Source: Acidobacteriota bacterium
Lineage (GTDB): Bacteria; Actinomycetota; Acidimicrobiia; Acidimicrobiales; Microtrichaceae
Length of the DNA: 64,000 bases
Direction: 5' to 3'
Assembly (NCBI GenBank): GCA_003577145.1
Contig: QEUP01000004.1
Span: 124,001-188,000, forward strand
A program made the position numbers and the translations under genes. The notes under the pieces were generated by a model. The model did not search any database and was not told where the DNA came from. It saw nothing but the letters and a program-made list of their open reading frames with translations. Position 1 is the stretch's first letter. Each line of letters starts with the position of its first letter. Shown piece by piece: positions 1 through 64,000 of the stretch.

Positions 1-1
1 A

Positions 2-616
2 GCCGAGCGCAGTCCCGAGCGGCCGGTCGCCACCCTTGCCCAGGTCTGGGCCCTGGCCGATGCGGTGCCGCACCGGTACCGGGCGCTCGTGCTCACCGCC
101 GCCTTCGCCGGCCTCCGCTTCGGCGAGCTGGCTGCCCTCACGCGATCGAGCGTCGACCTCGACGCCGGGCTCATCACCATCGCGGAATCCCTCGTGCAGC
201 ACGACGACGGCACGTTGCGGATCGGTCCACCGAAGTCCGAAGCCGGGCGACGGATGTTCACGATCCCCTGGGCTCTCGTGCCCGAACTGCAGAAGCACCT
301 CGATACCTACGTCGGGCCAGAGGCCGATGCGCGGCTCTTCATCGGCCCCAAGGGTGGGCTGCTGCGCCGCTCGAACTGGCACACGCTCTGGGACCGGGCC
401 CGCAAAGAGGTCGGCCCGCCCGGCTTCCATCTCCACGACCTCCGCCACACCTGCAACACGCTCACCGCGGCAACAGGAGCCAGCACCAGTGAGCTGATGC
501 ACCGCATGGGCCATGCTTCCCCACGAGCAGCCCTGCGCTACCAGCACGCCACCCGCGAGCGCGACGTCGCCATCGCCCAGGCCCTCGACGAGATCATCGA
601 GAAGGGAACGCCGTGA
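2..616 (+). CDS. Tyrosine recombinase/phage integrase, C-terminal part (5' truncated by window edge)
   Basis: The reading frame is open from the window edge, so the N-terminal arm-binding and core-binding domains are missing. What is visible is the catalytic domain: the first Arg in [10 protein letters not shown], the HDLRH box, a second His in MGHAS, and the Tyr nucleophile in RYQHAT near the C-terminus. All late active-site residues of the R..HxxR..H..Y set are intact, so the enzyme is probably functional. It cuts and rejoins DNA at att sites through a 3'-phosphotyrosine. Its stop overlaps the next GTG by four bases (GTGA). It lies about 0.9 kb from the 3' end of a tRNA-Gly, a common integration target, which suggests an integrated element whose body extends left of the window. 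Confidence 0.93.
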
Positions 617-990
617 GGAAGCGCATGCGCCGCGGCAAACCTGCTCCGGACGACAGGACCGTCATCATTCGCGGTGACCGTCTCGATCCTGAGGCGCTGG
701 CTCGGAGCGCTCGGGACAACCTCCGGTTCTACGGGTTCCCAGGAGTCTCCGTCTTCGCCGAGACGGAAGACACGTTGTGGTTCGAGCACGCGGTCAGGTT
801 CCACCGCTCGGAATGGGTCGTCCTCTTCGTAGCCGGTGACCCCTATGTGTCAGGACTCGAACTCTGGGATACCGGCCAGGCACCTCACTACGACATCGTC
901 CACGACGACCTCGATGAGCTCGTCCGTCGTATCCTGGGAACACCCCACCGCGTCTATCCGAACCCGTACTACGACAGGGAAGACCAATGA
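613..990 (+). CDS. Hypothetical protein downstream of integrase (125 aa)
   Basis: I do not recognise the family. The start is GTG overlapping the integrase stop (GTGA), and its own stop overlaps the next ATG (ATGA), so it is translationally coupled in a three-gene unit. The N-terminus is strongly basic (RKRMRRGK); the rest is a compact alpha/beta-looking soluble protein with many aromatic residues, no signal peptide and no membrane segment. Position suggests cargo or accessory function of the integrated element. A toxin-like role is possible because two small coupled genes follow the integrase, but no toxin motif is visible. Confidence 0.65.
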
Positions 991-1241
991 AGGCACCCAG
1001 GCTCGACCTCTGGGCAGACCTCAACACCGAGGACGACAACCGTCTCTGCTGGTCGGCACTGCGCCACGCCACCAAACCCGAGGCGGTAGTGCCAGGCGCC
1101 GTCCTCATAGCCGGTACCGAGACCCTGTGGGCGGTCGTCCGCATCGAATCAATCGACGACGACGGGATGGTCCACTTCTCTGTCGTAGATCCCCAAGACC
1201 CCGTCTCCAAGGCGGTCCTCGCCGACGCGTCGCCGGGCTGA
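987..1241 (+). CDS. Hypothetical small acidic protein (84 aa)
   Basis: Unrecognised. ATG overlaps the upstream stop by four bases. The protein is acidic with an alternating pattern ([28 protein letters not shown]) that suggests a small beta-barrel, and a WSALRH-containing N-terminal helix. It is the last gene before about 230 bases of DNA without recognisable genes that lead to tRNA-Gly. A basic protein followed by an acidic partner is compatible with a toxin-antitoxin pair, but that is only inference from size, charge and overlap. Confidence 0.6.
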
Positions 1242-1473
1242 CGGCAGTCCGCTCTGCTGGGCGGCTGGGTGAGCAGGGGCGTCTGTGCGCTCGACAGAAG
1301 GGAGGTCCGCACTCCTTGTCGTGACCGGGAGCAAGACGACAGCTGCCAAGCCGGTGGACACAGCACGAGACGTCGCATCCGTTTGGGCACGTGGCGGGCA
1401 CGCCGAGGGCTTCGTGCAGTCGGGTGCAACGCTGGTTGAGGTATTCACAGGTCCGTGACCTGGGCATTCGCCT

Positions 1474-1547
1474 TGGAGCGGGTGAAGGGGATCGAACCCT
1501 CATAACCAGCTTGGAAGGCTGGGGCTCTGCCATTGAGCTACACCCGC
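1474..1547 (-). tRNA. tRNA-Gly (anticodon UCC)
   Basis: On the minus strand a complete cloverleaf is seen: acceptor GCGGGTG pairs with CACCCGC, D arm AGCTCAATGGCAGAGC, anticodon stem CCAGC/GCTGG around loop CTTCCAA (anticodon TCC), T arm with GGTTCGATCC, discriminator T and an encoded CCA at 1474-1476. The 3' end points toward the integrase segment, which makes it a plausible attB site. Confidence 0.95.
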
Positions 1548-1582
1548 GCGCGCCGACCCAAGGCGATCGGCGCTCTCGCATC

Positions 1583-1702
1583 GTACCGGCTCGGACCAAA
1601 TCGCCTGAAGCCATCCGACCCCTGCCGTGCGGTAATAGGTGACGGGGCGCACCTGTGGTACCGGCTCGGACCAAATCGCCTGAAGCCATCCGACCCCTGC
1701 CG
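1583..1702. repeat. 45-bp perfect direct repeat, two copies 75 bp apart
   Basis: Positions 1583-1627 and 1658-1702 are identical over 45 bases, beginning GTACCGGCTCGGACC. They lie between tRNA-Gly (minus strand, starts at 1547) and the membrane-protein gene (plus). Read toward the tRNA, the copy nearest it is followed by TACGAT, an acceptable -10 box, with TTCAGG 18 bases upstream; the other copy is followed by TACCAC. A partially duplicated tRNA promoter is the simplest reading. Confidence 0.85.
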
Positions 1703-1731
1703 CCGTCCGCAGAGGTCGATGAGGTGCCGGG

Positions 1732-1737
1732 GTAGTA
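1732..1737 (+). promoter_or_regulatory. Candidate -10 box for the membrane-protein gene
   Basis: TAGTAT fits the actinobacterial TANNNT -10 pattern and lies about 26 bases before the chosen GTG at 1764 and 9 bases before an in-frame TTG at 1746. No convincing -35 is seen. Confidence 0.4.
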
Positions 1738-1763
1738 TCCGCCCTTTGCAACAGGTCCTGCAC

Positions 1764-3464
1764 GTGGCACTCAAGACCCCTCCCAGCGAGCGCACCATCA
1801 CGACCCGGCAACCCGTCGCTGTTGGCGCGGTTGTCGCCCACTTCGCTTCGCTGGTCGTCGGCTTCGCCGCGTTGGTCTACCTGGGCCGTCACCAGTGGTT
1901 CTTCGCCGACGAGTGGGCCGCCCTTCTGAAGAGGGGACTGGGTCTCTCCGGTGAGGACGGCCTGCTCCAGCCCCACAACGAGCACTGGATAGCGGGTCCG
2001 ATCCTCATCTACCGGATGATCTACAACTTGATCGGGGTCAAGAGCTACATCCCCTACCTCGCTTGCGATCTGGCCCTGCACGTGGCACTGGCCCACGTGC
2101 TCTGGCAGATCATGCGCAAGCTCAGAGTCGACGCCTGGGTCTCTACCGCCCTGAGCACCATGTTCGTCTTCCTGGGTGCCGGTGCCGAGAACATCCTCTG
2201 GGCCTTCCAAGTGGGCTTCATCGGCTCCTTCCTGTTGGGGTTCATCGCCCTCTACCTCGTGATGGACGGGACAGTGGCCGAGAGCGGGGACCGGGGCTTC
2301 GGATCCGGTACCGAGCGTGCTCAACAGACCGAGGTCGTCTCCCCGCCCAAGCGGGCGGCGAGCTCGCTCAGCGTGGCCCGGATCGCCTGGGCCTCGGGGC
2401 TCTGTGTCGCGTCACTCGCCTTCTCGAGCAACGTCATACCCGTCATCGTCGTGGTCGCGGCAGTCGCGTGGTACCGACAGGATCTCCGCGCGGCTGGCGG
2501 CGTAGCCCTCGCCCCAGCCGCCGTGTTCGCGGGATGGATGCTCCTGTACGGCCGGGGGGGCCTCGGTGCCCACGAGATCACGGCAGGCTCGCTGGTCGCG
2601 CTGCCCGCATTCGTGGCCCTGGGACTGGCCCGATCGCTTCAGGCCATCATCCGCATACCCGGCCTCGTGGTGTCACTCGCGGCCCTGGCGGGCATCTGGC
2701 TCTGGTGGAGGGAGCGGACAACCCAGATCGCTCTCATCATCGCCGGGGGCGCCGTGCTGTTCTTCGCCCTCACCGGCATCGGGCGGGTCGCCGAGTTCGG
2801 CGTCGGCTTCGCCAAGAGCGAGCGCTACGTCTACCTGGGTGTGGCGCTGCTGCTACCTCTTGCCGGAGTGCTGTTGACCATGCTCATACGCGACAGCTTC
2901 AGACGCCAGGCTCTGGTCCTCGTACTGCTCGCTTACGCGCTCGTCTCGAATGCGCTACTGCTCCGCGCCCGTGCCGGTGAGGAGCTGGTTAGGGAAACCC
3001 AGATACGCGAAGAGGTGCTGGCCGCAGCTCAACTCCAGGCGTCAGGCGAGGTGCTCCTCGCGGACAGCCCGGACATCCTCGAATCACCCGACGTGTCCTG
3101 GAGTGGCGTGGCAGCGCTTCGCGCCGACGGCGCCCTTCCCGACGATCAGCCTAGGGCCAAAGCCCTCGACCGGGCCCGGCTCCGCTATCAGGCGGTGTTC
3201 GGCGCCACCGCCGGCTTCGAATCCGGGCTCGAGGGGTGCCTCGTCTCCGATGCTGGTGCCCCGCTGCGGGTCACCGGTCCGGCGAGCTACACCCTCGATG
3301 CCCCCCCGGACGTGACGATCGAGGCAGCGCTGGACCCGAGCGGCCCATGGGTCGCGCTGGACCGGAACAACGCGCGGCCTGTGCTCGACGTGGCGATCGA
3401 AGAGCCGGATGTGCTGCTGGATTCCGAGGACGGCAGCCCTTTCGAAGTGTGCGGTGCCGGGTGA
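1764..3464 (+). CDS. Polytopic membrane protein, GT-C glycosyltransferase-like
   Basis: A 566-residue protein with roughly ten hydrophobic segments through residue about 410, followed by a soluble C-terminal domain of about 150 residues. After the first membrane segment it has FFADEWAALL and then LLQPHNEHW; an acidic DE in the first outer loop is typical of GT-C enzymes that use polyprenyl-phosphate sugars. The function as sugar transferase is therefore inferred from topology and this motif, not from a strong match. The frame is open to 1533, but that upstream part is translated repeat and tRNA DNA, so GTG 1764 was chosen; TTG 1746 is an alternative. Its end is two bases from the end of the convergent lipoprotein gene. 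Confidence 0.7.
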   Translation: MALKTPPSERTITTRQPVAVGAVVAHFASLVVGFAALVYLGRHQWFFADEWAALLKRGLGLSGEDGLLQPHNEHWIAGPILIYRMIYNLIGVKSYIPYLACDLALHVALAHVLWQIMRKLRVDAWVSTALSTMFVFLGAGAENILWAFQVGFIGSFLLGFIALYLVMDGTVAESGDRGFGSGTERAQQTEVVSPPKRAASSLSVARIAWASGLCVASLAFSSNVIPVIVVVAAVAWYRQDLRAAGGVALAPAAVFAGWMLLYGRGGLGAHEITAGSLVALPAFVALGLARSLQAIIRIPGLVVSLAALAGIWLWWRERTTQIALIIAGGAVLFFALTGIGRVAEFGVGFAKSERYVYLGVALLLPLAGVLLTMLIRDSFRRQALVLVLLAYALVSNALLLRARAGEELVRETQIREEVLAAAQLQASGEVLLADSPDILESPDVSWSGVAALRADGALPDDQPRAKALDRARLRYQAVFGATAGFESGLEGCLVSDAGAPLRVTGPASYTLDAPPDVTIEAALDPSGPWVALDRNNARPVLDVAIEEPDVLLDSEDGSPFEVCGAG

Positions 3465-3466
3465 GG

Positions 3467-4609
3467 TCATTCACCCGTGGCAGCTACGAAAGCATCCCAG
3501 CCGGCTTTCGGCGTCCCGTCCGAGTGACGGAGCCCGAGATGACAGAGGAACGCCTCCCAGACAGACGTGTTGCTGTCATCCGCGAAGTAGTTGACCATCT
3601 CCTCACACCTGTCGCCGCTCACATCGTGCAGGTAGTACCAGCCGAGGAACGGTACAGCGGCACCCAGCTCCGACCATGTCCTCAACACGTTGGTCACGAA
3701 CTCGGCCTGGGCCGCCTCGCTACTACCCAGATCAACCGAAGACGAGAACCCGACCTCCTGCAGCACCACAGGACGGCCGTCCGCGTACTCGACCATCGCA
3801 GGCAGGTCCACCAAGGGCTGCTCGGCCAGCGTTGTGGCGGCCGCGTCATAAGGGGGGTAATAGGTGAAGAAGATGGCATCCGCTGTCGCGTGGATGCGTG
3901 CCCAGGTCTCTGCATCAGCACCGAAGGTGCCTTCGAAGGTCGTGGTGATGCCGACCGGCAACCCCGCACGAGTCTGATGAAGATGCTCGAAGGCACTGTC
4001 GACAAGTGACTCGTATGCGCTCAGCTCACCAGGATGCCCCTTGAAGTACTCGTCGACCTCATTGCCGATCGACAGGTACAAGGTCGGAGCCTCGCTGTCG
4101 TAGCCGCTGAGGAAGTCGAGCAGCGCATCCAACGCGTCGAAGTAGCGCTTCTCGAACTCCGCTGCATCAAAAGGCACCTCACGCAGATCCTCGGGGACCG
4201 CACGGTGCGCCGTGTCCGGTACCGAGAAGGTGACGACCCTCGGTCGGCCTGCCCCGAAGATCTGGAGCTTCTCCTCCAGGCTGCTCCAGTCGAATTGGCC
4301 GGGCTCGGGTTCGATCTCGGGCCATCGCACCAGCAGATGCAACCCGGCAGCATCCACTGACTCGACCAGTTCGTTCGCCTCCACGACGTCGCTCGGTTCC
4401 AGCGAGGGTTCGCTCGCCGGGGTTGCCGTCAACGCGAGCACCTGTTCCCCCGTCCCGGGAGGCATGGCCGTGGTCACACCCGTTGTCACCGTGCTCGGGG
4501 AGATGCCACGCGTTGTCGAGGCCGGACCCCCTCCGCTTGAACCACAGGCCCAGGACAGCAGCGCAACAACTCCTACCAGCCCGCTGACGACGCCTCGCTC
4601 GCCGGTCAT
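3467..4609 (-). CDS. Lipoprotein with glycoside-hydrolase clan A-like TIM barrel
   Basis: 380 residues starting MTGERG, with a hydrophobic stretch ending in SWAC (Cys22), a lipoprotein signal, then a Thr/Ser/Gly-rich linker to about residue 60. The remaining domain shows the two acidic positions of clan GH-A barrels: Asn183-Glu184 in LSIGNEVDEYF (acid/base, end of strand 4) and Glu285 in VVLQEVGF (nucleophile, strand 7). The substrate is unknown; a surface polysaccharide or peptidoglycan-linked glycan is likely. It follows the large secreted orphan on the same strand after 118 bases containing a tandem repeat. Longer in-frame sequence upstream (to 4879) overlaps that other gene and was rejected. 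Confidence 0.8.
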   Translation of the reverse strand: MTGERGVVSGLVGVVALLSWACGSSGGGPASTTRGISPSTVTTGVTTAMPPGTGEQVLALTATPASEPSLEPSDVVEANELVESVDAAGLHLLVRWPEIEPEPGQFDWSSLEEKLQIFGAGRPRVVTFSVPDTAHRAVPEDLREVPFDAAEFEKRYFDALDALLDFLSGYDSEAPTLYLSIGNEVDEYFKGHPGELSAYESLVDSAFEHLHQTRAGLPVGITTTFEGTFGADAETWARIHATADAIFFTYYPPYDAAATTLAEQPLVDLPAMVEYADGRPVVLQEVGFSSSVDLGSSEAAQAEFVTNVLRTWSELGAAVPFLGWYYLHDVSGDRCEEMVNYFADDSNTSVWEAFLCHLGLRHSDGTPKAGWDAFVAATGE

Positions 4610-4621
4610 GCTTCGACAGTA

Positions 4622-4669
4622 TTGGGGCACGGAGGCCATCGTCGCTTGGGGCACGGAGGCCATTGTCGC
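4622..4669. repeat. 24-bp tandem repeat, two copies, in promoter of the lipoprotein gene
   Basis: 4622-4645 and 4646-4669 differ at one base (unit starts TTGGGGCACGGAGGCCAT). They end 13 bases before the start codon of the minus-strand gene. TACTGT follows directly on the minus strand and could be a -10 box, giving a very short leader. Confidence 0.8.
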
Positions 4670-4727
4670 CGGCTGATTGCAAGAAGTGCGGGTGGTGCCG
4701 GAGCTCCGATAGCAACCGGGAACCGGG

Positions 4728-7700
4728 TCAGGCGGCGCTGCCCGAGTAGGTGAGCGTCGCGAAGCCGAGCAGGCCGTTGTCGTAGGTCTCCACGGCCAGC
4801 ATCTCCAGGTCGAAGGGGAGGTCCTCCGGCAAGGCGTCGGCCAGCGCCACCGGTGGGATGGCGTCGGCCAGCTTGGCATCCATCTGGATGGCGAGTTCGT
4901 CTTTGATCGGGTTCTCGGCTGCGAGGAGTATCAGGCTGCCACCGAACTCGTCAGGGGCCAGGAAGGTGATGAAGGGACGGTGCCAGTCGGTGTAGCTGTA
5001 GGTGATGTCCACCGCGTCCTCACACTCGGTCTCCCAGTCGTCACAGTCGCGGTATGCGAGCGTCGAGACGATCTCGCCGTCATCGGTGAGGCTCACGTCC
5101 AGGCCGAGCTCGAGGTCGATGTAGACGTCGAGGGCTTCGTCACCGGAGGCCGTATCGACCATGTCCAGCTTGAGGTTGGGGAACATCACCGTCGCCGGGT
5201 AGGTCTCGGCCTCGGTAACCTCGTACTCCTCGGGGACCACTATGCCCGGCACTGTGCTCGACAGGGAGTAGTCGAGGGTGAGCTCGCCCCATGTCGTGCC
5301 GTCCTCGGCGGTGAAGGTCTGCGTCACCGTCCCGTCGGTCTCGATGAAGCCGTCGTGGACGAGCCAGGCGATCGCCTGGTTGAGGGCGTCGTAGCCGACC
5401 GCGACCGACACTTCGGTCGGTGACCCGCTCGACGTGTAGCGCTCGTCGAGCGCGTCGAGCAGGTCGTCTCCCGTTTCGGGATGGTTGTAGACGACATCCA
5501 GGGAGGCACCCTCCTGGGCTTCCAGTGACTCGATACCGACGCCCCCGGCGATGACGATGCCCTCGTCCTCGATCAACACGTCGTTCACGCAATCGGATTC
5601 CGTGCACGACTCGTTGAACTCGCCGGTGACCGACACGTCAGCGGTGCCGTCGCCGTCGACGTCACTGAAGCTCGAGAGAACGTCCGCCGTCAGGTCGAAA
5701 GCCTCGATCGCGGCGGCCGCGGCGTCCACCTGGGCGCTGATGTCGACGGGGTCCAGTTCGATCTCGAGGTCCACGTCGGCGGTGATCATGTCCCAGATGA
5801 GATCCAGCGCCTCGGCGAAGCTGAGCTCGGAGATGCTGGCGCTTATGCACGCGGCCAGCGGTAGCGTGCCCAGCGCAGCGGTTCCCAGTCCGGTGGCGAG
5901 ACCGACGGCGACGCTGGCCGCGACTCCGCCTGTCGAAACCCCGGCCGCCACGCCCGCTGCCACAGACAGCACGACCAGGATCCCCCCCACCAGGTTGGCG
6001 TTGCAGCCGCCGCCGTCATCCCCGTCGTTGCCCAGAGCCTCCTGGAGGTCGTCGGAGATGTCGTCGAGGGCTCCGACGAGGGCGTTGGCGCACCCCCACA
6101 TGCCCGCTTCCTGCTCGACCACGAGGTCGCCGAGATCGAGGTTGCCGGCGGTGATCTCGGGGGTGAAGGCCTGCCCGCCGGAGGCGATGTCGAAGCTGGC
6201 ATCCATGGAGACGTCCAAGGGGCCGACCTCTACCCAGCCGCAGTCCTTGCCGTTGTTGGTGTTCTCGATGTCCAGGTGTATCTCGTCGATGGTGGCTTCG
6301 GCGGTGAGGTTCACCTCCCCCGCCGTGGAGATGGAGCTGGAGCTCGCGATGTCAACTTCGGGTGTGTCGAAGTCGATGTTGGTGACCCTGGCGTCGCTGA
6401 TGTTCGACAGCACGTCGTCCATGAGACCGCTGATGCCGTCCTCGGCCCAGGCCTCGATGTCGTCGTAGACACGCTCGTCGAGTCGCATGCCAACCGACGA
6501 CGAGGCCGGGTCGCCCTTGTCGTGGGGCGCCTGGTCGGAGACGAAGAGGGTCATCTCCTCCGCCCTCAGGTTGTTGGCGTCGGCCACGTATTCCGGTCCG
6601 TCGACGGGCACGCCCTGCCGGCGCCACACCTCGACACGTATCTGCGTGAAGGGCGCGTCCTGGCTGTAGATGACGTGGTCGGTGTTGTCGGTGGTGAAGC
6701 CCAGCATCGGACCCGCCTCGAGCATGGCCATGAAGGCCTTTACATCGAGCTGGCCGAACACGTCGCTGTCGCTGAACTCGCCACCGGGGTAGAGCCACCA
6801 GTGGTCGCCGCTCTCCAGTTCGTCGGGATAGCACAGCGGCAGGTAGCGCTCCCGCACCTCTGTTCCGTCGGGGTGGATCGCGACGACGTCGATGAACTTG
6901 TACTCGAGGCTGTTGTGGCCGGTAATCCCGTTGTCCATGGGATCGCCCGCGTCCACCTCGTCGACGTGGGCCTTGACGTTGATGGCAGGTTCCTGCTCGT
7001 CGGTCAGGTAGACCTCTCCCTCACCGTCATAGATCCCGACGGCGGGATCGGGGGAGAGGTGGATGCCGTCGGAGGGCTCCCAGATGTTGGCCGACGGCAC
7101 CTCGTCGCCCTGCTCGTCCTCCATGACCACGGGCTGCCCGAGGTAGTCGTCGAAGGTGCCGGGCCCAACAGGCAGCAATCCGTTATCGAGGACCATCTCG
7201 CAGTATGACCCGGTGGCGTAGGCGTAGCTCGGGACGATCGGGTTCTCGGGGATGGAGGTATCGGGGACGTCGACCTCGGGAACGCTGAGGTCCCAGAAGT
7301 AGTCGGTGGTGAGGATCACGTCGGTCTGGGCGCTGAAGGAGGTCCCGTAGGCCGACAGGGCGCTGGCGAGGGCGGCACTGCACTGCGCCAGGTTCCCGCC
7401 GGCCGCCGCGGCCACGACCTGCTGACTCGCCTTTTGCGCCTTGCCGAGAGCACCTCTGGCTGCGTTGACCGCTGCTTCGGCCCGCCACAGCATCTTCCAC
7501 TCCTCGCGCTGGGCGTACCCGGCGAGCGGTCGGGTCTCCCCCGGCACATAGCCGGTGACGCGCTGGATCTCCTCCCAGTACGCCTCCGCCCCGCCGACCT
7601 CCCGCTCGGTCCAGTCGACCGTCGTGTCGGTTCGGCTCCTGGCGTCCTCACACGACGACGGTTGGGTGTACTCGACCGGGCCGTTGTAGTAGTCGGGCCG

Positions 7701-8084
7701 GGGGTCGACCTGGCCGTCGTACTGGCTGTCGGTCGAGCCGGCCGCATCACCGGAGGTCGGCGCCGTGAAGGTCCCCCCACCTGGCGCTGGTTGAGCCACC
7801 GCGGTGTTGCCCGGCAGAGCGGGGCTCTGCACGGTGGTCGGCGTGGTCGTCACGCCTCCCTCGCCGGTACCCGGCTGCCCCGTCGAAGGGACGGTCTGCG
7901 CCCCGGTGCCGGCAATCGGCGTGGTACCACCCCCAGGATCGACGCCGGGAAGCACGCTCTCGGTGGTTGTGGCACCAACTTGCGCCTCCGGCACGGTTTC
8001 GGCAGCCACTGACGGCGCCAGGGCGGCTATGACGGCTGTGATCACGAGCGCGGCGAGCGCGCGCCAGCTTCGTACGGAGCGCAT
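4728..8084 (-). CDS. Large secreted protein of unknown function (1118 aa)
   Basis: I do not recognise the family. ATG 8084 gives a clear signal peptide (MRSVRSWRALAALVITAVIA...SVAAET). Residues about 35-120 are Thr/Pro/Gly/Gln-rich. A segment near residues 145-250 contains a DARSRTDTTVDWTEREV helix region and an Ala-rich helix. A long acidic beta-rich region follows. Around the middle, after GGGCNANLVGG, there is a strongly hydrophobic Gly/Ala/Val stretch of about 50 residues that could enter a membrane. Later DVDGDGTADV resembles a Ca2+-binding DxDGDG loop. The C-terminal half has repeated acidic beta segments. Composition is very acidic (many Asp/Glu), as in salt-adapted surface proteins. 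It precedes the GH-like lipoprotein on the same strand. Confidence 0.85.
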   Translation of the reverse strand: MRSVRSWRALAALVITAVIAALAPSVAAETVPEAQVGATTTESVLPGVDPGGGTTPIAGTGAQTVPSTGQPGTGEGGVTTTPTTVQSPALPGNTAVAQPAPGGGTFTAPTSGDAAGSTDSQYDGQVDPRPDYYNGPVEYTQPSSCEDARSRTDTTVDWTEREVGGAEAYWEEIQRVTGYVPGETRPLAGYAQREEWKMLWRAEAAVNAARGALGKAQKASQQVVAAAAGGNLAQCSAALASALSAYGTSFSAQTDVILTTDYFWDLSVPEVDVPDTSIPENPIVPSYAYATGSYCEMVLDNGLLPVGPGTFDDYLGQPVVMEDEQGDEVPSANIWEPSDGIHLSPDPAVGIYDGEGEVYLTDEQEPAINVKAHVDEVDAGDPMDNGITGHNSLEYKFIDVVAIHPDGTEVRERYLPLCYPDELESGDHWWLYPGGEFSDSDVFGQLDVKAFMAMLEAGPMLGFTTDNTDHVIYSQDAPFTQIRVEVWRRQGVPVDGPEYVADANNLRAEEMTLFVSDQAPHDKGDPASSSVGMRLDERVYDDIEAWAEDGISGLMDDVLSNISDARVTNIDFDTPEVDIASSSSISTAGEVNLTAEATIDEIHLDIENTNNGKDCGWVEVGPLDVSMDASFDIASGGQAFTPEITAGNLDLGDLVVEQEAGMWGCANALVGALDDISDDLQEALGNDGDDGGGCNANLVGGILVVLSVAAGVAAGVSTGGVAASVAVGLATGLGTAALGTLPLAACISASISELSFAEALDLIWDMITADVDLEIELDPVDISAQVDAAAAAIEAFDLTADVLSSFSDVDGDGTADVSVTGEFNESCTESDCVNDVLIEDEGIVIAGGVGIESLEAQEGASLDVVYNHPETGDDLLDALDERYTSSGSPTEVSVAVGYDALNQAIAWLVHDGFIETDGTVTQTFTAEDGTTWGELTLDYSLSSTVPGIVVPEEYEVTEAETYPATVMFPNLKLDMVDTASGDEALDVYIDLELGLDVSLTDDGEIVSTLAYRDCDDWETECEDAVDITYSYTDWHRPFITFLAPDEFGGSLILLAAENPIKDELAIQMDAKLADAIPPVALADALPEDLPFDLEMLAVETYDNGLLGFATLTYSGSAA

Positions 8085-8395
8085 GTGATGGTTCCCTCCG
8101 GTCTCCGCCAGGTGCGCCCTCAGCGTGTCGTAGGGCGGTCATGAACCGGTACGGAAGCGGTACGGGAGCGGTACGGGTGTCAGGTTGGCCCGGGATCCAC
8201 TGGACCGGTCCCCCTCACCGGGGCTACGCCTCGTGCGGCGCGGCTCGGCCCTCACCGGGGTAGAGGCACCAACCCCGTCCGAGTCACCCGACCGATCAGA
8301 AGCGGTCGGAAGCGAGGCCGTCGGGGTCGCAGTCCACCGGCCGGCCGAAGCAACGCGCCGAGGCCGACGTACCTACGTCGTCTAGGTCGTCTACG
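8085..8395. other. Intergenic region between secreted-protein gene and tRNA-Pro
   Basis: About 310 bases without a credible gene. It holds the promoter of the large secreted protein (minus strand) and short repeats: an 11-base unit GGTACGG(A/G)AGC at 8148-8158, 8159-8169 and partly 8170-8177, and a run rich in TACGTCG/CTACGTCGTC around 8365-8398 just downstream of the tRNA, which may serve as its terminator region. Confidence 0.5.
8148..8177. repeat. 11-bp tandem repeat upstream of the large secreted protein
   Basis: Two full copies and one partial copy of GGTACGG(A/G)AGC, ending about 64-93 bases upstream of the start codon at 8084. Could be iterated regulator half-sites or simple slippage. 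Confidence 0.65.
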
Positions 8396-8469
8396 TCGGG
8401 ACGGCCGGATTTGAACCGGCGACCCCCTGCTCCCAAAGCAGGTGCGCTGCCAGACTGCGCCACGTCCCG
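8396..8469 (-). tRNA. tRNA-Pro (anticodon UGG)
   Basis: Minus strand: acceptor CGGGACG/CGTCCCG, D arm GGCGCAGTCTGGCAGCGC, anticodon stem CCTGC/GCAGG around TTTGGGA (anticodon TGG), T arm GCCGGTTCAAATCCGGC, discriminator A. CCA is not encoded. Confidence 0.95.
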
Positions 8470-8522
8470 GAACCCTCGACTGTAGCGAGCGGGCGATTGC
8501 GCGGGCGAGGAACCGGGTCTGC

Positions 8523-11060
8523 TCATCCGCCGGCTGCGGTGAGCAGTTGGGGCCCGAGCCAGGTGGCGAACTCGTAGCTCCCCACGTCGCTGAAGTGCAC
8601 ACCGTCGGGGCGCGCATCGACTACGTCGCGGTAGTCGGGCAGGTAGCTGCCCCCGGGGCAGAGCTCGGCGTTGGTGTCGATGACGGTCATCACCCCTGCG
8701 CGCGTCGGCGCGACCTCGTCGATGACCATGTCGCCCAGTTGGCGGATGGCCTCGTTATTGGTTCCGTCGGTGCCGCTGAGTGGATTGTGAGCCATGCCCT
8801 CCTCGGAGCACGGTGGGGTCATCCAAACGACAGTTGCCCCCTGTGCCGCCAGCACATCTATCGCTTCGCCGTACTCGCCCATGAGCCACTCGTCGAAGAC
8901 GGGATCGCCCATCGACTTGAAGTCGTCCCAGCCGGGTTGTCGTCGCCGGCCGAGGTCCCAGCCTCCGCTGGTGACCACCACCACGTGCGGTTGGAAGTCG
9001 CTGATCAGCTCGGCCCAGGCGTCGGCCCAGCCGCCACAGGCCGGATCGACGGCCACCGGTCCGTCAGCCAGCATCACCTCGCCGCCCCGTGCTATGCCAC
9101 AGCCCGGAATGGCGGCGTTGACTGCGAAGGCGAGACCCGATTCCAGCCCCCATTCGACCAGACCTCGTCCGACCGAGTGCGAGAAGGAATCACCCACGAC
9201 CAGGAGCCGGATGGGAAGGGGGGGAGCCTCTGCTCCGCCGGCGAGCGCGGTGAGCTGCGGTGCCAGCCACGAAACCACCTCGTAGGCGCCTTCTGCAGTG
9301 AACCGCGAGCCTTCAGCGTCTGACGCAACGAGGTCGTCGCGCCAGAAGTACTGGTCTCGGAGGTCGATGCTTTGCGCCGAGGTCAGCCCCAGCGCCGCAG
9401 CGGAACTGCCGGCCGTTGCGGGATGATCGATGACGATCACCGGCGACCCGCCCGCCACCGTCGCGAGCTGGTCGGCGAACGACGAGGGTGGCGCAGCAGA
9501 TTCTCCCTCGACGACACCGGCACCTGCCCCGGCTATCTCGTATTCGGACATCACGACCACGACATCAGGGTCGGAGGCAGCCATCTCACCAGGAAACTCA
9601 CCGTTCCATTGCCTGCAACTCAGGTTTGGGGCATCCTCGACAGCGGCGACCTCCCCGCACGGCACGTCGGTGATCACCTGCACGTCGATCAGCTCGGTCT
9701 CGGCCGCCCACCGCTGCAGGCCCGGGACGAGGCTCGCGGCGTTACCACCGAGCACGGCCATCACGTCGGCTGGGGAGTCCGGCGTGACCTCGGTCACGAG
9801 ATCGGCCTCCTCCGAGGGAAGCAACCCCGAGGAGGTCGACTCCGGGAGCTCGGACAGGTCCGGCGGTTCGGCGGTGCTGGTGTCGAAGACGATCGCCGGC
9901 TGCGGCGGGTCGACTGTGACCGCGATCACCGAAACCGCCACCACCGCGAACGCCGTCGGGGCAACCACCAGCGCCTTGCGCTTCGGCAGCGCGTCGCCCC
10001 GACGCACCGGGGTCTCGATCAGGCGCAGCGATATCCACGCCAGGCCGATGGTGACCGACAGTCGCAGCGCCAGCAGCCAGAACCCGTCGAGCCCGGTTCG
10101 CTCGGGATCGAGCCAGAGGTATATCGGCCAGTGGTACACGTAGGCGCCGTAGGAGAGCAGTCCGACCCAGCGACACGCCCGCGAGTCGACGGTGCGGCGA
10201 AGGGGGCCGTCCTTTTGGATCGCTGCCAGGATCACCAGGGCCACCAGGATCGAGAAGGCGAGGAAGCCGCCCCGGTAGAGGCCGGGCTGGGCGAGTCGGA
10301 CCGTGGCCGTGAGGTAGATGACGAACGCGAAGCCCACGCCCCCGGCCCAGGTCACCACCGTGCGCACCTTGTCGTTCTCGATGTCGAACCGGCCCGCGAT
10401 CAACACCGCCAACAAGGCACCGACCGCCAGTTCCGCCATCCGGGTATCGGTGCCGTAGTAGAGACGGGAGATGTCGGCACCACCGACGGCCAGGTGGGCC
10501 ATCCAGACGGTCGAAGCGACGGCGACGAGCGCCAGCACCACGAACACCGCCCGGCGGGACCCTCGCCGCCAGCCCAGGATCGCGAAGACGACCAGCGGGA
10601 AGATCAGGTAGAACTGCTCCTCGATGGCCAGGCTCCAGAAGTGCAGGACAGGTGAGGGGTCGGCGAACAGGTATTCGTAGGCCTGACCAGAGAAGATGAA
10701 ACGCCAGTTGGCCACGTAGGCGAGGGCCGACAGGACATCACCCCTGAGGTTCTGGAGTTGGGTGGCATCAGCCGCGAAGACCCCGAACACCACGACCAGG
10801 CCGAGTCCCACCAGGGCTGCGGGCATGAGCCGGCGGAAGCGGCGACTCCAGAAGGCCTTGAGGTCGATGCGGCCCCGCTGCTCCCGCTCGCGCAGCAGCA
10901 GCGAGGTGATGAGGAAGCCCGAGAGGGTGAAGAACAGCGATACGAACAGGAAGCCGCCCTGCGCCCAGCTCACGCCGGCGTGGCCGAACAGCACTATGAG
11001 CACGCCGACGCCGCGAATCCCGTCGAGCGCCGGGAAGTAGGGGATCCTGTCGTGTCTCAT
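8523..11060 (-). CDS. OafA/YrhL-type membrane acyltransferase with C-terminal SGNH domain
   Basis: 845 residues. Residues about 1-350 form an acyltransferase-3 domain with about ten membrane segments; the motif IVLFGHAG carries the catalytic His (His27), and LSGFLIT and SLAIEEQFYLIFP are family hallmarks. A membrane helix near residue 360 leads to a periplasmic part with Ser/Glu-rich linker. The C-terminal SGNH hydrolase-like domain begins at VVGDSFSHS (block I Ser, near residue 630) and ends with DGVHFSD (Asp-His of block V near 820). Such fusions O-acetylate surface polysaccharides or peptidoglycan: the membrane part passes acyl groups outward and the SGNH part transfers them. ATG 11060 is the start; neighbours are tRNAs. 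Confidence 0.9.
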   Translation of the reverse strand: MRHDRIPYFPALDGIRGVGVLIVLFGHAGVSWAQGGFLFVSLFFTLSGFLITSLLLREREQRGRIDLKAFWSRRFRRLMPAALVGLGLVVVFGVFAADATQLQNLRGDVLSALAYVANWRFIFSGQAYEYLFADPSPVLHFWSLAIEEQFYLIFPLVVFAILGWRRGSRRAVFVVLALVAVASTVWMAHLAVGGADISRLYYGTDTRMAELAVGALLAVLIAGRFDIENDKVRTVVTWAGGVGFAFVIYLTATVRLAQPGLYRGGFLAFSILVALVILAAIQKDGPLRRTVDSRACRWVGLLSYGAYVYHWPIYLWLDPERTGLDGFWLLALRLSVTIGLAWISLRLIETPVRRGDALPKRKALVVAPTAFAVVAVSVIAVTVDPPQPAIVFDTSTAEPPDLSELPESTSSGLLPSEEADLVTEVTPDSPADVMAVLGGNAASLVPGLQRWAAETELIDVQVITDVPCGEVAAVEDAPNLSCRQWNGEFPGEMAASDPDVVVVMSEYEIAGAGAGVVEGESAAPPSSFADQLATVAGGSPVIVIDHPATAGSSAAALGLTSAQSIDLRDQYFWRDDLVASDAEGSRFTAEGAYEVVSWLAPQLTALAGGAEAPPLPIRLLVVGDSFSHSVGRGLVEWGLESGLAFAVNAAIPGCGIARGGEVMLADGPVAVDPACGGWADAWAELISDFQPHVVVVTSGGWDLGRRRQPGWDDFKSMGDPVFDEWLMGEYGEAIDVLAAQGATVVWMTPPCSEEGMAHNPLSGTDGTNNEAIRQLGDMVIDEVAPTRAGVMTVIDTNAELCPGGSYLPDYRDVVDARPDGVHFSDVGSYEFATWLGPQLLTAAGG

Positions 11061-11252
11061 CTACATGCTGAAGTGCACGCCCTCCCCGGCTGTTCCGGGG
11101 AAACCCACGGGGCAAACCGAACACCGCTGCTGAACGACGTTACCAGTGACCCCCGTCACCTGACCTCACCCCAATCGATGGCACGGCGCAGACCCAACCG
11201 ACCTGCGACGATCACCGTTGCTGTGCGGGGCGGCCGCCCAGGCACGTCCAGG

Positions 11253-11339
11253 CGCCCCCGGCAGGATTCGAACCTGCGACCTTCGGATTAGAAATTGCAT
11301 CAGTAGTGAAGCATGCCCTATCCGGCGGGCGACAGCCGC
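11253..11339 (-). pseudogene. tRNA-Arg(UCU)-like sequence with a disrupted anticodon arm
   Basis: On the minus strand the 3' half is classical: loop TTTCTAA (TCT), variable AGGTC, T arm GCAGGTTCGAATCCTGC, acceptor 3' strand CGGGGGC. A D-arm-like GCCC-GCCGGATA-GGGC is also present. But 20 bases separate D stem and anticodon loop (six are normal), the anticodon stem cannot form, and the 5' acceptor GCGGCTG mismatches at two positions. Total 87 bases instead of about 74. Probably a pseudo-tRNA or an att-site remnant. Confidence 0.65.
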
Positions 11340-11390
11340 CCGAGCCGGCCGCGGATAGCATCATCGATTGCGAGAGCCAAGGGAGGAATC

Positions 11391-11873
11391 GTGGACCCTG
11401 CAGCCAAGAAGAGCGCGCTTCGGGCCATCAACTACGGCCTTTACGTCCTCACAGCCAACGAGGGTGACGCCTACGCCGCGAGTGGGGTGAACTGGCTTTC
11501 TCAGGCCTCGTTCGAGCCGCCGCTGGTCATGGTGGGCGTCAACACCGACTCCGGTGCCCACGAACTGATCGAGCGTACCGGCGAGTTCGCGGTCAACGTG
11601 TTGGGCAAGGACCAACTCGACGTGGGCAAGGCGTTCTTCCGGTCGACCACCGTCGAGAACGGCACGATCAACGGGCATGAGTTCGAGCCGGGACCGGCCA
11701 CCGGTTCTCCCCTCCTGCTCGAAACGCCGTACTGGTTCGAGGCCCGCGTCCTGGACTCGGTGAAGATCGGTGACCACTCGGTGTTCGTCGGCGAGGTCAT
11801 CGAGGCCGGGGTTCGGGACGGATCGGCTCAGCCTCTGCTGCTGCGCGACACGGGCATGAACTACGGCGGCTGA
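11391..11873 (+). CDS. Flavin reductase-like, FMN-binding split-barrel protein
   Basis: 160 residues. GTG 11391 was chosen because GGGAGG sits five bases upstream; the frame extends further 5' but runs through tRNA-like DNA. The sequence matches the flavin-reductase-like fold: ALRAINYGLYVLTANEGDAY, then SGVNWLSQASFEPPLVMVGV (phosphate-binding part) and a GEFAVNVLGKDQ strand. Family members reduce FMN/FAD with NAD(P)H or bind FMN as shuttles for flavin-dependent oxygenases. No partner oxygenase lies next to it; it stands alone between the tRNA-like sequence and tRNA-His. Confidence 0.85.
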   Translation: MDPAAKKSALRAINYGLYVLTANEGDAYAASGVNWLSQASFEPPLVMVGVNTDSGAHELIERTGEFAVNVLGKDQLDVGKAFFRSTTVENGTINGHEFEPGPATGSPLLLETPYWFEARVLDSVKIGDHSVFVGEVIEAGVRDGSAQPLLLRDTGMNYGG

Positions 11874-11943
11874 GGGCTGCTCCGCCGCACCCGGACGCTG
11901 CGGCAGCGGACCGAACCATCTCGTTGGGCACCACCCACTGCCC

Positions 11944-11949
11944 TATGAT
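11944..11949 (+). promoter_or_regulatory. -10 box for the tRNA-His/tRNA-Lys unit
   Basis: TATGAT lies 11 bases before the mature 5' end of tRNA-His, the right place for a tRNA promoter with a short leader. The -35 is weak. Confidence 0.55.
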
Positions 11950-11960
11950 GGGCAACCCTT

Positions 11961-12039
11961 GGTGACCGTAGCTCAGCCAGGTTAGAGCGCCAGGTTGTGG
12001 CCCTGGAGGTCGGGGGTTCAAGTCCCCTCGGTCACCCCA
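11961..12039 (+). tRNA. tRNA-His (anticodon GUG)
   Basis: Extra G-1 (11961) paired with C73, acceptor GTGACCG/CGGTCAC, D arm AGCTCAGCCAGGTTAGAGC, anticodon stem CCAGG/CCTGG with loop TTGTGGC, T arm GGGGGTTCAAGTCCCC, and encoded CCA at 12037-12039. Confidence 0.95.
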
Positions 12040-12070
12040 ACGACTATCCGATACCATCGGTCGTCCTGAT

Positions 12071-12144
12071 GCGCCTCTAGCTCAATTTGGCAGAGCAACG
12101 GACTCTTAATCCGTCGGTTCTGGGTTCGAGTCCCAGGGGGCGTA
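12071..12144 (+). tRNA. tRNA-Lys (anticodon CUU)
   Basis: Acceptor GCGCCTC pairs with GGGGCGT using two G-U pairs, D arm GCTCAATTTGGCAGAGC, anticodon stem ACGGA/TCCGT with loop CTCTTAA (CTT), T arm CTGGGTTCGAGTCCCAG, discriminator A. CCA is not encoded. Probably co-transcribed with tRNA-His 31 bases upstream. Confidence 0.95.
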
Positions 12145-12149
12145 CTGCA

Positions 12150-12195
12150 GAAGGCTCGGACCGGGGAACGCCCAACCCCCCCGGTTCGGGCCTTC
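12150..12195 (+). terminator. Hairpin terminator of the tRNA-His/Lys unit
   Basis: GAAGGCTCGGACCGGGG pairs with CCCCGGTTCGGGCCTTC with two non-Watson-Crick positions, starting 6 bases after tRNA-Lys. There is no clear T tract, as is common in high-GC actinobacteria. Confidence 0.65.
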
Positions 12196-12382
12196 GTCGC
12201 GTGGAACCTGGGCGCACGCTGACGAGCGGATTGCCAGGCGTCCCGTCACCGCGCGTGGGCGGATCTGGCGGCGTGTTCGCGCTGATGCACGCGGGCCGGC
12301 AATGCCGGAGCTGCGTAACTCTGGTCGGTACGATCCACATCGGGAAGTGCTGGGTGCCGTCCCGTCAGGGTGTTCGCGAACC

Positions 12383-13525
12383 ATGCGCATCGATTTCGCA
12401 AGCAACGAACAGGCCACCCTCGGCATCGAGGTGGAGCTCACCATGGTCGACACCGAGACCGGCGCCGCGGTCTGCTGCTCGTCGGGCCTCCTACAGGAGA
12501 TGGGCATCGGGTATCCCGAAGGTACCCACCCCAAGGCCAAGCACGAGCTCTTCGAGACCACCGTCGAGATCATCACCGACGTGTGCAAGACGGTGAGGGA
12601 GGCCAAGGACGACCTGCAGGCCACCCTCGACGAGTTGCGCTCGACAGCAGGCGCCCGCGGAGTGGCTCCCATCAGCGTGGGTACCCACCCCTTTGCGACC
12701 TACCGCGGCCTGGAGGTGAGCCCTTCGACGCGATACCTCGAGCTCGTCGAGGAGATGCAATGGGCGGCGCGCCGTCTGTTCATCATGGGCATCCACTATC
12801 ACGTCGGCGTGAGCTCACCCGAACGAGCCATCACGATCCTCAACGCCATGTGCGGCTACCTCCCGTACTTCGTGGCCCTGTCGGCATCGAGCCCCTTCTA
12901 CGAGCAAGAGGACACCGGACTGGCCTCCTCCCGCATCAAGGTGTTCGAGTCGCTTCCGACCGCCGGTCTGCCACCCCGACTCGGAGACTGGGCCGAGTTC
13001 GAGGAGCTGATGGGCACACTGCTCAACGCCGGTGCGATCAGATCGATTCGCGAGATCTGGTGGGACATACGGCCGCATCCGAACTTCGGGACCATCGAGC
13101 TGCGGATGTGCGACGCAATGCCGACTCTGAAGGAGATCGCGGCGGTTGCCGCTCTCGCTCAGAGCCTTGTGGTGGCGCTCGAGAGGTCACTCGACCGCGG
13201 CGAGGACATCGATCCGCTTCCCGTGTGGACGATCTGCGAGAACCGCTGGCTGGCAGCTCGCCACGGGCTCGACGCCGAGCTCATCGTCGACAACCGCGGC
13301 ACCAAGCGCGCCGCCCGGGAGCTGATCGTCGATCTGATCCGCTTGCTTCACCCGACGGCAGCGGAGCTGGGGTGCGGTCGCGAGCTGGATGATGTGCTGA
13401 CAATCCTCGACGCCGGGCCCAGCTATGCGCGACAGCGCCGGATCCTGGCCAGCGGTGGCAACCCGCTCGACATAGTCCACTCGCTCGTACGCGAGCTCGA
13501 GTCCGACGAACCGGAACGGCCGTGA
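12383..13525 (+). CDS. YbdK-type glutamate-cysteine ligase-like carboxylate-amine ligase (GCS2 family)
   Basis: 380 residues from ATG 12383. The GCS2 hallmarks are the N-terminal LGIEVELTMVDTETG (Mg/ATP-binding acidic residues), HPFATY, and MGIHYHVGVSSPERA. The family joins a carboxylate to an amine with ATP; known members make gamma-glutamylcysteine for glutathione, ergothioneine or bacterial thiols, but several have unknown substrates. Its stop overlaps the next GTG (GTGA), so it is translationally coupled to an M20 amidohydrolase, suggesting that the amide formed here, or a related one, is cleaved by the neighbour. The 240 bases upstream hold the tRNA terminator and no gene. Confidence 0.88.
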   Translation: MRIDFASNEQATLGIEVELTMVDTETGAAVCCSSGLLQEMGIGYPEGTHPKAKHELFETTVEIITDVCKTVREAKDDLQATLDELRSTAGARGVAPISVGTHPFATYRGLEVSPSTRYLELVEEMQWAARRLFIMGIHYHVGVSSPERAITILNAMCGYLPYFVALSASSPFYEQEDTGLASSRIKVFESLPTAGLPPRLGDWAEFEELMGTLLNAGAIRSIREIWWDIRPHPNFGTIELRMCDAMPTLKEIAAVAALAQSLVVALERSLDRGEDIDPLPVWTICENRWLAARHGLDAELIVDNRGTKRAARELIVDLIRLLHPTAAELGCGRELDDVLTILDAGPSYARQRRILASGGNPLDIVHSLVRELESDEPERP

Positions 13526-14733
13526 ACGACGGTCTCGACTCCTGGCTCGACGAGTGGCTCTCTGCTCACTCCGAGGAGCTCATAGCCGACCGGCGCCACC
13601 TTCACGCCCATCCCGAGCTGAGCGGTGAGGAGGTCGCGACCACCGAGTTCATCGGCGAACGGCTCCAGGTGGCCGGCCTACAGCCCCGACTGCTGACCGC
13701 GGGGACCGGGCTGCTCTGCGACATCGGCGTGGGGCACGGGCCCACGGTCGCGCTGCGCGCCGACATCGACGGGCTTGCGATGGACGACGAGAAGGACACT
13801 CCCTATCGGTCTCGAAACCCTGGCGTGGCTCACGCATGTGGTCATGACGTGCACACCACCGTCGTCCTCGGGGCGGGGCTCGCCCTGAACCGCTACCTCG
13901 ACCATGCCGGTGTCGACGGCAAGGTACGCCTCATCTTCCAGCCCGCTGAGGAGACCGTGCCCGGCGGCGCCCTCGGCGTCATCGCAGACGGAGGGCTCGA
14001 CGGGATCGAGTTGATCTTCGGTGTTCACTGCGACCCTCGCCTCGAGGTCGGCAAGGTCGGGCTGCGCAGCGGCGCGATCACCTCTGCCGCGGACATGTTC
14101 GAGCTCACGCTCCACGGACCCGGTGGTCACACCGCCCGCCCCGAGCGCACCGTCGACCTGGTGGCGGTCGCCGCCCAACTGGTCTGCCGACTTCCCCGCA
14201 TGGTCAACGACCTGGCCGCCGGGGCGGGCGAGTTGAGCGTGGTGTTCGGAGCGCTACGGACCGGCGATGCCGCCAACGTGATCCCCGCAACCGCGGTGCT
14301 GCGGGGATCGGTCCGCACCCCCGACCGGAAGGCCTGGGACCAAGCACCCCGCTTGCTGGAATCGGCGGTCCTGGATGTGCTCGAGGGCTCGGAGGCGGAG
14401 TTCGAGCTCGATTACACCCGCGGTGTGCCGGCGGTCGTCAACGACCCCGCAGCAACCGCCTTGATGAGCGATGCCATCGCTGTTGCGCTCGGCGACAAGG
14501 CGATCGCAACGACTGCCCAGAGCAACGGGGGCGACGACTTCGCGTGGTACCTGGAGAGGACAGCCGGGAGCTACGCCCGTCTCGGAGTCCGCAACGTCGA
14601 TCACCAGCGAGCCCTGCTGGACCTGCATGCGAGCAACTTCGACGTCGATGAAGGCGCCATAGCGGTGGGCGTGCGCACGCTCGTGACCACCGCGCTGCGG
14701 GCGATCGATGAGCGGTCAAGCGACCGGCGGTGA
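13522..14733 (+). CDS. M20-family metallo-amidohydrolase (hippurate/amino-acid amidase-like)
   Basis: 403 residues, GTG start overlapping the upstream stop. Motifs: RRHLHAHPELSGEE, ADIDGLAMDDE, ACGHDVHTT (zinc ligands), QPAEETVPGG, FGVHCDP, GPGGHTARPE (dimerisation-domain His) and NGGDDFAWYLE. These are typical of the IAA-amino-acid hydrolase/hippuricase/HmrA branch of M20, which uses a two-metal site to release an amino acid from N-acyl amino acids. No signal peptide, so cytoplasmic. Coupling to a GCS2 ligase hints at turnover of a specific gamma-glutamyl or acyl-amide compound. Confidence 0.9.
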   Translation: MNDGLDSWLDEWLSAHSEELIADRRHLHAHPELSGEEVATTEFIGERLQVAGLQPRLLTAGTGLLCDIGVGHGPTVALRADIDGLAMDDEKDTPYRSRNPGVAHACGHDVHTTVVLGAGLALNRYLDHAGVDGKVRLIFQPAEETVPGGALGVIADGGLDGIELIFGVHCDPRLEVGKVGLRSGAITSAADMFELTLHGPGGHTARPERTVDLVAVAAQLVCRLPRMVNDLAAGAGELSVVFGALRTGDAANVIPATAVLRGSVRTPDRKAWDQAPRLLESAVLDVLEGSEAEFELDYTRGVPAVVNDPAATALMSDAIAVALGDKAIATTAQSNGGDDFAWYLERTAGSYARLGVRNVDHQRALLDLHASNFDVDEGAIAVGVRTLVTTALRAIDERSSDRR

Positions 14734-14791
14734 CTCCGGCGGTGACTCCGGCAAGGCAGCCTCCTCCACAGCCGGTCTCCGTCCTCGATGA

Positions 14792-15358
14792 TCACGGCAA
14801 AAGGTAGTTCTGGATGGCAGGTGAGATCGCCCGCACCAACGCTTCCTCATCGACGGTCGCGAGCGGATCGATCCTCACCAGGTAACGCCCGATAGAGGTG
14901 CCTATCAGATGCGTGGCGATGAGCGAGGCTCGCAGCCGGCGATCGCGACCCCGGATCAGCCCGGCGATCGTCTCGACGATCTCTGTTTCGACGAAACTCC
15001 GAAGCAGGGGGATCCCCTCATCGGACCCGAGGCCGGACCTCACCAGAGCCACCGTCGAGCGGTCGCCCACCTCGATGTTCTCGAGGAAGAACCGGACGAG
15101 GCGTTCGCCCGCGGTCGAGTCGAGAGGGTGGAGCACCTCACGCAGCGCCACACCCGGGTCGAAGGGCAGCTCCATGGCCTCGGTGAACAAGGCCTTCTTC
15201 GACCCGAAGTAGTGCATCACCAGAGCGGGGTCCACATCGGCTTGTGCAGCCACCGAGCGGATCGTGGTGCGGTCATAGCCCCGATCGGCGAAGCTCGATC
15301 GGGCCGCCTCCAAGATGTCGCCCCTGGTGTCCCGGCCGTGGCGGCCAGTCCGGGTCAT
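14792..15358 (-). CDS. TetR-family repressor of the ABC exporter operon
   Basis: 188 residues. The N-terminal HTH domain is clear: TRGDILEAARSSFADRGYDRTTIRSVAAQADVDPALVMHYFGSKKALF is summarised by RGYDRTTIRSVA and MHYFGSKKALF at residues about 25-60. The C-terminal ligand domain is unspecific. ATG 15358 overlaps the stop of the ATPase gene (ATGA), so it is the fourth gene of the exporter operon. Two palindromes in the operon promoter (18303-18342) are the obvious operator, giving autoregulation and drug- or metabolite-induced export. Confidence 0.9.
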   Translation of the reverse strand: MTRTGRHGRDTRGDILEAARSSFADRGYDRTTIRSVAAQADVDPALVMHYFGSKKALFTEAMELPFDPGVALREVLHPLDSTAGERLVRFFLENIEVGDRSTVALVRSGLGSDEGIPLLRSFVETEIVETIAGLIRGRDRRLRASLIATHLIGTSIGRYLVRIDPLATVDEEALVRAISPAIQNYLLP

Positions 15359-16209
15359 CGAGCCTTCTCGATCGCGACCATGGTCTCTTCGAGGGTCGCT
15401 TCGACGCGCCGGGTGCCGGTCTCGATGCCGGCAGAGCTGAGCACCTGCTTGACGCGGTGCTCGTCAGCAGTGAGCACGCGGACCGTGGTTCCCTTCAGCG
15501 CTACGCTCAGGCCCGCAGAGTCGAGTGCCTCGAACACACGGTCCCACGGCCGGGCCTCCACCTCGATCACGTCGGTGTCGGCGACGATGTCGGGCTCGGA
15601 CCCTCTCGCAACCACCTTGCCGCGGTGAAGAACGACGAGGCGATCGCACTGGCCCGCCTCGTCCATCGCGTGCGTCGTCACCAAGACGCCGACCCCCGAT
15701 TCGGCACGATCGAGGATCCGATCCCAGAGTCGCGATCGAGCCAGGGCATCCACCCCCGAGGTCGGCTCGTCGAGTACCAGGAGGTCTGGCGAGTGCTGCA
15801 GTGCTGCGGCGAAGGCCGCCCGGCGTTGGAGCCCGAGCGACAGGCTCCCGGCCGGCCGATCCGACGCCTCGCCGAGCTCGCCGTCGAGGTTGCCCACCTC
15901 CGAGCCGTAGGCAGCCGCAGCGAAGCGAAGGTTCTCCGCCACGGTGAGATCCGGCCAGAGGCCGAGGTTCTGCGGCACGTAACCGATCCGGCGCCTCGTG
16001 TCCCGGGAGGGAGGCCGCCCGAAGTGCTCGACGGTGCCCGAGGTCGGCCTGAGGAGCCCCAGGCCCTGGCGGATGGCGGTCGTCTTGCCCGCGCCGTTGG
16101 CTCCGATGAGACCCACGACCTCGCCTGCGTCAACCCTGAGATCGACATCCTCGTTGGCAACGAAGTCCCCGAAGTGCTTGGTGACGCCATCGAGTTGGAG
16201 CAGGCTCAC
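15355..16209 (-). CDS. ABC transporter ATP-binding protein (subunit with non-canonical signature)
   Basis: 284 residues from GTG 16209 (GTGA overlap with the upstream ATPase). Walker A GANGAGKTT, Q-loop GYVPQNLG, Walker B LLVLDEPTSG and switch His in VTTHAMDEA are intact, but the signature motif reads SLSLGLQ rather than LSGGQ. About 70 C-terminal residues form the extension typical of ABC-2 drug-exporter ATPases. Together with its partner it would make a heterodimer; see the partner for the complementary defects. Confidence 0.92.
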   Translation of the reverse strand: MSLLQLDGVTKHFGDFVANEDVDLRVDAGEVVGLIGANGAGKTTAIRQGLGLLRPTSGTVEHFGRPPSRDTRRRIGYVPQNLGLWPDLTVAENLRFAAAAYGSEVGNLDGELGEASDRPAGSLSLGLQRRAAFAAALQHSPDLLVLDEPTSGVDALARSRLWDRILDRAESGVGVLVTTHAMDEAGQCDRLVVLHRGKVVARGSEPDIVADTDVIEVEARPWDRVFEALDSAGLSVALKGTTVRVLTADEHRVKQVLSSAGIETGTRRVEATLEETMVAIEKAR

Positions 16210-17165
16210 GCGGCTACCTCCTTCGACGAAGCCGACGGACGCTTCAGCGTGGCAACGATCACCGCGTCGGAGAGACGAGCGCCGACCGGGTGGTTGCCGG
16301 CCAGATCGACTGAGGCGAGGAGGTCGCTCCTCCCTGGGGGAATCCATTGTCGCCACGTTCGCCCCACGCGCCAGGCGAGGGTGGGATCGAGCGGTTGGCG
16401 CATGTCGATGAGCGCTCCGGGCGTCGTGGCGGCGAGAGCGTCGGGCCTCCCGCTGAGAAGCACGGAGCCGTCGTGAAGCACGAGGACGCTGAGCGCCCGT
16501 TCGGCCTCGTCGAGGTAGCTGGTCGCGACGACCACGGCGGTCCCGTCGGCGGCGAAACGGGCGATGAGGCGCCACATCTCCGCCCGGCTGACCGGATCGA
16601 TACCGGTCGTCGGTTCGTCGAGGACCAGGAGGGCGGGCTCGTGCAGGGTGGCCATCGCCAGGGCGAGCTTCTGGCGCTGCCCCCCGGACAGGTCGCCGGC
16701 GAGTCGGTCCGGGAAGGAGGCGAGGTCAGTTCGTCCCAGCATCTCCTCGGATCGCCGCCTGAGGTCATCACCCCGGACCCGGTAGGCGGTAGCGGCGAAA
16801 CGGATGTTCTCCTCAACGGTCAGGTCGGGGTAGAAGCCCGATCCCGTGGGCACGTAGCCGATGCTCAGCGCGGCCGGGCGGGTGACCGAGCCGCGCTCGG
16901 CTCTCAGAGGCAGCCCGGATGCTTTGTCGCGCCGGAAGTTCCGTCTCGCCAAGCTGCGCTTGGCGCGGCACGGCACAGTCACATTGGAGCACCGCCTATC
17001 GGCGGACGCCCCTATGCCGCCGGCCAGCGTTCTCAGCAGGGTGCTCTTGCCGGCGCCGTCACCTCCGACCACCGCCGTCACCGCCCCGGCCGGTGCCGTC
17101 AGGTCGACATCTCTCAATGCCGGCTCGACCGTGAGGGAGCGGACGCCGAAGTCCGAACGACTCAT
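16206..17165 (-). CDS. ABC transporter ATP-binding protein with degenerate Q- and H-loops and a 30-residue insertion
   Basis: 319 residues from ATG 17165 (ATGA overlap with permease). Walker A GGDGAGKST, canonical signature LSGGQRQ and Walker B LLVLDEPTTG are present. The Q-loop Gln is Thr (GYVPTGSG) and the switch His is Ser (VATSYLDEAE). Between Walker A and the Q-loop there are about 65 residues instead of about 35 in its partner; the extra part is Arg/Cys-rich (CSNVTVPCRAKRSLARR) and its DNA contains a GCCAAG-CTGCG-CTTGGC hairpin at 16948-16964, so it looks inserted. The gene pairs with the following ATPase and the preceding permease in an ABC-2 exporter. Confidence 0.9.
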   Translation of the reverse strand: MSRSDFGVRSLTVEPALRDVDLTAPAGAVTAVVGGDGAGKSTLLRTLAGGIGASADRRCSNVTVPCRAKRSLARRNFRRDKASGLPLRAERGSVTRPAALSIGYVPTGSGFYPDLTVEENIRFAATAYRVRGDDLRRRSEEMLGRTDLASFPDRLAGDLSGGQRQKLALAMATLHEPALLVLDEPTTGIDPVSRAEMWRLIARFAADGTAVVVATSYLDEAERALSVLVLHDGSVLLSGRPDALAATTPGALIDMRQPLDPTLAWRVGRTWRQWIPPGRSDLLASVDLAGNHPVGARLSDAVIVATLKRPSASSKEVAA

Positions 17166-18262
17166 GACAACACCTCCGTCGCTGCCTCGGGCTGCGGCTC
17201 GGGTTCGAGGATGGCACCGTCGCCGTCGGCGGCGCGTGCCCGCCCGGATCGAGCCCCGAGGTCCTGGCGAAAGCGGAAGACGGCCATGCTGAACACGACC
17301 AGCGCCATACCTGCGAGGGCGAGGTAGGGAAGCCACAGCGAAGCCAGGGAAGCACCTCTGAGCATCACTCCCCTGGAGATGCGTATGAACCAGGTGAGGG
17401 GCAGCAGGTAGGCGATCCAGCGCACGCTCGCGGCCATGGAGTCGATCGGGAACACCATTCCCGACAGCAGCACCTGAGGCATCGTCGTCATCAGCGCGAG
17501 TTGAATGGCCTGCCCCTGGTTCTGGGAGACGGTGGAGATGAGGATGCCGAGGCCCAGTGTGACCAGCAGGAACAGGAGACCCCCGAGCGCCAGCAGGGCG
17601 AAGGACCCCTCGAAGGGGACGTCGAAGAGCACCACCCCCACCGCGGTGACCAGCACCAGGTCGATGACGGCGATGACCAGATACGGAACGATCTTGCCCA
17701 GGATCACATCACTGGCCCTGAACGGCATCACGGCCAACTGCTCGAGCGTGCCGACCTGCCGTTCGCGAACGATTCCCAGGCTGGTGATGACGGTTCCGAT
17801 GAACACCAGGATGAACCCGATGATCGCCGGTACCATCACCGCCGATGTGCTCAGGTCCGGGTTGAACAGCACCTCCACGTCAACGGTCATGCCCGTCTCG
17901 GCACTCATCTGCGCTACACCGGCCTGGGCCGCCTTCGCCGAGAAGAGCTCGGAGCCGTCGATCAGCACGACGGGTTCGGCGCCGGTCACGATGGCGACCA
18001 CCGCCTCCTGATCTTGCAGCGCCTGCTCACCGTCTTGCTTCGTACCCGTCGGGTCGACCTCGACGACATCGAGCTTGTCGGGCAGGTGGGGCTCGACGAC
18101 CTCGGCGTCGGGTCCGTAGACGATGGCCTTGATCTGCTCCACGTCGAAGCTGGCGGCGTAGCCGAACACGATCAACAAGACGAGCGGCAACAGCAGGAGC
18201 ATGGCGAGGGTCCGGCGGTCTCGGCGGACCTCGCGGAACTCCTTGCGGATCATGGCGAGCAC
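17162..18262 (-). CDS. ABC-2 type permease (YhhJ/YbhR-like exporter subunit)
   Basis: 366 residues. A first membrane segment follows the short cytoplasmic start (MLAMIRKEFREVRRDRR, then LLLLPLVLLIVFG), then a large extracellular loop to about residue 165 and five further membrane segments, the ABC-2 topology of drug or lipid exporters. QVGTLEQLAVMPFRASDVILGK is the coupling region after segment 2. It is the first gene of the operon permease-ATPase-ATPase-TetR. Only one permease is encoded, so a homodimer is likely. The C-terminus is a short charged tail. Confidence 0.92.
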   Translation of the reverse strand: MLAMIRKEFREVRRDRRTLAMLLLLPLVLLIVFGYAASFDVEQIKAIVYGPDAEVVEPHLPDKLDVVEVDPTGTKQDGEQALQDQEAVVAIVTGAEPVVLIDGSELFSAKAAQAGVAQMSAETGMTVDVEVLFNPDLSTSAVMVPAIIGFILVFIGTVITSLGIVRERQVGTLEQLAVMPFRASDVILGKIVPYLVIAVIDLVLVTAVGVVLFDVPFEGSFALLALGGLLFLLVTLGLGILISTVSQNQGQAIQLALMTTMPQVLLSGMVFPIDSMAASVRWIAYLLPLTWFIRISRGVMLRGASLASLWLPYLALAGMALVVFSMAVFRFRQDLGARSGRARAADGDGAILEPEPQPEAATEVLS

Positions 18263-18302
18263 AGAGAGACCTCCCGGGTCGGGGAGAACCGGCCGGAACC
18301 GG

Positions 18303-18351
18303 ATTCAACGCTTGTTGATATCAATTCAACACGCGTTGAATTGACTGTCAA
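18303..18351 (-). promoter_or_regulatory. Promoter with two TetR-type operators for the ABC exporter operon
   Basis: On the minus strand TTGACA (18351-18346) is followed after 17 bases by TTGAAT (18328-18323), a good sigma-A-type promoter. Two palindromes overlap it: ATTCAAC-GCTT-GTTGAT at 18303-18319 and AATTCAAC-ACGC-GTTGAATT at 18323-18342, with centres 21 bases apart, i.e. two helical turns. This fits cooperative binding of the TetR encoded at the operon end. Confidence 0.8.
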
Positions 18352-18394
18352 CCCCTTGAGCCACACGTCACCTCAGGCCGGCGCGATGCGCGGG

Positions 18395-19588
18395 TCAGCT
18401 GGTGGGGGTGCCGTCGAAGCGCTCGGGCCCGAGCATGGTTATGTACCCGACGGTCCTCTCATAGGACACCGCATTGGTTGCCGGATCCACGGGAACGACC
18501 CGGTAGCCGGGGCGCTCCACCCAGGTCGGGGTGTAGGTGAGCCCGGTCGTCTTGAACACGCCGGGTGACTCCTCTGCGACCTGGACCTGGACGATGACTC
18601 CGTCCTGGCTCTCCGGTGTGATGCCGGTCTCGGCGGACTGGTTGGACAAGAAGTTCCCCACTCCATAGGCGACGTACTCACCGCCGATCTTCTCGATCGG
18701 CTGAACCACATGGACGTGATGCCCGATGATCAGGTCGATGTCGGGTGAAGCCAGCAGCACCGGAGCCAGCGTGGCCTGCTGCTCGCTGGGCTCGTGTTGG
18801 TACTCGTTGCCCCACTGGAGGCTCACCACGACGAACTCCGCTCCTGCCTCTTTGGCTTTGCGAGCGTCGTCGAGGATCCTTTGCTGGTCGATCTCGTTCA
18901 CCGACCAGGGCTGCTCGGCAGGGATCGGGATGCCGTTGAAGCCGTAGGAGTATGCGAGCTGGGCGACCTTGACGCCGTTGACGTCCATGATGTTGGGTGT
19001 CGAAGCCTCCTCGGGGCTGCGCGCAGAGCCGGCGTGGGCCAGCCCGGCCGAGTCGAGGTGCCCGAGGGTGGCGACGATCCCGTCGAAGCCCATGTCGAGG
19101 GCGTGGTTGGAGACCGTCGAGCAGGTGTCGTAGCCGGCATCGGCGATGTCTTGGGCGAGCTCATAGGGGGTGTTGAACAGGGGGTAGCCCTGAAGAGTGC
19201 CGTTGTCAGCCGAGAGGGGCGTCTCGAGGTGACATATCCCCAGGTCGGCCTGGGAGATGATCGGGGAGATGGCTTCGAGCATCGGGTCGAAGTCATAGGA
19301 ATCGCCGCCGCCGTACTCGAGGGCCTTGGCGTACACCGGGCTGTGGATCAAGAAGTCACCGGTGGCGGCGATGGTGAAGGAGCGCAGCGGGGCCGAGGTC
19401 GTCGTCGTCTGCTCTTCGGCCGACTCGGAGTCGTCGAAGACCAGCGGCTCGTCGTCGGTGCCGAAGTCGATGCTGCCCGACCCGCCCTCGGTGCCGGCGT
19501 CCTCGCCGCGCGGCAAGAGCGCGGCGACGGCCAAGAGCACTCCGACGACGAGGACGCCGGCTAGCAGGATCTGGGAGGTACGCGACAT
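18395..19588 (-). CDS. CapA-family (PGA_cap) metallophosphatase-like protein, membrane-anchored
   Basis: 397 residues from the internal ATG 19588 (MSRTSQILLAGVLVVG), preferred because it places the membrane anchor at the N-terminus; an in-frame GTG/ATG 19 codons upstream is possible. A Thr/Ser/Glu linker follows. The catalytic domain shows ATGDFLIHSPV, CHLETPLS, SNHALDMGFDG, VSLQWGNEY and GHHVHVVQPIE, the CapA/PGA synthesis family pattern of a calcineurin-like fold with His and Asp metal ligands. CapA proteins take part in capsule or poly-gamma-glutamate export or processing; the exact role here is unknown. It stands alone on the minus strand. Confidence 0.88.
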   Translation of the reverse strand: MSRTSQILLAGVLVVGVLLAVAALLPRGEDAGTEGGSGSIDFGTDDEPLVFDDSESAEEQTTTTSAPLRSFTIAATGDFLIHSPVYAKALEYGGGDSYDFDPMLEAISPIISQADLGICHLETPLSADNGTLQGYPLFNTPYELAQDIADAGYDTCSTVSNHALDMGFDGIVATLGHLDSAGLAHAGSARSPEEASTPNIMDVNGVKVAQLAYSYGFNGIPIPAEQPWSVNEIDQQRILDDARKAKEAGAEFVVVSLQWGNEYQHEPSEQQATLAPVLLASPDIDLIIGHHVHVVQPIEKIGGEYVAYGVGNFLSNQSAETGITPESQDGVIVQVQVAEESPGVFKTTGLTYTPTWVERPGYRVVPVDPATNAVSYERTVGYITMLGPERFDGTPTS

Positions 19589-19761
19589 CGGACCCGAGGA
19601 CCAGTTTGGATCAGCGCCGTCCCGAGGTGGGGGCACCGCCGACAACCTTGGCCCCAGCGCCCCGACCCCGGCAAGTCACCCTCGGCCGGTCTGGCCGGAG
19701 GACGAATCAGATTCGGGACCGTCCGGCTGCCCTCGGCGTGGCTCCGCGGTCCCGAATAACC

Positions 19762-21018
19762 TCAAGCCAACAGCGACCGGGCGATCTGGCTGACCTGGAT
19801 CTCGTCGGTACCGGCGTAGATCTGGAGGACCTTGGCGTCGCGCGCCAGTTGCTCGACGCGGAACTCGGCCATGTAGCCGTTGCCACCGAAGAGCTGGACC
19901 GCCTCGAGAGCGACCTCGACCGCGGCCTGTGCCGAGTAGAGCTTCATGGCCGAGGCCTCGGCCAGCGTGAGCGACTCCCCGCTCGCGGTGGTCTCGATGA
20001 ACCTGAACACCATGTTCTGGAGGTTCATTCGCGCAACCTCCATCTTCGCCAGCTTGAGCTGGATCAGCTGGAACTCGCCGATCGGCTGGCCGAACTGCAC
20101 CCGGTTCTTGGCGTAATCGACGCACAGCTCCAAGCACCGCTCGACGATCCCCAGCGCCATCGCCGCCACGCCGGTCCTCTCCATCGAGAAGGTGTCCTTG
20201 GAGGCCTCCCGCGCGGGCTGGTCCTCGGTCCCGCCCAGCAGGCGGTCCTTGCCGACACGCACGTCGCTCAAGAACAGCTCACCGGTGGGGGATGAGTGCA
20301 GGCCCATCTTCCGCAGCGGCTTGGACTGCTCGAGCCCGGGCATGCCCTTGTCGAGGACGAACTGCAGCACCTTGCGCTCCGCCGGCGGGTTGCCCTCGTC
20401 GAGCTTGCAGATGAACACGATCGTGTCGGCGTAAGGACCGTTCGTGATGAAGGTCTTGGAGCCGTTGAGGATGTACTCGTCGCCGTCCCGCCGGGCGGTG
20501 GACTGCATCGACCCGAAAGCGTCAGAACCGGAGTTGGGCTCGGTTATGGCCCACGCGCCGATCTTCTCGAGCGTCAACAGGTCGAGACCCCAGCGCTCCT
20601 TCTGCGCGGTCGTTCCCTTCGACATGACCGCAGCACCGGTTAGGCCCATCGAGACACCCATCGCGGTGACCATGCCCGGGCAATGGCGACACAACTCGAT
20701 GATGGGGATCATGGTGAAGGCGACAGCGTTGGGGTCGCGCATGATGTCACCGGTCGGCATCGCCTCGGCCTCCGCCTCCTCGGTCGACGCCTCAGCGGGC
20801 AACTCGCCGCTGGCAATGGCCTTCTCCTTTTCGATCGCGCGCTTGAAGCGGTCCCGGGCCATGAAGTCCATTCCGAAGGTCGAGAAGAACTTGCGCAAGA
20901 GGTCGTAAGGGGCGAGGTCTCCGTGCTCGAGCTCATCGACATGGGGCACGATCTCGGCCTCGATGAAGCGCCGCACCGCCTCACGAAGCATCACCTGTTC
21001 GTCGCTCCACTTGTACAT
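19762..21018 (-). CDS. Acyl-CoA dehydrogenase
   Basis: 418 residues. Family motifs: AWAITEPNSGSDAFGSMQ (FAD/substrate loop), ILNGSKTFITNG, ERTGVAAMALGIVERCLE, QLFGGNGYMAEF and the C-terminal QIYAGTDEIQVSQIAR. It oxidises an acyl-CoA to the 2-enoyl-CoA with FAD and electron-transfer flavoprotein. An acidic, charged insertion near residues 75-95 (GELPAEASTEEAEAEA) is unusual. ATG 21018 has a GGAGG ribosome site just upstream. The promoter carries the palindrome 21050-21065, a member of the TGAC-N6-GTCA set, and is divergent from the acyl-CoA synthetase operon. Confidence 0.94.
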   Translation of the reverse strand: MYKWSDEQVMLREAVRRFIEAEIVPHVDELEHGDLAPYDLLRKFFSTFGMDFMARDRFKRAIEKEKAIASGELPAEASTEEAEAEAMPTGDIMRDPNAVAFTMIPIIELCRHCPGMVTAMGVSMGLTGAAVMSKGTTAQKERWGLDLLTLEKIGAWAITEPNSGSDAFGSMQSTARRDGDEYILNGSKTFITNGPYADTIVFICKLDEGNPPAERKVLQFVLDKGMPGLEQSKPLRKMGLHSSPTGELFLSDVRVGKDRLLGGTEDQPAREASKDTFSMERTGVAAMALGIVERCLELCVDYAKNRVQFGQPIGEFQLIQLKLAKMEVARMNLQNMVFRFIETTASGESLTLAEASAMKLYSAQAAVEVALEAVQLFGGNGYMAEFRVEQLARDAKVLQIYAGTDEIQVSQIARSLLA

Positions 21019-21048
21019 CGGACCTCCTCCGAAGCGGCCGTCAGCTCT

Positions 21049-21066
21049 CTTGACCGTACGGTCAAG
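21049..21066. promoter_or_regulatory. Palindromic operator CTTGACCGTACGGTCAAG
   Basis: Perfect 18-bp palindrome 31 bases upstream of the acyl-CoA dehydrogenase start; its core TTGAC-CGTACG-GTCAA fits the window-wide TGAC-N6-GTCA pattern. Confidence 0.7.
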
Positions 21067-21113
21067 TTCACCCTAGCCCGAGGTGATGTCGAAGCAGCCA
21101 CTCACTGATGGAG

Positions 21114-21135
21114 TACCTGACACGCGTGTCAGGTA
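21114..21135. promoter_or_regulatory. 22-bp perfect palindrome, TetR-type operator
   Basis: Arms TACCTGAC/GTCAGGTA around ACGCGT, ending 11 bases before the start of the acyl-CoA synthetase (GTG 21147). Best-conserved member of the CTGAC-N6-GTCAG set. Confidence 0.75.
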
Positions 21136-21146
21136 AGGTGCCGACC

Positions 21147-23306
21147 GTGACCTCCTGCCCCGACTCCGACGTCACCGGAAGGCCGGTCGCACTGCGCGAC
21201 CTGGACCTCGGGTCCTTCTTCGAGCCCGGCACCGTCGTGGTGATAGGCGCTTCTGACACCGCCCGCCGACCCAACACGGCCATGTGGCGCAAGATCCGCC
21301 AGTGGGCCGAGGGCCACGGTGCCACCGTCTACCCTGTCAACCCCAACCGGGACACCATCGACGGTCAGCCGTGCTTCAGCGAGCTCGCCGAGGTACCCGG
21401 TGAAATCGACCTGGCGGTGATCCTGGTAAATGACGCCGTCAACGCTTTGCGCCAGGCCATCGACCGCAAGGCGCGGTTCGCGGTCATCTTCGCCGCCGGC
21501 TTCGCCGAGGTGGGAGACGAGGGTCAACAGCGCCAGCACGAGATCGAAGAGCTGCTCGCCGGTGCAGCCACCCACCTGCTCGGCCCGAACACCAACCTCA
21601 ACGCCTTCGAGACCTTTCGCCAGGACCTCCCGGGTCCGTCCATCGCGCTGATCACCCAGAGCGGGCACCAGGGGCGTCCGGTCTTCCAAGCCCAGGATCT
21701 CGGTATCGCCATCTCCCACTGGGCACCCACCGGCAACGAAGCCGACCTCGAGTTCGCCGACTTCGCCCGGTTCTTCGCCGACCAACCCGACGTAGGTGTC
21801 ATAGCCGCCTACATAGAGGGCTTCAAGGACGGCCGCACGCTGATGCTCGCCGCAGACCACGCTGCCCAGCGGGGTGTGCCGCTCGTCGTCGTCAAGGTCG
21901 GCCGCACCACCGAGGGCCGGTCGATGGCGGCCAGCCACACCGGGCACCTCGCGGGGTCCGACGAGATCTGTTCGGCTGTCTTCCGTCAGTTCGGCGTCAC
22001 ACGCGTGGACGGCCTCGACGACCTGACCGACACCGCGGCAATGCTCGCCAGGACCCGACCACCCCGGGGCGACGGCGTGTGCATCTACGCCATCTCGGGC
22101 GGTACCGGCGCCCACATGGCCGACATGGCTGCGGCCGCCGGCTTGCGTCTCCCCGAGCTGACGAAAAAGACCCAGGGGCTCCTCCACGAGTGGATCCCCA
22201 CCTACCTGAGGGTCTCGAATCCCGTCGACAACGGGGGCCCGCCCAGCGCCGACGAACGTGGCCGCAAGATCCTCGATGCGATCATCGCCGATCCCAACGT
22301 CGATCTCGTCATCTGCCCCATCACCGGTGCTCTGGCATCGATCTCGGCTCCCCTGGCGCGAGATCTCGTTGCCGCAGCCGAAACCACCGACAAGCCCATC
22401 TGCGTCATCTGGGGTTCGCCCGTCACCGAGGGCGAGCGCGCCTGGGAGACACTGGTCAACTCGCAGCTGCCGCTGTTCCGGACCTTTGACAACTGCGTGG
22501 AAGCGGTGCGCGCCTACTTCGACTACCACGAGTTCGTCGGCAACTACCGGAGCCCCTTCGCTATGCCGGTGCTCGAGGCCTCCCCCGCCGCCGAGCAAGT
22601 CCGGCCGTTGATCTCCACCGCCGATCGGCTGTCGGAGCACACCTCCAAGCAGGTTCTCGCAGCGTATGGCATCCCCGTCACCGAGGACATCCTCGTCTCC
22701 TCTGCCGCTGAGGCCTCCCGTGCCGCCGCCAAGCTCGGCTTCCCAGTGGTGATGAAGATCTGCTCGCCGGACCTGCTCCACAAGTCCGACGCCGGCCTCG
22801 TCGCTGTGGGCGTCACATCAGCGGCCGAGGCGAAGCGGACCTTCGGCGAGCTGAGCGACCGGGCGGCCAGAGCCGACGAAGCAGCACGTGTCGAGGGAGT
22901 GCTCGTCTGCGAGATGGTCTCGGGAGGGGTCGAAGCAGTGGTGGGGGTCAGCAACGACGACTTCTTCGGGCCCACGGTCATGTTCGGGCTCGGAGGGGTG
23001 TTCGTCGAAGTCCTGCGAGACATCAGCTTCCGCGTTCCACCGTTCGATCGCCGCGAGGCGCACCGCATGATCGAGGAGATCCGGGGGCTACCCCTCCTGC
23101 GCGGTGCCCGGGGTCGTCCCACGGCCGACATCGATGCGCTGGTCGATGTGTTGATGAGGGTCCAGACGCTCGCCGTCGACCACGCATCGACCGTCGCTGA
23201 AGTCGACATCAACCCGTTGCTCGTCTCCGAGCGGGGAGCGGTGGCGTTGGACGCTCTCGTCGTCCCCTCCGGTCAACAGAGCGAGCCGGCATGGGATCTG
23301 CGCTGA
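21147..23306 (+). CDS. ADP-forming (NDP-forming) acyl-CoA synthetase, acetate-CoA ligase family
   Basis: 719 residues with the fused alpha-beta architecture: N-terminal CoA-binding Rossmann domain (VVVIGASDTARRP), succinyl-CoA-ligase-like middle domains with the phospho-His loop ASHTGHLAGSDE, and a C-terminal ATP-grasp domain (AKLGFPVVMKICSPDLLHKSDAG ... VDINPLL). It would activate a carboxylic acid to its CoA thioester with release of ADP and phosphate. GTG 21147 is chosen: AGGTAAGG lies 9 bases upstream, whereas the earlier ATG 21108 would place the operator palindrome inside the gene. It overlaps the next gene by 16 bases and leads the operon synthetase-thiolase-DUF35. Confidence 0.9.
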   Translation: MTSCPDSDVTGRPVALRDLDLGSFFEPGTVVVIGASDTARRPNTAMWRKIRQWAEGHGATVYPVNPNRDTIDGQPCFSELAEVPGEIDLAVILVNDAVNALRQAIDRKARFAVIFAAGFAEVGDEGQQRQHEIEELLAGAATHLLGPNTNLNAFETFRQDLPGPSIALITQSGHQGRPVFQAQDLGIAISHWAPTGNEADLEFADFARFFADQPDVGVIAAYIEGFKDGRTLMLAADHAAQRGVPLVVVKVGRTTEGRSMAASHTGHLAGSDEICSAVFRQFGVTRVDGLDDLTDTAAMLARTRPPRGDGVCIYAISGGTGAHMADMAAAAGLRLPELTKKTQGLLHEWIPTYLRVSNPVDNGGPPSADERGRKILDAIIADPNVDLVICPITGALASISAPLARDLVAAAETTDKPICVIWGSPVTEGERAWETLVNSQLPLFRTFDNCVEAVRAYFDYHEFVGNYRSPFAMPVLEASPAAEQVRPLISTADRLSEHTSKQVLAAYGIPVTEDILVSSAAEASRAAAKLGFPVVMKICSPDLLHKSDAGLVAVGVTSAAEAKRTFGELSDRAARADEAARVEGVLVCEMVSGGVEAVVGVSNDDFFGPTVMFGLGGVFVEVLRDISFRVPPFDRREAHRMIEEIRGLPLLRGARGRPTADIDALVDVLMRVQTLAVDHASTVAEVDINPLLVSERGAVALDALVVPSGQQSEPAWDLR

Positions 23307-24445
23307 GGGACAAGGCCGCCATCGTCGGGGTGGGCCAGACGGAGTTCGCCAAGCAGTTGCCCGGCACCGAGATCGAGCTCGCGCTGCGCGCGATCACGAT
23401 GGCCCTCGATGATGCCGGCATCCCGGTCACCGATGTCGACGGCCTCGCCTCCTACACCATGGAGGACACCGAGGAGGTCGACATCGCCCGGAACCTGGGT
23501 ACGGGGCCCATCACCTGGTTCGGCCAGGTCGGCTACGGGGGTGGTGCAGGATGTGGCGTGGTCGGGAACGCGGCCATGGCCGTCGCCTCCGGCCAGTGCG
23601 ACGTCGCGGTGGCCTGGCGCTCGCGCAAGAGGGGCGGTCGGGCGTCACGGCCATGGGCCGGGGTCGGATCCAAGGTTTACGGCTACCAGCAGTGGACCAG
23701 GCCCTTCGGGCTCCTGCGCCCCGTTGACGAGATCGCCATGCTCGCCCGTCGATACATGCACGAGTACGGGATGACCAGGGAGCAGCTGGCGTGTGTGGCG
23801 CTCACCCAGCGGCGCTTCGCCAACAACAACCCCGGGGCCATGATGCACGAGAAGGCCCTGACCCTCGACGACTACCTGGCTGCTCGGTGGATCTCCGAGC
23901 CCCTGTGCCTGTTCGACAACTGCCTGGAGTCCGACGGGGCCGGGGCGGTCGTGATCTGCTCGACCGACCGGGCCAAGGACCTGGACCGGCAGCCGGTGCT
24001 CGTCCATGCTTTCGCGCAGTCCATACCCCCCCAGCTCCAGACGATGACGAACTACTTCTGCGACGACCCGTTGAGGGGCCCGTCCTGGGAGTGTGCCGAG
24101 AGGCTCTGGCGCAACGCCGATCTCGGCCCTGAGGATGTCGACGTGGCACAGATCTACGACGCCTTCTCACCGCTGGTGCCCCTGTCCTTGGAGGGCTACC
24201 GGTTCTGCGGGCGAGGTGAGGGCAAGGACTTCATCAGCGACGGCTCCATCGGCCCCGGGGGCAGCTTGCCGGTCAACACCTCCGGGGCGGGCATGTCCGA
24301 GGCATACGTCCACGGGTTCAACCTCATCGTGGAAGGCGTCAGGCAGTTGCGGGACGAGTCCCCGAACCAGGTGGACAACGCCCGGACCTGCCTCGTCACC
24401 AGCGGTGAAGGCGTACCGACGAGCGCGCTGCTCTTGAGGAGATGA
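23291..24445 (+). CDS. Thiolase-superfamily protein, Ltp2-like (probable retro-aldolase/lipid-transfer type)
   Basis: 384 residues with thiolase-fold landmarks: AIVGVGQTEFAK, AAMAVASGQCDVAVAWRS, ARRYMHEYGMTREQLA, EDVDVAQIYDAFSPL, CGRGEGKDFI and NTSGAGMSEAYVHG. The catalytic Cys position of thiolases (CxxG) is not conserved: Cys88 is followed by GVVG so Gly89 falls at the expected place, and the HPxGATG box is replaced by EAYVHG with Tyr339. This matches steroid side-chain aldolase Ltp2, which uses tyrosines in a remodelled active site and works with a DUF35 partner; that partner is the next gene, 3 bases away. The substrate (a beta-hydroxyacyl-CoA) is inferred. Confidence 0.85.
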   Translation: MGSALRDKAAIVGVGQTEFAKQLPGTEIELALRAITMALDDAGIPVTDVDGLASYTMEDTEEVDIARNLGTGPITWFGQVGYGGGAGCGVVGNAAMAVASGQCDVAVAWRSRKRGGRASRPWAGVGSKVYGYQQWTRPFGLLRPVDEIAMLARRYMHEYGMTREQLACVALTQRRFANNNPGAMMHEKALTLDDYLAARWISEPLCLFDNCLESDGAGAVVICSTDRAKDLDRQPVLVHAFAQSIPPQLQTMTNYFCDDPLRGPSWECAERLWRNADLGPEDVDVAQIYDAFSPLVPLSLEGYRFCGRGEGKDFISDGSIGPGGSLPVNTSGAGMSEAYVHGFNLIVEGVRQLRDESPNQVDNARTCLVTSGEGVPTSALLLRR

Positions 24446-24448
24446 CCT

Positions 24449-24892
24449 GTGGCCGACGATTCGTTCCTGCTGCCGGGCACCGACGAGTACTCCACGGACT
24501 TCTGGGCCGGTTTCGCCGATGACAAGCTGCTCCTCCAGACCTGCTCATCGTGCGGGTCGGCCCGCTACCCCACCCGGCCGATGTGTCCCGACTGCCGCTC
24601 GCTCGACTATCACTGGCAGGAGGCCTCCGGACGGGCGACGATCTGGTCTTTCGTGGTCGCCCACCCACCGGTACTGCCCGCCTACGCCGAGTTCGCCCCG
24701 TACAACGTCGTCGTCGTCGAGCTCGAGGACTTCCCCGGCATCCGCATGGTCGGCAACCTCGTGGCTGCGGCCGACGCTCCCATCAACAGCGTCGATCCGC
24801 ACGGCATCTCGATCGGCGAGCCCGTCGAGATCGTCTTCAGCCCCGTTTCCGAGGACCTCACCTTCCCCCGCTGGCGCCGCTCCAGCCCCTGA
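24449..24892 (+). CDS. DUF35 OB-fold/zinc-ribbon partner of the thiolase-like enzyme
   Basis: 147 residues from GTG. An N-terminal helix (FWAGFADDKLLLQ) leads to a rubredoxin-like zinc ribbon with CSSC and CPDC, then an OB fold (RATIWSFVVAHPP ... APYNVVVVELED). DUF35 proteins bind the CoA moiety or bridge thiolase-fold enzymes, as in Ltp2-ChsH2(DUF35) and the archaeal thiolase-HMGCS complex. Directly follows its likely partner. Its stop codon lies at the foot of a strong hairpin. Confidence 0.92.
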   Translation: MADDSFLLPGTDEYSTDFWAGFADDKLLLQTCSSCGSARYPTRPMCPDCRSLDYHWQEASGRATIWSFVVAHPPVLPAYAEFAPYNVVVVELEDFPGIRMVGNLVAAADAPINSVDPHGISIGEPVEIVFSPVSEDLTFPRWRRSSP

Positions 24893-24951
24893 ACGCGTTT
24901 TGTGAACGCGGAAGGCCCCTATAGGGGCAGTTTCCGTTCACAAAACGCGTT
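24892..24951. terminator. Long hairpin (17-bp perfect arms) after the DUF35 gene
   Basis: AACGCGTTTTGTGAACG (24892-24908) pairs perfectly with CGTTCACAAAACGCGTT (24935-24951); inside is a second perfect palindrome GCCCCTATAGGGGC. It overlaps the DUF35 stop codon and is followed by TTCG, so it likely ends the operon. Its AT-rich arms differ from the GC-rich surroundings, so a small mobile element is an alternative. Confidence 0.7.
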
Positions 24952-24996
24952 TTCGTAGCATCTCCTGGCTGGCGATATCGGTCCGAGGAGGTGAAG

Positions 24997-26211
24997 GTGG
25001 ACGCCGTCGCGATCCTGCAGTACCTGTCGATCCCCGTCATCGCGGGTGTGGTCGGTTGGGGGACGAACCTGGTAGCGATCAAGATGACCTTCTGGCCGGT
25101 GGAGTTCGTGGGGATACGCCCCATCTTCGGCTGGCAGGGGATCATCCCCAAGAAGTCCGAGAAGATGGCGCGCATCACCGTCGACAACTCCTTGTCCAAG
25201 CTCGCCAGCCTCACCGAGATCTACCAACAGGTCGGCCCAGCCGAGATCGCCTGGCACGTCTGTGAGGTGCTCGAACCTCGCGTCGAGGAGTACGTCGACA
25301 CCATCATGCTCGACACCAACCGCGTCGTGTGGGAGAACCTCCCGCCGCTCATGAAGCGTCGGATCTACCGGCGGATCCGCCGAGACATGCCCCAGCTCGT
25401 CGAGAAGGCAGTCCGCAACTTCGGCGAGCACGTCGATGACCTCGTCGACCTCGAGGACATGGTGATCACCGAGATGGGCAAGGACAAGCGCATGGTCAAC
25501 ATGATGTTCATCGAGGTCGGCGAGCCCGAGTTCAAGTTCGTCATCCGCTCCGGCTTCTACTTCGGGGTGCTGTTCGGACTCATCCAGATGGCGGTCTGGT
25601 ACCTCTACCCTGCCGCGTGGCTCCTGCCCGTGTTCGGGTTCGCGGTGGGCTGGTTGACAAACTGGATCGCGCTGAACTTGATCTTCCGGCCATTGGAGCC
25701 GAGGAAGATCGGGCCGTTCACGCTGCACGGCCTGTTCCTGGCCAGGCAGAAGCAGGCGGCCGAGACCTTCTCGAAGCTGACCACCGACAAGTTCATCACC
25801 GTTCAGAACATCGCCAAGGCGACCTTCACCGGGCCCCACTCGGACCTGGCCCGGCTCTACCTGCGCAAGGAGGTGACCGAGATGATCGACAACTCGGGGA
25901 TGCTGGGAGTTGCGGTACGCGTGGCGGTCGGCCCGGCAGGCTACGCCGAGTTGAAGAAGAACACCACTCGCCACTTCTTCGAAGGCGCGCTCAGGACCTT
26001 CGACGACCCCTCGTTCAAGACCGCCCGCCGTGATGCCCTCCAAAGCCTCATGAGGGAACGCATGATGGACCTGTCCTCCGCCGAGTTCCAGGACCTCCTC
26101 CGCCCGGCCTTCCAGGAGGACGAGTGGCAGCTGATCCTTCTCGGCGGCGTGCTCGGCCTCGGAGCCGGTTTCCTCCAGTTGTTCCTGGTGTTCGGTGGTG
26201 GCGCCGGGTGA
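24997..26211 (+). CDS. DUF445 family membrane protein
   Basis: 404 residues. A GTG at 24997 is chosen because GAGGAG lies six bases upstream; a GTG at 24991 would directly abut that site. N-terminal membrane segment with GWGTNLVAIKMTFWPVEFVG and GWQGIIPKKSEKMA are DUF445 (YheB) hallmarks, repeated after two central membrane segments as VGWLTNWIALNLIFRPLEP with GPFTLHGLFLARQKQAAE. The protein ends with a last membrane helix (LILLGGVLGLGAGFLQLFLV). The duplicated motif suggests an internal repeat flanking a long helical cytoplasmic part. Molecular role unknown; members are often linked to envelope stress or sporulation. Confidence 0.85.
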   Translation: MDAVAILQYLSIPVIAGVVGWGTNLVAIKMTFWPVEFVGIRPIFGWQGIIPKKSEKMARITVDNSLSKLASLTEIYQQVGPAEIAWHVCEVLEPRVEEYVDTIMLDTNRVVWENLPPLMKRRIYRRIRRDMPQLVEKAVRNFGEHVDDLVDLEDMVITEMGKDKRMVNMMFIEVGEPEFKFVIRSGFYFGVLFGLIQMAVWYLYPAAWLLPVFGFAVGWLTNWIALNLIFRPLEPRKIGPFTLHGLFLARQKQAAETFSKLTTDKFITVQNIAKATFTGPHSDLARLYLRKEVTEMIDNSGMLGVAVRVAVGPAGYAELKKNTTRHFFEGALRTFDDPSFKTARRDALQSLMRERMMDLSSAEFQDLLRPAFQEDEWQLILLGGVLGLGAGFLQLFLVFGGGAG

Positions 26212-26215
26212 CTCC

Positions 26216-26238
26216 CACCCGGTGACTCCCACCGGGTG
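26216..26238 (+). terminator. Hairpin terminator after the DUF445 gene
   Basis: CACCCGGTG-ACTCC-CACCGGGTG, nine perfect base pairs, begins 5 bases after the stop codon. Confidence 0.65.
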
Positions 26239-26351
26239 CCGGTCGGGGTCCCGATCCCCGCGCGGGCTCCGGTGATTGTGACCTTCGACCCATCCCGGAG
26301 GTGACCGCGAGGAGAAGACTGTCCTCAGGAATGGCGAGGAGTCGAGACACC

Positions 26352-26570
26352 ATGAAGGCTGAAGCCGGAGACAAGATCGTCATCCACGGCCATGAGGTGG
26401 GACGCAAGGTCCGCACCGCGACCATCGTCGAAGTGCATGGCGAGGACGGGGCACCCCCCTACCTCGTCCGGTGGGACGACGACCCCCACGACAAACCGAC
26501 CGAGCACCTCTTCTTCCCCGGGCCCGATGCCGACATCGAGCACATTCCGGCGGGCGCCTCGGACGCGTGA
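26352..26570 (+). CDS. DUF1918 small protein
   Basis: 72 residues from ATG 26352. It matches the DUF1918 pattern: KAEAGDKIVIHG, GRKVRTATIVEVHGEDGAPPYLVRW, DDDPH and HLFFPGPDA. These are small SH3-like barrel proteins widespread in actinobacteria with no known biochemical role. An in-frame start 17 codons upstream exists but the conserved family start is MKAEAGD. Single gene. Confidence 0.88.
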   Translation: MKAEAGDKIVIHGHEVGRKVRTATIVEVHGEDGAPPYLVRWDDDPHDKPTEHLFFPGPDADIEHIPAGASDA

Positions 26571-26690
26571 AGGTGACGCACTGACGACGCCACTCGAGCA
26601 CCAGGGCGCCGGCAGCTCGCGTCCGCGCTGGCTCCTCCGGGCCGGAGAGAGCGGCTGAGGCTGCACTACGCTGACGCTCACTTGACTTCG

Positions 26691-26722
26691 TACCTGCCGG
26701 CCTGTGTCGTGACCGGCAGGTA
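26691..26722. promoter_or_regulatory. 10-bp inverted repeat upstream of crotonase gene
   Basis: TACCTGCCGG and CCGGCAGGTA, perfect arms separated by 12 bases, end 22 bases before the start at 26745. The position suits a leader hairpin or an operator. Confidence 0.55.
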
Positions 26723-26744
26723 GCAGCTCCCGAAGGTGACAAGA

Positions 26745-27554
26745 GTGGCCGACTTCGAAACCGTTCTGTACGAGGAACAGGGTCCTGTCGCGTGGGTGAC
26801 CCTCAACCGCCCCGAGGTCCACAACGCCTTCAACTCCACGATGATGCGCGAGCTGCAGGAGGTGTGGCGCAGCGTCCGGACCAACGAGTCGGTTCGTGTC
26901 GTCGTGCTGACCGGAAGCGGGGAGCGTGCCTTCTGCACAGGTATCGACCGAGGTGAGCAGATAGGTGGCGACGGCGACCGGTTGATCGGTTCCCACGACA
27001 CTCCCTTCCACTTCGACGACCCGGGTGACTACATCGGGCCGAAGTCGAACGACTGCTGGAAGCCGGTGATCGCAGCGGTGAACGGCATGGCCTGTGGTGG
27101 TGCCTTCTACATGCTCGGTGAGGTCGAGTTCCTCATCGCCGCTGAACACGCCACGTTCTTCGATCCCCATGTCACCTACGGCATGGTGGCGGCGTTCGAG
27201 CCCGTCCACCTCCTACAGAAGATGCCCTTTCCCGAGATCATGCGCCTGTCGCTGCTCGGCGCGAGTGAGAGGGTGTCGGCGCAACGGGCATACGAGGTGG
27301 GGCTCGTCTCGCAGGTCGTCGCCTCCGCCGAGCTGCGCGACGCCGCTGCATGGGCTGCCGGTGAGATAGCCGCGGCACCCGCAAGGGCGGTCCAGGGGAC
27401 GGTGCGAGCACTGTGGACCGGGTTGGAGCTCAGCCGGGGGCATGCACTGGACCAGATGTACGGGTACGTGGCCATGGGCACCGACCCGCAGTCCATCGAG
27501 GAAGGTCAACGACGCTTCGCATCGGGCCGGCGAGTCGAATGGAGAGTCCGGTGA
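26745..27554 (+). CDS. Crotonase-superfamily protein lacking the hydratase glutamates
   Basis: 269 residues. GTG 26745 is preferred since AAGGTGA lies five bases upstream; GTG 26736 lies inside that ribosome site. The fold is a crotonase: VAWVTLNRPEVHNAFN, the first oxyanion-hole loop GERAFCTGIDRG and the second NGMACGGAFYMLGEV. However the two catalytic Glu positions of enoyl-CoA hydratase (usual GGxxE and PE) are replaced here (AFYM and FDPHVTYG), so hydration is unlikely; isomerase, hydrolase or ring-cleaving roles are possible. It is followed by a convergent TetR gene. Confidence 0.88.
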   Translation: MADFETVLYEEQGPVAWVTLNRPEVHNAFNSTMMRELQEVWRSVRTNESVRVVVLTGSGERAFCTGIDRGEQIGGDGDRLIGSHDTPFHFDDPGDYIGPKSNDCWKPVIAAVNGMACGGAFYMLGEVEFLIAAEHATFFDPHVTYGMVAAFEPVHLLQKMPFPEIMRLSLLGASERVSAQRAYEVGLVSQVVASAELRDAAAWAAGEIAAAPARAVQGTVRALWTGLELSRGHALDQMYGYVAMGTDPQSIEEGQRRFASGRRVEWRVR

Positions 27555-27606
27555 GGTCACGCCTCCATGCCCCGGATGAGCTGTCGTTGCGCGCTGCGCG
27601 GTTCGT

Positions 27607-28269
27607 TCAGCGCTGGCCCAGACGGATGCGGGATCCGCTGCCTTGACCGGCGAAGAATCCTCGATGGGTGAGCATGGCGAGCGTATCGAGCACCACCGCT
27701 TCGTCCCAGTCGGTGCCGGGCTGGAGCATGAAGTAGTTCATCCGCTCGACCATGGCCAGCAGCGCCGCCGCGCCCATCTCGGCATCGACGCTCTCGTATC
27801 CCGACTCCTCGAGCTGGGTGACGAGTCGAGCGGCCATGTCCCCGAACGCCGAGGCGCCGAGGCGCCGCAGTTCGCTGTCAGTGCTCTGGTTCTCCACCCA
27901 GGCCCTGATGACGGCGCCGTACCTCGCGTAGACCTCGTGGAACCTCTCGAGCCACGAGCGGAGGCGCTCGTAGCCCTCCGGGCCGGGCTCGACCCGGCCC
28001 AGGCTGCCCGCCAGCTCGGTCATCTCCCCGGCACATTCCTCGGCCAGAGCACGCACGAGGTCCTCTTTGTTCGCGAAGTACAGGTAGAAGGTGCCATGCG
28101 ACGCGTCGGCTGCACGCACGATGTCATCCACCCGCGCCGCGTGGTAGCCGCGGTCGTTGAGGACGGTCATCCCGGCATCGAGCAGTCGCGCCATGGTCTT
28201 GCGGCCCTGGCGCCGCAGATCCCGCTCGCTTGCCGGTGTGCCTGTCGGTCGCTTCTGCTGTCCTGCCAT
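27607..28269 (-). CDS. TetR-family regulator (paralogue of the one at 41591)
   Basis: 220 residues from ATG 28269 (MAGQQKRP), where a conserved N-terminus begins. HTH region: RQGRKTMARLLDAG, RGYHAARVDDIV, DASHGTFYLYFANKEDLV. It is strikingly similar in the HTH and flanks to the second TetR of the window (RGYHAARVDDIVK, SHGSFYLYFSNKEDLF), so both may read related operators. It is divergent from an acyl-CoA synthetase gene with 62 bases between start codons; that gap has no TGAC-N6-GTCA site but a TGCC-N8-GGCA weak dyad. Confidence 0.92.
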   Translation of the reverse strand: MAGQQKRPTGTPASERDLRRQGRKTMARLLDAGMTVLNDRGYHAARVDDIVRAADASHGTFYLYFANKEDLVRALAEECAGEMTELAGSLGRVEPGPEGYERLRSWLERFHEVYARYGAVIRAWVENQSTDSELRRLGASAFGDMAARLVTQLEESGYESVDAEMGAAALLAMVERMNYFMLQPGTDWDEAVVLDTLAMLTHRGFFAGQGSGSRIRLGQR

Positions 28270-28331
28270 AGCTGTTCGTTCAGTGTTCGTGGATTGCCAC
28301 ACGATCGGCACCGGCATCGGGGTGCAGGAGA

Positions 28332-29837
28332 TTGCTGGCAGAGACGGTAACGCGGGCGGCGCGACGCTGGCACGATGCTACCGCTTATGTGGCCGCCGAC
28401 GGCTGGTCGCTGTCCTATCGGGACCTGGATCGCTTGTCGGACGAGGTCGCGGTCGGCCTCGCGGCGAGGGGGATCTCCGACGGTGACGTGCTTGCCCTGC
28501 TGCTGCCGGCCCTCCCCGAGTACTTCGTGGCGTACGCCGCCGCGGCCAAGCTCGGCGCCGTCACCGCAGGTGTGAACCCTCGCCTGGCGCCGCCGGAGCG
28601 GAACGCGGTCATGGAGAACGCCGGACCTCGCCTGGTCCTGGCGACAGCCGACCTCCTCGCCGGTCAGGAAGCCCGAATCGACGCCGAGCTCGTGGTGGTC
28701 GAACCGGCGCACAGCGCCGACGTGTTGCTCGCCGACTTGCGCCGGCCCGGCATCGCACCACCGTTGCGCCCCGATCCCGAGCGTCCTGTCGCCATCGTCT
28801 ACACCTCCGGCACCACCGGGCCTCCGAGAGGCGCCGTCTTCGCCGGTCGCCAGTTGCGCACGATCACCGACATCGACACCGGTGGTGTCTGGGGGGGTGG
28901 CAGCGTGAGCATGGCGACAACCGCGCTCACCCACCTCGGCCCCATGACCAAGCTCCCTGGGACACTCGTGCGCGGCGGCACCACGCATCTGCTCACCCGC
29001 TGGACAGCAGAGACGGCCCTCGAGATGATCGACCGTCACCGCATGACCGGATTCGGAGCGATCCCGACTCAGGCCGCCCTCATGCTCGCCAGCCCGCACT
29101 TCGCGGAGTACGACCTGAGCTCTTTGCAAGCAGTGATCATCGGAGGAGGGCCTGCCACCCCGAAGCTGGTCCGGGAATGCCGATCCAGGCTGGCCCCGCT
29201 GTTGTCGGTCCGCTACTCCTGCACCGAGGCCGGCATAGGCGTCGGCACCTCCTTCGACGACCCCCCCGAAGACGCCGAGGTGAGCGTCGGACGACCTCAT
29301 GCCGGCGTCCGGCTGACCGTTCGCGACACGGAGGGCTCGATCCTGCCCGACGGAGAGATCGGTGAGGTCTGCCTGGCGTCGGCCGCAGCCATGTCGGCGT
29401 ACTGGAACAACGAGGAGGCGACCGAGGCGGTGTTCACCGCAGACGGAGCGGTTCGCACCGGCGACCTCGGCTATGTAGACGACCAGGGTCGCCTGCATCT
29501 CGCCGGCAGAAGCAAGGAGATGTATGTCCGCGGTGGCTACAACGTCTACCCGCAGCAGGTCGAGGCGGTTCTGACCGAATACCCGGGGATCTCGGCGGTA
29601 GCCGTCGTCCCCCGCGTCGACGAGATCATGGGCGAGGTGGGCACGGTGGTGGTCGTCCCGAGCGACCCGCGGTCAGTACCGACGCTCGACGAGCTGCGAG
29701 CGTTCGCAGCCAGGTCCCTGGCCAAGCACGAGCTCCCGGAAGGTCTCGTAGTCTTGGACGAGCTGCCGTTGACCAGCATGGACAAGCTCGATCGGCGAGC
29801 GCTTGCCCAGCTTGTCGCGGGGTCCGAGCCCGCCTGA
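28332..29837 (+). CDS. AMP-forming acyl-CoA synthetase (class I adenylate-forming)
   Basis: 501 residues. Motifs: P-loop VYTSGTTGPPRGAV, substrate loop YSCTEAGIG, GDLGYVDDQGRLHLAGRSKEMYVRGGYNVYP (hinge) and the C-terminal Lys in TSMDKLDRRAL. It activates a carboxylic acid to acyl-AMP then acyl-CoA. The start is uncertain: TTG 28332 is the only standard start in this frame after the stop at 28269, but AGGAG ends only one base before it. Divergent from a TetR gene, which may control it; a YbhN-like membrane protein follows after 15 bases. Confidence 0.9.
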   Translation: MLAETVTRAARRWHDATAYVAADGWSLSYRDLDRLSDEVAVGLAARGISDGDVLALLLPALPEYFVAYAAAAKLGAVTAGVNPRLAPPERNAVMENAGPRLVLATADLLAGQEARIDAELVVVEPAHSADVLLADLRRPGIAPPLRPDPERPVAIVYTSGTTGPPRGAVFAGRQLRTITDIDTGGVWGGGSVSMATTALTHLGPMTKLPGTLVRGGTTHLLTRWTAETALEMIDRHRMTGFGAIPTQAALMLASPHFAEYDLSSLQAVIIGGGPATPKLVRECRSRLAPLLSVRYSCTEAGIGVGTSFDDPPEDAEVSVGRPHAGVRLTVRDTEGSILPDGEIGEVCLASAAAMSAYWNNEEATEAVFTADGAVRTGDLGYVDDQGRLHLAGRSKEMYVRGGYNVYPQQVEAVLTEYPGISAVAVVPRVDEIMGEVGTVVVVPSDPRSVPTLDELRAFAARSLAKHELPEGLVVLDELPLTSMDKLDRRALAQLVAGSEPA

Positions 29838-29852
29838 CGCCGGTGATCCGTG

Positions 29853-31157
29853 ATGCCACACGACGACGCCCCGACCACACGCGAGAGCGACGGTCCAGAG
29901 GATCGTCCCGCTGGGGGTGACAGCACCCACCCATCCGGCGGAGCAGAGCAGGATGGTGCCCAGCCGGGCGAGGACAGACCTGACCGCGAGGACAGACCTG
30001 ACCGCGAGGACAGACCTGACCGCGAGGACAGACCTGACCGCGAGGACAGACCTGACCGCGAGGACGAGGTTGCGGCTGACGAGTCCTTCGTTCAACGCTG
30101 GTTCGGCTCCCCCGCCCGGCTGGTGGGCCGCATCATCTGGCTCACGATCACCGGACTGGCGCTCTACTTCGTGTACCCGAGCCTGGTGAAGCTGTTCGGA
30201 CAGTTCGACCAGCTCAAGGAGGTCGCCTGGTGGGCGTTCAGCATCATGTTCGCCTTTCAGGCGGCGAGCTTCGTCTGCCAGTGGTGGCTCATGAAGATCG
30301 CCATGGTCGATGTCAGCTGGTTCACCATCGGCACATCCCAACTGGCAGCCAACGCGATGGCCAACGCAGTGCCCGCGGGTACCGCCGCGGGCGCGGCTCT
30401 GCAGCAGCGGATGATGATCGAGTCCGGCATAGATCCCACTCGTTCGGTCACCGGGGTCGCGGCGGTGACCCTGATCAGCTACGCCACGATCTTCGCGTTC
30501 CCCGTCCTCGCTCTGCCCGCGCTCCTCTTCGGCGCCGCGGTGGACCCAGGTCTGGTACACGCGACGATCCTGGCCGCGCTCCTCTTCCCGCTCTTGTACG
30601 TCGCGGGCTGGTGGCTCATGCGCAAGGATCACCCCGTCGAGTACATCGGTCGCACTCTTCAGCGCCTCATCAACTGGTTCAACCGTCGTTTCCGACCGAC
30701 TCACCCACCGCTCGATGATCTCGCCGAACGGGTCGTGGCCCAACGCAACGAGATCCGCTCCAGCCTGGGGTCGCGCTGGCACCGGGCCCTCGCCGCAGCT
30801 GTGGGGAACTGGGGCTTCGACTTCCTGGCGCTCTGGGTTGCCGTGTACGCAGTGGGTTCCCGCCCCCGTTCGGCGTTGGTGCTGCTCGCCTACGTCGTCG
30901 CCAAGGTGATCGCGATGTTCCCCATCACACCCGGCGGCATCGGCTTGGTCGAGGCCGGCCTGACCGGCATGTTGACCCTGGCAGGGGTCCCGGCAACCAA
31001 CGCTGCGCTGGCCACCCTCGCGTTCCGCCTCGTGTCGTACTGGCTACCCATGCCGGCCGGTGTCATCGCCTACTTCATGCATCGCCACCGCGTGAGAGCC
31101 GGGCGCCTCGACAGCGCCGGCGAGGCCACGACCGGCTCACGAGGCCACGACGCCTGA
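29853..31157 (+). CDS. YbhN/AglD-type flippase-like membrane protein (LPG synthase TM family)
   Basis: 434 residues from ATG 29853. The first 75 residues are hydrophilic with five tandem EDRPDR units. From about residue 85 there are six to eight membrane segments with family motifs: NAVPAGTAAGAALQQRM (loop between helices) and KVIAMFPITPGGIGLVEAGL. Members are putative lipid flippases or the membrane part of lysyl-phosphatidylglycerol synthase; no cytosolic aminoacyltransferase domain is present here. It likely forms an operon with the acyl-CoA synthetase upstream. Confidence 0.88.
   Translation: MPHDDAPTTRESDGPEDRPAGGDSTHPSGGAEQDGAQPGEDRPDREDRPDREDRPDREDRPDREDRPDREDEVAADESFVQRWFGSPARLVGRIIWLTITGLALYFVYPSLVKLFGQFDQLKEVAWWAFSIMFAFQAASFVCQWWLMKIAMVDVSWFTIGTSQLAANAMANAVPAGTAAGAALQQRMMIESGIDPTRSVTGVAAVTLISYATIFAFPVLALPALLFGAAVDPGLVHATILAALLFPLLYVAGWWLMRKDHPVEYIGRTLQRLINWFNRRFRPTHPPLDDLAERVVAQRNEIRSSLGSRWHRALAAAVGNWGFDFLALWVAVYAVGSRPRSALVLLAYVVAKVIAMFPITPGGIGLVEAGLTGMLTLAGVPATNAALATLAFRLVSYWLPMPAGVIAYFMHRHRVRAGRLDSAGEATTGSRGHDA
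29970..30065 (+). repeat. 18-bp in-frame tandem repeat (five perfect copies plus a partial)
   Basis: Unit GAGGACAGACCTGACCGC, encoding EDRPDR, repeats exactly five times (29970-30059) then GAGGAC. Identity at DNA level indicates recent slippage; copy-number change would lengthen or shorten a charged N-terminal tail without frameshift. Confidence 0.97.
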
Positions 31158-31188
31158 GCCTGAGCCCCCGGCTGCCGCCACCCGGCCG

Positions 31189-31214
31189 GTTTGCTGACAC
31201 GGACGTCAGCAAAC
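31189..31214. promoter_or_regulatory. Palindromic operator upstream of aldolase-thiolase operon
   Basis: GTTTGCTGAC and GTCAGCAAAC, perfect 10-bp arms around ACGGAC; core CTGAC-N6-GTCAG. It lies 63 bases before the ATG at 31277. A second small palindrome TACCGAACCGGTA follows at 31222-31234. Confidence 0.75.
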
Positions 31215-31265
31215 GACCATGGTACCGAACCGGTAGCGGCACCAAGCTCAACGAACCGCTTTCCG

Positions 31266-31271
31266 TATGAT
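31266..31271 (+). promoter_or_regulatory. -10 box, probably leaderless transcript
   Basis: TATGAT ends five bases before the ATG at 31277, so transcription would begin at or next to the start codon; no Shine-Dalgarno is visible. Confidence 0.5.
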
Positions 31272-31276
31272 CACTG

Positions 31277-31978
31277 ATGACAACAAGCGACAGAACCAGC
31301 CCCACGCTGGACAGTCCACCCGACCCGGAGAGGGCTCATTCGATGCATGAACGTGTTCTGAAGGTCGCCAAGGAGATGCTGGCCAAGAACCTGGTCAGCG
31401 GCACGGCGGGGAACGTCTCGGGCCGACTCGCCGACGGCAACGTCGTCATGACACCGTCCTCCATGGGCTACGAGGAAATGACGCTCGAAGATCTGTGCGT
31501 GGTCGACCTCGACGGCAACAAGGTCGAAGGCAAGGGCGACCCGTCGAGCGAGAAGGCCCTACATCTGGCTCAGTACCGCGCTTACGACGAGGTCGGCGGT
31601 GTCATGCACTGTCACCCGATCCACGGCTCCATGTTCGCCCTGACCCACGAACCCATTCCCGCCACCATCGAGGAGTTCGTGGTCTACGTCGGTGGAGAGG
31701 TCCCCATCTGCGAGTACAAGCCGGCGGGTAGCGACGAGTTGGCGACAGAGGTGGCGAGCAAGCTGGGTGAGCGGGCTGCGGCGCTGATGGCCAACCACGG
31801 CATGGTCTCGGTCGGTGCGGACCCCGAGAACGCCCTTCACGTCGCCGAGGTCGTCGAGCGTTGCGCTCACGTCATATGGGGGGCACGCCAGATGGGCAGC
31901 ACGGTCCACGAACTGCCGCGGGAAGTGAACGACAACTTCGCCGGCGTCTACCGGTTCGTCAGAGAGAACAGGTTGTAG
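31277..31978 (+). CDS. Class II aldolase/adducin-family protein
   Basis: 233 residues. The zinc site is complete: HCHP (His111, His113) and NHGM (His174), with catalytic Glu92 in PSSEKALHL, and GTAGNVSGR binding the phosphate or carboxylate end. Family members cleave or form C-C bonds via a zinc enediolate (fuculose-phosphate aldolase type). Here it opens an operon of thiolase-like, thiolase and crotonase genes, so a hydroxyacyl-CoA or ketone retro-aldol step is more likely than sugar metabolism; this is inference. Four bases separate it from the next gene. The first 20 residues are a poorly conserved tail. Confidence 0.88.
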   Translation: MTTSDRTSPTLDSPPDPERAHSMHERVLKVAKEMLAKNLVSGTAGNVSGRLADGNVVMTPSSMGYEEMTLEDLCVVDLDGNKVEGKGDPSSEKALHLAQYRAYDEVGGVMHCHPIHGSMFALTHEPIPATIEEFVVYVGGEVPICEYKPAGSDELATEVASKLGERAAALMANHGMVSVGADPENALHVAEVVERCAHVIWGARQMGSTVHELPREVNDNFAGVYRFVRENRL

Positions 31979-31982
31979 CCCG

Positions 31983-33407
31983 ATGACACAGCCGTTGAGC
32001 ATCCGGGGAGTCGGTGCGGCAGCATCGACGCTGCGACTGCCGGCGGCGGCTGTCAATGCCGGATGGGGCCGGCAAGGGGGCCGCGGTTCCAGCGCCGTGT
32101 GCGCCGCGGACGAGGACTCGTTGACCCTCGGCTGGCAGGCGGCCGTCACGGCGATCGAGGCCGCCGGCATCCGACCCGACGAGATCGACGGCTTGTGGTG
32201 GGGCACGAGCAGGCCACCCTTCGCCGAGGGGCCCAGCCAGGCGTATCTCGCCTCGGCCCTGGGCCTGCGCGCAGGGATCGGGGGAGCCTTGCTGGCAGGG
32301 TCGCAGCACTCGGGGATCGAGGCCCTGCTGGGCGCGTGGGACGCGGTCGCCGCCGGTTCAGCCGGCACCGTGCTCGTGATCGCCTCCGATGCCCTCGTCC
32401 CGTCGCTCGGCTCGGCGTTCGAAGGGCGGTGCGGAGCAGCGGCCGTCGCGCTGGTGGCCGCGCTCGACGGAGGGTCGGCATCGTTCACGGTCCGGCTTCA
32501 GTCGACCCAGCCGGTTCTGGACCGCTACCGGGGCGACGCCGAGGCCGAAACGAGGGACCTGTACGACTCCCGCCTGTTCCGCGAGGAGGTGTTCGTCCCG
32601 ACCGTGACCGCGATGGCCGAGCGGCTCGGCGCCTCGCCAGACACCCGCTGGTCACTGCCCGACCCGGACGGCCGCATGGGAAGCTCGGTCGCACGCAAGA
32701 TCACAGGCCAGCCCCCGGTTTCAGCCGACATCCACGCCGCGTTGGGCGATACCGGAGCTGCCGCGTCGCTGCTGGGAGGACTTCCCGCGCTCGGTGAGCC
32801 CGGGCCGCTCGCCGTGATCACCTACGCAGCCGGTCGCTGCACGGGGGTCCTCGCCCAGGTCGACTCGCCGGTACCGGGAGTCCACCAGGCGCTCCAGGCG
32901 CTGTCCCGGGGCCGGGAGGCGTCCTATGTCGAGGTGCTTCGCGCTCGCCGGCAGCTGATCGCCGGCGGTGAGACGGTGGAGATGGCGGTCCCGCCGGGTG
33001 GAGCCCAGTTCGTGCGCGGCAACCCCGAGATGCTGGGACTCCTCGGCGCCCGCTGCTGCGACTGCGGAACCGTGAACACGCCGCCGTCGATCCACCCTGT
33101 CTGCATCGCCTGCGGCGGAGAGAAGCTCGAGCCCGTAGCCCTGTCCCGGAGGGGGGTCGTCCACACCTACGTCGTCAACTACACCATGCCGGCCCCCTTC
33201 GAGGCGCCACTGCCGCTGGTGGTCGTCGACCTCGATGACGGTGCCCGGGTCATGCTGCAAGGGGTGGCGCCGGGAGAAGGGATCGAGATCGGTGCGGAGG
33301 TGAGGCTGGTGCTGCGCCGCTACACCGTCGAACGGGGAGTGCCGGTCTACGGGTACAAGGCCGAGGCCGTCGCCGCGGTCCCGGCCAACCCGGAGGGAGG
33401 GGACTGA
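31983..33407 (+). CDS. HMG-CoA synthase/KAS III-like protein fused to a DUF35 domain
   Basis: 474 residues. Residues about 1-330 are a thiolase-fold domain of the HMG-CoA-synthase/KAS III branch (SIRGVGAAASTLRLP, AIEAAGIRPDEIDGLWWGT, GDTGAAASLLGGLPAL). Residues about 340-460 are a DUF35 unit: helix, zinc ribbon with Cys358/Cys361 and Cys374/Cys377, and OB fold (GVVHTYVVNYTMPAPFEAPLPLVVVDLDD). At the expected nucleophile position (C in ACxG) the sequence is GSQHSGIEAL with His109, so the usual Cys chemistry seems lost. The next gene, overlapping by one base, is a canonical thiolase, giving the same three modules as the archaeal thiolase-HMGCS-DUF35 complex. Confidence 0.87.
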   Translation: MTQPLSIRGVGAAASTLRLPAAAVNAGWGRQGGRGSSAVCAADEDSLTLGWQAAVTAIEAAGIRPDEIDGLWWGTSRPPFAEGPSQAYLASALGLRAGIGGALLAGSQHSGIEALLGAWDAVAAGSAGTVLVIASDALVPSLGSAFEGRCGAAAVALVAALDGGSASFTVRLQSTQPVLDRYRGDAEAETRDLYDSRLFREEVFVPTVTAMAERLGASPDTRWSLPDPDGRMGSSVARKITGQPPVSADIHAALGDTGAAASLLGGLPALGEPGPLAVITYAAGRCTGVLAQVDSPVPGVHQALQALSRGREASYVEVLRARRQLIAGGETVEMAVPPGGAQFVRGNPEMLGLLGARCCDCGTVNTPPSIHPVCIACGGEKLEPVALSRRGVVHTYVVNYTMPAPFEAPLPLVVVDLDDGARVMLQGVAPGEGIEIGAEVRLVLRRYTVERGVPVYGYKAEAVAAVPANPEGGD

Positions 33408-34585
33408 TGGCTTGGAACAAGGTGGCCGTCATCGGCGCCGGGCTCTTGAAGTTCGGCGAGCTGTTCGACAAGAGCTACGAGCAGATGGCCGCCGAAGCGT
33501 TTCAGGCAGCTATCGGCAGCGTTGACAAGGGCTTCGACCCCGCCATGGTCGAAGCCGCCTTCGTCTCCACCCAGCGTGGGACGTTGTGGGGCCAGGAGGG
33601 GATCGCCGGAAACACCGTCCCGAGCGCGATCGGCCTCGCCGGGATCGCCTGCACGAGGATCGAGAACGCCTGTCCGTCCGGCAGCGACGCTTTTCGCGTC
33701 GGTGCCATGGCTGTCGCCAGCGGCGTCCACGACGTCGTGCTGGTCATCGGCGTCGAGAAGATGCGGGACAAGTCAAGCGACGAGGGGCTGTTGGCACGTG
33801 CAGCCTCGGGCCATCCGGTCTACACGCGCGGTGAGAGCGCACCGGTCCTGTTCGCGCCCTTCGCGACCCGGCACATGCACGAGTTCGGCACCACGAGGGA
33901 GATGCTCGCGTCGGTCGCGGTCAAGAACCACTACAACGGCGCCCGCGATCCATACGCCCACTTCCGCAACGAGATCACCATCGAGGACGTGCTCAGCGCG
34001 CCGCCCGTGTGCCATCCCCTAGGCCTACTCGACTGCTGCCCACAGACCGACGGCGCCGCGGCTGCCCTCCTGGCTCCCGCTGATCGGGCTGTCGAGTTCA
34101 CCGACAGGCCGGTCTACATCGCCGGCTTCGGGGTTGCGACCGACCACCCCTACCTCCACGAGAAGGCGAGCTTCGTCGGCCTACCAGCCACGACCGCGGC
34201 ATCACAGCGCGCCTACGAGATGGCGGGTATCGGTCCCGGAGACATCGACATGGCCGAGGTGCACGACTGCTTCACCATCACCGAGATCCTCGACATCGAG
34301 GACCTCGGGTTCTGCGAGAAGGGGAAGGGTGGGGTGATGTCGATCGAGGGCGACACGGCGCTAAGCGGTCGTCTCCCGGTCAACACCTCCGGAGGCCTGC
34401 TGGCAAAGGGACACCCGATCGGCGCCACGGGCATCGCTCAGCTGACCGAGTGCTGGTGGCAGCTGCGCGAGGACGCCGGCGAGAGGCAGGTTCGGCTGGA
34501 GCAGGGATTCGCGCTGCAGCACAACGTGGGAGGCAGAGGCTCGGGTGTCTCGGTGGTCAACATCTTGACGAGGAACGAACGGTGA
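33407..34585 (+). CDS. Thiolase (SCP-x/acetyl-CoA acetyltransferase type)
   Basis: 392 residues, ATG sharing one base with the upstream stop (TGATG). Canonical active site: nucleophile Cys89 in ENACPSGSDAF, His286 in EVHDCFTITE, His336 in GGLLAKGHPIGATG. It would perform thiolytic cleavage of a 3-ketoacyl-CoA or its reverse. Since the overlapping neighbour carries a DUF35 domain, the two probably form one complex. Its stop overlaps the crotonase start (GTGA). Confidence 0.93.
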   Translation: MAWNKVAVIGAGLLKFGELFDKSYEQMAAEAFQAAIGSVDKGFDPAMVEAAFVSTQRGTLWGQEGIAGNTVPSAIGLAGIACTRIENACPSGSDAFRVGAMAVASGVHDVVLVIGVEKMRDKSSDEGLLARAASGHPVYTRGESAPVLFAPFATRHMHEFGTTREMLASVAVKNHYNGARDPYAHFRNEITIEDVLSAPPVCHPLGLLDCCPQTDGAAAALLAPADRAVEFTDRPVYIAGFGVATDHPYLHEKASFVGLPATTAASQRAYEMAGIGPGDIDMAEVHDCFTITEILDIEDLGFCEKGKGGVMSIEGDTALSGRLPVNTSGGLLAKGHPIGATGIAQLTECWWQLREDAGERQVRLEQGFALQHNVGGRGSGVSVVNILTRNER

Positions 34586-35376
34586 TCCGCACCGAGATCG
34601 GTGACGACCACGTCTGCCGGGTGGTACTCGACCGTCCTGAAGCCAAGAACGCGCTGTCGGTGGAGATGAGAGACGACCTCGTGGCCGGAATCCGGGCAGC
34701 GCGGATGGATCGACAAGTGAGATCGGTGCTGTTGACGGGCGTGGGTGACGCCTTCTGCGCAGGCATGGACCTGACCCAGTCGACCGTCGCCAGGGCAGGC
34801 GACGAGGGGTTTCAGACCCGCAGCACGTCCGAAGCCCTGCGAGTAGGCGTGCAGGCGCTGATCCGCGAGCTCTGGGAGCTCGACAAGCCGACGGTCGCCG
34901 CGGTGAACGGCGCAGCGGTCGGTCCGGGCGCGCACATCGCGCTGGCCTGTGACTTCGTCATCGTCCACCCTCTCACCGTGTTCATCTGGTCCTTCTCCAA
35001 GTGGGGGCTCGTGGTCGACGGCGGCGGTGCCTACCTCCTCCCCAGGCTCGTGGGCCTGCCGCGGGCCAAGGAGCTGGTGATGCTCGGCGGCAAGGTGGGC
35101 GGGGCCGAGGCCGTCGAAGAAGGCCTGGCGCACCGATGCGTGCCCGCCGATGAGCTCGCCGGGGAGGCCCACACCCTCGCCGCTCGTCTGGCCACCGGCC
35201 CCACCCGTTCGCTGGGTCTGTCCAAACGGCTCCTCAACGAGAGCCTCGAGACAGATCTATCCCGACTCCTCGACCTCGAGGGCCACTTCCAGGCGCTGGC
35301 CACCACCTCGCCGGACCTCGACGAGGGCATGGCGGCGTTCAAGGAGAAGCGCGACGCCCGCTTCACCGGCGAGTGA
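34582..35376 (+). CDS. Crotonase-family isomerase-like protein
   Basis: 264 residues from GTG 34582. Crotonase landmarks: VVLDRPEAKNALS, GDAFCAGMDL, NGAAVGPGAHIALACDFVI and WGLVVDGGGAYLLPRLVG. Both usual catalytic Glu positions differ (His in GPGAHIAL, Ser in WSFSKWG), while the Asp of LVVDGGG is kept; this resembles PaaG-like isomerases that use Asp. A double-bond shift or ring-epoxide isomerisation is therefore more likely than hydration. Last gene of the 31277-35376 operon. Confidence 0.9.
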   Translation: MIRTEIGDDHVCRVVLDRPEAKNALSVEMRDDLVAGIRAARMDRQVRSVLLTGVGDAFCAGMDLTQSTVARAGDEGFQTRSTSEALRVGVQALIRELWELDKPTVAAVNGAAVGPGAHIALACDFVIVHPLTVFIWSFSKWGLVVDGGGAYLLPRLVGLPRAKELVMLGGKVGGAEAVEEGLAHRCVPADELAGEAHTLAARLATGPTRSLGLSKRLLNESLETDLSRLLDLEGHFQALATTSPDLDEGMAAFKEKRDARFTGE

Positions 35377-35466
35377 GGCCACGTCGCATGGCGCCTTGGA
35401 AGACCTCTAGACCAACCCGACCTCGCGCAGGTAAGCGATTCGCTTCTCTCGTGCGTCCACTCCACG

Positions 35467-36048
35467 ATGGAACCGGGAACCGTGGTGACCTACGGAGACG
35501 CAGTGCCGCGAACGACGCCAAGACGCGAGGGCTCGCCTGCGGTTGAAGCCGAGCTAGCCCTCAGCTTCGACAGCTTCTACCGATCAGAGCTGCAGCGGGT
35601 GGTTGCCGTCGTCTACGCCTTGACCGGAAGCCGGCCCGCGGCAGAGGACCTCGCCCACGACGCCTTCATCAAGGCGCACAAGCGCTGGGAGGAGGTGAGC
35701 ACCTACGACCGGCCTGGAGCCTGGGTGCGCAAGGTGGCGACGAACCTCGCACTCAGCCGCTTCCGCCGGTTGAGCGCCGAACGGCGGGCGCTGGCTCGGC
35801 TGGGACCCTCACCAGAGCTCACCTTCGACCTCGATCCCGCGGACGCCGAGTTCTGGCAGGCGGTTCGTGGCCTGCCGAAGCGTCAGGCTCAAGTCGTTGC
35901 CCTGTTCTACCTGGAGGACCGCACGGTGAGGGAAGTGTCAGACATCCTCGACATCGCCGAAGGCACAGTGCGAACGCAGCTTCATCGTGGACGCAAGGCG
36001 CTGGCGCACAAGCTCGGAGCCGATCTCGGTGAGGAGGTGACCCCATGA
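35467..36048 (+). CDS. ECF RNA polymerase sigma factor (SigE/sigma-70 family)
   Basis: 193 residues. Region 2: FDSFYRSELQRVVAVVYALTGS then AEDLAHDAFIKAHKRW and WVRKVATNLALSRFRR; region 4: LPKRQAQVVALFYLEDRTVREVSDILDIAEGTVRTQLHRGRKAL reduced to the key motif EGTVRTQLHRGRKAL. No region 3, as in ECF sigmas. Start ATG 35467 is taken; a GTG 7 codons downstream is possible. It overlaps the next gene (ATGA), which encodes a membrane protein likely to be its anti-sigma factor. About 90 bases without other features precede it. Confidence 0.9.
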   Translation: MEPGTVVTYGDAVPRTTPRREGSPAVEAELALSFDSFYRSELQRVVAVVYALTGSRPAAEDLAHDAFIKAHKRWEEVSTYDRPGAWVRKVATNLALSRFRRLSAERRALARLGPSPELTFDLDPADAEFWQAVRGLPKRQAQVVALFYLEDRTVREVSDILDIAEGTVRTQLHRGRKALAHKLGADLGEEVTP

Positions 36049-37292
36049 AGCTCGACGAACGGGCTCGCCAGGCGTCGCGGGCGCTCATGGAAGAGGTCGA
36101 GAAGACCCTCGACGTACCCCTCGCACTCCCTGTCGAAGGCACCAAGCGACGCCTCAGCTCATTCGTCCTACCGACCGTGGGAGTCGCGGTTGCAGCCGCG
36201 GCCATCGCACTGGCGCTGCTGATGACAGGTTCGGATCTCGAGAAGGTCGAGACCGAACCGGTGACGCCGGCAGTGGAGGGCGAGGCACCCGGCACGCTCG
36301 TCTACGACTCCTGGGCCGACTTCCCCGGGGAGCTTCAGCCGGGGTTCCTCGCCACCGGCGCCTCGGCCGACGCCACCAGCGTGTACGTGTTCGCGCGCAA
36401 CGTCAACGAGGGCGGTGACTCGGCGATCGTCCGCTATCGGGACGCCGAGATACTCGTCTCGGCGCCGTTCGAGGCAACCGTTGCTCACATCGAGGCGTTC
36501 GACGACACCGTCCTGGTGGCCACCAGCGACTCGGACATCGCCGACTCTGCCGGCACCAGCCGTCTCCACTGGCTCGACCCGGTCGACTTGAGCGTCCAGC
36601 GGACGCTCGACATCCCCGGGACCGTGTCCGGACTCACGGCCACACCTGACTTCGCCTTCTTCACGACGGTGCTGACCAACCGGATCTTCGCGGTCGACAT
36701 GCACACCGGTGAGACGATCACCGAGATCCCGATTGACGGCCAGGTCATGGAGATGGAGGCCGGCTTCGGGGGTTCGGTGATGGTGGTGACTGCCCCGTCG
36801 CCGAACGAGCGGACCCACGGCTACATCGACACCGACACGATGGAGTACGAGGGCTGGTACTTCTGTGGTGAATACGGTGCGGCGTGCGAGCAGTCCACAG
36901 GCGAGCCCTTCCCGCACTACCTGAACGACGACATCGCCTACACCGACGGGCCCTACGCGATACGCGACGGCGCCGTGTACAGCCTGATCGGCGAGGACGG
37001 AGCGACCGACGACGCCCCCGTTTTCGACATCCTGCCGCAGGGCAGTGCCGCTCAGGGCCTGGTCGCCTACTCGGACACGACGGTCACCGACCCGGCTGCG
37101 CTGTGGGTGCTGTCCGGTGGTAGGGCCTACCGAGACGACCGCGGAGGAAGCGCCGTCGAGGTGGCCATCCCACAGCCGGACTGCCCCGAGGCCATGAACG
37201 GTGCCTCCTACTGGCTGGTGGCGGGTCCCGACGACCTGTGGCAGATCGACCTCTGCGCCGACACTGTGAGCGCGCTCTGGAGCGAGAGCTAG
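36045..37292 (+). CDS. Membrane-anchored putative anti-sigma factor with extracellular beta-propeller-like domain
   Basis: 415 residues. N-terminal cytoplasmic segment of about 44 residues (MKLDERARQASRALMEEVEKTLD), one membrane helix (FVLPTVGVAVAAAAIALALLMTG), then an extracellular domain of about 340 residues rich in repeated beta motifs (RLHWLDPVDLSVQRTLDIPG, IFAVDMHTGETITEIP), compatible with a propeller. No zinc HxxxCxxC motif of ZAS anti-sigmas is visible, so the anti-sigma role rests on coupling to the sigma gene and topology. The outer domain may sense an extracellular ligand. Confidence 0.72.
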   Translation: MKLDERARQASRALMEEVEKTLDVPLALPVEGTKRRLSSFVLPTVGVAVAAAAIALALLMTGSDLEKVETEPVTPAVEGEAPGTLVYDSWADFPGELQPGFLATGASADATSVYVFARNVNEGGDSAIVRYRDAEILVSAPFEATVAHIEAFDDTVLVATSDSDIADSAGTSRLHWLDPVDLSVQRTLDIPGTVSGLTATPDFAFFTTVLTNRIFAVDMHTGETITEIPIDGQVMEMEAGFGGSVMVVTAPSPNERTHGYIDTDTMEYEGWYFCGEYGAACEQSTGEPFPHYLNDDIAYTDGPYAIRDGAVYSLIGEDGATDDAPVFDILPQGSAAQGLVAYSDTTVTDPAALWVLSGGRAYRDDRGGSAVEVAIPQPDCPEAMNGASYWLVAGPDDLWQIDLCADTVSALWSES

Positions 37293-37384
37293 GGCTGCTC
37301 CGACAATGCAGGACGGGTGAGTCGTGCCTGGCGCGCTCTGGCCCAGCGGTCCCGCATCGTGCGCCTTTGGCTATCGTCGCCACC

Positions 37385-37570
37385 ATGAGCCAGGCGACGA
37401 TAAAGGTCCGCGCCGACGGGCCCTACAAGGTGACAGGTGACTTCGTCCTCACCGACCACGAGGGCAACATCATCGAGACCGGAGACGACATCGTGCTGTG
37501 CCGTTGCGGTCACTCGGACACCAAGCCCTTCTGCGACCGCTCGCACAAGGAGATCGGCTTCCGTGGATGA
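37385..37570 (+). CDS. CDGSH iron-sulfur domain protein
   Basis: 61 residues. The motif CRCGHSDTKPFCDRSH fits CxCx2Sx3PxCDxSH, which binds a [2Fe-2S] cluster with three Cys and one His; Gly of CDGSH is Arg. Upstream beta strands (IKVRADGPYKVTGDFVLTD) are typical of bacterial single-CDGSH proteins. Electron transfer or cluster carriage is inferred. Monocistronic, followed by a hairpin. Confidence 0.92.
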   Translation: MSQATIKVRADGPYKVTGDFVLTDHEGNIIETGDDIVLCRCGHSDTKPFCDRSHKEIGFRG

Positions 37571-37634
37571 AAGAACACACGCTGCGGAGCCTGCGGCGAA
37601 GCAGCGGGTACCCCGGGATCGGATGGCGCAGCCC

Positions 37635-37653
37635 GCGCCACCTGCGGTGGCGC
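37635..37653. terminator. Hairpin between convergent CDGSH and acyl-CoA dehydrogenase genes
   Basis: GCGCCACC-TGC-GGTGGCGC, eight perfect pairs, positioned to stop transcription from both sides. Confidence 0.65.
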
Positions 37654-37674
37654 CATGTGTGAGCCGCGCCCTAC

Positions 37675-38835
37675 CTACCTGGGTAGGCCGAGGATGCGTT
37701 CGGCGATGATGGTCTTTTGGATCTCGGAGGTACCACCGGCGATCGAGGCCGCCTTGCTCCAGAGCCACTGGCGCTGCCACTTCCCGTCCTGGGGATTGCC
37801 CGCAGCGCCCTGATAGAGGGGACCGGACAGTCCCGTGAGACGCAGCGCGGCCTCCGAGAGTGCCTGGGTCATGGCGGTCCAGTGGAGCTTTATCCAGCTC
37901 GACTCCGGTCCGGGCTCGAGGCCCCGTGCCAACCTCGACAGCGTGCGCCAGTTGTGCAGCCGCAGCACCCGCAGATCGACGAAGGCCTGCAGCAACTCGT
38001 CGCAGACCTCCACGTCGTCGAGCAGGCCCGCTCGACCGGCCAGGTCGCACAACTCGCCGAGGAACACCTCGTGGACGACCTGCTCCTTGAAGGGGAAGCT
38101 CGTTCCCCGCTCGTGGGCGAGCGTGGTGTTGGCGACGGCCCAGCCCCGGTTCAGGTCCCCGACGAGGTGCTCGGACGGTACGAACACCTCGTCCATGAAC
38201 ACCTCGTTGAACTCGGCGTCACCGGTCAACTGGACGAGGGGGCGGATGTCGATGCCCGGGGAGGTCATGTCCACCACCAGGTAGGAGATCCCCCGGTGCT
38301 TGGGTGCCTCTGGATCGGTCCGCGCCAGGCAGATCCCCCAGCGGGCGAAGGTCGCATAGGAGGTCCAGACCTTCTGGCCGCTCACCAACCAGCCACCCTC
38401 GGTCTGCTGTGCGCGGGTCTCGAGGGAGGCGAGATCGGATCCGGCGTCGGGCTCGCTGAAGAGCTGGCACCAGATCTCGGAGGCATCGAGTATGCGGGGC
38501 AGCCAGCGAGCGCGTTGGGCATCGGTGCCGTGGGCCAGAAGCGTCGGCCCGGCCAGGTTGATCCCGACCCGGTTCACGGGTTGCGGGGCACGGGCACGGG
38601 CGTACTCCATGTTGTAGAGGGCCACTTCGATCGGTGACGCTCCGCGGCCGCCGAACTCGTAGGGCCAGTGGATCCCGATCCAGCGGTCGGCTGAGAGCCG
38701 GGCCTGCCACCGGCGGCCCCACTCGATCTCCTCCTCCATTGACCCGAACGACTCCGGAGCGTCGAGGTTGGCACGCAGCCAGGCGGCGATCTCGACGGCA
38801 AACGACTGCTCATCAGGCGTGAAGGAGAGATCCAT
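37675..38835 (-). CDS. Acyl-CoA dehydrogenase
   Basis: 386 residues, ATG 38835 overlapping the upstream ligase stop by one base. Motifs: FSEPDAGSDLASLETRA, VSGQKVWTSYATFARWG, GDAEFNEVFMDEVFVP, and C-terminal SIAGGTSEIQKTIIAERILGLPR. The sequence resembles the alpha2beta2 FadE-type dehydrogenases found in steroid side-chain degradation more than classic short-chain enzymes, but no partner subunit lies adjacent. Third gene of the SDR-ligase-dehydrogenase operon. Confidence 0.93.
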   Translation of the reverse strand: MDLSFTPDEQSFAVEIAAWLRANLDAPESFGSMEEEIEWGRRWQARLSADRWIGIHWPYEFGGRGASPIEVALYNMEYARARAPQPVNRVGINLAGPTLLAHGTDAQRARWLPRILDASEIWCQLFSEPDAGSDLASLETRAQQTEGGWLVSGQKVWTSYATFARWGICLARTDPEAPKHRGISYLVVDMTSPGIDIRPLVQLTGDAEFNEVFMDEVFVPSEHLVGDLNRGWAVANTTLAHERGTSFPFKEQVVHEVFLGELCDLAGRAGLLDDVEVCDELLQAFVDLRVLRLHNWRTLSRLARGLEPGPESSWIKLHWTAMTQALSEAALRLTGLSGPLYQGAAGNPQDGKWQRQWLWSKAASIAGGTSEIQKTIIAERILGLPR

Positions 38836-40586
38836 CACAGCTCCCAGAAGCGCTCTCGCCCGCTGGCCACGAACTCTGCATGCAGGTGCCGCTCGTCTTC
38901 CTCGGTGAAGCACCGGTAGCGGGACTCACCGCGTGGCCGGAAGTAGAGCTCGTCATCACCAACCAGATCATGCCGGTACTTCTGGCGAGCCAGGGACCGC
39001 TTGATGACCTTGTTCGTGCCCGTCGACGGGAGCTCGGCGGCCAGCCGCAGGTACCGCGGCCTCCACTTGGGTCCGATGCCGGCCAGGCCATCGAGGTACT
39101 CGGCGAGCTCGTCGAGGTCGATCGAACCGTGTTCGACGGGCACCAACGCGGCCATGACCTGATCACCGGCCTGTGGGTCGGGGACGGCATAGACGGCGGC
39201 GACCACGACGGACGGATGGCCGGACAGCGCGGACTCGATGGGCCCGGCGGGGAAGTTCTCGCCGTCCACTCGGATCCAGTCCGCGGTGCGACCGGCGAAG
39301 AAGAGCCAGCCGGCATGGTCGATGTAGCCGAGGTCGCCACTCCAGTACCAGCCGTTGCGGGTGGCCTTCTCGGTGGCTTCGGGGTTGTTGTAGTAACCCT
39401 CGAATGGCCCCATCCCCTGCGTGTTGACGATCTCGCCTACACATTCGTCGGCGTTGGCCAGAACGCCTTGCGGATCGAATCGGGCCCGCGGCAGTTCGTC
39501 GCCGTCGGGATCGACGACCTTGATGTGCTCGGGCGCCCGCCCCACCGATCCCTTGGGCATGTCCTCACTCCTGACGACGGCAATGCCGCCTTCGGTCGAC
39601 CCGAAGGCGTCGACGACCTCGACATCGAAGCGCCGAGCGAACTCGCTCACGACTTCTGGCGCACCTTCGTTCCCGTAGGCACGTCGAAGCGGGTTGTCGC
39701 CGTCCTCGGGCTGTTCGGGCGTGGAGAGGACATAGGCGAGCGGCTTGCCCGTGTAGTTGAAGTAGGTGGCGCCGTAGCGGCGGATGTCCGGGAGGAACCC
39801 GGAGGCGCTGAACCGCCGGGCCAGGCCAACCGAGGCGCCGTTCACAACGGCAGGCATCCAGCCGACCATCAAGGCGTTGGAGTGGAACAGGGGCATGCAC
39901 ACGTAGCCGACATCGTCGGATCCGACATCGAGCAGCAGACCCATTCGTGCTCCGGTCTTCAGCAGCCGAGCCTGGCTGCAGATCACCGCCTTCGGTGCGG
40001 ACGAGGTTCCTGATGTGAAGATGAGCGCCCAGACCGAGTCGACATCAGGATCGAGTCCCGGATCGTCCGGGGAGAACCCCGCCATCTCCTCCTCGAGATC
40101 ACGCCCCAACTCGCTCGGTGGGTCGGCCTCGTCCACCCAACGTCGGGTGACGAAGACGCGGTCAGCGGGCAGGTCCAGATCAGGCAGCAGGGGGACGAGC
40201 TCGTGTTGGTGCCGGGGCTCGGTGACCAACAGCCCGACATCGGTATGGACTATGTCTCGCGCCAGGTTCTCCCCCTTGCGCGTGTGGTTGATCCCGACGA
40301 CAGTGGCGCCCACGAGCCCCGCGCCCCCCAACGCGAACAGGTAGTCGGGCACGTTGTCGAGCAGCAGGCCGACATGAAAGGCGCCGGTGGGTCGATTCGA
40401 CATGAGCAGCCGGGCCCAGCGGCAGCTCTCCTCGTAGAACTGGCGATGACTCCACACCCGCCGGCCGAACTTGACTGCCGGCAGGTCCCCAAGCTCAGGA
40501 TGAGTGCCGTTGCGGCGGAACAGCTCGGCTGCGTTGGCGGCCGGTAGCTCCCCCTCACCGGGAGCGGGCACGACCCTCCCAACCAT
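38835..40586 (-). CDS. AMP-dependent acyl-CoA synthetase (FadD-like)
   Basis: 583 residues from ATG 40586, four bases after the SDR stop. Adenylation motifs: IFTSGTSSAPKAVI, VDAFGSTEGG, YWSGDLGYIDHAGWLFFAGRTADWIRVDGEN summarised by GDLGYIDHAG and the C-terminal Lys in STGTNKVIKR. Likely activates a long-chain or polycyclic carboxylic acid before dehydrogenation by the next enzyme. In-frame sequence further upstream overlaps the SDR gene and was excluded. Confidence 0.92.
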   Translation of the reverse strand: MVGRVVPAPGEGELPAANAAELFRRNGTHPELGDLPAVKFGRRVWSHRQFYEESCRWARLLMSNRPTGAFHVGLLLDNVPDYLFALGGAGLVGATVVGINHTRKGENLARDIVHTDVGLLVTEPRHQHELVPLLPDLDLPADRVFVTRRWVDEADPPSELGRDLEEEMAGFSPDDPGLDPDVDSVWALIFTSGTSSAPKAVICSQARLLKTGARMGLLLDVGSDDVGYVCMPLFHSNALMVGWMPAVVNGASVGLARRFSASGFLPDIRRYGATYFNYTGKPLAYVLSTPEQPEDGDNPLRRAYGNEGAPEVVSEFARRFDVEVVDAFGSTEGGIAVVRSEDMPKGSVGRAPEHIKVVDPDGDELPRARFDPQGVLANADECVGEIVNTQGMGPFEGYYNNPEATEKATRNGWYWSGDLGYIDHAGWLFFAGRTADWIRVDGENFPAGPIESALSGHPSVVVAAVYAVPDPQAGDQVMAALVPVEHGSIDLDELAEYLDGLAGIGPKWRPRYLRLAAELPSTGTNKVIKRSLARQKYRHDLVGDDELYFRPRGESRYRCFTEEDERHLHAEFVASGRERFWEL

Positions 40587-40590
40587 CGGG

Positions 40591-41493
40591 TTACTTCTCG
40601 GCCTTGTCGTGCTCGAGTCCCATCGGGGCCGGCATGCCGACAGGCTGGAGATGCTGGCCCAAGACCACGGGAAACGAGTCGGCGACGCTCTCGGCGTCCC
40701 AGCCGCCATCCCGCCACATGGCCGCGATCTGGCGTGGGGTCTGGAAGAGCGTGTAGGCGAAGTCGCTGCGACCCACCACCTGTCCGTTGACGTAGTGGGC
40801 ACCTTCGGAGGCCAGGAAGGCGACGATGGGTGCGTTCAGCGCCGGGTCGTGCGATTCAGGCACAGGCTCGTCGGAGCGCTCGTACAGCGAGGCGGTCATC
40901 CGCGTGGCTCCCATGGGGGCGAAGGCGTTGGCGGTGATCCCGTAGCGGCCCAGCTCGAGTGCCCAGACGAAGGTCATGCCCATGATCCCGGCCTTTGCCG
41001 CGCCGTAGTTCGTCTGGCCGAAGTTGCCCCGCAGACCGGCCGAGGAGGTGATGTTGATGATGCGGCCGTAACCGGCCTCCTTCATGTGCGGAGCAGCGTG
41101 ACGGGTGACGTTGAACGTACCCTTCAGGTGGACGGCCACGACCGCGTCGAAGTCGGCTTCGTCCATCTTCACCAGGGTCCGGTCCCGCACGATGCCGGCG
41201 TTGTTGACGACTATGTCGATCTGCCCGTACTCGTCGATCGCGGTCTGAACGATGCGGCCGGCGGCGTCGAAGTCGGTGACGGACTCGACGGCCGGCGTCG
41301 CCTCACCGCCCATCTCGCGTATCTCCTCGCACACCACGCCGGCCACATCCTGGCTCTCACCTCGGCCGTCGAGGGTGGTACCGAGGTCGTTGACAACCAC
41401 CTTGGCGCCGTTGCGTGCGAGCTCGAGAGCGAACTCCCGGCCGATCCCCCGGCCCGCACCCGTGACCACGGCGACTCGCCCGTCGAGCATCAT
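40591..41493 (-). CDS. Short-chain dehydrogenase/reductase (MFE-2/17-beta-HSD4-like)
   Basis: 300 residues. NAD-binding TGAGRGIG, NNAG, catalytic Ser in INITSSAG and YGAAK. The N-terminal VVVNDLGTTLDGRG and the C-terminal extension past residue 230 are typical of the dehydrogenase unit of peroxisomal multifunctional enzyme type 2, which oxidises 3-hydroxyacyl-CoA. ATG 41493 has GAGGGAG seven bases upstream. First gene of its operon; the palindrome at 41522-41537 lies 29 bases before the start. Confidence 0.93.
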   Translation of the reverse strand: MMLDGRVAVVTGAGRGIGREFALELARNGAKVVVNDLGTTLDGRGESQDVAGVVCEEIREMGGEATPAVESVTDFDAAGRIVQTAIDEYGQIDIVVNNAGIVRDRTLVKMDEADFDAVVAVHLKGTFNVTRHAAPHMKEAGYGRIINITSSAGLRGNFGQTNYGAAKAGIMGMTFVWALELGRYGITANAFAPMGATRMTASLYERSDEPVPESHDPALNAPIVAFLASEGAHYVNGQVVGRSDFAYTLFQTPRQIAAMWRDGGWDAESVADSFPVVLGQHLQPVGMPAPMGLEHDKAEK

Positions 41494-41521
41494 CTGGTTA
41501 CTCCCTCGGCCTGCTCACGAC

Positions 41522-41570
41522 ATGACACTAGCGTCAGGGTTCTCGCCCAGAAAGCTGACGCTCGTGTCGG
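41522..41570. promoter_or_regulatory. Two palindromic operators between SDR operon and divergent TetR gene
   Basis: ATGAC-ACTAGC-GTCAG (41522-41537) and CTGAC-GCTCGT-GTCGG (41555-41570), centres 33 bases apart. The arrangement fits autoregulation of the TetR gene at 41591 and control of the divergent SDR operon. Confidence 0.72.
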
Positions 41571-41590
41571 TTTCGGCCTACTGTGACTCC

Positions 41591-42259
41591 GTGACCCCAG
41601 CCGGCGACCGACCCGCCAGCGCCGCGTCGCGCTCTGGTACCGCCGGATCGGCACCAGCGGGCACCCCGGCTCAGAACCGCGAGCTGCGAGCCCGGGGACG
41701 CAAGACGATGGGCAAGCTCTTGCATGCCGGTGTGCAGGTCTTCGCCGACCGCGGCTATCACGCCGCCCGGGTCGACGACATCGTGAAGGTGGCCAAGGCA
41801 TCTCACGGTTCGTTCTACCTCTACTTCTCGAACAAGGAGGACTTGTTCAACGCGCTGGTCGTCGAGGTCGCCGAGCGGCTCGGTTCTCTCGCCTCCGAAC
41901 TGGAGGTGCTCGACCCTACCGACGCGGGCTACGACGCCTTCTGCGAATGGGTCGAGCACTTCGCCGACCTGTACCGGGAGTACGGCCCGATCATCCAGGC
42001 CTGGACCGAGATAAAGGTCAACGACACACGCGGTGAGAGCCCCGAACCCGACTTGTTCGCCGGCCTGCGCTCCGAGCTCGCCGGACACATCGATCCTTCC
42101 GCCGGGGTCGACCCCGATGTGGCTGCGCTGGCGATCGTCTCGATGATCGAGCGGTTCAACTACTACGTGGCCTCGAAGCAGGTGCGGGCGGACGACGACG
42201 AGGTCGTGGAGACCCTGGCCCGGGTGACCTTCAACGCGCTCTACCCGCCGGTTGGTTGA
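41591..42259 (+). CDS. TetR-family regulator, candidate master repressor of the TGAC-N6-GTCA regulon
   Basis: 222 residues from GTG 41591. After a Ala/Pro-rich tail, the HTH domain reads LRARGRKTMGKLLHAG, RGYHAARVDDIVKVAKASHGSF and YLYFSNKEDLF (residues about 32-80). The ligand domain ends with VSMIERFNYYVASKQ, also found in the paralogue at 27607 as LAMVERMNYFML. Its own promoter contains two of the nine palindromes, and the divergent operon is acyl-CoA catabolic, so an acyl-CoA ligand is likely. The frame is open upstream through the promoter; that part is not coding. Confidence 0.9.
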   Translation: MTPAGDRPASAASRSGTAGSAPAGTPAQNRELRARGRKTMGKLLHAGVQVFADRGYHAARVDDIVKVAKASHGSFYLYFSNKEDLFNALVVEVAERLGSLASELEVLDPTDAGYDAFCEWVEHFADLYREYGPIIQAWTEIKVNDTRGESPEPDLFAGLRSELAGHIDPSAGVDPDVAALAIVSMIERFNYYVASKQVRADDDEVVETLARVTFNALYPPVG

Positions 42260-42368
42260 GGCCCGGCACTGGCGCGGCCCTGAGAGAAAGGCCGTCTTCC
42301 CACCGAGGGAGCGACAGATCCGTTACGCTCTGGCTGCTGTGCCCGACGGGCGCCTCCCGTATGGAGCA

Positions 42369-42390
42369 AACCTGACACGCGTGTTAGGTT
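42369..42390. promoter_or_regulatory. Palindromic operator upstream of the ABC importer operon
   Basis: AACCTGACAC and GTGTTAGGTT around GC, one mismatch between arms; core CTGAC-ACGCGT-GTTAG, 43 bases before the substrate-binding-protein start. Confidence 0.72.
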
Positions 42391-42429
42391 TCTGACCCGT
42401 CGACTGGACCGTGGGGGGGGAATGGGACG

Positions 42430-43749
42430 ATGCGGACACGATGGATGGCCTTGTTGGTGCTTGCCGGACTGGGCGTGGCGGCTTGTAGCAACTCGCCGTC
42501 GACGACCACGACCACCGCAGCCCCTGACGACGGCTCGGACGGCGCCACCACCGCAACCGTCGACCCGAACGGGGACTACTCCGAGAACGTTCCGGTGGAC
42601 GCGCCTGGCGTGACCGACACGGAGATCCGGGTCGGCGGGGTGGTCTCGGCGACCAACCCCCTTGCTGCCAGCTACGACGATGCGTTCCTCGGCACCAAGG
42701 CCTACTTCCAGATGATCAACGAGGACTACGGCGGGGTCTGGGGCCGCCAGCTCGAACTGGTCGCCGAACGCGACGACGCCACCACCAACAACGCCCGTGA
42801 AGTGGAGGCGTTGCTGACCCAGGACGACGTCTTCGCGGTGCTCCCGGTTGCCACGCTGCTCTTCACCGGTGCCGACCGCCTCGCCGCCGAGGGGGTGCCC
42901 ACCTTCGGCTGGAACGTCCAGGAGGAATGGAACGGCCCGACCAACCTCTTCGGGACGAGAGGCTACGTGTGCTTCACGTGCGGCAACTCCTTCCTGCCCT
43001 GGCTCGCCGAGGACATCGGCGCAACACGGGTCGCCTCCATCGGCTACAACGTCCCCCAATCCTCTGAGTGCGCCGAAGGCAACGCCGCGGGCATCGAGCT
43101 GAGCGACGAGGTGGAACTGGTCTATGACGACACCAGCCTGCAGTACGGCACGGCAGACTTCTCCGCACCCGTCAAGGCGATGAAGGAGGAGGATGTCGAC
43201 CTGGTGCTCACCTGCATCGACGCCAACGCCGCCATCTCGCTGATCAAGGAGATGCAGCGCCAGGACTTCGACGCGTCCGTCTACCTCCCCAACAGCTACG
43301 ACCACACCCTCCTCGAGGAGTTCCCCGACCAGATGGAGGGTCAGTACGTGCGCACCGACTTCGCACCCTTCGAGCTCAGCGAGAAGCCCGACGGGCTGCA
43401 GACCTACCTGGACTGGATGGACGAGCTCGGCTACCCGACCAACGAGTTGACCGTCGCCGGCTGGGTGTCGGCTGACATGTTCGTCGAGGGCCTGCGGGGA
43501 GCCGGACCCGAGTTCTCACGGGAGAAGGTGATCGCCCACCTCAACGGGATCGATTCCTACACCGCACAAGGCATCCTGGACGGCCTCGATTGGACGGTCG
43601 AGCACACCGACGAGGGCGACCCGATCTGCCAGATCGTGCTGCAGGTCGAGGACAACGAGTTCGTACCCCTCTACCAGGACGACCCGGGCAAGCCCTGGCT
43701 CTGCGAGAACGCCAACCCGACGACGGTGGAAGAGCCGTTCCACCAGTGA
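42430..43749 (+). CDS. Branched-chain-amino-acid-type ABC substrate-binding lipoprotein (LivK-like)
   Basis: 439 residues. Lipoprotein signal with LGVAAC (Cys20), Thr/Asp-rich linker to about residue 55, then a type I periplasmic-binding fold: TEIRVGGVVSATNPLAASYDDAFLGTKAYFQMIN is abbreviated by GTKAYFQMINEDYGG and VYLPNSYDH. Four extra Cys suggest disulfides. Liv-type binding proteins in actinobacterial lipid clusters often carry aromatic or aliphatic carboxylates, not amino acids; the regulon context favours that. First gene of the importer operon. Confidence 0.92.
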   Translation: MRTRWMALLVLAGLGVAACSNSPSTTTTTAAPDDGSDGATTATVDPNGDYSENVPVDAPGVTDTEIRVGGVVSATNPLAASYDDAFLGTKAYFQMINEDYGGVWGRQLELVAERDDATTNNAREVEALLTQDDVFAVLPVATLLFTGADRLAAEGVPTFGWNVQEEWNGPTNLFGTRGYVCFTCGNSFLPWLAEDIGATRVASIGYNVPQSSECAEGNAAGIELSDEVELVYDDTSLQYGTADFSAPVKAMKEEDVDLVLTCIDANAAISLIKEMQRQDFDASVYLPNSYDHTLLEEFPDQMEGQYVRTDFAPFELSEKPDGLQTYLDWMDELGYPTNELTVAGWVSADMFVEGLRGAGPEFSREKVIAHLNGIDSYTAQGILDGLDWTVEHTDEGDPICQIVLQVEDNEFVPLYQDDPGKPWLCENANPTTVEEPFHQ

Positions 43750-43777
43750 AGTGGAGGACCTCCGGCCAGCGGGGTAG

Positions 43778-45841
43778 GTGACGAGCTTGGTCGATCTGCA
43801 CCTCGCCCCCTCGGACCTCGTCGACTTCTTGATCCTCGGGATCCCCTTCGGCTGCGTGTACGCGCTGCTCGCGGTTGGGCTGGTCCTCACCTACAAGACC
43901 TCCGGGGTGTTCAACCTGGCCTACTCGGCCCAGGCCTATGTCGCAGCGGCGGTCTTCTACGAGGTTCGAGCCAATCAGGAATGGAACCTCGTCCTGGCAG
44001 TCGTCTTCGCGGTCTTCATCGTGAGCCCCTTGATCGGGTTGTTGCTGTACGGGGGGCTGTTCTCCAAGCTGCGAACCGCACCACCGATAGCCCGGCTGGT
44101 CACCTCGCTCGGACTTCTCGTCGCCATCCCCGAGTTGGTGAAGCTGTGGTTCAACGGCGGGAACACCGCCTACGGCCCGCCGGGCCTGGTGCCCACCTTC
44201 AACACCATCCGCTTCGGCGAGTTCGGGATCGACACCGACCAGCTCGCCACCATCCTCGCCACGGTCGTCGTCGCCGTCGCGCTGACGGCCATGTTCCGCT
44301 ACAGCGGCCTGGGACTCAAGATGAGGGCGGTAGTCGAGAGCCCCCGCATGGCGCAGCTGAGCGGCGTCGATGCCGACCGGGTGAGCGCCATCTCCTGGGC
44401 CCTGTCGAGCACGCTCGCGGGCCTGAGCGGCGTGCTGCTGGCCCCGCTGTTCGCTCAGGTCGAGTCCATGCAGTACTTCACCCTGCTGGTCGCCGCCATG
44501 GCGGCGGCTGCCTTCGGGCGGCTGAGCAGCATCCCGTTGACCTTCCTGGGCGGCATCCTGCTGGGGGTCCTCCAGCAGCTCATCGCCGGCAACCTGCCCA
44601 CCAGCAGTGTGCTCGCCACCGGTATCCGGCCCTCGCTGCCCTTCATCGTGCTGTTCCTCCTCCTGCTGTTCTGGCCCGGACTGCGCAAGAAGGAGACCAC
44701 CGACCCGCTCTCGGGCGTCGATCCCCCACCACCGGTGCCCGCGGCAGCCATCCGGACGAGAGGCATGACGGTCTTCACCAGGGGCTTGGGGGTCGTCGTG
44801 GTGGTAGGCGGTGTCCTCGTGAGCCTCTTCGTCCTCGACCCGGTGTGGCTGCGCAACGTCAACCAGGGCGTGATCATCGCCTTGATCTTCCTCTCGATCA
44901 CCGTGATCACCGGGCTGGCGGGTGAGATATCGCTCGCCCAGTCGACGTTCGCGGCGATCGGCATGTTCACGGCCGCCCAGCTCACCGACAACTGGGGGCT
45001 CCCGGTGCTGGGAACGATATTCATCGGGGGCATCGTGGCCGCCGCCGTCGGCGCCTTGCTGGCCATCCCCACCTTGCGGCTGAGGGGCATCTACTTCTCC
45101 TTGGCGACGCTGGCCTTCGCCCTGTTCTTCCAGAACGTACTGGTGCCCCAGGAGTGGCTGAGCGGTGGCAACGTTCCCACAAAGGTGCCCCGCCCCCTCG
45201 TCGGATCGATCGACTTCGCCGACAACCGCTGGTTCCTGCTCCTCTCGGTAGCTCTCCTCGCCCTCTTCAGCGTCGCGGTCATCCTCATACGGAGGGGCAC
45301 CACCGGACAGTTCCTCCAGGCCCTCCGCGGGAGCGAGCGGGCAGCCACCTCAATCGGCATAACGCCGACGCGGATCAAGGTCATGGCCTTCGCGGTCAGT
45401 GCCGGCATCGCCGGGATCGGTGGCGGCCTCATGGGATCGTTCGAGGGAAGGGCCAACTACGCTTCGAACTTCGACTTCTTCTTCGGCCTGGTGTGGGTGG
45501 TCCTGGTCGTCACCCTCGGCTCCCGTTCGATCCAGGCAGCCGTGATTGCCGGGCTCTCGTTCGTCCTGGTCCCCGCCATCCTCAGCGAGCTCGACATCCC
45601 CCAGGCATGGGCGTTCATCCTGTTCGGGGTCGGTGCCCTCACCTATGCCCGCCATCCCGAGGGAGTTGTCGAGGCCAACACGCGCTCCAGCCTCGCTGCC
45701 ATACAGCGGCTCCTCGGGCACCGGGAACCCGGCGCCACCACCACGCCGCAGCCGCCGAACAAGCACCCGTCCTCCGACGACGGTACCGGGGGCATGAGGA
45801 CACCCGAGCCGACCACGACCGACGCCGGGACCGTGCCGTGA
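43778..45841 (+). CDS. livHM: Fused LivH-LivM permease of the ABC importer
   Basis: 687 residues, about twice a single Liv permease. The N-terminal half (to about residue 300) is LivH-like (LILGIPFGCVYALLAVGLVLTYKTSGVFNLAY, shortened key motif YKTSGVFNLAYSAQ), and the C-terminal half from about residue 340 is LivM-like (ITVITGLAGEISLAQSTFAAIG, key motif GLAGEISLAQSTFAAIG). A linker with PPPPVPAAAI-type composition joins them; the C-terminal tail is Thr/Pro-rich. Start GTG 43778 with GGGG five bases upstream. Stop overlaps livG (GTGA). Confidence 0.93.
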   Translation: MTSLVDLHLAPSDLVDFLILGIPFGCVYALLAVGLVLTYKTSGVFNLAYSAQAYVAAAVFYEVRANQEWNLVLAVVFAVFIVSPLIGLLLYGGLFSKLRTAPPIARLVTSLGLLVAIPELVKLWFNGGNTAYGPPGLVPTFNTIRFGEFGIDTDQLATILATVVVAVALTAMFRYSGLGLKMRAVVESPRMAQLSGVDADRVSAISWALSSTLAGLSGVLLAPLFAQVESMQYFTLLVAAMAAAAFGRLSSIPLTFLGGILLGVLQQLIAGNLPTSSVLATGIRPSLPFIVLFLLLLFWPGLRKKETTDPLSGVDPPPPVPAAAIRTRGMTVFTRGLGVVVVVGGVLVSLFVLDPVWLRNVNQGVIIALIFLSITVITGLAGEISLAQSTFAAIGMFTAAQLTDNWGLPVLGTIFIGGIVAAAVGALLAIPTLRLRGIYFSLATLAFALFFQNVLVPQEWLSGGNVPTKVPRPLVGSIDFADNRWFLLLSVALLALFSVAVILIRRGTTGQFLQALRGSERAATSIGITPTRIKVMAFAVSAGIAGIGGGLMGSFEGRANYASNFDFFFGLVWVVLVVTLGSRSIQAAVIAGLSFVLVPAILSELDIPQAWAFILFGVGALTYARHPEGVVEANTRSSLAAIQRLLGHREPGATTTPQPPNKHPSSDDGTGGMRTPEPTTTDAGTVP

Positions 45842-46599
45842 GCCTGCTCGAGGCGGTCAGCGTCACCCGGACCTTCGCCGGCATAGCCGCGCTGCACGAC
45901 GTGTCGCTCGAGGTCGGCGAAGCTGAGGTCGTAGGCCTGATCGGACCGAACGGCGCCGGCAAGACGACGTTGTTCAACTGCATCTACGGTGAGCTGAGGC
46001 CCTCCCGGGGAGTGGTTCGCTTCCGCGGACGCAACATCGGGTCGCTGCCCCCCGAGCGGAGGGCTCGTCTCGGGCTCGGGCGGACGTTCCAGCGCATCGA
46101 GCTGTTCCCGGGCATGACCGTGCGGGAGCACCTGCTGGTAGCCGAGCGATCCAGGAACGGCCGGGGGGGCCTTCTCCGCGATCTGCTCAACAAGGGGCTC
46201 CCGACCCCGGACGAGCGGGTTCGCGCCGATCGCGTGCTCGGACTTCTGGGTATCGGAGACCAAGCCGACCGGCCCATCGAATCCACGAGCCTCGGCCACA
46301 GCCGCCTCGTCGAACTCGGGCGCGCCCTCATGATGGAACCCCGTCTGCTGCTGCTCGACGAGCCCAGCTCCGGGCTCGACAGCAATGAGCGAACGATGCT
46401 CGGCGACGTGTTCCGCTCGGCGTGCAACGAGAGCGGAACCTCGATCCTGTTGGTGGAGCACGACGTCGAGATGGTCAGCCGGGTGACGTCACGCCTCTAC
46501 GTGCTCGATTCGGGGTCGGTCATCGCCTTCGGCGACACATCCGAGGTCCTCGCCGATCCACTGGTGCGGCGTGCCTACATCGGAGATGTGCTGGCATGA
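45838..46599 (+). CDS. livG: LivG-type ABC importer ATPase
   Basis: 253 residues from GTG 45838. Walker A GPNGAGKTT, Walker B LLLLDEPSSG, switch His VEHDVEM. The long insertion between Q-loop and signature (LLVAERSRNGRGGLLRDLL) is LivG-like; the signature is degenerate (SLGHSR instead of LSGGQ), as in many actinobacterial LivG paralogues. Overlaps livF (ATGA). Confidence 0.94.
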   Translation: MSLLEAVSVTRTFAGIAALHDVSLEVGEAEVVGLIGPNGAGKTTLFNCIYGELRPSRGVVRFRGRNIGSLPPERRARLGLGRTFQRIELFPGMTVREHLLVAERSRNGRGGLLRDLLNKGLPTPDERVRADRVLGLLGIGDQADRPIESTSLGHSRLVELGRALMMEPRLLLLDEPSSGLDSNERTMLGDVFRSACNESGTSILLVEHDVEMVSRVTSRLYVLDSGSVIAFGDTSEVLADPLVRRAYIGDVLA

Positions 46600-47336
46600 G
46601 CGCAGCGGCACCAGCCGAGGAGCCCGGGATGGCTCCGTTGATGGCGCTCGAACAGGTGAGCGCGGGGTACGGGCCGTTCCGCGCCATCTTCGATGTGTCC
46701 TTCGGCCTCCGGGAGGGAACGGCGCTGGCTCTGCTGGGGGCGAACGGCGCGGGAAAGACCACCGTCGCCCGGGTCTGCTCGAAGTTGGTCGAGCCGACCT
46801 CGGGACGGCTCTACTTCGATGGTCACGACATAACCGAGATGGCGGCCCACGACGTTCGGCGGCTGGGCCTGGCCCATGCCCCCGAGGGCCGTTCCGTGTT
46901 CGCCACCCTCACCGTGGAGGAGAACCTCGAGCTCGAGTTCCGTCAGTCGCTGGGACGCTCCGGCGTCGAGGACGGGTTGCTGCGAGCCTACGAGATGTTC
47001 CCGAAGCTCGGTGAGAGGAGGAAGCAGACGGCCGGCACGCTCTCCGGCGGCGAGCAGCGGATGCTGGCACTGGCGCGGGTGATGGTGGATGGCCCGCGGC
47101 TGCTCATCGCCGATGAGCTGTCGCTCGGCCTGGCTCCGCTGATCGTGAACGAGGTGTACGAGACACTCGCTCGCATCAAGGACGAGGGGACCTCGCTCCT
47201 CATCATCGAGCAGCACATCGGTCACGCGCTGGACCTCGCCGACGACGTCGTGGTCCTCGTGCGCGGTGGCACGACCTACGTCGGCCCGGCGTTTTCCCCG
47301 GACCAGATGAGCGAGCACCTGATGCCATCGGGGTGA
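46596..47336 (+). CDS. livF: LivF-type ABC importer ATPase
   Basis: 246 residues. Walker A GANGAGKTT, LivF-specific APEGRSVFATLTVEENLEL (key motif PEGRSVFATLTV), signature LSGGEQR, Walker B LLIADELSLGL (Glu present), switch His IEQHIGHAL. Last gene of the importer operon, 104 bases before the arylsulfotransferase-like gene. Confidence 0.95.
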   Translation: MSAAAPAEEPGMAPLMALEQVSAGYGPFRAIFDVSFGLREGTALALLGANGAGKTTVARVCSKLVEPTSGRLYFDGHDITEMAAHDVRRLGLAHAPEGRSVFATLTVEENLELEFRQSLGRSGVEDGLLRAYEMFPKLGERRKQTAGTLSGGEQRMLALARVMVDGPRLLIADELSLGLAPLIVNEVYETLARIKDEGTSLLIIEQHIGHALDLADDVVVLVRGGTTYVGPAFSPDQMSEHLMPSG

Positions 47337-47439
47337 GCCCGATGGCCGCCGAGGCCGTCCGGTGCTCCGGGTCCCGAGGGACGGACCAGCAGACCTTCGC
47401 ACTGCGGGCGTAGGCTCCCTCGGATCGGCAGGAGGTGAA

Positions 47440-49605
47440 ATGGTGCACAGTCCGAAGCGGTATCTGATCGGGTGTCTCGTCGTGACCCTCCTGCTGGGCG
47501 CGGTTCCGCACGTCCCTGCGAGCGCGGCTGCACGCGGAGCAGCACGGGCCGAGCCCCCTCCGGGTCAGCCGCCGGGTCAGGTGCCGATCGTGCAGATGTT
47601 CCCTCGACCGGGCTCCGCGGCTGCTTCGGCCGGGACGGAGATCTCCTTCCGGGGCGTGACACCACCCGCACTGGGTTCGATCGAGGTCGTCGGTGCGGTC
47701 ACGGGTGCTCACCAGGGGAGCTTCGTCGGCCACAGCGACGGCCTTGGTGTGAGCTTCCGGCCGGCAGTGCCGTTCTCCGAGGGCGAGACGGTGACGGTCA
47801 CCGCGGCCGGACTCGACATCGGCGGCAACGGGGAGTCGGTCTCGTTCTCGACGGCGATCGCCGGGCCGCATGCCGGCGTCATCATTGGTGAGGACCTCGC
47901 CGGCGCCGGCGGCCCGGATCCGGCGGTGGCACATCCCCTCGTCCTGCCCGGCGAGCACGGCTTCCTCAGCCGTCCCGATCTGAGGCCGCCCGTCCAGACG
48001 CTCAGAGCCGGCCCCGGAGCGGTCGCCGGCGGCTTGCTGTTCGGCTCGACGAACCAGTCGAACAACGGGCAGCAACAGGGGGCGTTCATCACCGACAACA
48101 CCGGCGAGGTGGTCTGGTCACGCCCCGCCACCGCACCAGTGATAGGCGACTTGAAGGTCGTCGAGTACGCCAACCAACCGGCCCTGGCGTTCTTCGAGGG
48201 CGGGATCCTGTCGCGTGGCACCTTCACCGGGGCCTGGACCGTTCTCGACTCGAGCTATCGCCAGATAGCACACCTCGAAGCTGCCAACGGCATGCGAGCC
48301 GACATGCACGATCTCGTCTTGACCCCGACATCGGCCGTCTTCTTGATCTACAACCCGATAGTCCTCGATCTCACCAGCCTGGGTGGTCAGCGCAACGCGC
48401 TGGTGTACGAGACCGTCATACAGGAGGTCGATCTGTCGAGTCGTGCGGTCCTCTTCGAGTGGCACAGCACCGACGATGTCCCCATCTCCGAGAGCCACGC
48501 CGAGGTGCGCGGGCCACTCGTCGACTACATGCACGGCAACTCGGTCGACTTGGACTCCTCAGGGGACTTCTACGTCTCGGCTCGTCACACCAACACCGTC
48601 TACAAGCTCGACCGGCAGAGCGGGTCAGTTGAATGGAGACTCGGGGGCCCGGCGTCGGACTTCACGTTCGTCAACGATCCCGGCTTCGACGTGCAACACG
48701 ACGCGCGGATCCACGACAACGGCACACTCTCGCTGTTCGACAACGGGATCGACGCCGGTCGTTCACGGGCCGTTGCCTACCAGCTGAACCTCCAGGACAT
48801 GACCGCAACAAGGACCTACCAGCTCAGGTTCAGCCCCGACATCCTCGCCCTGACGATGGGCGGCACCCAAGAGCTCCCGAACGGCAACACCCTCGTGTCA
48901 TGGGGGGACCAGCGGCGCTACACCGAGTACAACGCCGCGGGCCAGATGGTGCTCGACGTGACGATGCCGGGGACATCCTCCTACCGGATCCGTCGTTTCG
49001 ACTGGGCGGGTCACCCCACCGCGAGGCCGGACGCCGCGGCTCTCGCTCTGCCGAACGGCACCGTCAACGTCTACGCCAGCTACAACGGCTCGACCGAGAC
49101 GGCCGCGTGGCGGATCGCAGGCGGACCCGACCCGAACAACCTGACGACCTTGCGCACCGTGCCCAAGGACGGCTTCGAGACAACGGTCAACATCGCCACG
49201 AGCTCCTGCTACTTCCAGGTGACGGCCCTGGACGGCACCGGACAGGAACTGGGCACCTCCACCGTGGTGCCCTGCTGGCTCAGAGCTGAGGTGTGCTGGA
49301 GCCAGTCAGAGGCCAACGCCTTGGCCTTTCTCGCCTTCTGGGGATACGGGATGAGCCTCGAGCGCTTCCATCTCGGCGCAGCGGCGTTCCTGGCACTGCT
49401 GTACGGCTCGCGTCGGCCTGCTCCAACCGTCGTCGAACCGCTACCCGTCGGTGACACCTGTGTCAGCGTGCCCTATGGCTACTACGAGAAGCCCGTCCTC
49501 GACCTCCTCGACGCGGCCTATGGCACCTCTACCGTCGACACCCTCAAGTACGCCGCCGGCCTCCTCTTCTACCTGACCGTTCTTGGCAGCATTTCCCGCG
49601 TATAG
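47440..49605 (+). CDS. Secreted arylsulfotransferase (ASST)-like protein
   Basis: 721 residues from ATG 47440 with GGAGG five bases upstream. Signal peptide RYLIGCLVVTLLLGAVPHVPASAAA. An Ig-like domain (about 55-140) precedes the ASST-type six-bladed propeller: DNTGEVVWSRP, MRADMHDLVLTPTSAVFL, YMHGNSVDLDSSGDFYVSARHTNTVYKLD (key His in MHGNSV and SARHTN), VQHDARIHDNGTLSLFDNG, ELPNGNTLVSWG. The C-terminal 110 residues carry several Cys and hydrophobic stretches of unknown role. ASST enzymes transfer sulfate between phenols; the family also has members of unknown activity. Confidence 0.85.
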   Translation: MVHSPKRYLIGCLVVTLLLGAVPHVPASAAARGAARAEPPPGQPPGQVPIVQMFPRPGSAAASAGTEISFRGVTPPALGSIEVVGAVTGAHQGSFVGHSDGLGVSFRPAVPFSEGETVTVTAAGLDIGGNGESVSFSTAIAGPHAGVIIGEDLAGAGGPDPAVAHPLVLPGEHGFLSRPDLRPPVQTLRAGPGAVAGGLLFGSTNQSNNGQQQGAFITDNTGEVVWSRPATAPVIGDLKVVEYANQPALAFFEGGILSRGTFTGAWTVLDSSYRQIAHLEAANGMRADMHDLVLTPTSAVFLIYNPIVLDLTSLGGQRNALVYETVIQEVDLSSRAVLFEWHSTDDVPISESHAEVRGPLVDYMHGNSVDLDSSGDFYVSARHTNTVYKLDRQSGSVEWRLGGPASDFTFVNDPGFDVQHDARIHDNGTLSLFDNGIDAGRSRAVAYQLNLQDMTATRTYQLRFSPDILALTMGGTQELPNGNTLVSWGDQRRYTEYNAAGQMVLDVTMPGTSSYRIRRFDWAGHPTARPDAAALALPNGTVNVYASYNGSTETAAWRIAGGPDPNNLTTLRTVPKDGFETTVNIATSSCYFQVTALDGTGQELGTSTVVPCWLRAEVCWSQSEANALAFLAFWGYGMSLERFHLGAAAFLALLYGSRRPAPTVVEPLPVGDTCVSVPYGYYEKPVLDLLDAAYGTSTVDTLKYAAGLLFYLTVLGSISRV

Positions 49606-49626
49606 AGGGGGTATTGCTGCCAAGAA
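49580..49626. terminator. Bidirectional hairpin between convergent genes
   Basis: TTCTTGGCAGCA (49580-49591) and TGCTGCCAAGAA (49615-49626), 12 perfect pairs with a 23-base loop, overlapping the ASST-like stop codon and 26 bases from the end of the convergent gene. Confidence 0.7.
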
Positions 49627-49651
49627 GCCGGGGAGGGCACGGCGCGCGCGG

Positions 49652-50503
49652 TCACTCCGTGGCGAAGAACACGGCGTCACCGCTCCCCCACGGCCCGACC
49701 CCTATCAGCATCCCGGGCACCTCCTCGGAGGGCACCGCTATGCAGACGTTGCCGGTCACATCATCACCGGGCTCTACCTGGGTCAAGAAGTCGAACTCCT
49801 CAGGTACGCGGCCGCACCAGGAGTCGTAGGCGTGGTGCTCCGAGCCCGACGAGGAGACGACCTTCACCTCGAAGTCAGGCAGCGCCCCGTCGGGATCGGA
49901 GCCGACGTAGGCGGCCGTCATGTCGACCAGCACGTACTGCTCCCCTTCTGCCGGCGGCGGGTTCTCCTGATCGTGCTCCGTGATCACCTCGGTGGCGTCG
50001 GGTTCCACGGCGTTGATGGTGATCTCCCACTCCCCCACGGCAAAGGCCTCGCCGAGAGGCACCGGGTTGGAGCGGCTTCCCAGTTCGTTCTCCGGTTCGG
50101 TCGTCGTGGTGGTCGTCGGGTCAGCGGTCTCCTCGCCGCCCGAGGTCCACACGACAGTGAGCACGATGACAACCAGCAGACCCAGCACCACCGCCCCGAT
50201 GAAGATGGGGCTCTTGTACCATGGTGGACCCTTGTGCCCCGGCTCTGCTTGCGGCGCCTGATAGGTGGCAAACGGTGGTGTGCCACCCAACGGCTGTGCG
50301 GGAGGGGCATACGGTGGCTCCGGCGGCAGGACGACCTTGCGCCCGCCGGTACCGGCGAAACCCACCCGGCCGTTACCGCCCGTCGCCGACGGGGACCGTG
50401 CGGACCGTGACCCGGCCGGACCCGGCCCGGGAACGGCCTCCGGCGGATACCACCTGCCGTCGGAAGCCATCCACCATCGCGGCCCTACCTGGTAGTCGCT
50501 CAT
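49652..50503 (-). CDS. Membrane-anchored DUF4352-like protein with N-terminal DUF2510-type motif
   Basis: 283 residues. The N-terminus GPRWWMASDGRWYPPE is a variant of the cytoplasmic DUF2510 motif (usually GWYPDPDG). A Pro-rich region (PPYAPPAQPLGG) leads to one membrane helix (SPIFIGAVVLGLLVVIVLTVVW), a Thr linker and an extracellular telokin-like DUF4352 domain from about residue 160. Role unknown; DUF4352 proteins are often secreted antigens or signalling partners. Convergent to the ASST-like gene. Confidence 0.82.
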   Translation of the reverse strand: MSDYQVGPRWWMASDGRWYPPEAVPGPGPAGSRSARSPSATGGNGRVGFAGTGGRKVVLPPEPPYAPPAQPLGGTPPFATYQAPQAEPGHKGPPWYKSPIFIGAVVLGLLVVIVLTVVWTSGGEETADPTTTTTTEPENELGSRSNPVPLGEAFAVGEWEITINAVEPDATEVITEHDQENPPPAEGEQYVLVDMTAAYVGSDPDGALPDFEVKVVSSSGSEHHAYDSWCGRVPEEFDFLTQVEPGDDVTGNVCIAVPSEEVPGMLIGVGPWGSGDAVFFATE

Positions 50504-50592
50504 GTTTGCCCGCGTAGCTCCTCACCTCGGCTCCTCGTCAAGCCTACAAACTCGGGCTCGCTGCATGGACGCGGCCAGCGCCCACGATGAGA

Positions 50593-50640
50593 CCCGTCTC
50601 AGGCATCTCTCACGATGCCCACAGTGAGATGCCAGACGGG
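50593..50640. promoter_or_regulatory. Long imperfect hairpin in divergent promoter region
   Basis: CCCGTCT/AGACGGG and GGCATCTC/GAGATGCC stack into one interrupted stem. It lies between divergent starts (50503 minus, 50693 plus), so it is not an ordinary terminator; leader attenuation or protein binding are possible. Confidence 0.55.
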
Positions 50641-50692
50641 ACCGGTTTCCTGTAGGGCAAGACAGACACCGGAATCCTCAGGGGTAGGGTAG

Positions 50693-51610
50693 ATGCGCCG
50701 AATCGCTCTCGTGACCTTCGCCGTTGCGGCACTCGCATTGCTGTCCAGTGCCTGCGGCCTGGTGCCTGTGCCTGCCCCGCCGCCGCCGGATACCACAACG
50801 ACCACGACCGAACCGGCCACCGGCCCCGTAGCGGAGCAGGTGGACGACACGCACTGGTGGGTGACCAACCCCGGGACCGGAGCGCGACTGTGGGTCACAG
50901 TCGTCGCCCCGGCCGAGACCACGGACAGCCCCCTCCCCGGGGTGGTGATGGTCCCCGGGGGGTCCGCCGACAGCTCCGGGCTGATCCGGGATGCCCAGAC
51001 GATCGCCGCAGGCGGATACCTCGTCGTCCTCTTCGATCCCGACGGCCGCGGGCAGTCCGAGGGGGTCGAGGACTACAACGGTGCCGACCAGCAGGCCGGT
51101 CTCGCCGAGGTCGTCAGGTTCGCCGCCACCCTTCCCGCGGTGGATCCGGACCGCTTGGCGATCGCCACCAACTCCTACGGGATCACCATGGGAGCAGGGG
51201 CGCTGGCGTCCTACGACGACCTCGGTGTGGATCTGCTCATCGACTGGGAGGGGCCTGCTGACCGGACCGACACCGGCGGGTGCAACGGTCAGGGCCCGGT
51301 CGGTCACATCAGCCATGACTGCTCCGACGAATCCTGGTGGGCGGAGCGCGAGGCGGCGACCTTCATCGGGGCGGTCGACGTCGCCTACGTACGCCTCCAG
51401 TCCGCAACCGACCACGTCCAACCTGACGCCGAGCACGCACTGAGGATGATCAACGCGGCGCTGAACGGCAACGCAGCCCTCGTCGTGCTCAACACCACGG
51501 TGATCGACGAGCCGCTCGAGGCGATCGATCCGGCTCTACTGGTCCCAGACTCGGCTGACCGGTATCGCGCCAGCCTCGTCGTCGCAAGCCTCGACACCTA
51601 CCTGGACTGA
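50693..51610 (+). CDS. Lipoprotein of the alpha/beta-hydrolase fold
   Basis: 305 residues. Lipobox LSSAC (Cys21), Pro/Thr linker, then LPGVVMVPGG (oxyanion strand), FDPDGRGQSEG, and ATNSYGITMGAG with the probable nucleophile Ser in a N-S-Y-G elbow instead of GxSxG. Asp and His candidates follow (DWEGPADRTD, SATDHVQPD). Similar to dienelactone-hydrolase/BAAT-like secreted hydrolases. Substrate unknown. It is convergent with the thiolase-like gene at 51650. Confidence 0.78.
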   Translation: MRRIALVTFAVAALALLSSACGLVPVPAPPPPDTTTTTTEPATGPVAEQVDDTHWWVTNPGTGARLWVTVVAPAETTDSPLPGVVMVPGGSADSSGLIRDAQTIAAGGYLVVLFDPDGRGQSEGVEDYNGADQQAGLAEVVRFAATLPAVDPDRLAIATNSYGITMGAGALASYDDLGVDLLIDWEGPADRTDTGGCNGQGPVGHISHDCSDESWWAEREAATFIGAVDVAYVRLQSATDHVQPDAEHALRMINAALNGNAALVVLNTTVIDEPLEAIDPALLVPDSADRYRASLVVASLDTYLD

Positions 51611-51649
51611 AAGCCCGCATCGGTCCCTGACGCTGCCCGGCGTCACCAC

Positions 51650-53128
51650 TCAGGCGCTGAACCGGTTCACGTTGCCCTGGGTGCTGAGCACCACGCTGCG
51701 ACCGACCCACTCCTCGGCTTCGAGCGCTGCCATGGTGTCGTCGTGGTCGGTGCGCGCATAGCACCGCGACCCGTCCGGCAGGTCGCACACGGCCAGTCCC
51801 CACAGCGGACCCTGGCGCCCGTGCAGCACCGAATAGGCGGTGATTGCCGCCTCCCCCTCTGCGGCGTCGGCGATCGGGCGGACACCGGCCTGCTCGGTTC
51901 GTCGCTGGACCGCCGCGGCATCCGGGGGTTCCACGGTGCCCGGCGCGGTCGAGTAGACGGCAAAGGCGTGATTGGTCATCTCCATCCCCACGCCCGAGAC
52001 CACCCCCAGCGCAGAGGGGTCCTCACGGAGACGCTCGACCATCGTCGCGACCGAATGAGCCATGTAGTTGCTACCCGGGCCTCCGTGATAGGGCAGGCCG
52101 CCGGTGACGGTGAGCGGCCGGCCGTCCGAGGGTGAAAGCCCCAAGGCGTCGCAGGCGAAGCTCACCGAACTGCCGAAGCAGCTGTAGAGATCGAAGTAGG
52201 CGATGTCATCGACATCCACCTCAGCCTTGCTCAAGGCCTCGCTCCCGGCCGCTCGCATTCCGGCCGAACGCCACATCTCCTCGCGCTGAGCGATGTATGG
52301 CGGATCCTTCGCCTTGGCCCATCCCCGCAGGTACACCCGGCGCTCGCGTGGCACCCCCAACTCGTCGGCCTTCTCCTCGCTGGTGAGGATCACCGCTGCC
52401 GCCATGTCGACGTCCATCACCGCAACCATGTACTTGGTGTAGGGATACGACACCATGCGGTTGTCCTCGCTGGGCGTGATGATCTCGTCCACGCTCCGCT
52501 CGGTTGGGAACCAGGCGTTGGGGTTCGACGCGGCGACCTTCGTCATCGGTGCCAGCAGCTCACCGAGCTGCCGGCGATGCTCATCCGGGCTCAATCCGAG
52601 ATGGGCGCGACGCGCCACGTCGAAGACCGCGAACCAGAGGTAGGCGTGCAAGACCTCATGGGCGATCTCGGACGGGTGGAACGGGTCCTCGAAGGGAAGC
52701 GGCGGGCGCTCGGCCGGCTCGAAGCTCCACGACGGCGTCTCGCCGGCCTTCCTGAGCCTCCTGGTGGTCGCAAGTGCCTCGGCACCGGTGACCACTGCGA
52801 GCTCCCGCCGGCCCGCAAGTATCTCGACGGCGGCATCCTGGATGAACTGCTGGGCGGAGGTGCCGCTCATCCCCGAGTAGGCGCGGTTTCCCGGGCGAAG
52901 GCCGAGGCGCTCGGCGAGGCGACCAGGCGGGTCGTCGTACTGCCAGCTCTGGCAGTAGACGACCCGCAGATCGTCGGCGGCGGCGAGGACCTCTCGCCCG
53001 CCGCTGTCGGCGGCCGCCTGCCGACACACGTGCTCCCACATGTCGAGCGGCTCGGGGGCGCCACCTTCGGACTCGCGCCAGGTCCTTTGGGCCACCCCGA
53101 TGATGCAGGGTGTCCGCGGATCAGCCAT
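51650..53128 (-). CDS. Thiolase-superfamily protein without the nucleophilic cysteine (acetyl-CoA acetyltransferase-like)
   Basis: 492 residues from ATG 53128 (GTG one codon upstream is possible). Features: TPCIIGVAQRTWRE, DDLRVVYCQSWQYDDPPGRLAERLGL, YSGMSGTSAQQFIQDAAVEI where thiolases have the CxxG nucleophile, AYFDLYSCFGSSVSFACDALGL, GGLPYHGGPGSNYMAHS and an 80-residue C-terminal OB-like extension. The nucleophile is Ser or absent. Function unknown; such proteins recur in actinobacterial fatty-acid or steroid clusters. It follows a crotonase gene on the same strand (50-base gap). Confidence 0.85.
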   Translation of the reverse strand: MADPRTPCIIGVAQRTWRESEGGAPEPLDMWEHVCRQAAADSGGREVLAAADDLRVVYCQSWQYDDPPGRLAERLGLRPGNRAYSGMSGTSAQQFIQDAAVEILAGRRELAVVTGAEALATTRRLRKAGETPSWSFEPAERPPLPFEDPFHPSEIAHEVLHAYLWFAVFDVARRAHLGLSPDEHRRQLGELLAPMTKVAASNPNAWFPTERSVDEIITPSEDNRMVSYPYTKYMVAVMDVDMAAAVILTSEEKADELGVPRERRVYLRGWAKAKDPPYIAQREEMWRSAGMRAAGSEALSKAEVDVDDIAYFDLYSCFGSSVSFACDALGLSPSDGRPLTVTGGLPYHGGPGSNYMAHSVATMVERLREDPSALGVVSGVGMEMTNHAFAVYSTAPGTVEPPDAAAVQRRTEQAGVRPIADAAEGEAAITAYSVLHGRQGPLWGLAVCDLPDGSRCYARTDHDDTMAALEAEEWVGRSVVLSTQGNVNRFSA

Positions 53129-53180
53129 CACCCACCTCTTCCCGTATGGCTCGCCGCTGCTGGCAGCGCCGGCGTCACCG

Positions 53181-53990
53181 CTACCTCGCCTTCCACACCG
53201 GCGGTCGCTTCTCGGCGAAGGCCTTGGGGCCTTCCTTGGCGTCGTCGGTCTGGAAGACCTTCACCGCCAGCTCCGTCTCGATCTCGTAGGCACCTGACAG
53301 GTCCACCGACAGCCCACGGATGACGCTCTCCTTGGTCGCCTGCACGGCCAAGGGCGCGTTGGCGTTTATCCGTCGTGCCCAGTCGTAGGCCCGGTCCATC
53401 AACTCGGCCTCGGCGACGATCTCGTTGATCAGCCCGAGCTCGAGTGCCCTGCGAGCCGGGAAGGCCTCGGCGGTGAGGAGGAACTCCATCGCCGCCGGAT
53501 AGGTGAGCTGCCTGGGCAGGCGGGCGGTGGTGCCCCCTCCGGCGAACAGCCCCCGGCTCGGTTCCATCACGCCGAACTTGGCGTTGTTCGTCGCGATCCG
53601 GATGTCGATTCCGCCGAGCATCTCCATGCCACCGGCGACACATGGGCCGTTGACGGCAGCAACGATCGGCTTGTAGAGCTTGACGTCGCGCAGCACCGCT
53701 CGTTGGCCATCGCTCAGCTTGCACCCGTCGATCTCATCGACTCCGCCCTCGTTGATCTTCTTGGACAGCTCGGTGATCTGCGGTATGTAGGTCTTGAGGT
53801 CAGCCCCGGACATGAAGTTCTTGCCGACTCCGGTGATGATCGCGACCCAAGCGTCTTCGTCGGCGCCGAACTGCTTCCAGGCCGCAGCCAGATCACGGAA
53901 GTGGTACAGATCCAGGGAGTTCCTCGACTCCGGCCGGTCGATGGTGATCAAGACGATGTGCTCGTCGTCCTTCTCGTAGTGGATGGGCAT
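53181..53990 (-). CDS. Enoyl-CoA hydratase (canonical active site)
   Basis: 269 residues. VLITIDRPESRNSLD, oxyanion loop GKNFMSGADLKTY, NGPCVAGGMEML with the first catalytic Glu, and GVMEPSRGLFAGGGTTARLPR with the second Glu. It is the only crotonase in this window with both glutamates. It hydrates trans-2-enoyl-CoA to 3-hydroxyacyl-CoA. First gene of a two-gene operon with the thiolase-like gene; the operator at 54064-54079 is 74 bases upstream. Confidence 0.92.
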   Translation of the reverse strand: MPIHYEKDDEHIVLITIDRPESRNSLDLYHFRDLAAAWKQFGADEDAWVAIITGVGKNFMSGADLKTYIPQITELSKKINEGGVDEIDGCKLSDGQRAVLRDVKLYKPIVAAVNGPCVAGGMEMLGGIDIRIATNNAKFGVMEPSRGLFAGGGTTARLPRQLTYPAAMEFLLTAEAFPARRALELGLINEIVAEAELMDRAYDWARRINANAPLAVQATKESVIRGLSVDLSGAYEIETELAVKVFQTDDAKEGPKAFAEKRPPVWKAR

Positions 53991-54063
53991 GCGTCACGAA
54001 CCCCCGAGATGCGCTTCAACCGTCACTGAGCCGATCAGAGTGACCCGCACCCGACCGCGTTGG

Positions 54064-54079
54064 CTGACACGATAGTCAG
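54064..54079. promoter_or_regulatory. Palindromic operator CTGACACGATAGTCAG
   Basis: Member of the CTGAC-N6-GTCAG set, in the gap upstream of the enoyl-CoA hydratase operon. Confidence 0.7.
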
Positions 54080-54113
54080 GCTTGCGCTGGACCCGGAAGC
54101 CACGCAGAATCCG

Positions 54114-54956
54114 TCACTGCGGCACGAACCGGACCTCGAAGAGGGTCGGCCACCACTTCCCGGTGATCAGGAACACCTCACCCTGCTCGTCGTAGGCGAT
54201 GCCGTTGAGCACGTCGGCTGAGGCGAGCTGCTCCTCGCTCAACAGCCCCGCGGCGTCGACCACCGCGCCGACCGCGCCGCTGGAGGGGTCGATCCGGATG
54301 ATCCGGTCGGTCTGCCAGATGTTCGCCCAGATCTCGCCGTCCACACATTCCAGTTCGTTGATGCGCTCTACGGGCTCGCCCTCCATCGTCACCTCGACCG
54401 TGGCGAGCACCTCGAAGGTCTCGGCATCCCTGAAGTAGAGGGTGGAGGTCCCGTCACTCATCACCAGCCGCTCGCCGTCGTAGCACAATCCCCAGCCTTC
54501 GGTGTCGTATTCGAACTCGCCGGTGGGCTCCAGGCCGTCGAGCCGGTACTCGAAGGCGGTGTGCTCGCGCCAGGTGAGCTGGATCAGTCGATCGTCCACC
54601 AGCGCCAGGCCTTCCGCGAAGTACTCCACCGGCAGGTCGTGTTGCTCGAGCACCTCGCCGGTGTCGGGCTCGACCACCCGCAGCGTGGACTGGCCGTAGT
54701 TCCCGGTGCTCTCGTAGAGCTGGTCGTCGTGGAGCAGCAGGCCCTGGGTGAAGGCCTCCGGATCGTGGGGATACTCGTTCAGCACCTCGACCGTGAGCGC
54801 CTCCACCGGAGGTGTCGACACCTCGGTCGTTCCCGTCGGATCCGTCGGCGGCCGGCCGTCAGCGGTGTCCGTGCTCTCGCTGTCGGCGCCGCACGCGCCG
54901 AGCACCATCGCGGCTGCAACAACGGGGACCACCCAGTTCCGAGCAATCCGTCTCAC
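54114..54956 (-). CDS. Glutaminyl-peptide cyclotransferase-like lipoprotein (five-bladed propeller type)
   Basis: 280 residues from GTG 54956, chosen because it yields a standard signal (VRRIARNWVVPVV..GACG, lipobox LGAC); a GTG ten codons upstream is possible. Family motifs of the plant/bacterial glutamine cyclotransferase propeller: DPEAFTQGLLL, STGNYGQSTLR, AEGLALVDDRLIQLTW, DTEGWGLCYDG, LECVDGEIWANIWQTDRI (key ANIWQTD), DVLNGIAYD and KWWPTLFEV. The enzyme cyclises N-terminal Gln to pyroglutamate on exported peptides. Divergent from the propeller lipoprotein operon. Confidence 0.9.
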   Translation of the reverse strand: MRRIARNWVVPVVAAAMVLGACGADSESTDTADGRPPTDPTGTTEVSTPPVEALTVEVLNEYPHDPEAFTQGLLLHDDQLYESTGNYGQSTLRVVEPDTGEVLEQHDLPVEYFAEGLALVDDRLIQLTWREHTAFEYRLDGLEPTGEFEYDTEGWGLCYDGERLVMSDGTSTLYFRDAETFEVLATVEVTMEGEPVERINELECVDGEIWANIWQTDRIIRIDPSSGAVGAVVDAAGLLSEEQLASADVLNGIAYDEQGEVFLITGKWWPTLFEVRFVPQ

Positions 54957-55053
54957 CTGTCCGACCCTTTCTGGCCCAGCGGCCACCTCGCCTGCGTGAT
55001 CGGCCTCGATCTCCTCGATACTTGCACCATGGCGGGGGAATTGTGGCTATCGT

Positions 55054-55069
55054 GTGACGCCGGTGTCAG
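55054..55069. promoter_or_regulatory. Palindromic operator GTGACGCCGGTGTCAG
   Basis: Core TGACGC-CG-GTGTCA, 15 bases before the start at 55085 and just upstream of its ribosome site AAGGGGGG. A member of the TGAC-N6-GTCA set. Confidence 0.7.
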
Positions 55070-55084
55070 GTCAAGGGGGGCAAA

Positions 55085-57019
55085 ATGGCCTGCCGACGTG
55101 GGGTTCTCGTGTTCGCTGCTCTGGCGCTGTTCGCCGCGGCGTGCTCGTCTTCGGACGGCTCCCAGGGCACGGGCCGCGCCGACACCTCTCTCGAGGTCGG
55201 TGGATGCGATTGGGCGCAGTTCGGCTTCGACCACCAACGTCTCTTCACCTACCCCTGCGAGAGCGGCATCGACCCCGATTCCGTCGAGCGCCTCGAGCAG
55301 GTCTGGTACTTCAACACCGACGAGGAGGTGACCGGCACGCCGATCGTCGCCGGCGATCGCGTCTTCGTGGGTGACTGGTCCGGCAAGTTCTACGCGCTCG
55401 ACAAGGAGACCGGTGAACAGGTCTGGATGGTGCAGACCGAGGAGCATCCGACCGTCTACTCCGGTCAGATCCCCTCCACCGCCATCGCCGCGGAGGTCGA
55501 CGGACCGGGGCTGGTGATCTTCGGCGGCGGTCGTACCGTCTACGCACTCGACGGGGAGAGCGGCGAGGAGGTCTGGACCTACGCCATCGGCGATCCCGAG
55601 GTGATCGACACCACCGAGATCGAAGGAGCACCGACCCTCGTCGAGGACCGCGTGATCGTGCCCTACGACGGCCACGACGCCGTCGGCGTACCCGCGGGCA
55701 TCCTCGCCCTCGACGCGGCAACCGGTGAGCTGCTGTGGAACTTCGACCCCGACCAGGGTGCGGACCCGACCGGGTGCGCCGGTGTCTGGGGCAGCCCGAG
55801 TGCCGATGTCGAGCGTCGCCTGGTCTTCGCCGGCAGCGCCAACTGCCCGTCGTCCCCGGATGGTTGGGGCACCTACACGGAGTCGATCTTCGCACTGGAT
55901 CTCGATACCGGTGAACCGAGGTGGGCGTTCCAGCCGCATGAGCCGAACAACAACGACATCGACTTCGCCGGCTCCCCGAACCTCTTCGAGATCGACGGGC
56001 GGGCCGTGGTGGGCCTGGGGAACAAGGACGGGCACTACTACGTAGTGGACCGTGAGACGGGCGAGTTGGTGTGGGAGTCCGCAGCAACCGGTCCGGGGCC
56101 GTCGGTGGAGGGGAGCAACTTCTCGACCGGCGGGTTCATCGGCCCGACCGCCGTGTCCGAGGGCATCGTCGTCGGCGGGACCGGCGTCGGCGAACCCCCT
56201 TACATGCACGCCTTCGACGCCGCCACCGGTGAGATCGCATGGCAGAGCGACACCGCCGGACCGACCTACGCGCCCACGACAGTGGTCAACGGCGTGGCTT
56301 TCATGGGTGGCACCGACTTCACCCTGCGCGCCTATGACCTCCGGACCGGAGAGGTCCTGTGGGACCACGAGATGATGGGAATCGTCTCGGGCGGAGTGGC
56401 GGTCGTGCACGACGACCTCTTCGCCGTCGCCGGTTTCGCCGATCCCCTCACCCCGAGCGACTCCGACACGAGCGGCGTGTACCGCTTCACCTTGCGCGAC
56501 GAGGACGAAGCGACCAGCACGACCGCAGAGACCACCACGACCACCGCGCCGGAGGCGCATGCCATCGAGGCGAACCCGAGCCCCTGCGTCGGCCAACCCT
56601 GCCCCCTGCCGCTCACCTTGAAGGAACCGCCGGCGGGGACCAGTCCGGTGATCACCCTGCGGATCCAGCCCAACCCTTTGTCGATCACCGTCGAGGCCAC
56701 GGGCCTCGGTCCCCCCATCGACTGGCTGAGACCGAACAGCCCCGCGGCGGAGGCCGGCGCCACCACCTACGGCGTGTTCGTGTCGAGCGGCATCGACAAC
56801 CCGGTTGGCGGGGTCGTGTGCACCTTCGCGCCCGAGGAAGGCGGATGCACAGCCGATTCGATGCCGGTGAACGCCGAGAGCTACGACCGCATCACCGTGG
56901 CGGCACTGGTGGACGCCGACACCCAGCCGACCCTCCAGGACGGCTACGACCGCCTCGTCTCGACGATCACCTTCGAACCGCCGCTCGTGCCGGTGCTGGA
57001 CAGCGAGGAGACCGACTGA
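55085..57019 (+). CDS. PQQ-type beta-propeller lipoprotein (possible quinoprotein dehydrogenase)
   Basis: 644 residues. Lipobox AAAC (Cys20). The propeller is shown by seven copies of the AxDxxTGexxW motif: ALDKETGEQVW, ALDGESGEEVW, ALDAATGELLW, ALDLDTGEPRW, VVDRETGELVW, AFDAATGEIAW, AYDLRTGEVLW. A Thr-rich linker near residue 480 leads to a C-terminal domain of about 130 residues with two Cys pairs. The N-terminal WAQFGFDHQRLF resembles the first blade of polyvinyl-alcohol/alcohol dehydrogenases using PQQ. Whether PQQ is bound cannot be decided here. One base separates it from its partner gene. Confidence 0.85.
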   Translation: MACRRGVLVFAALALFAAACSSSDGSQGTGRADTSLEVGGCDWAQFGFDHQRLFTYPCESGIDPDSVERLEQVWYFNTDEEVTGTPIVAGDRVFVGDWSGKFYALDKETGEQVWMVQTEEHPTVYSGQIPSTAIAAEVDGPGLVIFGGGRTVYALDGESGEEVWTYAIGDPEVIDTTEIEGAPTLVEDRVIVPYDGHDAVGVPAGILALDAATGELLWNFDPDQGADPTGCAGVWGSPSADVERRLVFAGSANCPSSPDGWGTYTESIFALDLDTGEPRWAFQPHEPNNNDIDFAGSPNLFEIDGRAVVGLGNKDGHYYVVDRETGELVWESAATGPGPSVEGSNFSTGGFIGPTAVSEGIVVGGTGVGEPPYMHAFDAATGEIAWQSDTAGPTYAPTTVVNGVAFMGGTDFTLRAYDLRTGEVLWDHEMMGIVSGGVAVVHDDLFAVAGFADPLTPSDSDTSGVYRFTLRDEDEATSTTAETTTTTAPEAHAIEANPSPCVGQPCPLPLTLKEPPAGTSPVITLRIQPNPLSITVEATGLGPPIDWLRPNSPAAEAGATTYGVFVSSGIDNPVGGVVCTFAPEEGGCTADSMPVNAESYDRITVAALVDADTQPTLQDGYDRLVSTITFEPPLVPVLDSEETD

Positions 57020-57020
57020 C

Positions 57021-58247
57021 GTGAACCACCAAAGCCGCATCAAGTCAGGTACCCGGCTCCTCGTGACGCTGGCAGCCACGCTGGTCCTGGTGGTCACGGC
57101 TTGCTCGAGCGAGGAGGAAGGGGAAAGCGATCCCGCGCTCACCGGCGGCCCGAGCGACGAGTCGGTCGTCGAAGGTGGCGCCGGCGACCAGAGCGACACG
57201 GATGGCGAACCGGCTCCGATCGTGTTCAACGGCCAGGACAACGACCTCGTCGTGTACAGCTCGGAGCCGCCGTTCGAATCGCAGCGCCTCATCAGCAGCG
57301 CATTGAAGGACCCCCAGAACGGGCTCGACATCAACGCCCAGATCTGCTTCTTCCCCGACGAGAACTGGTTCATCGCCGGGGAGGACACCAACCAGCCGAA
57401 CCCACCCGCCGGTTGGGGGATCTTCGCGCTCGAAGGCGACACGGTCGGACAGCTCGAAGCGACCCAGATAGGCAAGCTCACTCCGACCTATCAGCCGGGC
57501 GACCAGGGTGAGAACTACGGCTGCGGCATCCTCTCCGACGGGCGCGTCGTCACTGTCGATGTGGGCAACCAGGCACTGGGGCCTGCGACCGGCCAGCTCA
57601 TCATCTGGTTCCCCCCCTTCGATTCACGCGCGGTCGCCTACTGCAAGCTCGACGTGGAGCTCGGCACCGGCCAGTCGGTCCTCGTCGACGAGCAGGACAA
57701 CATCTACGTCGCCGCGGCCCGTCCGGGCACAGCGGGCGTCTACCGTTACAGCCCTCCCTACCCGACCGCTGCAGACGCCGACGGTGGATGCGGGCAGACC
57801 GACGCGACCGGCGCCCCGCTCGCCGACGAGGTCGACAAGGAGATCTTCATACCGGCCGACGAGCAGCTCGCCACCCCGAGCGGCCTCGCCTGGACCGCCG
57901 ACGGCGGCATGTACGTGTCCAGCGTGTTCACCGGTGTCATCAACGAGTACGACAGCGATGGCGCCTACGTGCGGACCATCCTCGAGCCACCGGAGGGAGA
58001 GGTGATCGCCGAGGCCCCCTATTCGACCGGTACCCCGCTCGGTCTCGGGGTGGACCGCCAAGGCGTGCTCTACTACGCCGACATCGGACTGGTGCAGCTC
58101 CCCGGGGAGCTGCCCGGCCCCGGTGTCGGCACCGGGTCGGTGAGACGGATCGTGTTCAGCGACGGGGAACCCCAGGCTCCGGAGGTCATGGCGGCAGGTC
58201 TGCAATATCCCGACGGCATCGGGATATTCGACCCCGCCACCGGGTAG
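57021..58247 (+). CDS. NHL/SMP-30-like propeller lipoprotein
   Basis: 408 residues from GTG. Signal with VVTAC lipobox, acidic linker to about residue 70, then a domain with NHL-like strands (GQSVLVDEQDNIYVAAARPG, ATPSGLAWTADGGMYVSSVFTGVINEYDSDGAYVRTI shortened as SGLAWTADGGMYVSSVF, PLGLGVDRQGVLYYADIG). Several Cys suggest disulfides. Probably an extracellular partner of the preceding propeller protein, under the same operator. Confidence 0.82.
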   Translation: MNHQSRIKSGTRLLVTLAATLVLVVTACSSEEEGESDPALTGGPSDESVVEGGAGDQSDTDGEPAPIVFNGQDNDLVVYSSEPPFESQRLISSALKDPQNGLDINAQICFFPDENWFIAGEDTNQPNPPAGWGIFALEGDTVGQLEATQIGKLTPTYQPGDQGENYGCGILSDGRVVTVDVGNQALGPATGQLIIWFPPFDSRAVAYCKLDVELGTGQSVLVDEQDNIYVAAARPGTAGVYRYSPPYPTAADADGGCGQTDATGAPLADEVDKEIFIPADEQLATPSGLAWTADGGMYVSSVFTGVINEYDSDGAYVRTILEPPEGEVIAEAPYSTGTPLGLGVDRQGVLYYADIGLVQLPGELPGPGVGTGSVRRIVFSDGEPQAPEVMAAGLQYPDGIGIFDPATG

Positions 58248-58263
58248 CCCTGAGAAATCACGC

Positions 58264-58275
58264 GCTCGTACGAGC
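58264..58275. promoter_or_regulatory. 12-bp palindrome GCTCGTACGAGC upstream of phosphatase gene
   Basis: Perfect palindrome 41 bases before ATG 58317; TAGATT at 58286-58291 could be the -10 box of this gene. Confidence 0.4.
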
Positions 58276-58316
58276 AGCTCGCCGGTAGATTGGCTGGCAT
58301 TCCCGTTGAACACGCC

Positions 58317-59072
58317 ATGGACGAATCGCCGGTTCGCAAGGTTCAGCTCAAGAACCTCTTCAACTTCCGCGACCTCGGTGGCTACCGCAGCGCCGAAGGC
58401 CGAACGGTCCGCTGGCGCACGGTCTTCCGCAGCGACGGGCTGCACCGCTCCGACGACCACGACCGGCAGGTCCTGGCCGAGCTGGGGCTCCGCACGGTGC
58501 TCGATCTCCGCACCACCGAGGAGCAGGAGGAGCACGGTACGTTCCCCTACCAGGACTTCCCGACCGGCTTCCACCACCTGCCACTCCTGACCACCTTGTG
58601 GGACAAGGAGGACCTGCGAGCCGCCGACCTCGACCCGGCACGTTATCTCGCCGACCGTTACCTCGACATGACGATCGAGGGTGACCGATCGATCGCTACC
58701 GGGCTCGAGGTGATCGCCGAGGCCTCCAACCGCCCGGTCGCCTTCCACTGCTCGGCGGGGAAGGATCGCACCGGGGTGCTGGCCGCCACGCTGCTCACGT
58801 TGCTCGGTGTGCCCGAGGATGCCATCGCCCACGACTACGGCCTGACGCGCCACAGCATGACGCTGATGGTCGAGTGGGTCCGCCAGAACGTACCCGAGGG
58901 CGAGGAGATCATGGCCGACCAGCCGCCCACCTTCCTGGCCTCGCCGCCGGCGGCGATACGCCTCTTCCTGCGAGAGATGAAGGCCCGCCACGGCTCGGTG
59001 GAGCAGTACGCGCTGGACCTCGGGGTGCAACGGTCGGTCATCGAGAAGCTGCGCGCCGAGCTGCTGGTCTGA
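58317..59072 (+). CDS. Tyrosine/dual-specificity protein phosphatase (Y_phosphatase3 family)
   Basis: 251 residues from ATG 58317. NFRDLGGYRSAEGRTVRWRTVFRSDGL is the family N-terminus (key NFRDLGGY), VLDLRTTEEQ carries the general-acid region, and the P-loop HCSAGKDRTG provides Cys and Arg. Similar to PtpB/LipA-type phosphatases that act on phosphotyrosine and phosphoinositides. Cytoplasmic; no signal peptide. An in-frame TTG nine codons upstream is an alternative start. The next gene follows after 20 bases. Confidence 0.9.
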   Translation: MDESPVRKVQLKNLFNFRDLGGYRSAEGRTVRWRTVFRSDGLHRSDDHDRQVLAELGLRTVLDLRTTEEQEEHGTFPYQDFPTGFHHLPLLTTLWDKEDLRAADLDPARYLADRYLDMTIEGDRSIATGLEVIAEASNRPVAFHCSAGKDRTGVLAATLLTLLGVPEDAIAHDYGLTRHSMTLMVEWVRQNVPEGEEIMADQPPTFLASPPAAIRLFLREMKARHGSVEQYALDLGVQRSVIEKLRAELLV

Positions 59073-59092
59073 CCCCGGCTACGGTCTGGCCT

Positions 59093-59983
59093 GTGACCGT
59101 GGCCTTCGGCCTCTACCTTCCCCAGCTCCGGATGGACTTCTCGACGATCGTCGAGCGAGTCCGCGCGGCCGAGCAAGCGGGCTTCGCGTCGATCTGGCTG
59201 ATGGACCACCTGGCAGCTCCTGCCTCACCGGCGTCGGACACGTTCGAGGGTTGGACGACAGCGGCCGCGCTGGCCCCGCTCACCGAGACGATCCGCCTCG
59301 GCCACCTCGTGCTCTGCGACCCGTTGCGCCACCCGGCGGTGCTCGCCAAGATGGCGGCCACGTTGGACGTGATCAGCGGGGGGCGTCTCGAACTCGGCCT
59401 GGGCTGGGGATCGGTCGAAGCCGAGCTGCACGCCTACGGCGTGACCACCGAGCCGGCGCTCGCCCGCGCCGCCCGGCTGGCCGAGACTCTCGACGTCCTC
59501 GATCTCATGTTCAGCGGGGAGGCCTTCGACTACGCCGGTGACCACGTGCAACTCGTCGGGGCGATCGGGCGTCCGGTCCCGCTACAGGAGCGGATACCGA
59601 TCCACATCGGCGGGGGCGGCCGACAGCTCACCATGCCCCTCGTGCGCGAGCGCGCCGACTGGTGGAACTGCCCCTCCTACGCCATTGACAGGTTCGAGGA
59701 GCTCCGGCCGCTGGCGGGACGGGCAAGGGTCAGCGTCCAGCACCCGATCGGCCTCGCGCCGACGGCGGCGAGCCGCCGCGAGGTGGTCGAAACCGCCGAG
59801 CGCCGCTTCGGCGGGTGGGGCGGTCTCGTCGCCGGCACTGCCGCCGAGGTGGCAGCGGCGCTGTCCCGCGAGGCGGAATCCGGGGTCGAGCTGTTCATCT
59901 GCCAGTTCAGCGACTTCGCCCAGCCCGAGACCCTGCAGCACTTCGCCACCGAGGTGATGCCGGCGGTGAGCGCCGCCCGCTAG
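59093..59983 (+). CDS. LLM-class flavin-dependent oxidoreductase (possibly F420-dependent)
   Basis: 296 residues from GTG. Bacterial-luciferase-like TIM barrel: FGLYLPQLRMDFSTIVERVRAAEQAGFASIWLMDHL (key GFASIWLMDH), HPAVLAKMAATLDVISGGRLELGLGWG (key SGGRLELGLGWG), IPIHIGGGG. Family enzymes use FMN or F420; actinobacterial context makes F420 plausible. Its TAG stop interlocks with the TAG stop of the convergent MaoC gene in one CTAG at 59980-59983. Confidence 0.9.
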   Translation: MTVAFGLYLPQLRMDFSTIVERVRAAEQAGFASIWLMDHLAAPASPASDTFEGWTTAAALAPLTETIRLGHLVLCDPLRHPAVLAKMAATLDVISGGRLELGLGWGSVEAELHAYGVTTEPALARAARLAETLDVLDLMFSGEAFDYAGDHVQLVGAIGRPVPLQERIPIHIGGGGRQLTMPLVRERADWWNCPSYAIDRFEELRPLAGRARVSVQHPIGLAPTAASRREVVETAERRFGGWGGLVAGTAAEVAAALSREAESGVELFICQFSDFAQPETLQHFATEVMPAVSAAR

Positions 59984-60402
59984 GCGGCGGTGACCGTCGC
60001 CTCGCCGGCGACCTTCACCTCTCCGCCCTCGTTGGCGAGGCTGCACTCCAGGTCCAGGAGGTTCTCGCCTTCCTCCTTGCGCTTGGCGGTGACGGTGACG
60101 CTGGAGGTGAGCTTCTCCCCGGGCCAGGTCTGCTTGGTGAACCTGACCTTGTAACGCTTGACGCTGCCCACACCGGTCCAGTCGGTGATCGCCCGGGCGA
60201 GCAGCCCCGCAGAGAACATCCCGTGCCCGAACACCGAGGGCAGGCCGGCCTCCTTGGCCGCCACCTCGTCGGTGTGCATCGGGTTGAAGTCACCCGAGGC
60301 GCCCGCGTAGCGGACGAGATCGGTCCTCGTCAGCTCGTGTGTCAGGACCGGCGCTTCGTCTCCCTCGTTGACCTCGTCGAAGTTCAGCTTTGACTCGGGC
60401 AT
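59980..60402 (-). CDS. MaoC-like (R)-specific enoyl-CoA hydratase
   Basis: 140 residues from ATG 60402 with GGAGGAGG upstream. Hot-dog fold with hydratase-2 motif YAGASGDFNPMHTDEVAAKEAGLPSVFGHGMF (catalytic Asp and His in GDFNPMH). Single-domain MaoC proteins hydrate 2-enoyl-CoA, often steroid-CoA in heterodimers such as ChsH1-ChsH2; no second MaoC lies in the window. The operator at 60467-60482 is 65 bases upstream. Confidence 0.92.
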   Translation of the reverse strand: MPESKLNFDEVNEGDEAPVLTHELTRTDLVRYAGASGDFNPMHTDEVAAKEAGLPSVFGHGMFSAGLLARAITDWTGVGSVKRYKVRFTKQTWPGEKLTSSVTVTAKRKEEGENLLDLECSLANEGGEVKVAGEATVTAA

Positions 60403-60466
60403 GTGCGCCGATCCTCCTCCTGGTTCCCGGAGCCCGCCACTCGCCGGGTCACGGGTAGCGCGTTTC

Positions 60467-60482
60467 CTGACGCTCATGTCAC
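60467..60482. promoter_or_regulatory. Palindromic operator CTGACGCTCATGTCAC
   Basis: Core TGAC-N6-GTCA in the promoter of the MaoC gene. Confidence 0.68.
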
Positions 60483-60509
60483 CCTAATCCATCCCCCCTC
60501 CGGGGGCCA

Positions 60510-61832
60510 TCACGTCGAAGGGTCCAGCACCCGGCCCAGCAGGATCAGCGCGCCCGTCGGCTGGTGCACGACGGCGAAGACGAAGGGGCGGTCGACCGCG
60601 TGTTCCGCCAGGCCGGCGACGGGGGCAACCGGGTCGGCCGCCGTTCCTGCTGTGCCGAGCCCCGCCGCGGTGATGTCCAGCGGCGCGGACGCGAACACCT
60701 CGTCGAGGTACATCACGGGAAGCGCGGCCAGGCCGGTGAGATCGGCCCCCCCGGTGGACATGGGTGGCTCGAACAGCTCGTCCAGGCCCAGCTCCGAGAA
60801 GGTGGCCTGATTGGCGACCGGTGCCGACAGCGACAGCGACGGCAGCGTGACGAGGGCCTCCTCTGGCTCCAGATCCGCAGCCGCGCCAGTCAGCAGGTCG
60901 GCGTCGAGCAGGTCCTCGAACTCGTCGAACCGTCCCTCTGCCGGCAGGAGCACGACGAAGTCCAGGTCTCCCTCAGCCGAGATGGACAGCACCTCGTAAC
61001 CACCCGCATCGTCGAAGCCCACGGGGACAACGCCTTCGAGCATCTCCACTTGCACCGGCTCGTCTCGAGTGGCGAACTCAGCCTCGCGCGTGCGCGCCGG
61101 GTCGAAGGGGATCAGCCAAGCTGCCCCCACGTCGACCGCGCTGGACGCCACGGCCGTCGTCTCTTCGGTGAGGGATCCCGCAACGGTGAGGGCATCGATC
61201 GTCACGTTCGACGCCTCGAGCGCGGCGGAGATCGCCTCGGCCTGCTCGGAGGGGCTCCCAACCGGGAAGAACTCGGGCCTGACACCGTACTGCCTGCCCG
61301 CCAACTCGCTGTAGGAGGCCAGCACGTTGACGTCCTCCCTCACGAAGAGCGCCGTGTCCGCGTCGACGCCACCGTCGGTCGACTCGACCCCGAGACCGAG
61401 TTCACTGCGCGCCTTGTGCCACTCGCCGTCGGCAAGATCGACCCCCAGCACCGTCTGGAGCTGCGCCAGAGTTGTCGTGCGCGCACCCACCGCAACCGCC
61501 GAGAGCGCGGTGGCCAACCCGTACGGGGAGAACACGAAGTTGCCCTCACCCTCGGCCAGCAGGTCATAGACCCTCAGCGCGAACTCCGCATCGGCTGCCA
61601 CGACGCTGTCGACGGCGACCGGCGTGGCGTCGGTCTCGGTCTCCCGCGGGACCGCTGGACTCGACCTCGTTCCCCCGCCACAACCCGCCAAGAGGGCCGT
61701 GACGCCAACCAGGATCAACCAGTGGCGGACAGCGCGGACCGAGCTGAAACGCGATCTCGTTGGACCGTCAGTGCCCGCTGGGTGCGGGCCATCGACCCCG
61801 GAACATCTCAGCGACGGGCTTCCTGTATTCAC
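60510..61832 (-). CDS. Serpin-family lipoprotein
   Basis: 440 residues. After an unconserved 30-residue start, WLILVGVTALLAGC is a lipoprotein signal. The serpin fold is visible: NFVFSPYGLATALSAVAVGARTTTLAQLQ (helices B/C, key NFVFSPYGL), GAAWLIPFD, VVLLPAEGRFDEFE, and the C-terminal DRPFVFAVVHQPTGALILLGRVLDP (strand s5B, key DRPFVFAVVH). The reactive-loop hinge AGLGTAGTAADPVAP is rich in small residues, compatible with an inhibitory loop. GTG 61832 is the earliest start nine bases after the thiolase stop; the true start is uncertain. It probably guards the cell surface from proteases. Confidence 0.85.
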   Translation of the reverse strand: MNTGSPSLRCSGVDGPHPAGTDGPTRSRFSSVRAVRHWLILVGVTALLAGCGGGTRSSPAVPRETETDATPVAVDSVVAADAEFALRVYDLLAEGEGNFVFSPYGLATALSAVAVGARTTTLAQLQTVLGVDLADGEWHKARSELGLGVESTDGGVDADTALFVREDVNVLASYSELAGRQYGVRPEFFPVGSPSEQAEAISAALEASNVTIDALTVAGSLTEETTAVASSAVDVGAAWLIPFDPARTREAEFATRDEPVQVEMLEGVVPVGFDDAGGYEVLSISAEGDLDFVVLLPAEGRFDEFEDLLDADLLTGAAADLEPEEALVTLPSLSLSAPVANQATFSELGLDELFEPPMSTGGADLTGLAALPVMYLDEVFASAPLDITAAGLGTAGTAADPVAPVAGLAEHAVDRPFVFAVVHQPTGALILLGRVLDPST

Positions 61833-61841
61833 GTCTCGGGC

Positions 61842-63056
61842 TCAGCGGGTGAGCAGGAGGCAGCCGGCCAGCGGCCCGCCCCCGGCCGCCGCCACGCCGA
61901 CTTCTGGGCCACCGGCGACTTGCCGCTCACCGGCCTGGCCCCGCAACTGGAGGACGGCCTCGTGCAGGAACCCGTATCCGTGGAGCCTTCCGGCCGAGAG
62001 CTGGCCGCCATGGGTGTTGAGGGGGAGCTCACCGTCGAGGGCGATGCGACTGCCGCCCTCGATGAAAGGCCCACCCTCGCCGTGCCCGCAGAACCCCAGG
62101 GCCTCGAGCCAGGCAAGCGTTATGAAGCTGAACCCGTCGTAGAGCTCGGCCAGATCGACATCGGCGGGCGTGAGGTCGGTCCGCTCCCACAGCATCGCCC
62201 CGGCGTCCCGGCAGGCCATCGTCGTCAGGTCGTCCCACTGGTCCCACGAGGGCCTACCGTGCAGCGCCGAGCCCACGGCTTCGACGTGGACGGCCGGGTT
62301 GGGCATGTCAGGGGCATGGTCGGCCCGGGAGATCACGACCGCGGTGCTCCCGTCGACGGGGACGTCGCAGTCATAGAGGCACAAGGGGTCGCTGATCATC
62401 CGTACCCCCAGGTAGTCCTCCATCGTCATCGGCTCGCGGTAGACAGCCTTTGCGTTGAGGGCGGCGTTCTTCCTGGCGTTCAGCGCGATCTGAGCGAGCT
62501 GCTCCCTGGTCGTGCCGAACTCGTGGAAGTGCCTCATGGCCATCATGCCGATCCAGTTGGCTGCCGACGGCGCGCCAAACGGAAGGCTCCACTGCAAGAA
62601 GGTGCGGGCCTTGAAGGAGCCGCCCCCGCCTCCCATGGTCACCGCCTCCCTTCCCTTGTCGCCTTGGGCACTGGCCTCCCAGACAGTCCGGAAGCAAAGG
62701 ATGTGATCGGCCAACCCCGCTGCTACCGCCAGGCACGCGCCGATGACCGACCCGAGCTGGCCGGGGGACTCCAGGCCCCCGGCGAACCAGTCCAGCTCGA
62801 GGCGCAGGGCGTCCTGGAGCTCGGTCACACCGACTGCGGAGAAGCCCGGCGGGGTGTCCATGTTGCCGGGATAGGTGCAGATCCCCCCGATGTCGCGGCG
62901 GTCGAGCCCGGCATCGGCGATGGCAGCGAGAGCAGCGTCGATGGTGAGGTCCAACGGCATGCGCTCCCAACGGTCGTCACCTCCGTAGATGCGCCTGCCC
63001 ACCTCGGACTGGCCGATGCCCGAGACGATGGCCCTCTTCTCCAGGTGCTCTGCCAC
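61842..63056 (-). CDS. Thiolase-superfamily protein, Ltp2-like
   Basis: 404 residues from GTG 63056 with GAGGAG five bases upstream. AIVSGIGQSEVGRR, GGLESPGQLGSVIGACLAV (no Cys at the nucleophile site), AMRHFHEFGTTREQLAQIALNAR (key HFHEFGTTREQ), DLAELYDGFSFIT, GFCGHGEGGPFI and NTHGGQLSAGRLHGYGF where thiolases have HPxGATG. As with the 23291 protein, the active site fits Ltp2-type retro-aldolases rather than thiolysis. A DUF35 gene lies nine bases upstream in the same operon, completing the pair. Confidence 0.86.
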   Translation of the reverse strand: MAEHLEKRAIVSGIGQSEVGRRIYGGDDRWERMPLDLTIDAALAAIADAGLDRRDIGGICTYPGNMDTPPGFSAVGVTELQDALRLELDWFAGGLESPGQLGSVIGACLAVAAGLADHILCFRTVWEASAQGDKGREAVTMGGGGGSFKARTFLQWSLPFGAPSAANWIGMMAMRHFHEFGTTREQLAQIALNARKNAALNAKAVYREPMTMEDYLGVRMISDPLCLYDCDVPVDGSTAVVISRADHAPDMPNPAVHVEAVGSALHGRPSWDQWDDLTTMACRDAGAMLWERTDLTPADVDLAELYDGFSFITLAWLEALGFCGHGEGGPFIEGGSRIALDGELPLNTHGGQLSAGRLHGYGFLHEAVLQLRGQAGERQVAGGPEVGVAAAGGGPLAGCLLLTR

Positions 63057-63065
63057 CGCGGCTCC

Positions 63066-63482
63066 TCAGCTACCCCTACGCGGCCGGAACATCGGCAAGT
63101 AGACCTCGTCGTACTCCTCGAAGACGACCTCGACGGGCATCCCGATCTCGACCTCGTCGACGGCACAGTCGACGATGTTGGTGGTCAGGCGCAGATCCTC
63201 CTGCTCGTCGAGCGAGACGATCGCTATCGGGTAGGGAGGGTGGAGGTTCGGATACCACTCCTTGCGATTGATGGTGTAGGTGTGGATGACTCCGCGACCC
63301 GACGCGGCCTCGATCTCTATCTCCTTGCTCAGGCACTCGGGACAGATCGGCGCCGGCGGGTGGATCCAGTAGCGGCAGTCGCCACAGCGCATGAACCTGA
63401 GCTCACCGTCGGCACCACCGGTCCAGAAGTGCCGGTTCTCGGGCGTGATGCAGGGAAGGACCCGGAAGGGCTTGCCGGTCAT
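63066..63482 (-). CDS. DUF35 OB-fold/zinc-ribbon protein
   Basis: 138 residues. FWTGGADGELRFMRCGDCRYWIHPPAPICPECL gives the zinc ribbon (CGDC, CPEC), followed by the OB fold GVIHTYTINRKEWYPNLHPPYPIAIVSLDE (key GVIHTYTINR). Likely forms a complex with the Ltp2-like protein encoded just downstream, supplying the CoA-binding surface. Confidence 0.93.
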   Translation of the reverse strand: MTGKPFRVLPCITPENRHFWTGGADGELRFMRCGDCRYWIHPPAPICPECLSKEIEIEAASGRGVIHTYTINRKEWYPNLHPPYPIAIVSLDEQEDLRLTTNIVDCAVDEVEIGMPVEVVFEEYDEVYLPMFRPRRGS

Positions 63483-63487
63483 CCCAG

Positions 63488-63838
63488 CTAGCTCTCGTCT
63501 TCGACATCTGCGGGCTGGGCCTCCTCGAAGCCGCGGCGAGCCTCGGGCAGCGCCTCCGCTGCCGGCAGTATGCCGAAACCGGGCTGGGTCAACACGATGG
63601 CCCCGGCTATCTCCTCCCAGGTAGCCCCGAGCTCACCGGCCAGACGGGCATGTCGCCTGATGCCCGCCGAGTTCCTGAGGATCACCGTGCAGGCGAGCCG
63701 TATCAGCTCGTGGGTCTTGCGATCCGGTGCCGGCAACGAGTCGATCTGGGAGAGGTAGGCGCTCTGTGCCGAGTGCAGCGCAGGGAAGACGTCGTGCAGC
63801 TCACCCTCGAAGGGGAAGGTCCAGTCCTGCTCGCTCAT
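63488..63838 (-). CDS. Carboxymuconolactone decarboxylase/AhpD-like protein
   Basis: 116 residues. DRKTHELIRLACTVILRN, then SAGIRRHARLAGELGATWEEIAGAIVL match the CMD fold with the conserved His, but the peroxidatic CxxCxxH is SAGIRRH here, so no thiol redox function. A decarboxylase or lactone-acting role is possible. First gene of the CMD-DUF35-thiolase operon (five bases to the DUF35 gene). The remaining 162 bases to the window end show no recognisable gene. Confidence 0.85.
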   Translation of the reverse strand: MSEQDWTFPFEGELHDVFPALHSAQSAYLSQIDSLPAPDRKTHELIRLACTVILRNSAGIRRHARLAGELGATWEEIAGAIVLTQPGFGILPAAEALPEARRGFEEAQPADVEDES

Positions 63839-64000
63839 TGGCCCCCTCGCATCTCCACGGACAGGCCATCAGCACGATAGGACCCGCCCGCCGAAGTTGT
63901 CGAAATCCCTTCACCCGCGGGAGCCGACACGCTCTCTCGCACCGGCCCCACCGCGGCGTCGCTGCCGGGAGCGTCGGTCGGCGGTCCGGGAGCAGCGGCC

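Follow-up and report, generated by a model that had tools for sequence, protein, structure and literature searches.

Organization of the locus

The window, the whole 64,000-nucleotide stretch of DNA analysed here, contains a gene encoding an HMGCS-like domain fused to DUF35, followed directly by a thiolase gene. Both open reading frames lie where the initial annotation had placed them, and the one-base overlap that it described is confirmed: the A of the fusion gene's stop codon, TGA (33405–33407), is also the first base of the thiolase ATG. The gap between the aldolase gene and the fusion gene is four bases, and the 3' end of the thiolase gene overlaps the crotonase gene by 4 bases. The features of the locus are as follows.

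31190–31213, no strand: TTTGCTGAC-N6-GTCAGCAAA, a perfect inverted repeat and probably the operon's operator
31277–31978, + strand: class II aldolase (FucA-like; PF00596, E 1.6e-50), first gene of the operon, accessory
31983–33407, + strand: fused HMGCS-like and DUF35 gene, 474 aa, assigned from domains, profile alignment and an AlphaFold2 model; residues ~1–335 thiolase fold, residues ~345–463 zinc ribbon and OB fold
32208–32210, + strand: Ser76 codon, aligned with catalytic Glu82 of archaeal HMGCS
32304–32309, + strand: Gln108 and His109 codons, aligned with nucleophile Cys114 and Lys115
32658–32660, + strand: Pro226 codon, aligned with His238 of archaeal HMGCS
33407–34585, + strand: thiolase gene, 392 aa, with Cys89, H286-D-C288-F and His336; presumed active subunit
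34582–35376, + strand: crotonase-family hydratase/isomerase (PF00378, E 1.2e-52)

By its profile matches and cysteines, the C-terminal part of the fusion is DUF35, an OB fold with a Cys4 zinc ribbon. PF01796 (DUF35, OB_ChsH2_C) matches residues 385–444 above the Pfam cut-off (E 1.2e-10) and the Pfam zinc ribbon PF12172 matches residues 353–383 weakly (19.7 versus a cut-off of 23.2), while Cys358, Cys361, Cys374 and Cys377 of the ribbon are invariant across 26 orthologues. The N-terminal part is HMGCS-like. A profile of 41 fused relatives matched the archaeal HMGCS 6esq_I at E 1e-52 over 339 positions, with further matches to PhlA, MucA, MvaS and FabH and, separately, to the DUF35 chain 6esq_E. 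The AlphaFold2 model of the window fusion (pLDDT 90.5, pTM 0.91; the linker around residues 330–345 is weak) was used for a Foldseek search of the PDB, which retrieved first 6esq_I/J, the archaeal complex's HMGCS, and next PhlA and MucA. The equivalog models for archaeal-type HMGCS scored below cut-off on the fusion (TIGR00748, 37.5 versus 353 bits; NF003274, 74 versus 244 bits).

The product of 33407–34585 is by sequence a canonical SCP2/archaeal-type thiolase, in which Pfam detects thiolase domains. Its best sequence match was the archaeal acetoacetyl-CoA thiolase 6esq_A (E 8e-82, 278 bits), followed by a Pyrococcus thiolase and SCP2 thiolases, with PhlC far weaker at about 111 bits. The matches to PF01796, 6esq_I and 6esq_A thus uphold two further claims of the initial annotation, namely that the pair has the three modules known from the archaeal thiolase/DUF35/HMGCS complex, two of which are fused here, and that the overlapping thiolase is canonical.

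The former HMGCS active site

The archaeal HMGCS residues Cys114 and Lys115 aligned with Gln108 and His109 of the fusion both in the profile alignment, for which the archaeal reference was the Methanothermococcus HMGCS, and in a separate MAFFT alignment that included the full archaeal sequence. In the MAFFT alignment, Glu82 corresponded to Ser76, and His238 (in FHQPNGK), which we take to be the third catalytic residue of archaeal HMGCS, corresponded to Pro226. The catalytic Glu, Cys and His were found in these three columns in 0 of 72 fused proteins; all three were present in archaeal HMGCS and in one unfused Methylobacterium HMGCS in the same alignment. Glu82 and Cys114 are reported as key residues of the archaeal enzyme (PMC6392133). 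It had been proposed that His109 replaces the synthase cysteine. The loss of the cysteine stands, but His109 as a substituted nucleophile does not, as both alignments place it one position off, on Lys115; that Glu82 and His238 are replaced as well had been overlooked. A check for another cysteine at the nucleophile position was likewise negative, with neither Cys150 nor any other Cys of the fusion aligning with Cys114.

With the catalytic set gone in every fused member that we read, the HMGCS-like domain would be a pseudoenzyme, and because the whole Glu–Cys–His set is missing, variant chemistry in this domain is not our first choice. Some features of the old site nevertheless speak for the alternative that the domain keeps or has gained chemistry, or offers a second acyl-CoA site, in series with the thiolase. 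His109 is invariant in 26/26 orthologues while the adjoining former Cys column, 108, varies among close orthologues (Q/T/P/A/S/I). Within the window's clade, the three former active-site loops are also enriched in invariant residues, with 20/39 positions versus 62/296 (P~1e-4, a guide only, the sequences being related); the other fused clades showed no such enrichment. Since these loop residues are more invariant than a bare scaffold would need, the former synthase pocket may bind an acyl chain or CoA, or act anew. However, the nucleophile is absent and the Glu, Cys and His positions are all substituted. Column 109 is Arg or Lys in most other fused clades and Lys in archaeal HMGCS and PhlA, and Arg or Lys in that column fits a structural or CoA-contacting role. 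A shared CoA site could also account for the conservation, and we consider a working second site unlikely. A specific form of the idea, to which we give a similarly low chance, is that in the window's clade the former site has been rebuilt as a second functional pocket around Arg77, His109, Asp227, Asp229 and Arg231, all of which are invariant around the old active site. If true, this pocket would bind or transform the acyl-CoA that it receives from the thiolase, and the catabolic complex would be bifunctional, with a chemistry not known for HMGCS or PhlA.

Distribution and genomic context of the fused pair

Matches were found in 62 of 296 sampled genomes of the class and, at a looser cut-off, in 49 of 396 sampled genomes of the phylum. 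The pair is built in the same way at 25 loci of close orthologues and at over 40 other fused loci, a recurrence that goes beyond chance. A thiolase gene adjoins the fusion gene at every locus with flanking sequence (loci L118 and L120 end at a contig edge). The fused proteins are usually annotated as 'OB-fold' or 'zinc ribbon domain-containing protein'. In the window's own genome, which encodes 18 DUF35 domains, there are three further, distantly related fused genes, 24–31% identical to the window's and each with a thiolase adjoining it (G000:C40:7858-9282, C48:2372-3778 and C10:62000-63373).

In a tree of the HMGCS-like domain that held only six unfused sequences, the fused proteins formed one group (UFBoot 97) that left out archaeal HMGCS, PhlA and MucA, and the haloarchaeal clade adjoined the window's clade. 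A single fusion event is likely from this tree, as thinly tested with those six unfused sequences. The zinc-ribbon cysteines have been lost in 7 of 16 distant fusions of the class (L088, L090–L094 and L097), which retain the OB fold and still have a partner thiolase. A 795-aa ORF joining fusion and thiolase (L079, 7208–9592, − strand) was considered as a natural three-in-one protein and rejected, as its DUF35 end is out of frame with its relatives; it is most likely a frameshift or assembly error.

Among the 25 orthologous loci, a crotonase gene lies downstream on the same strand in 23, an SDR gene in 15 and an acyl-CoA dehydrogenase gene in 13. A class II aldolase, which had also been taken to suggest a degradative role, lies immediately 5' of the fusion gene in only one of the 25, and we rejected it as a functional partner. 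Rhodococcus, Mycobacterium avium, Sphingobium and Azoarcus have related fused pairs within catabolic clusters, some of which carry ring-hydroxylating dioxygenases and AMP-binding ligases; acyl-CoA ligase and P450 genes are also among the neighbours of fused pairs. On haloarchaeal plasmids (L109–L113) the thiolase gene comes first and the fusion gene second, with a 1–4-base overlap in 5/5, and some of the haloarchaeal pairs adjoin hydroxyacyl-CoA dehydrogenase, enoyl-CoA hydratase or acyl-CoA dehydrogenase genes.

The inverted repeat at 31190–31213 precedes the aldolase gene, and shuffles of the window give an expectation of 0 for such repeats. Its 7-bp core arms, TGCTGAC-N6-GTCAGCA, recur perfectly once in the genome, at G000:C63:202283-202302 (L136 1501–1520), about 47 kb away, in the promoter region that separates an SDR gene from a divergent carbohydrate-kinase-like gene. 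The product of that SDR gene is 52–56% identical to the SDRs encoded after the fusion, thiolase and crotonase genes in 15 other genomes. The palindrome common to the operon and to this SDR gene, together with that identity, suggests that the SDR oxidation step, although split off, is still co-regulated with the operon, and the regulon site proposed by the initial annotation gains some support. No copy of the palindrome was found immediately upstream of the orthologous operons in other genomes, so it seems specific to the window's genome.

The predicted complex and its probable reaction

The two chains are predicted to form a complex. In one orthologous locus, L074, the two genes lie in frame about 30 codons apart; the spacer codons and the end of the first gene together hold four stops, and with these read as residues the pair becomes a single 908-aa chain. 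The AlphaFold2 model of this linked chain had a pTM of 0.83, with a disordered linker (pLDDT about 40). By our own estimate, parts placed at random would give a pTM of about 0.55, the share of the larger part, so the higher value predicts a defined interface between thiolase and fusion, as seen in one orthologue in an artificial linked form. A lack of any predicted interface would have counted against a complex, and the model instead predicts one.

Of the thiolase and the HMGCS-like domain, the thiolase was the more conserved in 300/300 orthologue pairs (means of 83% versus 57%, with DUF35 at 69%) and in 120/120 pairs from a distant fused group. Cys89, the HDCF motif (His286-Asp-Cys288-Phe) and, for the GHP loop, His336 were kept in 71/71 partner thiolases aligned. 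The thiolase-fold retro-aldolases Ltp2 and Sal have instead a Tyr in YDHF or YDCY (PMC12329534), and the presence of HDCF and Cys89 in place of this Tyr motif indicates thiolase chemistry. These residues point to the thiolase as the active site of the pair.

Several known systems share parts of this architecture; two close ones, PhlACB and MucABC, had been missed by the initial annotation. PhlACB (PDB 5M3K, 9SKH) resembles the window pair in that an active thiolase, PhlC, is joined by the DUF35 protein PhlB to an inactive HMGCS-like protein, PhlA, in which the Cys has become Gly115 and the Glu has become Cys83, so that residues of PhlC alone are catalytic (PMC6392133). It differs in being three separate chains and a biosynthetic, CoA-independent Friedel–Crafts C-acyltransferase, whereas the window pair has its PhlA- and PhlB-like parts in one chain and a catabolic setting. 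By analogy with PhlACB, the fusion would be a scaffold beside an active thiolase. The archaeal acetoacetyl-CoA thiolase/HMGCS/DUF35 complex (PDB 6ESQ) shares the folds and provides the best match of both window chains, but its HMGCS is active (Glu82, Cys114 and, in the third column, His238), whereas the HMGCS-like domain of the window appears dead and is fused. MucABC (PDB 9VBO) likewise has the three modules, with MucA lacking the Cys and carrying Glu in that column; unlike the window pair it is unfused, and it acetylates tetramic acids (PMC10161427). The benzoylsuccinyl-CoA thiolase BbsAB (PDB 7PXP) is catabolic, has a DUF35 subunit and cleaves an unusual 3-oxoacyl-CoA, but has no HMGCS-like module; the NCBIfam equivalogs for BbsA and BbsB scored far under cut-off on the window pair (40 versus 250 and 187 versus 750 bits, respectively). 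In Ltp2–ChsH2 and Sal–Shy a thiolase-fold enzyme is again paired with a DUF35 partner (ChsH2 and Shy) in lipid catabolism, but the reaction is retro-aldol, and the DUF35 of Shy is fused to MaoC and not to an HMGCS-like domain.

We favour, with a probability of about 0.66, a catabolic thiolase/DUF35/HMGCS-fold complex in which the thiolase cleaves a 3-oxoacyl-CoA (retro-Claisen) and the HMGCS-like fusion is an inactive scaffold. Thiolases are reversible enzymes, and we infer the direction of the reaction, the substrate class and the scaffold role of the pair. Cys89, together with His286, Cys288 and His336 of the thiolase, would cleave the 3-oxoacyl-CoA with CoA. The fused DUF35 would dock the HMGCS-like domain on the thiolase and help to make the CoA site, on the model of 6ESQ, whose CoA is reported to sit at an interface of all three proteins (PMC6392133). 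The HMGCS-like domain, as a dead paralogue, would complete the complex and would probably wall the CoA/acyl cavity. Hydration by the crotonase, oxidation by the SDR and thiolysis could then make up one β-oxidation-like turn on an unusual acyl-CoA, that is, a branched, cyclic or bulky one.

A biosynthetic C-acyltransferase like PhlACB or MucABC, which would transfer an acyl group from one carbon acceptor to another, would fit the three modules and the inactive HMGCS-like part, and PhlA and MucA do rank next after archaeal HMGCS as structural matches. Yet the fused proteins form their own clade outside PhlA and MucA, the bit scores place the thiolase nearer to archaeal acetoacetyl-CoA thiolase than to PhlC, and the neighbouring genes are acyl-CoA dehydrogenase, crotonase, SDR, acyl-CoA ligase and P450, with no polyketide or peptide synthetase seen beside fused pairs in the annotated loci. 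We regard such a function as quite improbable.

Retro-aldol cleavage, a variant raised by the initial annotation, would follow the example of Ltp2–ChsH2 and Sal–Shy, which are thiolase-fold and DUF35 pairs of lipid side-chain degradation (PMC12329534), and the Pfam model of the DUF35 domain bears the ChsH2 name. Against the variant stands the invariant HDCF motif with Cys89 and His336 where those enzymes have the Tyr of YDHF or YDCY; moreover, the class II aldolase next door lacks conservation as a neighbour and another pair in the window (23291/24449), with YDAF, fits that class better, which makes retro-aldol cleavage by the fused pair highly unlikely. Formation of HMG-CoA for mevalonate synthesis, for which the one recommendation is that 6ESQ is the closest solved complex, has a negligible chance and is already contradicted, as every HMGCS catalytic residue is gone, neither another HMGCS (PF01154) nor HMG-CoA reductase was found in the window's genome (assembly 96.6% complete) and the MEP-pathway gene dxr (DXR) is present. 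Mevalonate synthesis in this genome is thus practically ruled out, in agreement with the earlier view that a degradative, possibly retro-Claisen, role is likelier.

In 2010, DUF35 fusions to members of the thiolase superfamily were noted, as was the pairing of an active with an inactive member in phlABC (PMC2954200). Our literature search on the fused family found nothing beyond that remark, and the pair is apparently widespread and unstudied in bacteria and haloarchaea. What appears new here is the combination of a fused HMGCS–DUF35 protein that appears dead in all members read, an intact thiolase and catabolic clusters, across three major groups. The archaeal isoprenoid-entry complex and PhlACB look like two isolated cases; under the favoured reading, this plan of three modules, two of them fused and the synthase one inactive in all cases read, would be a widespread catabolic device of Actinomycetota, Pseudomonadota and haloarchaea. 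The long retention of an inactive synthase fold beside a thiolase becomes testable, and the fused family offers a target for finding acyl-CoAs that need the complex.

Elsewhere in the window, the second thiolase and DUF35 pair (23291–24892) is unfused, and its thiolase has YDAF rather than HDCF. In this it resembles the retro-aldolase branch of Ltp2 and Sal. The pair is preceded by an acyl-CoA synthetase (NDP-forming)-like gene (21108–23306). In the membrane protein encoded at 29850–31157, the N-terminal tail contains EDRPDR as a short tandem repeat (window ~29900–30000). Between the DUF35 gene of the second pair and the next gene, at 24892–24952, lies a long near-perfect inverted repeat, AACGCGTTTTGTGAACG...CGTTCACAAAACGCGTT, which may be a terminator or an operator.
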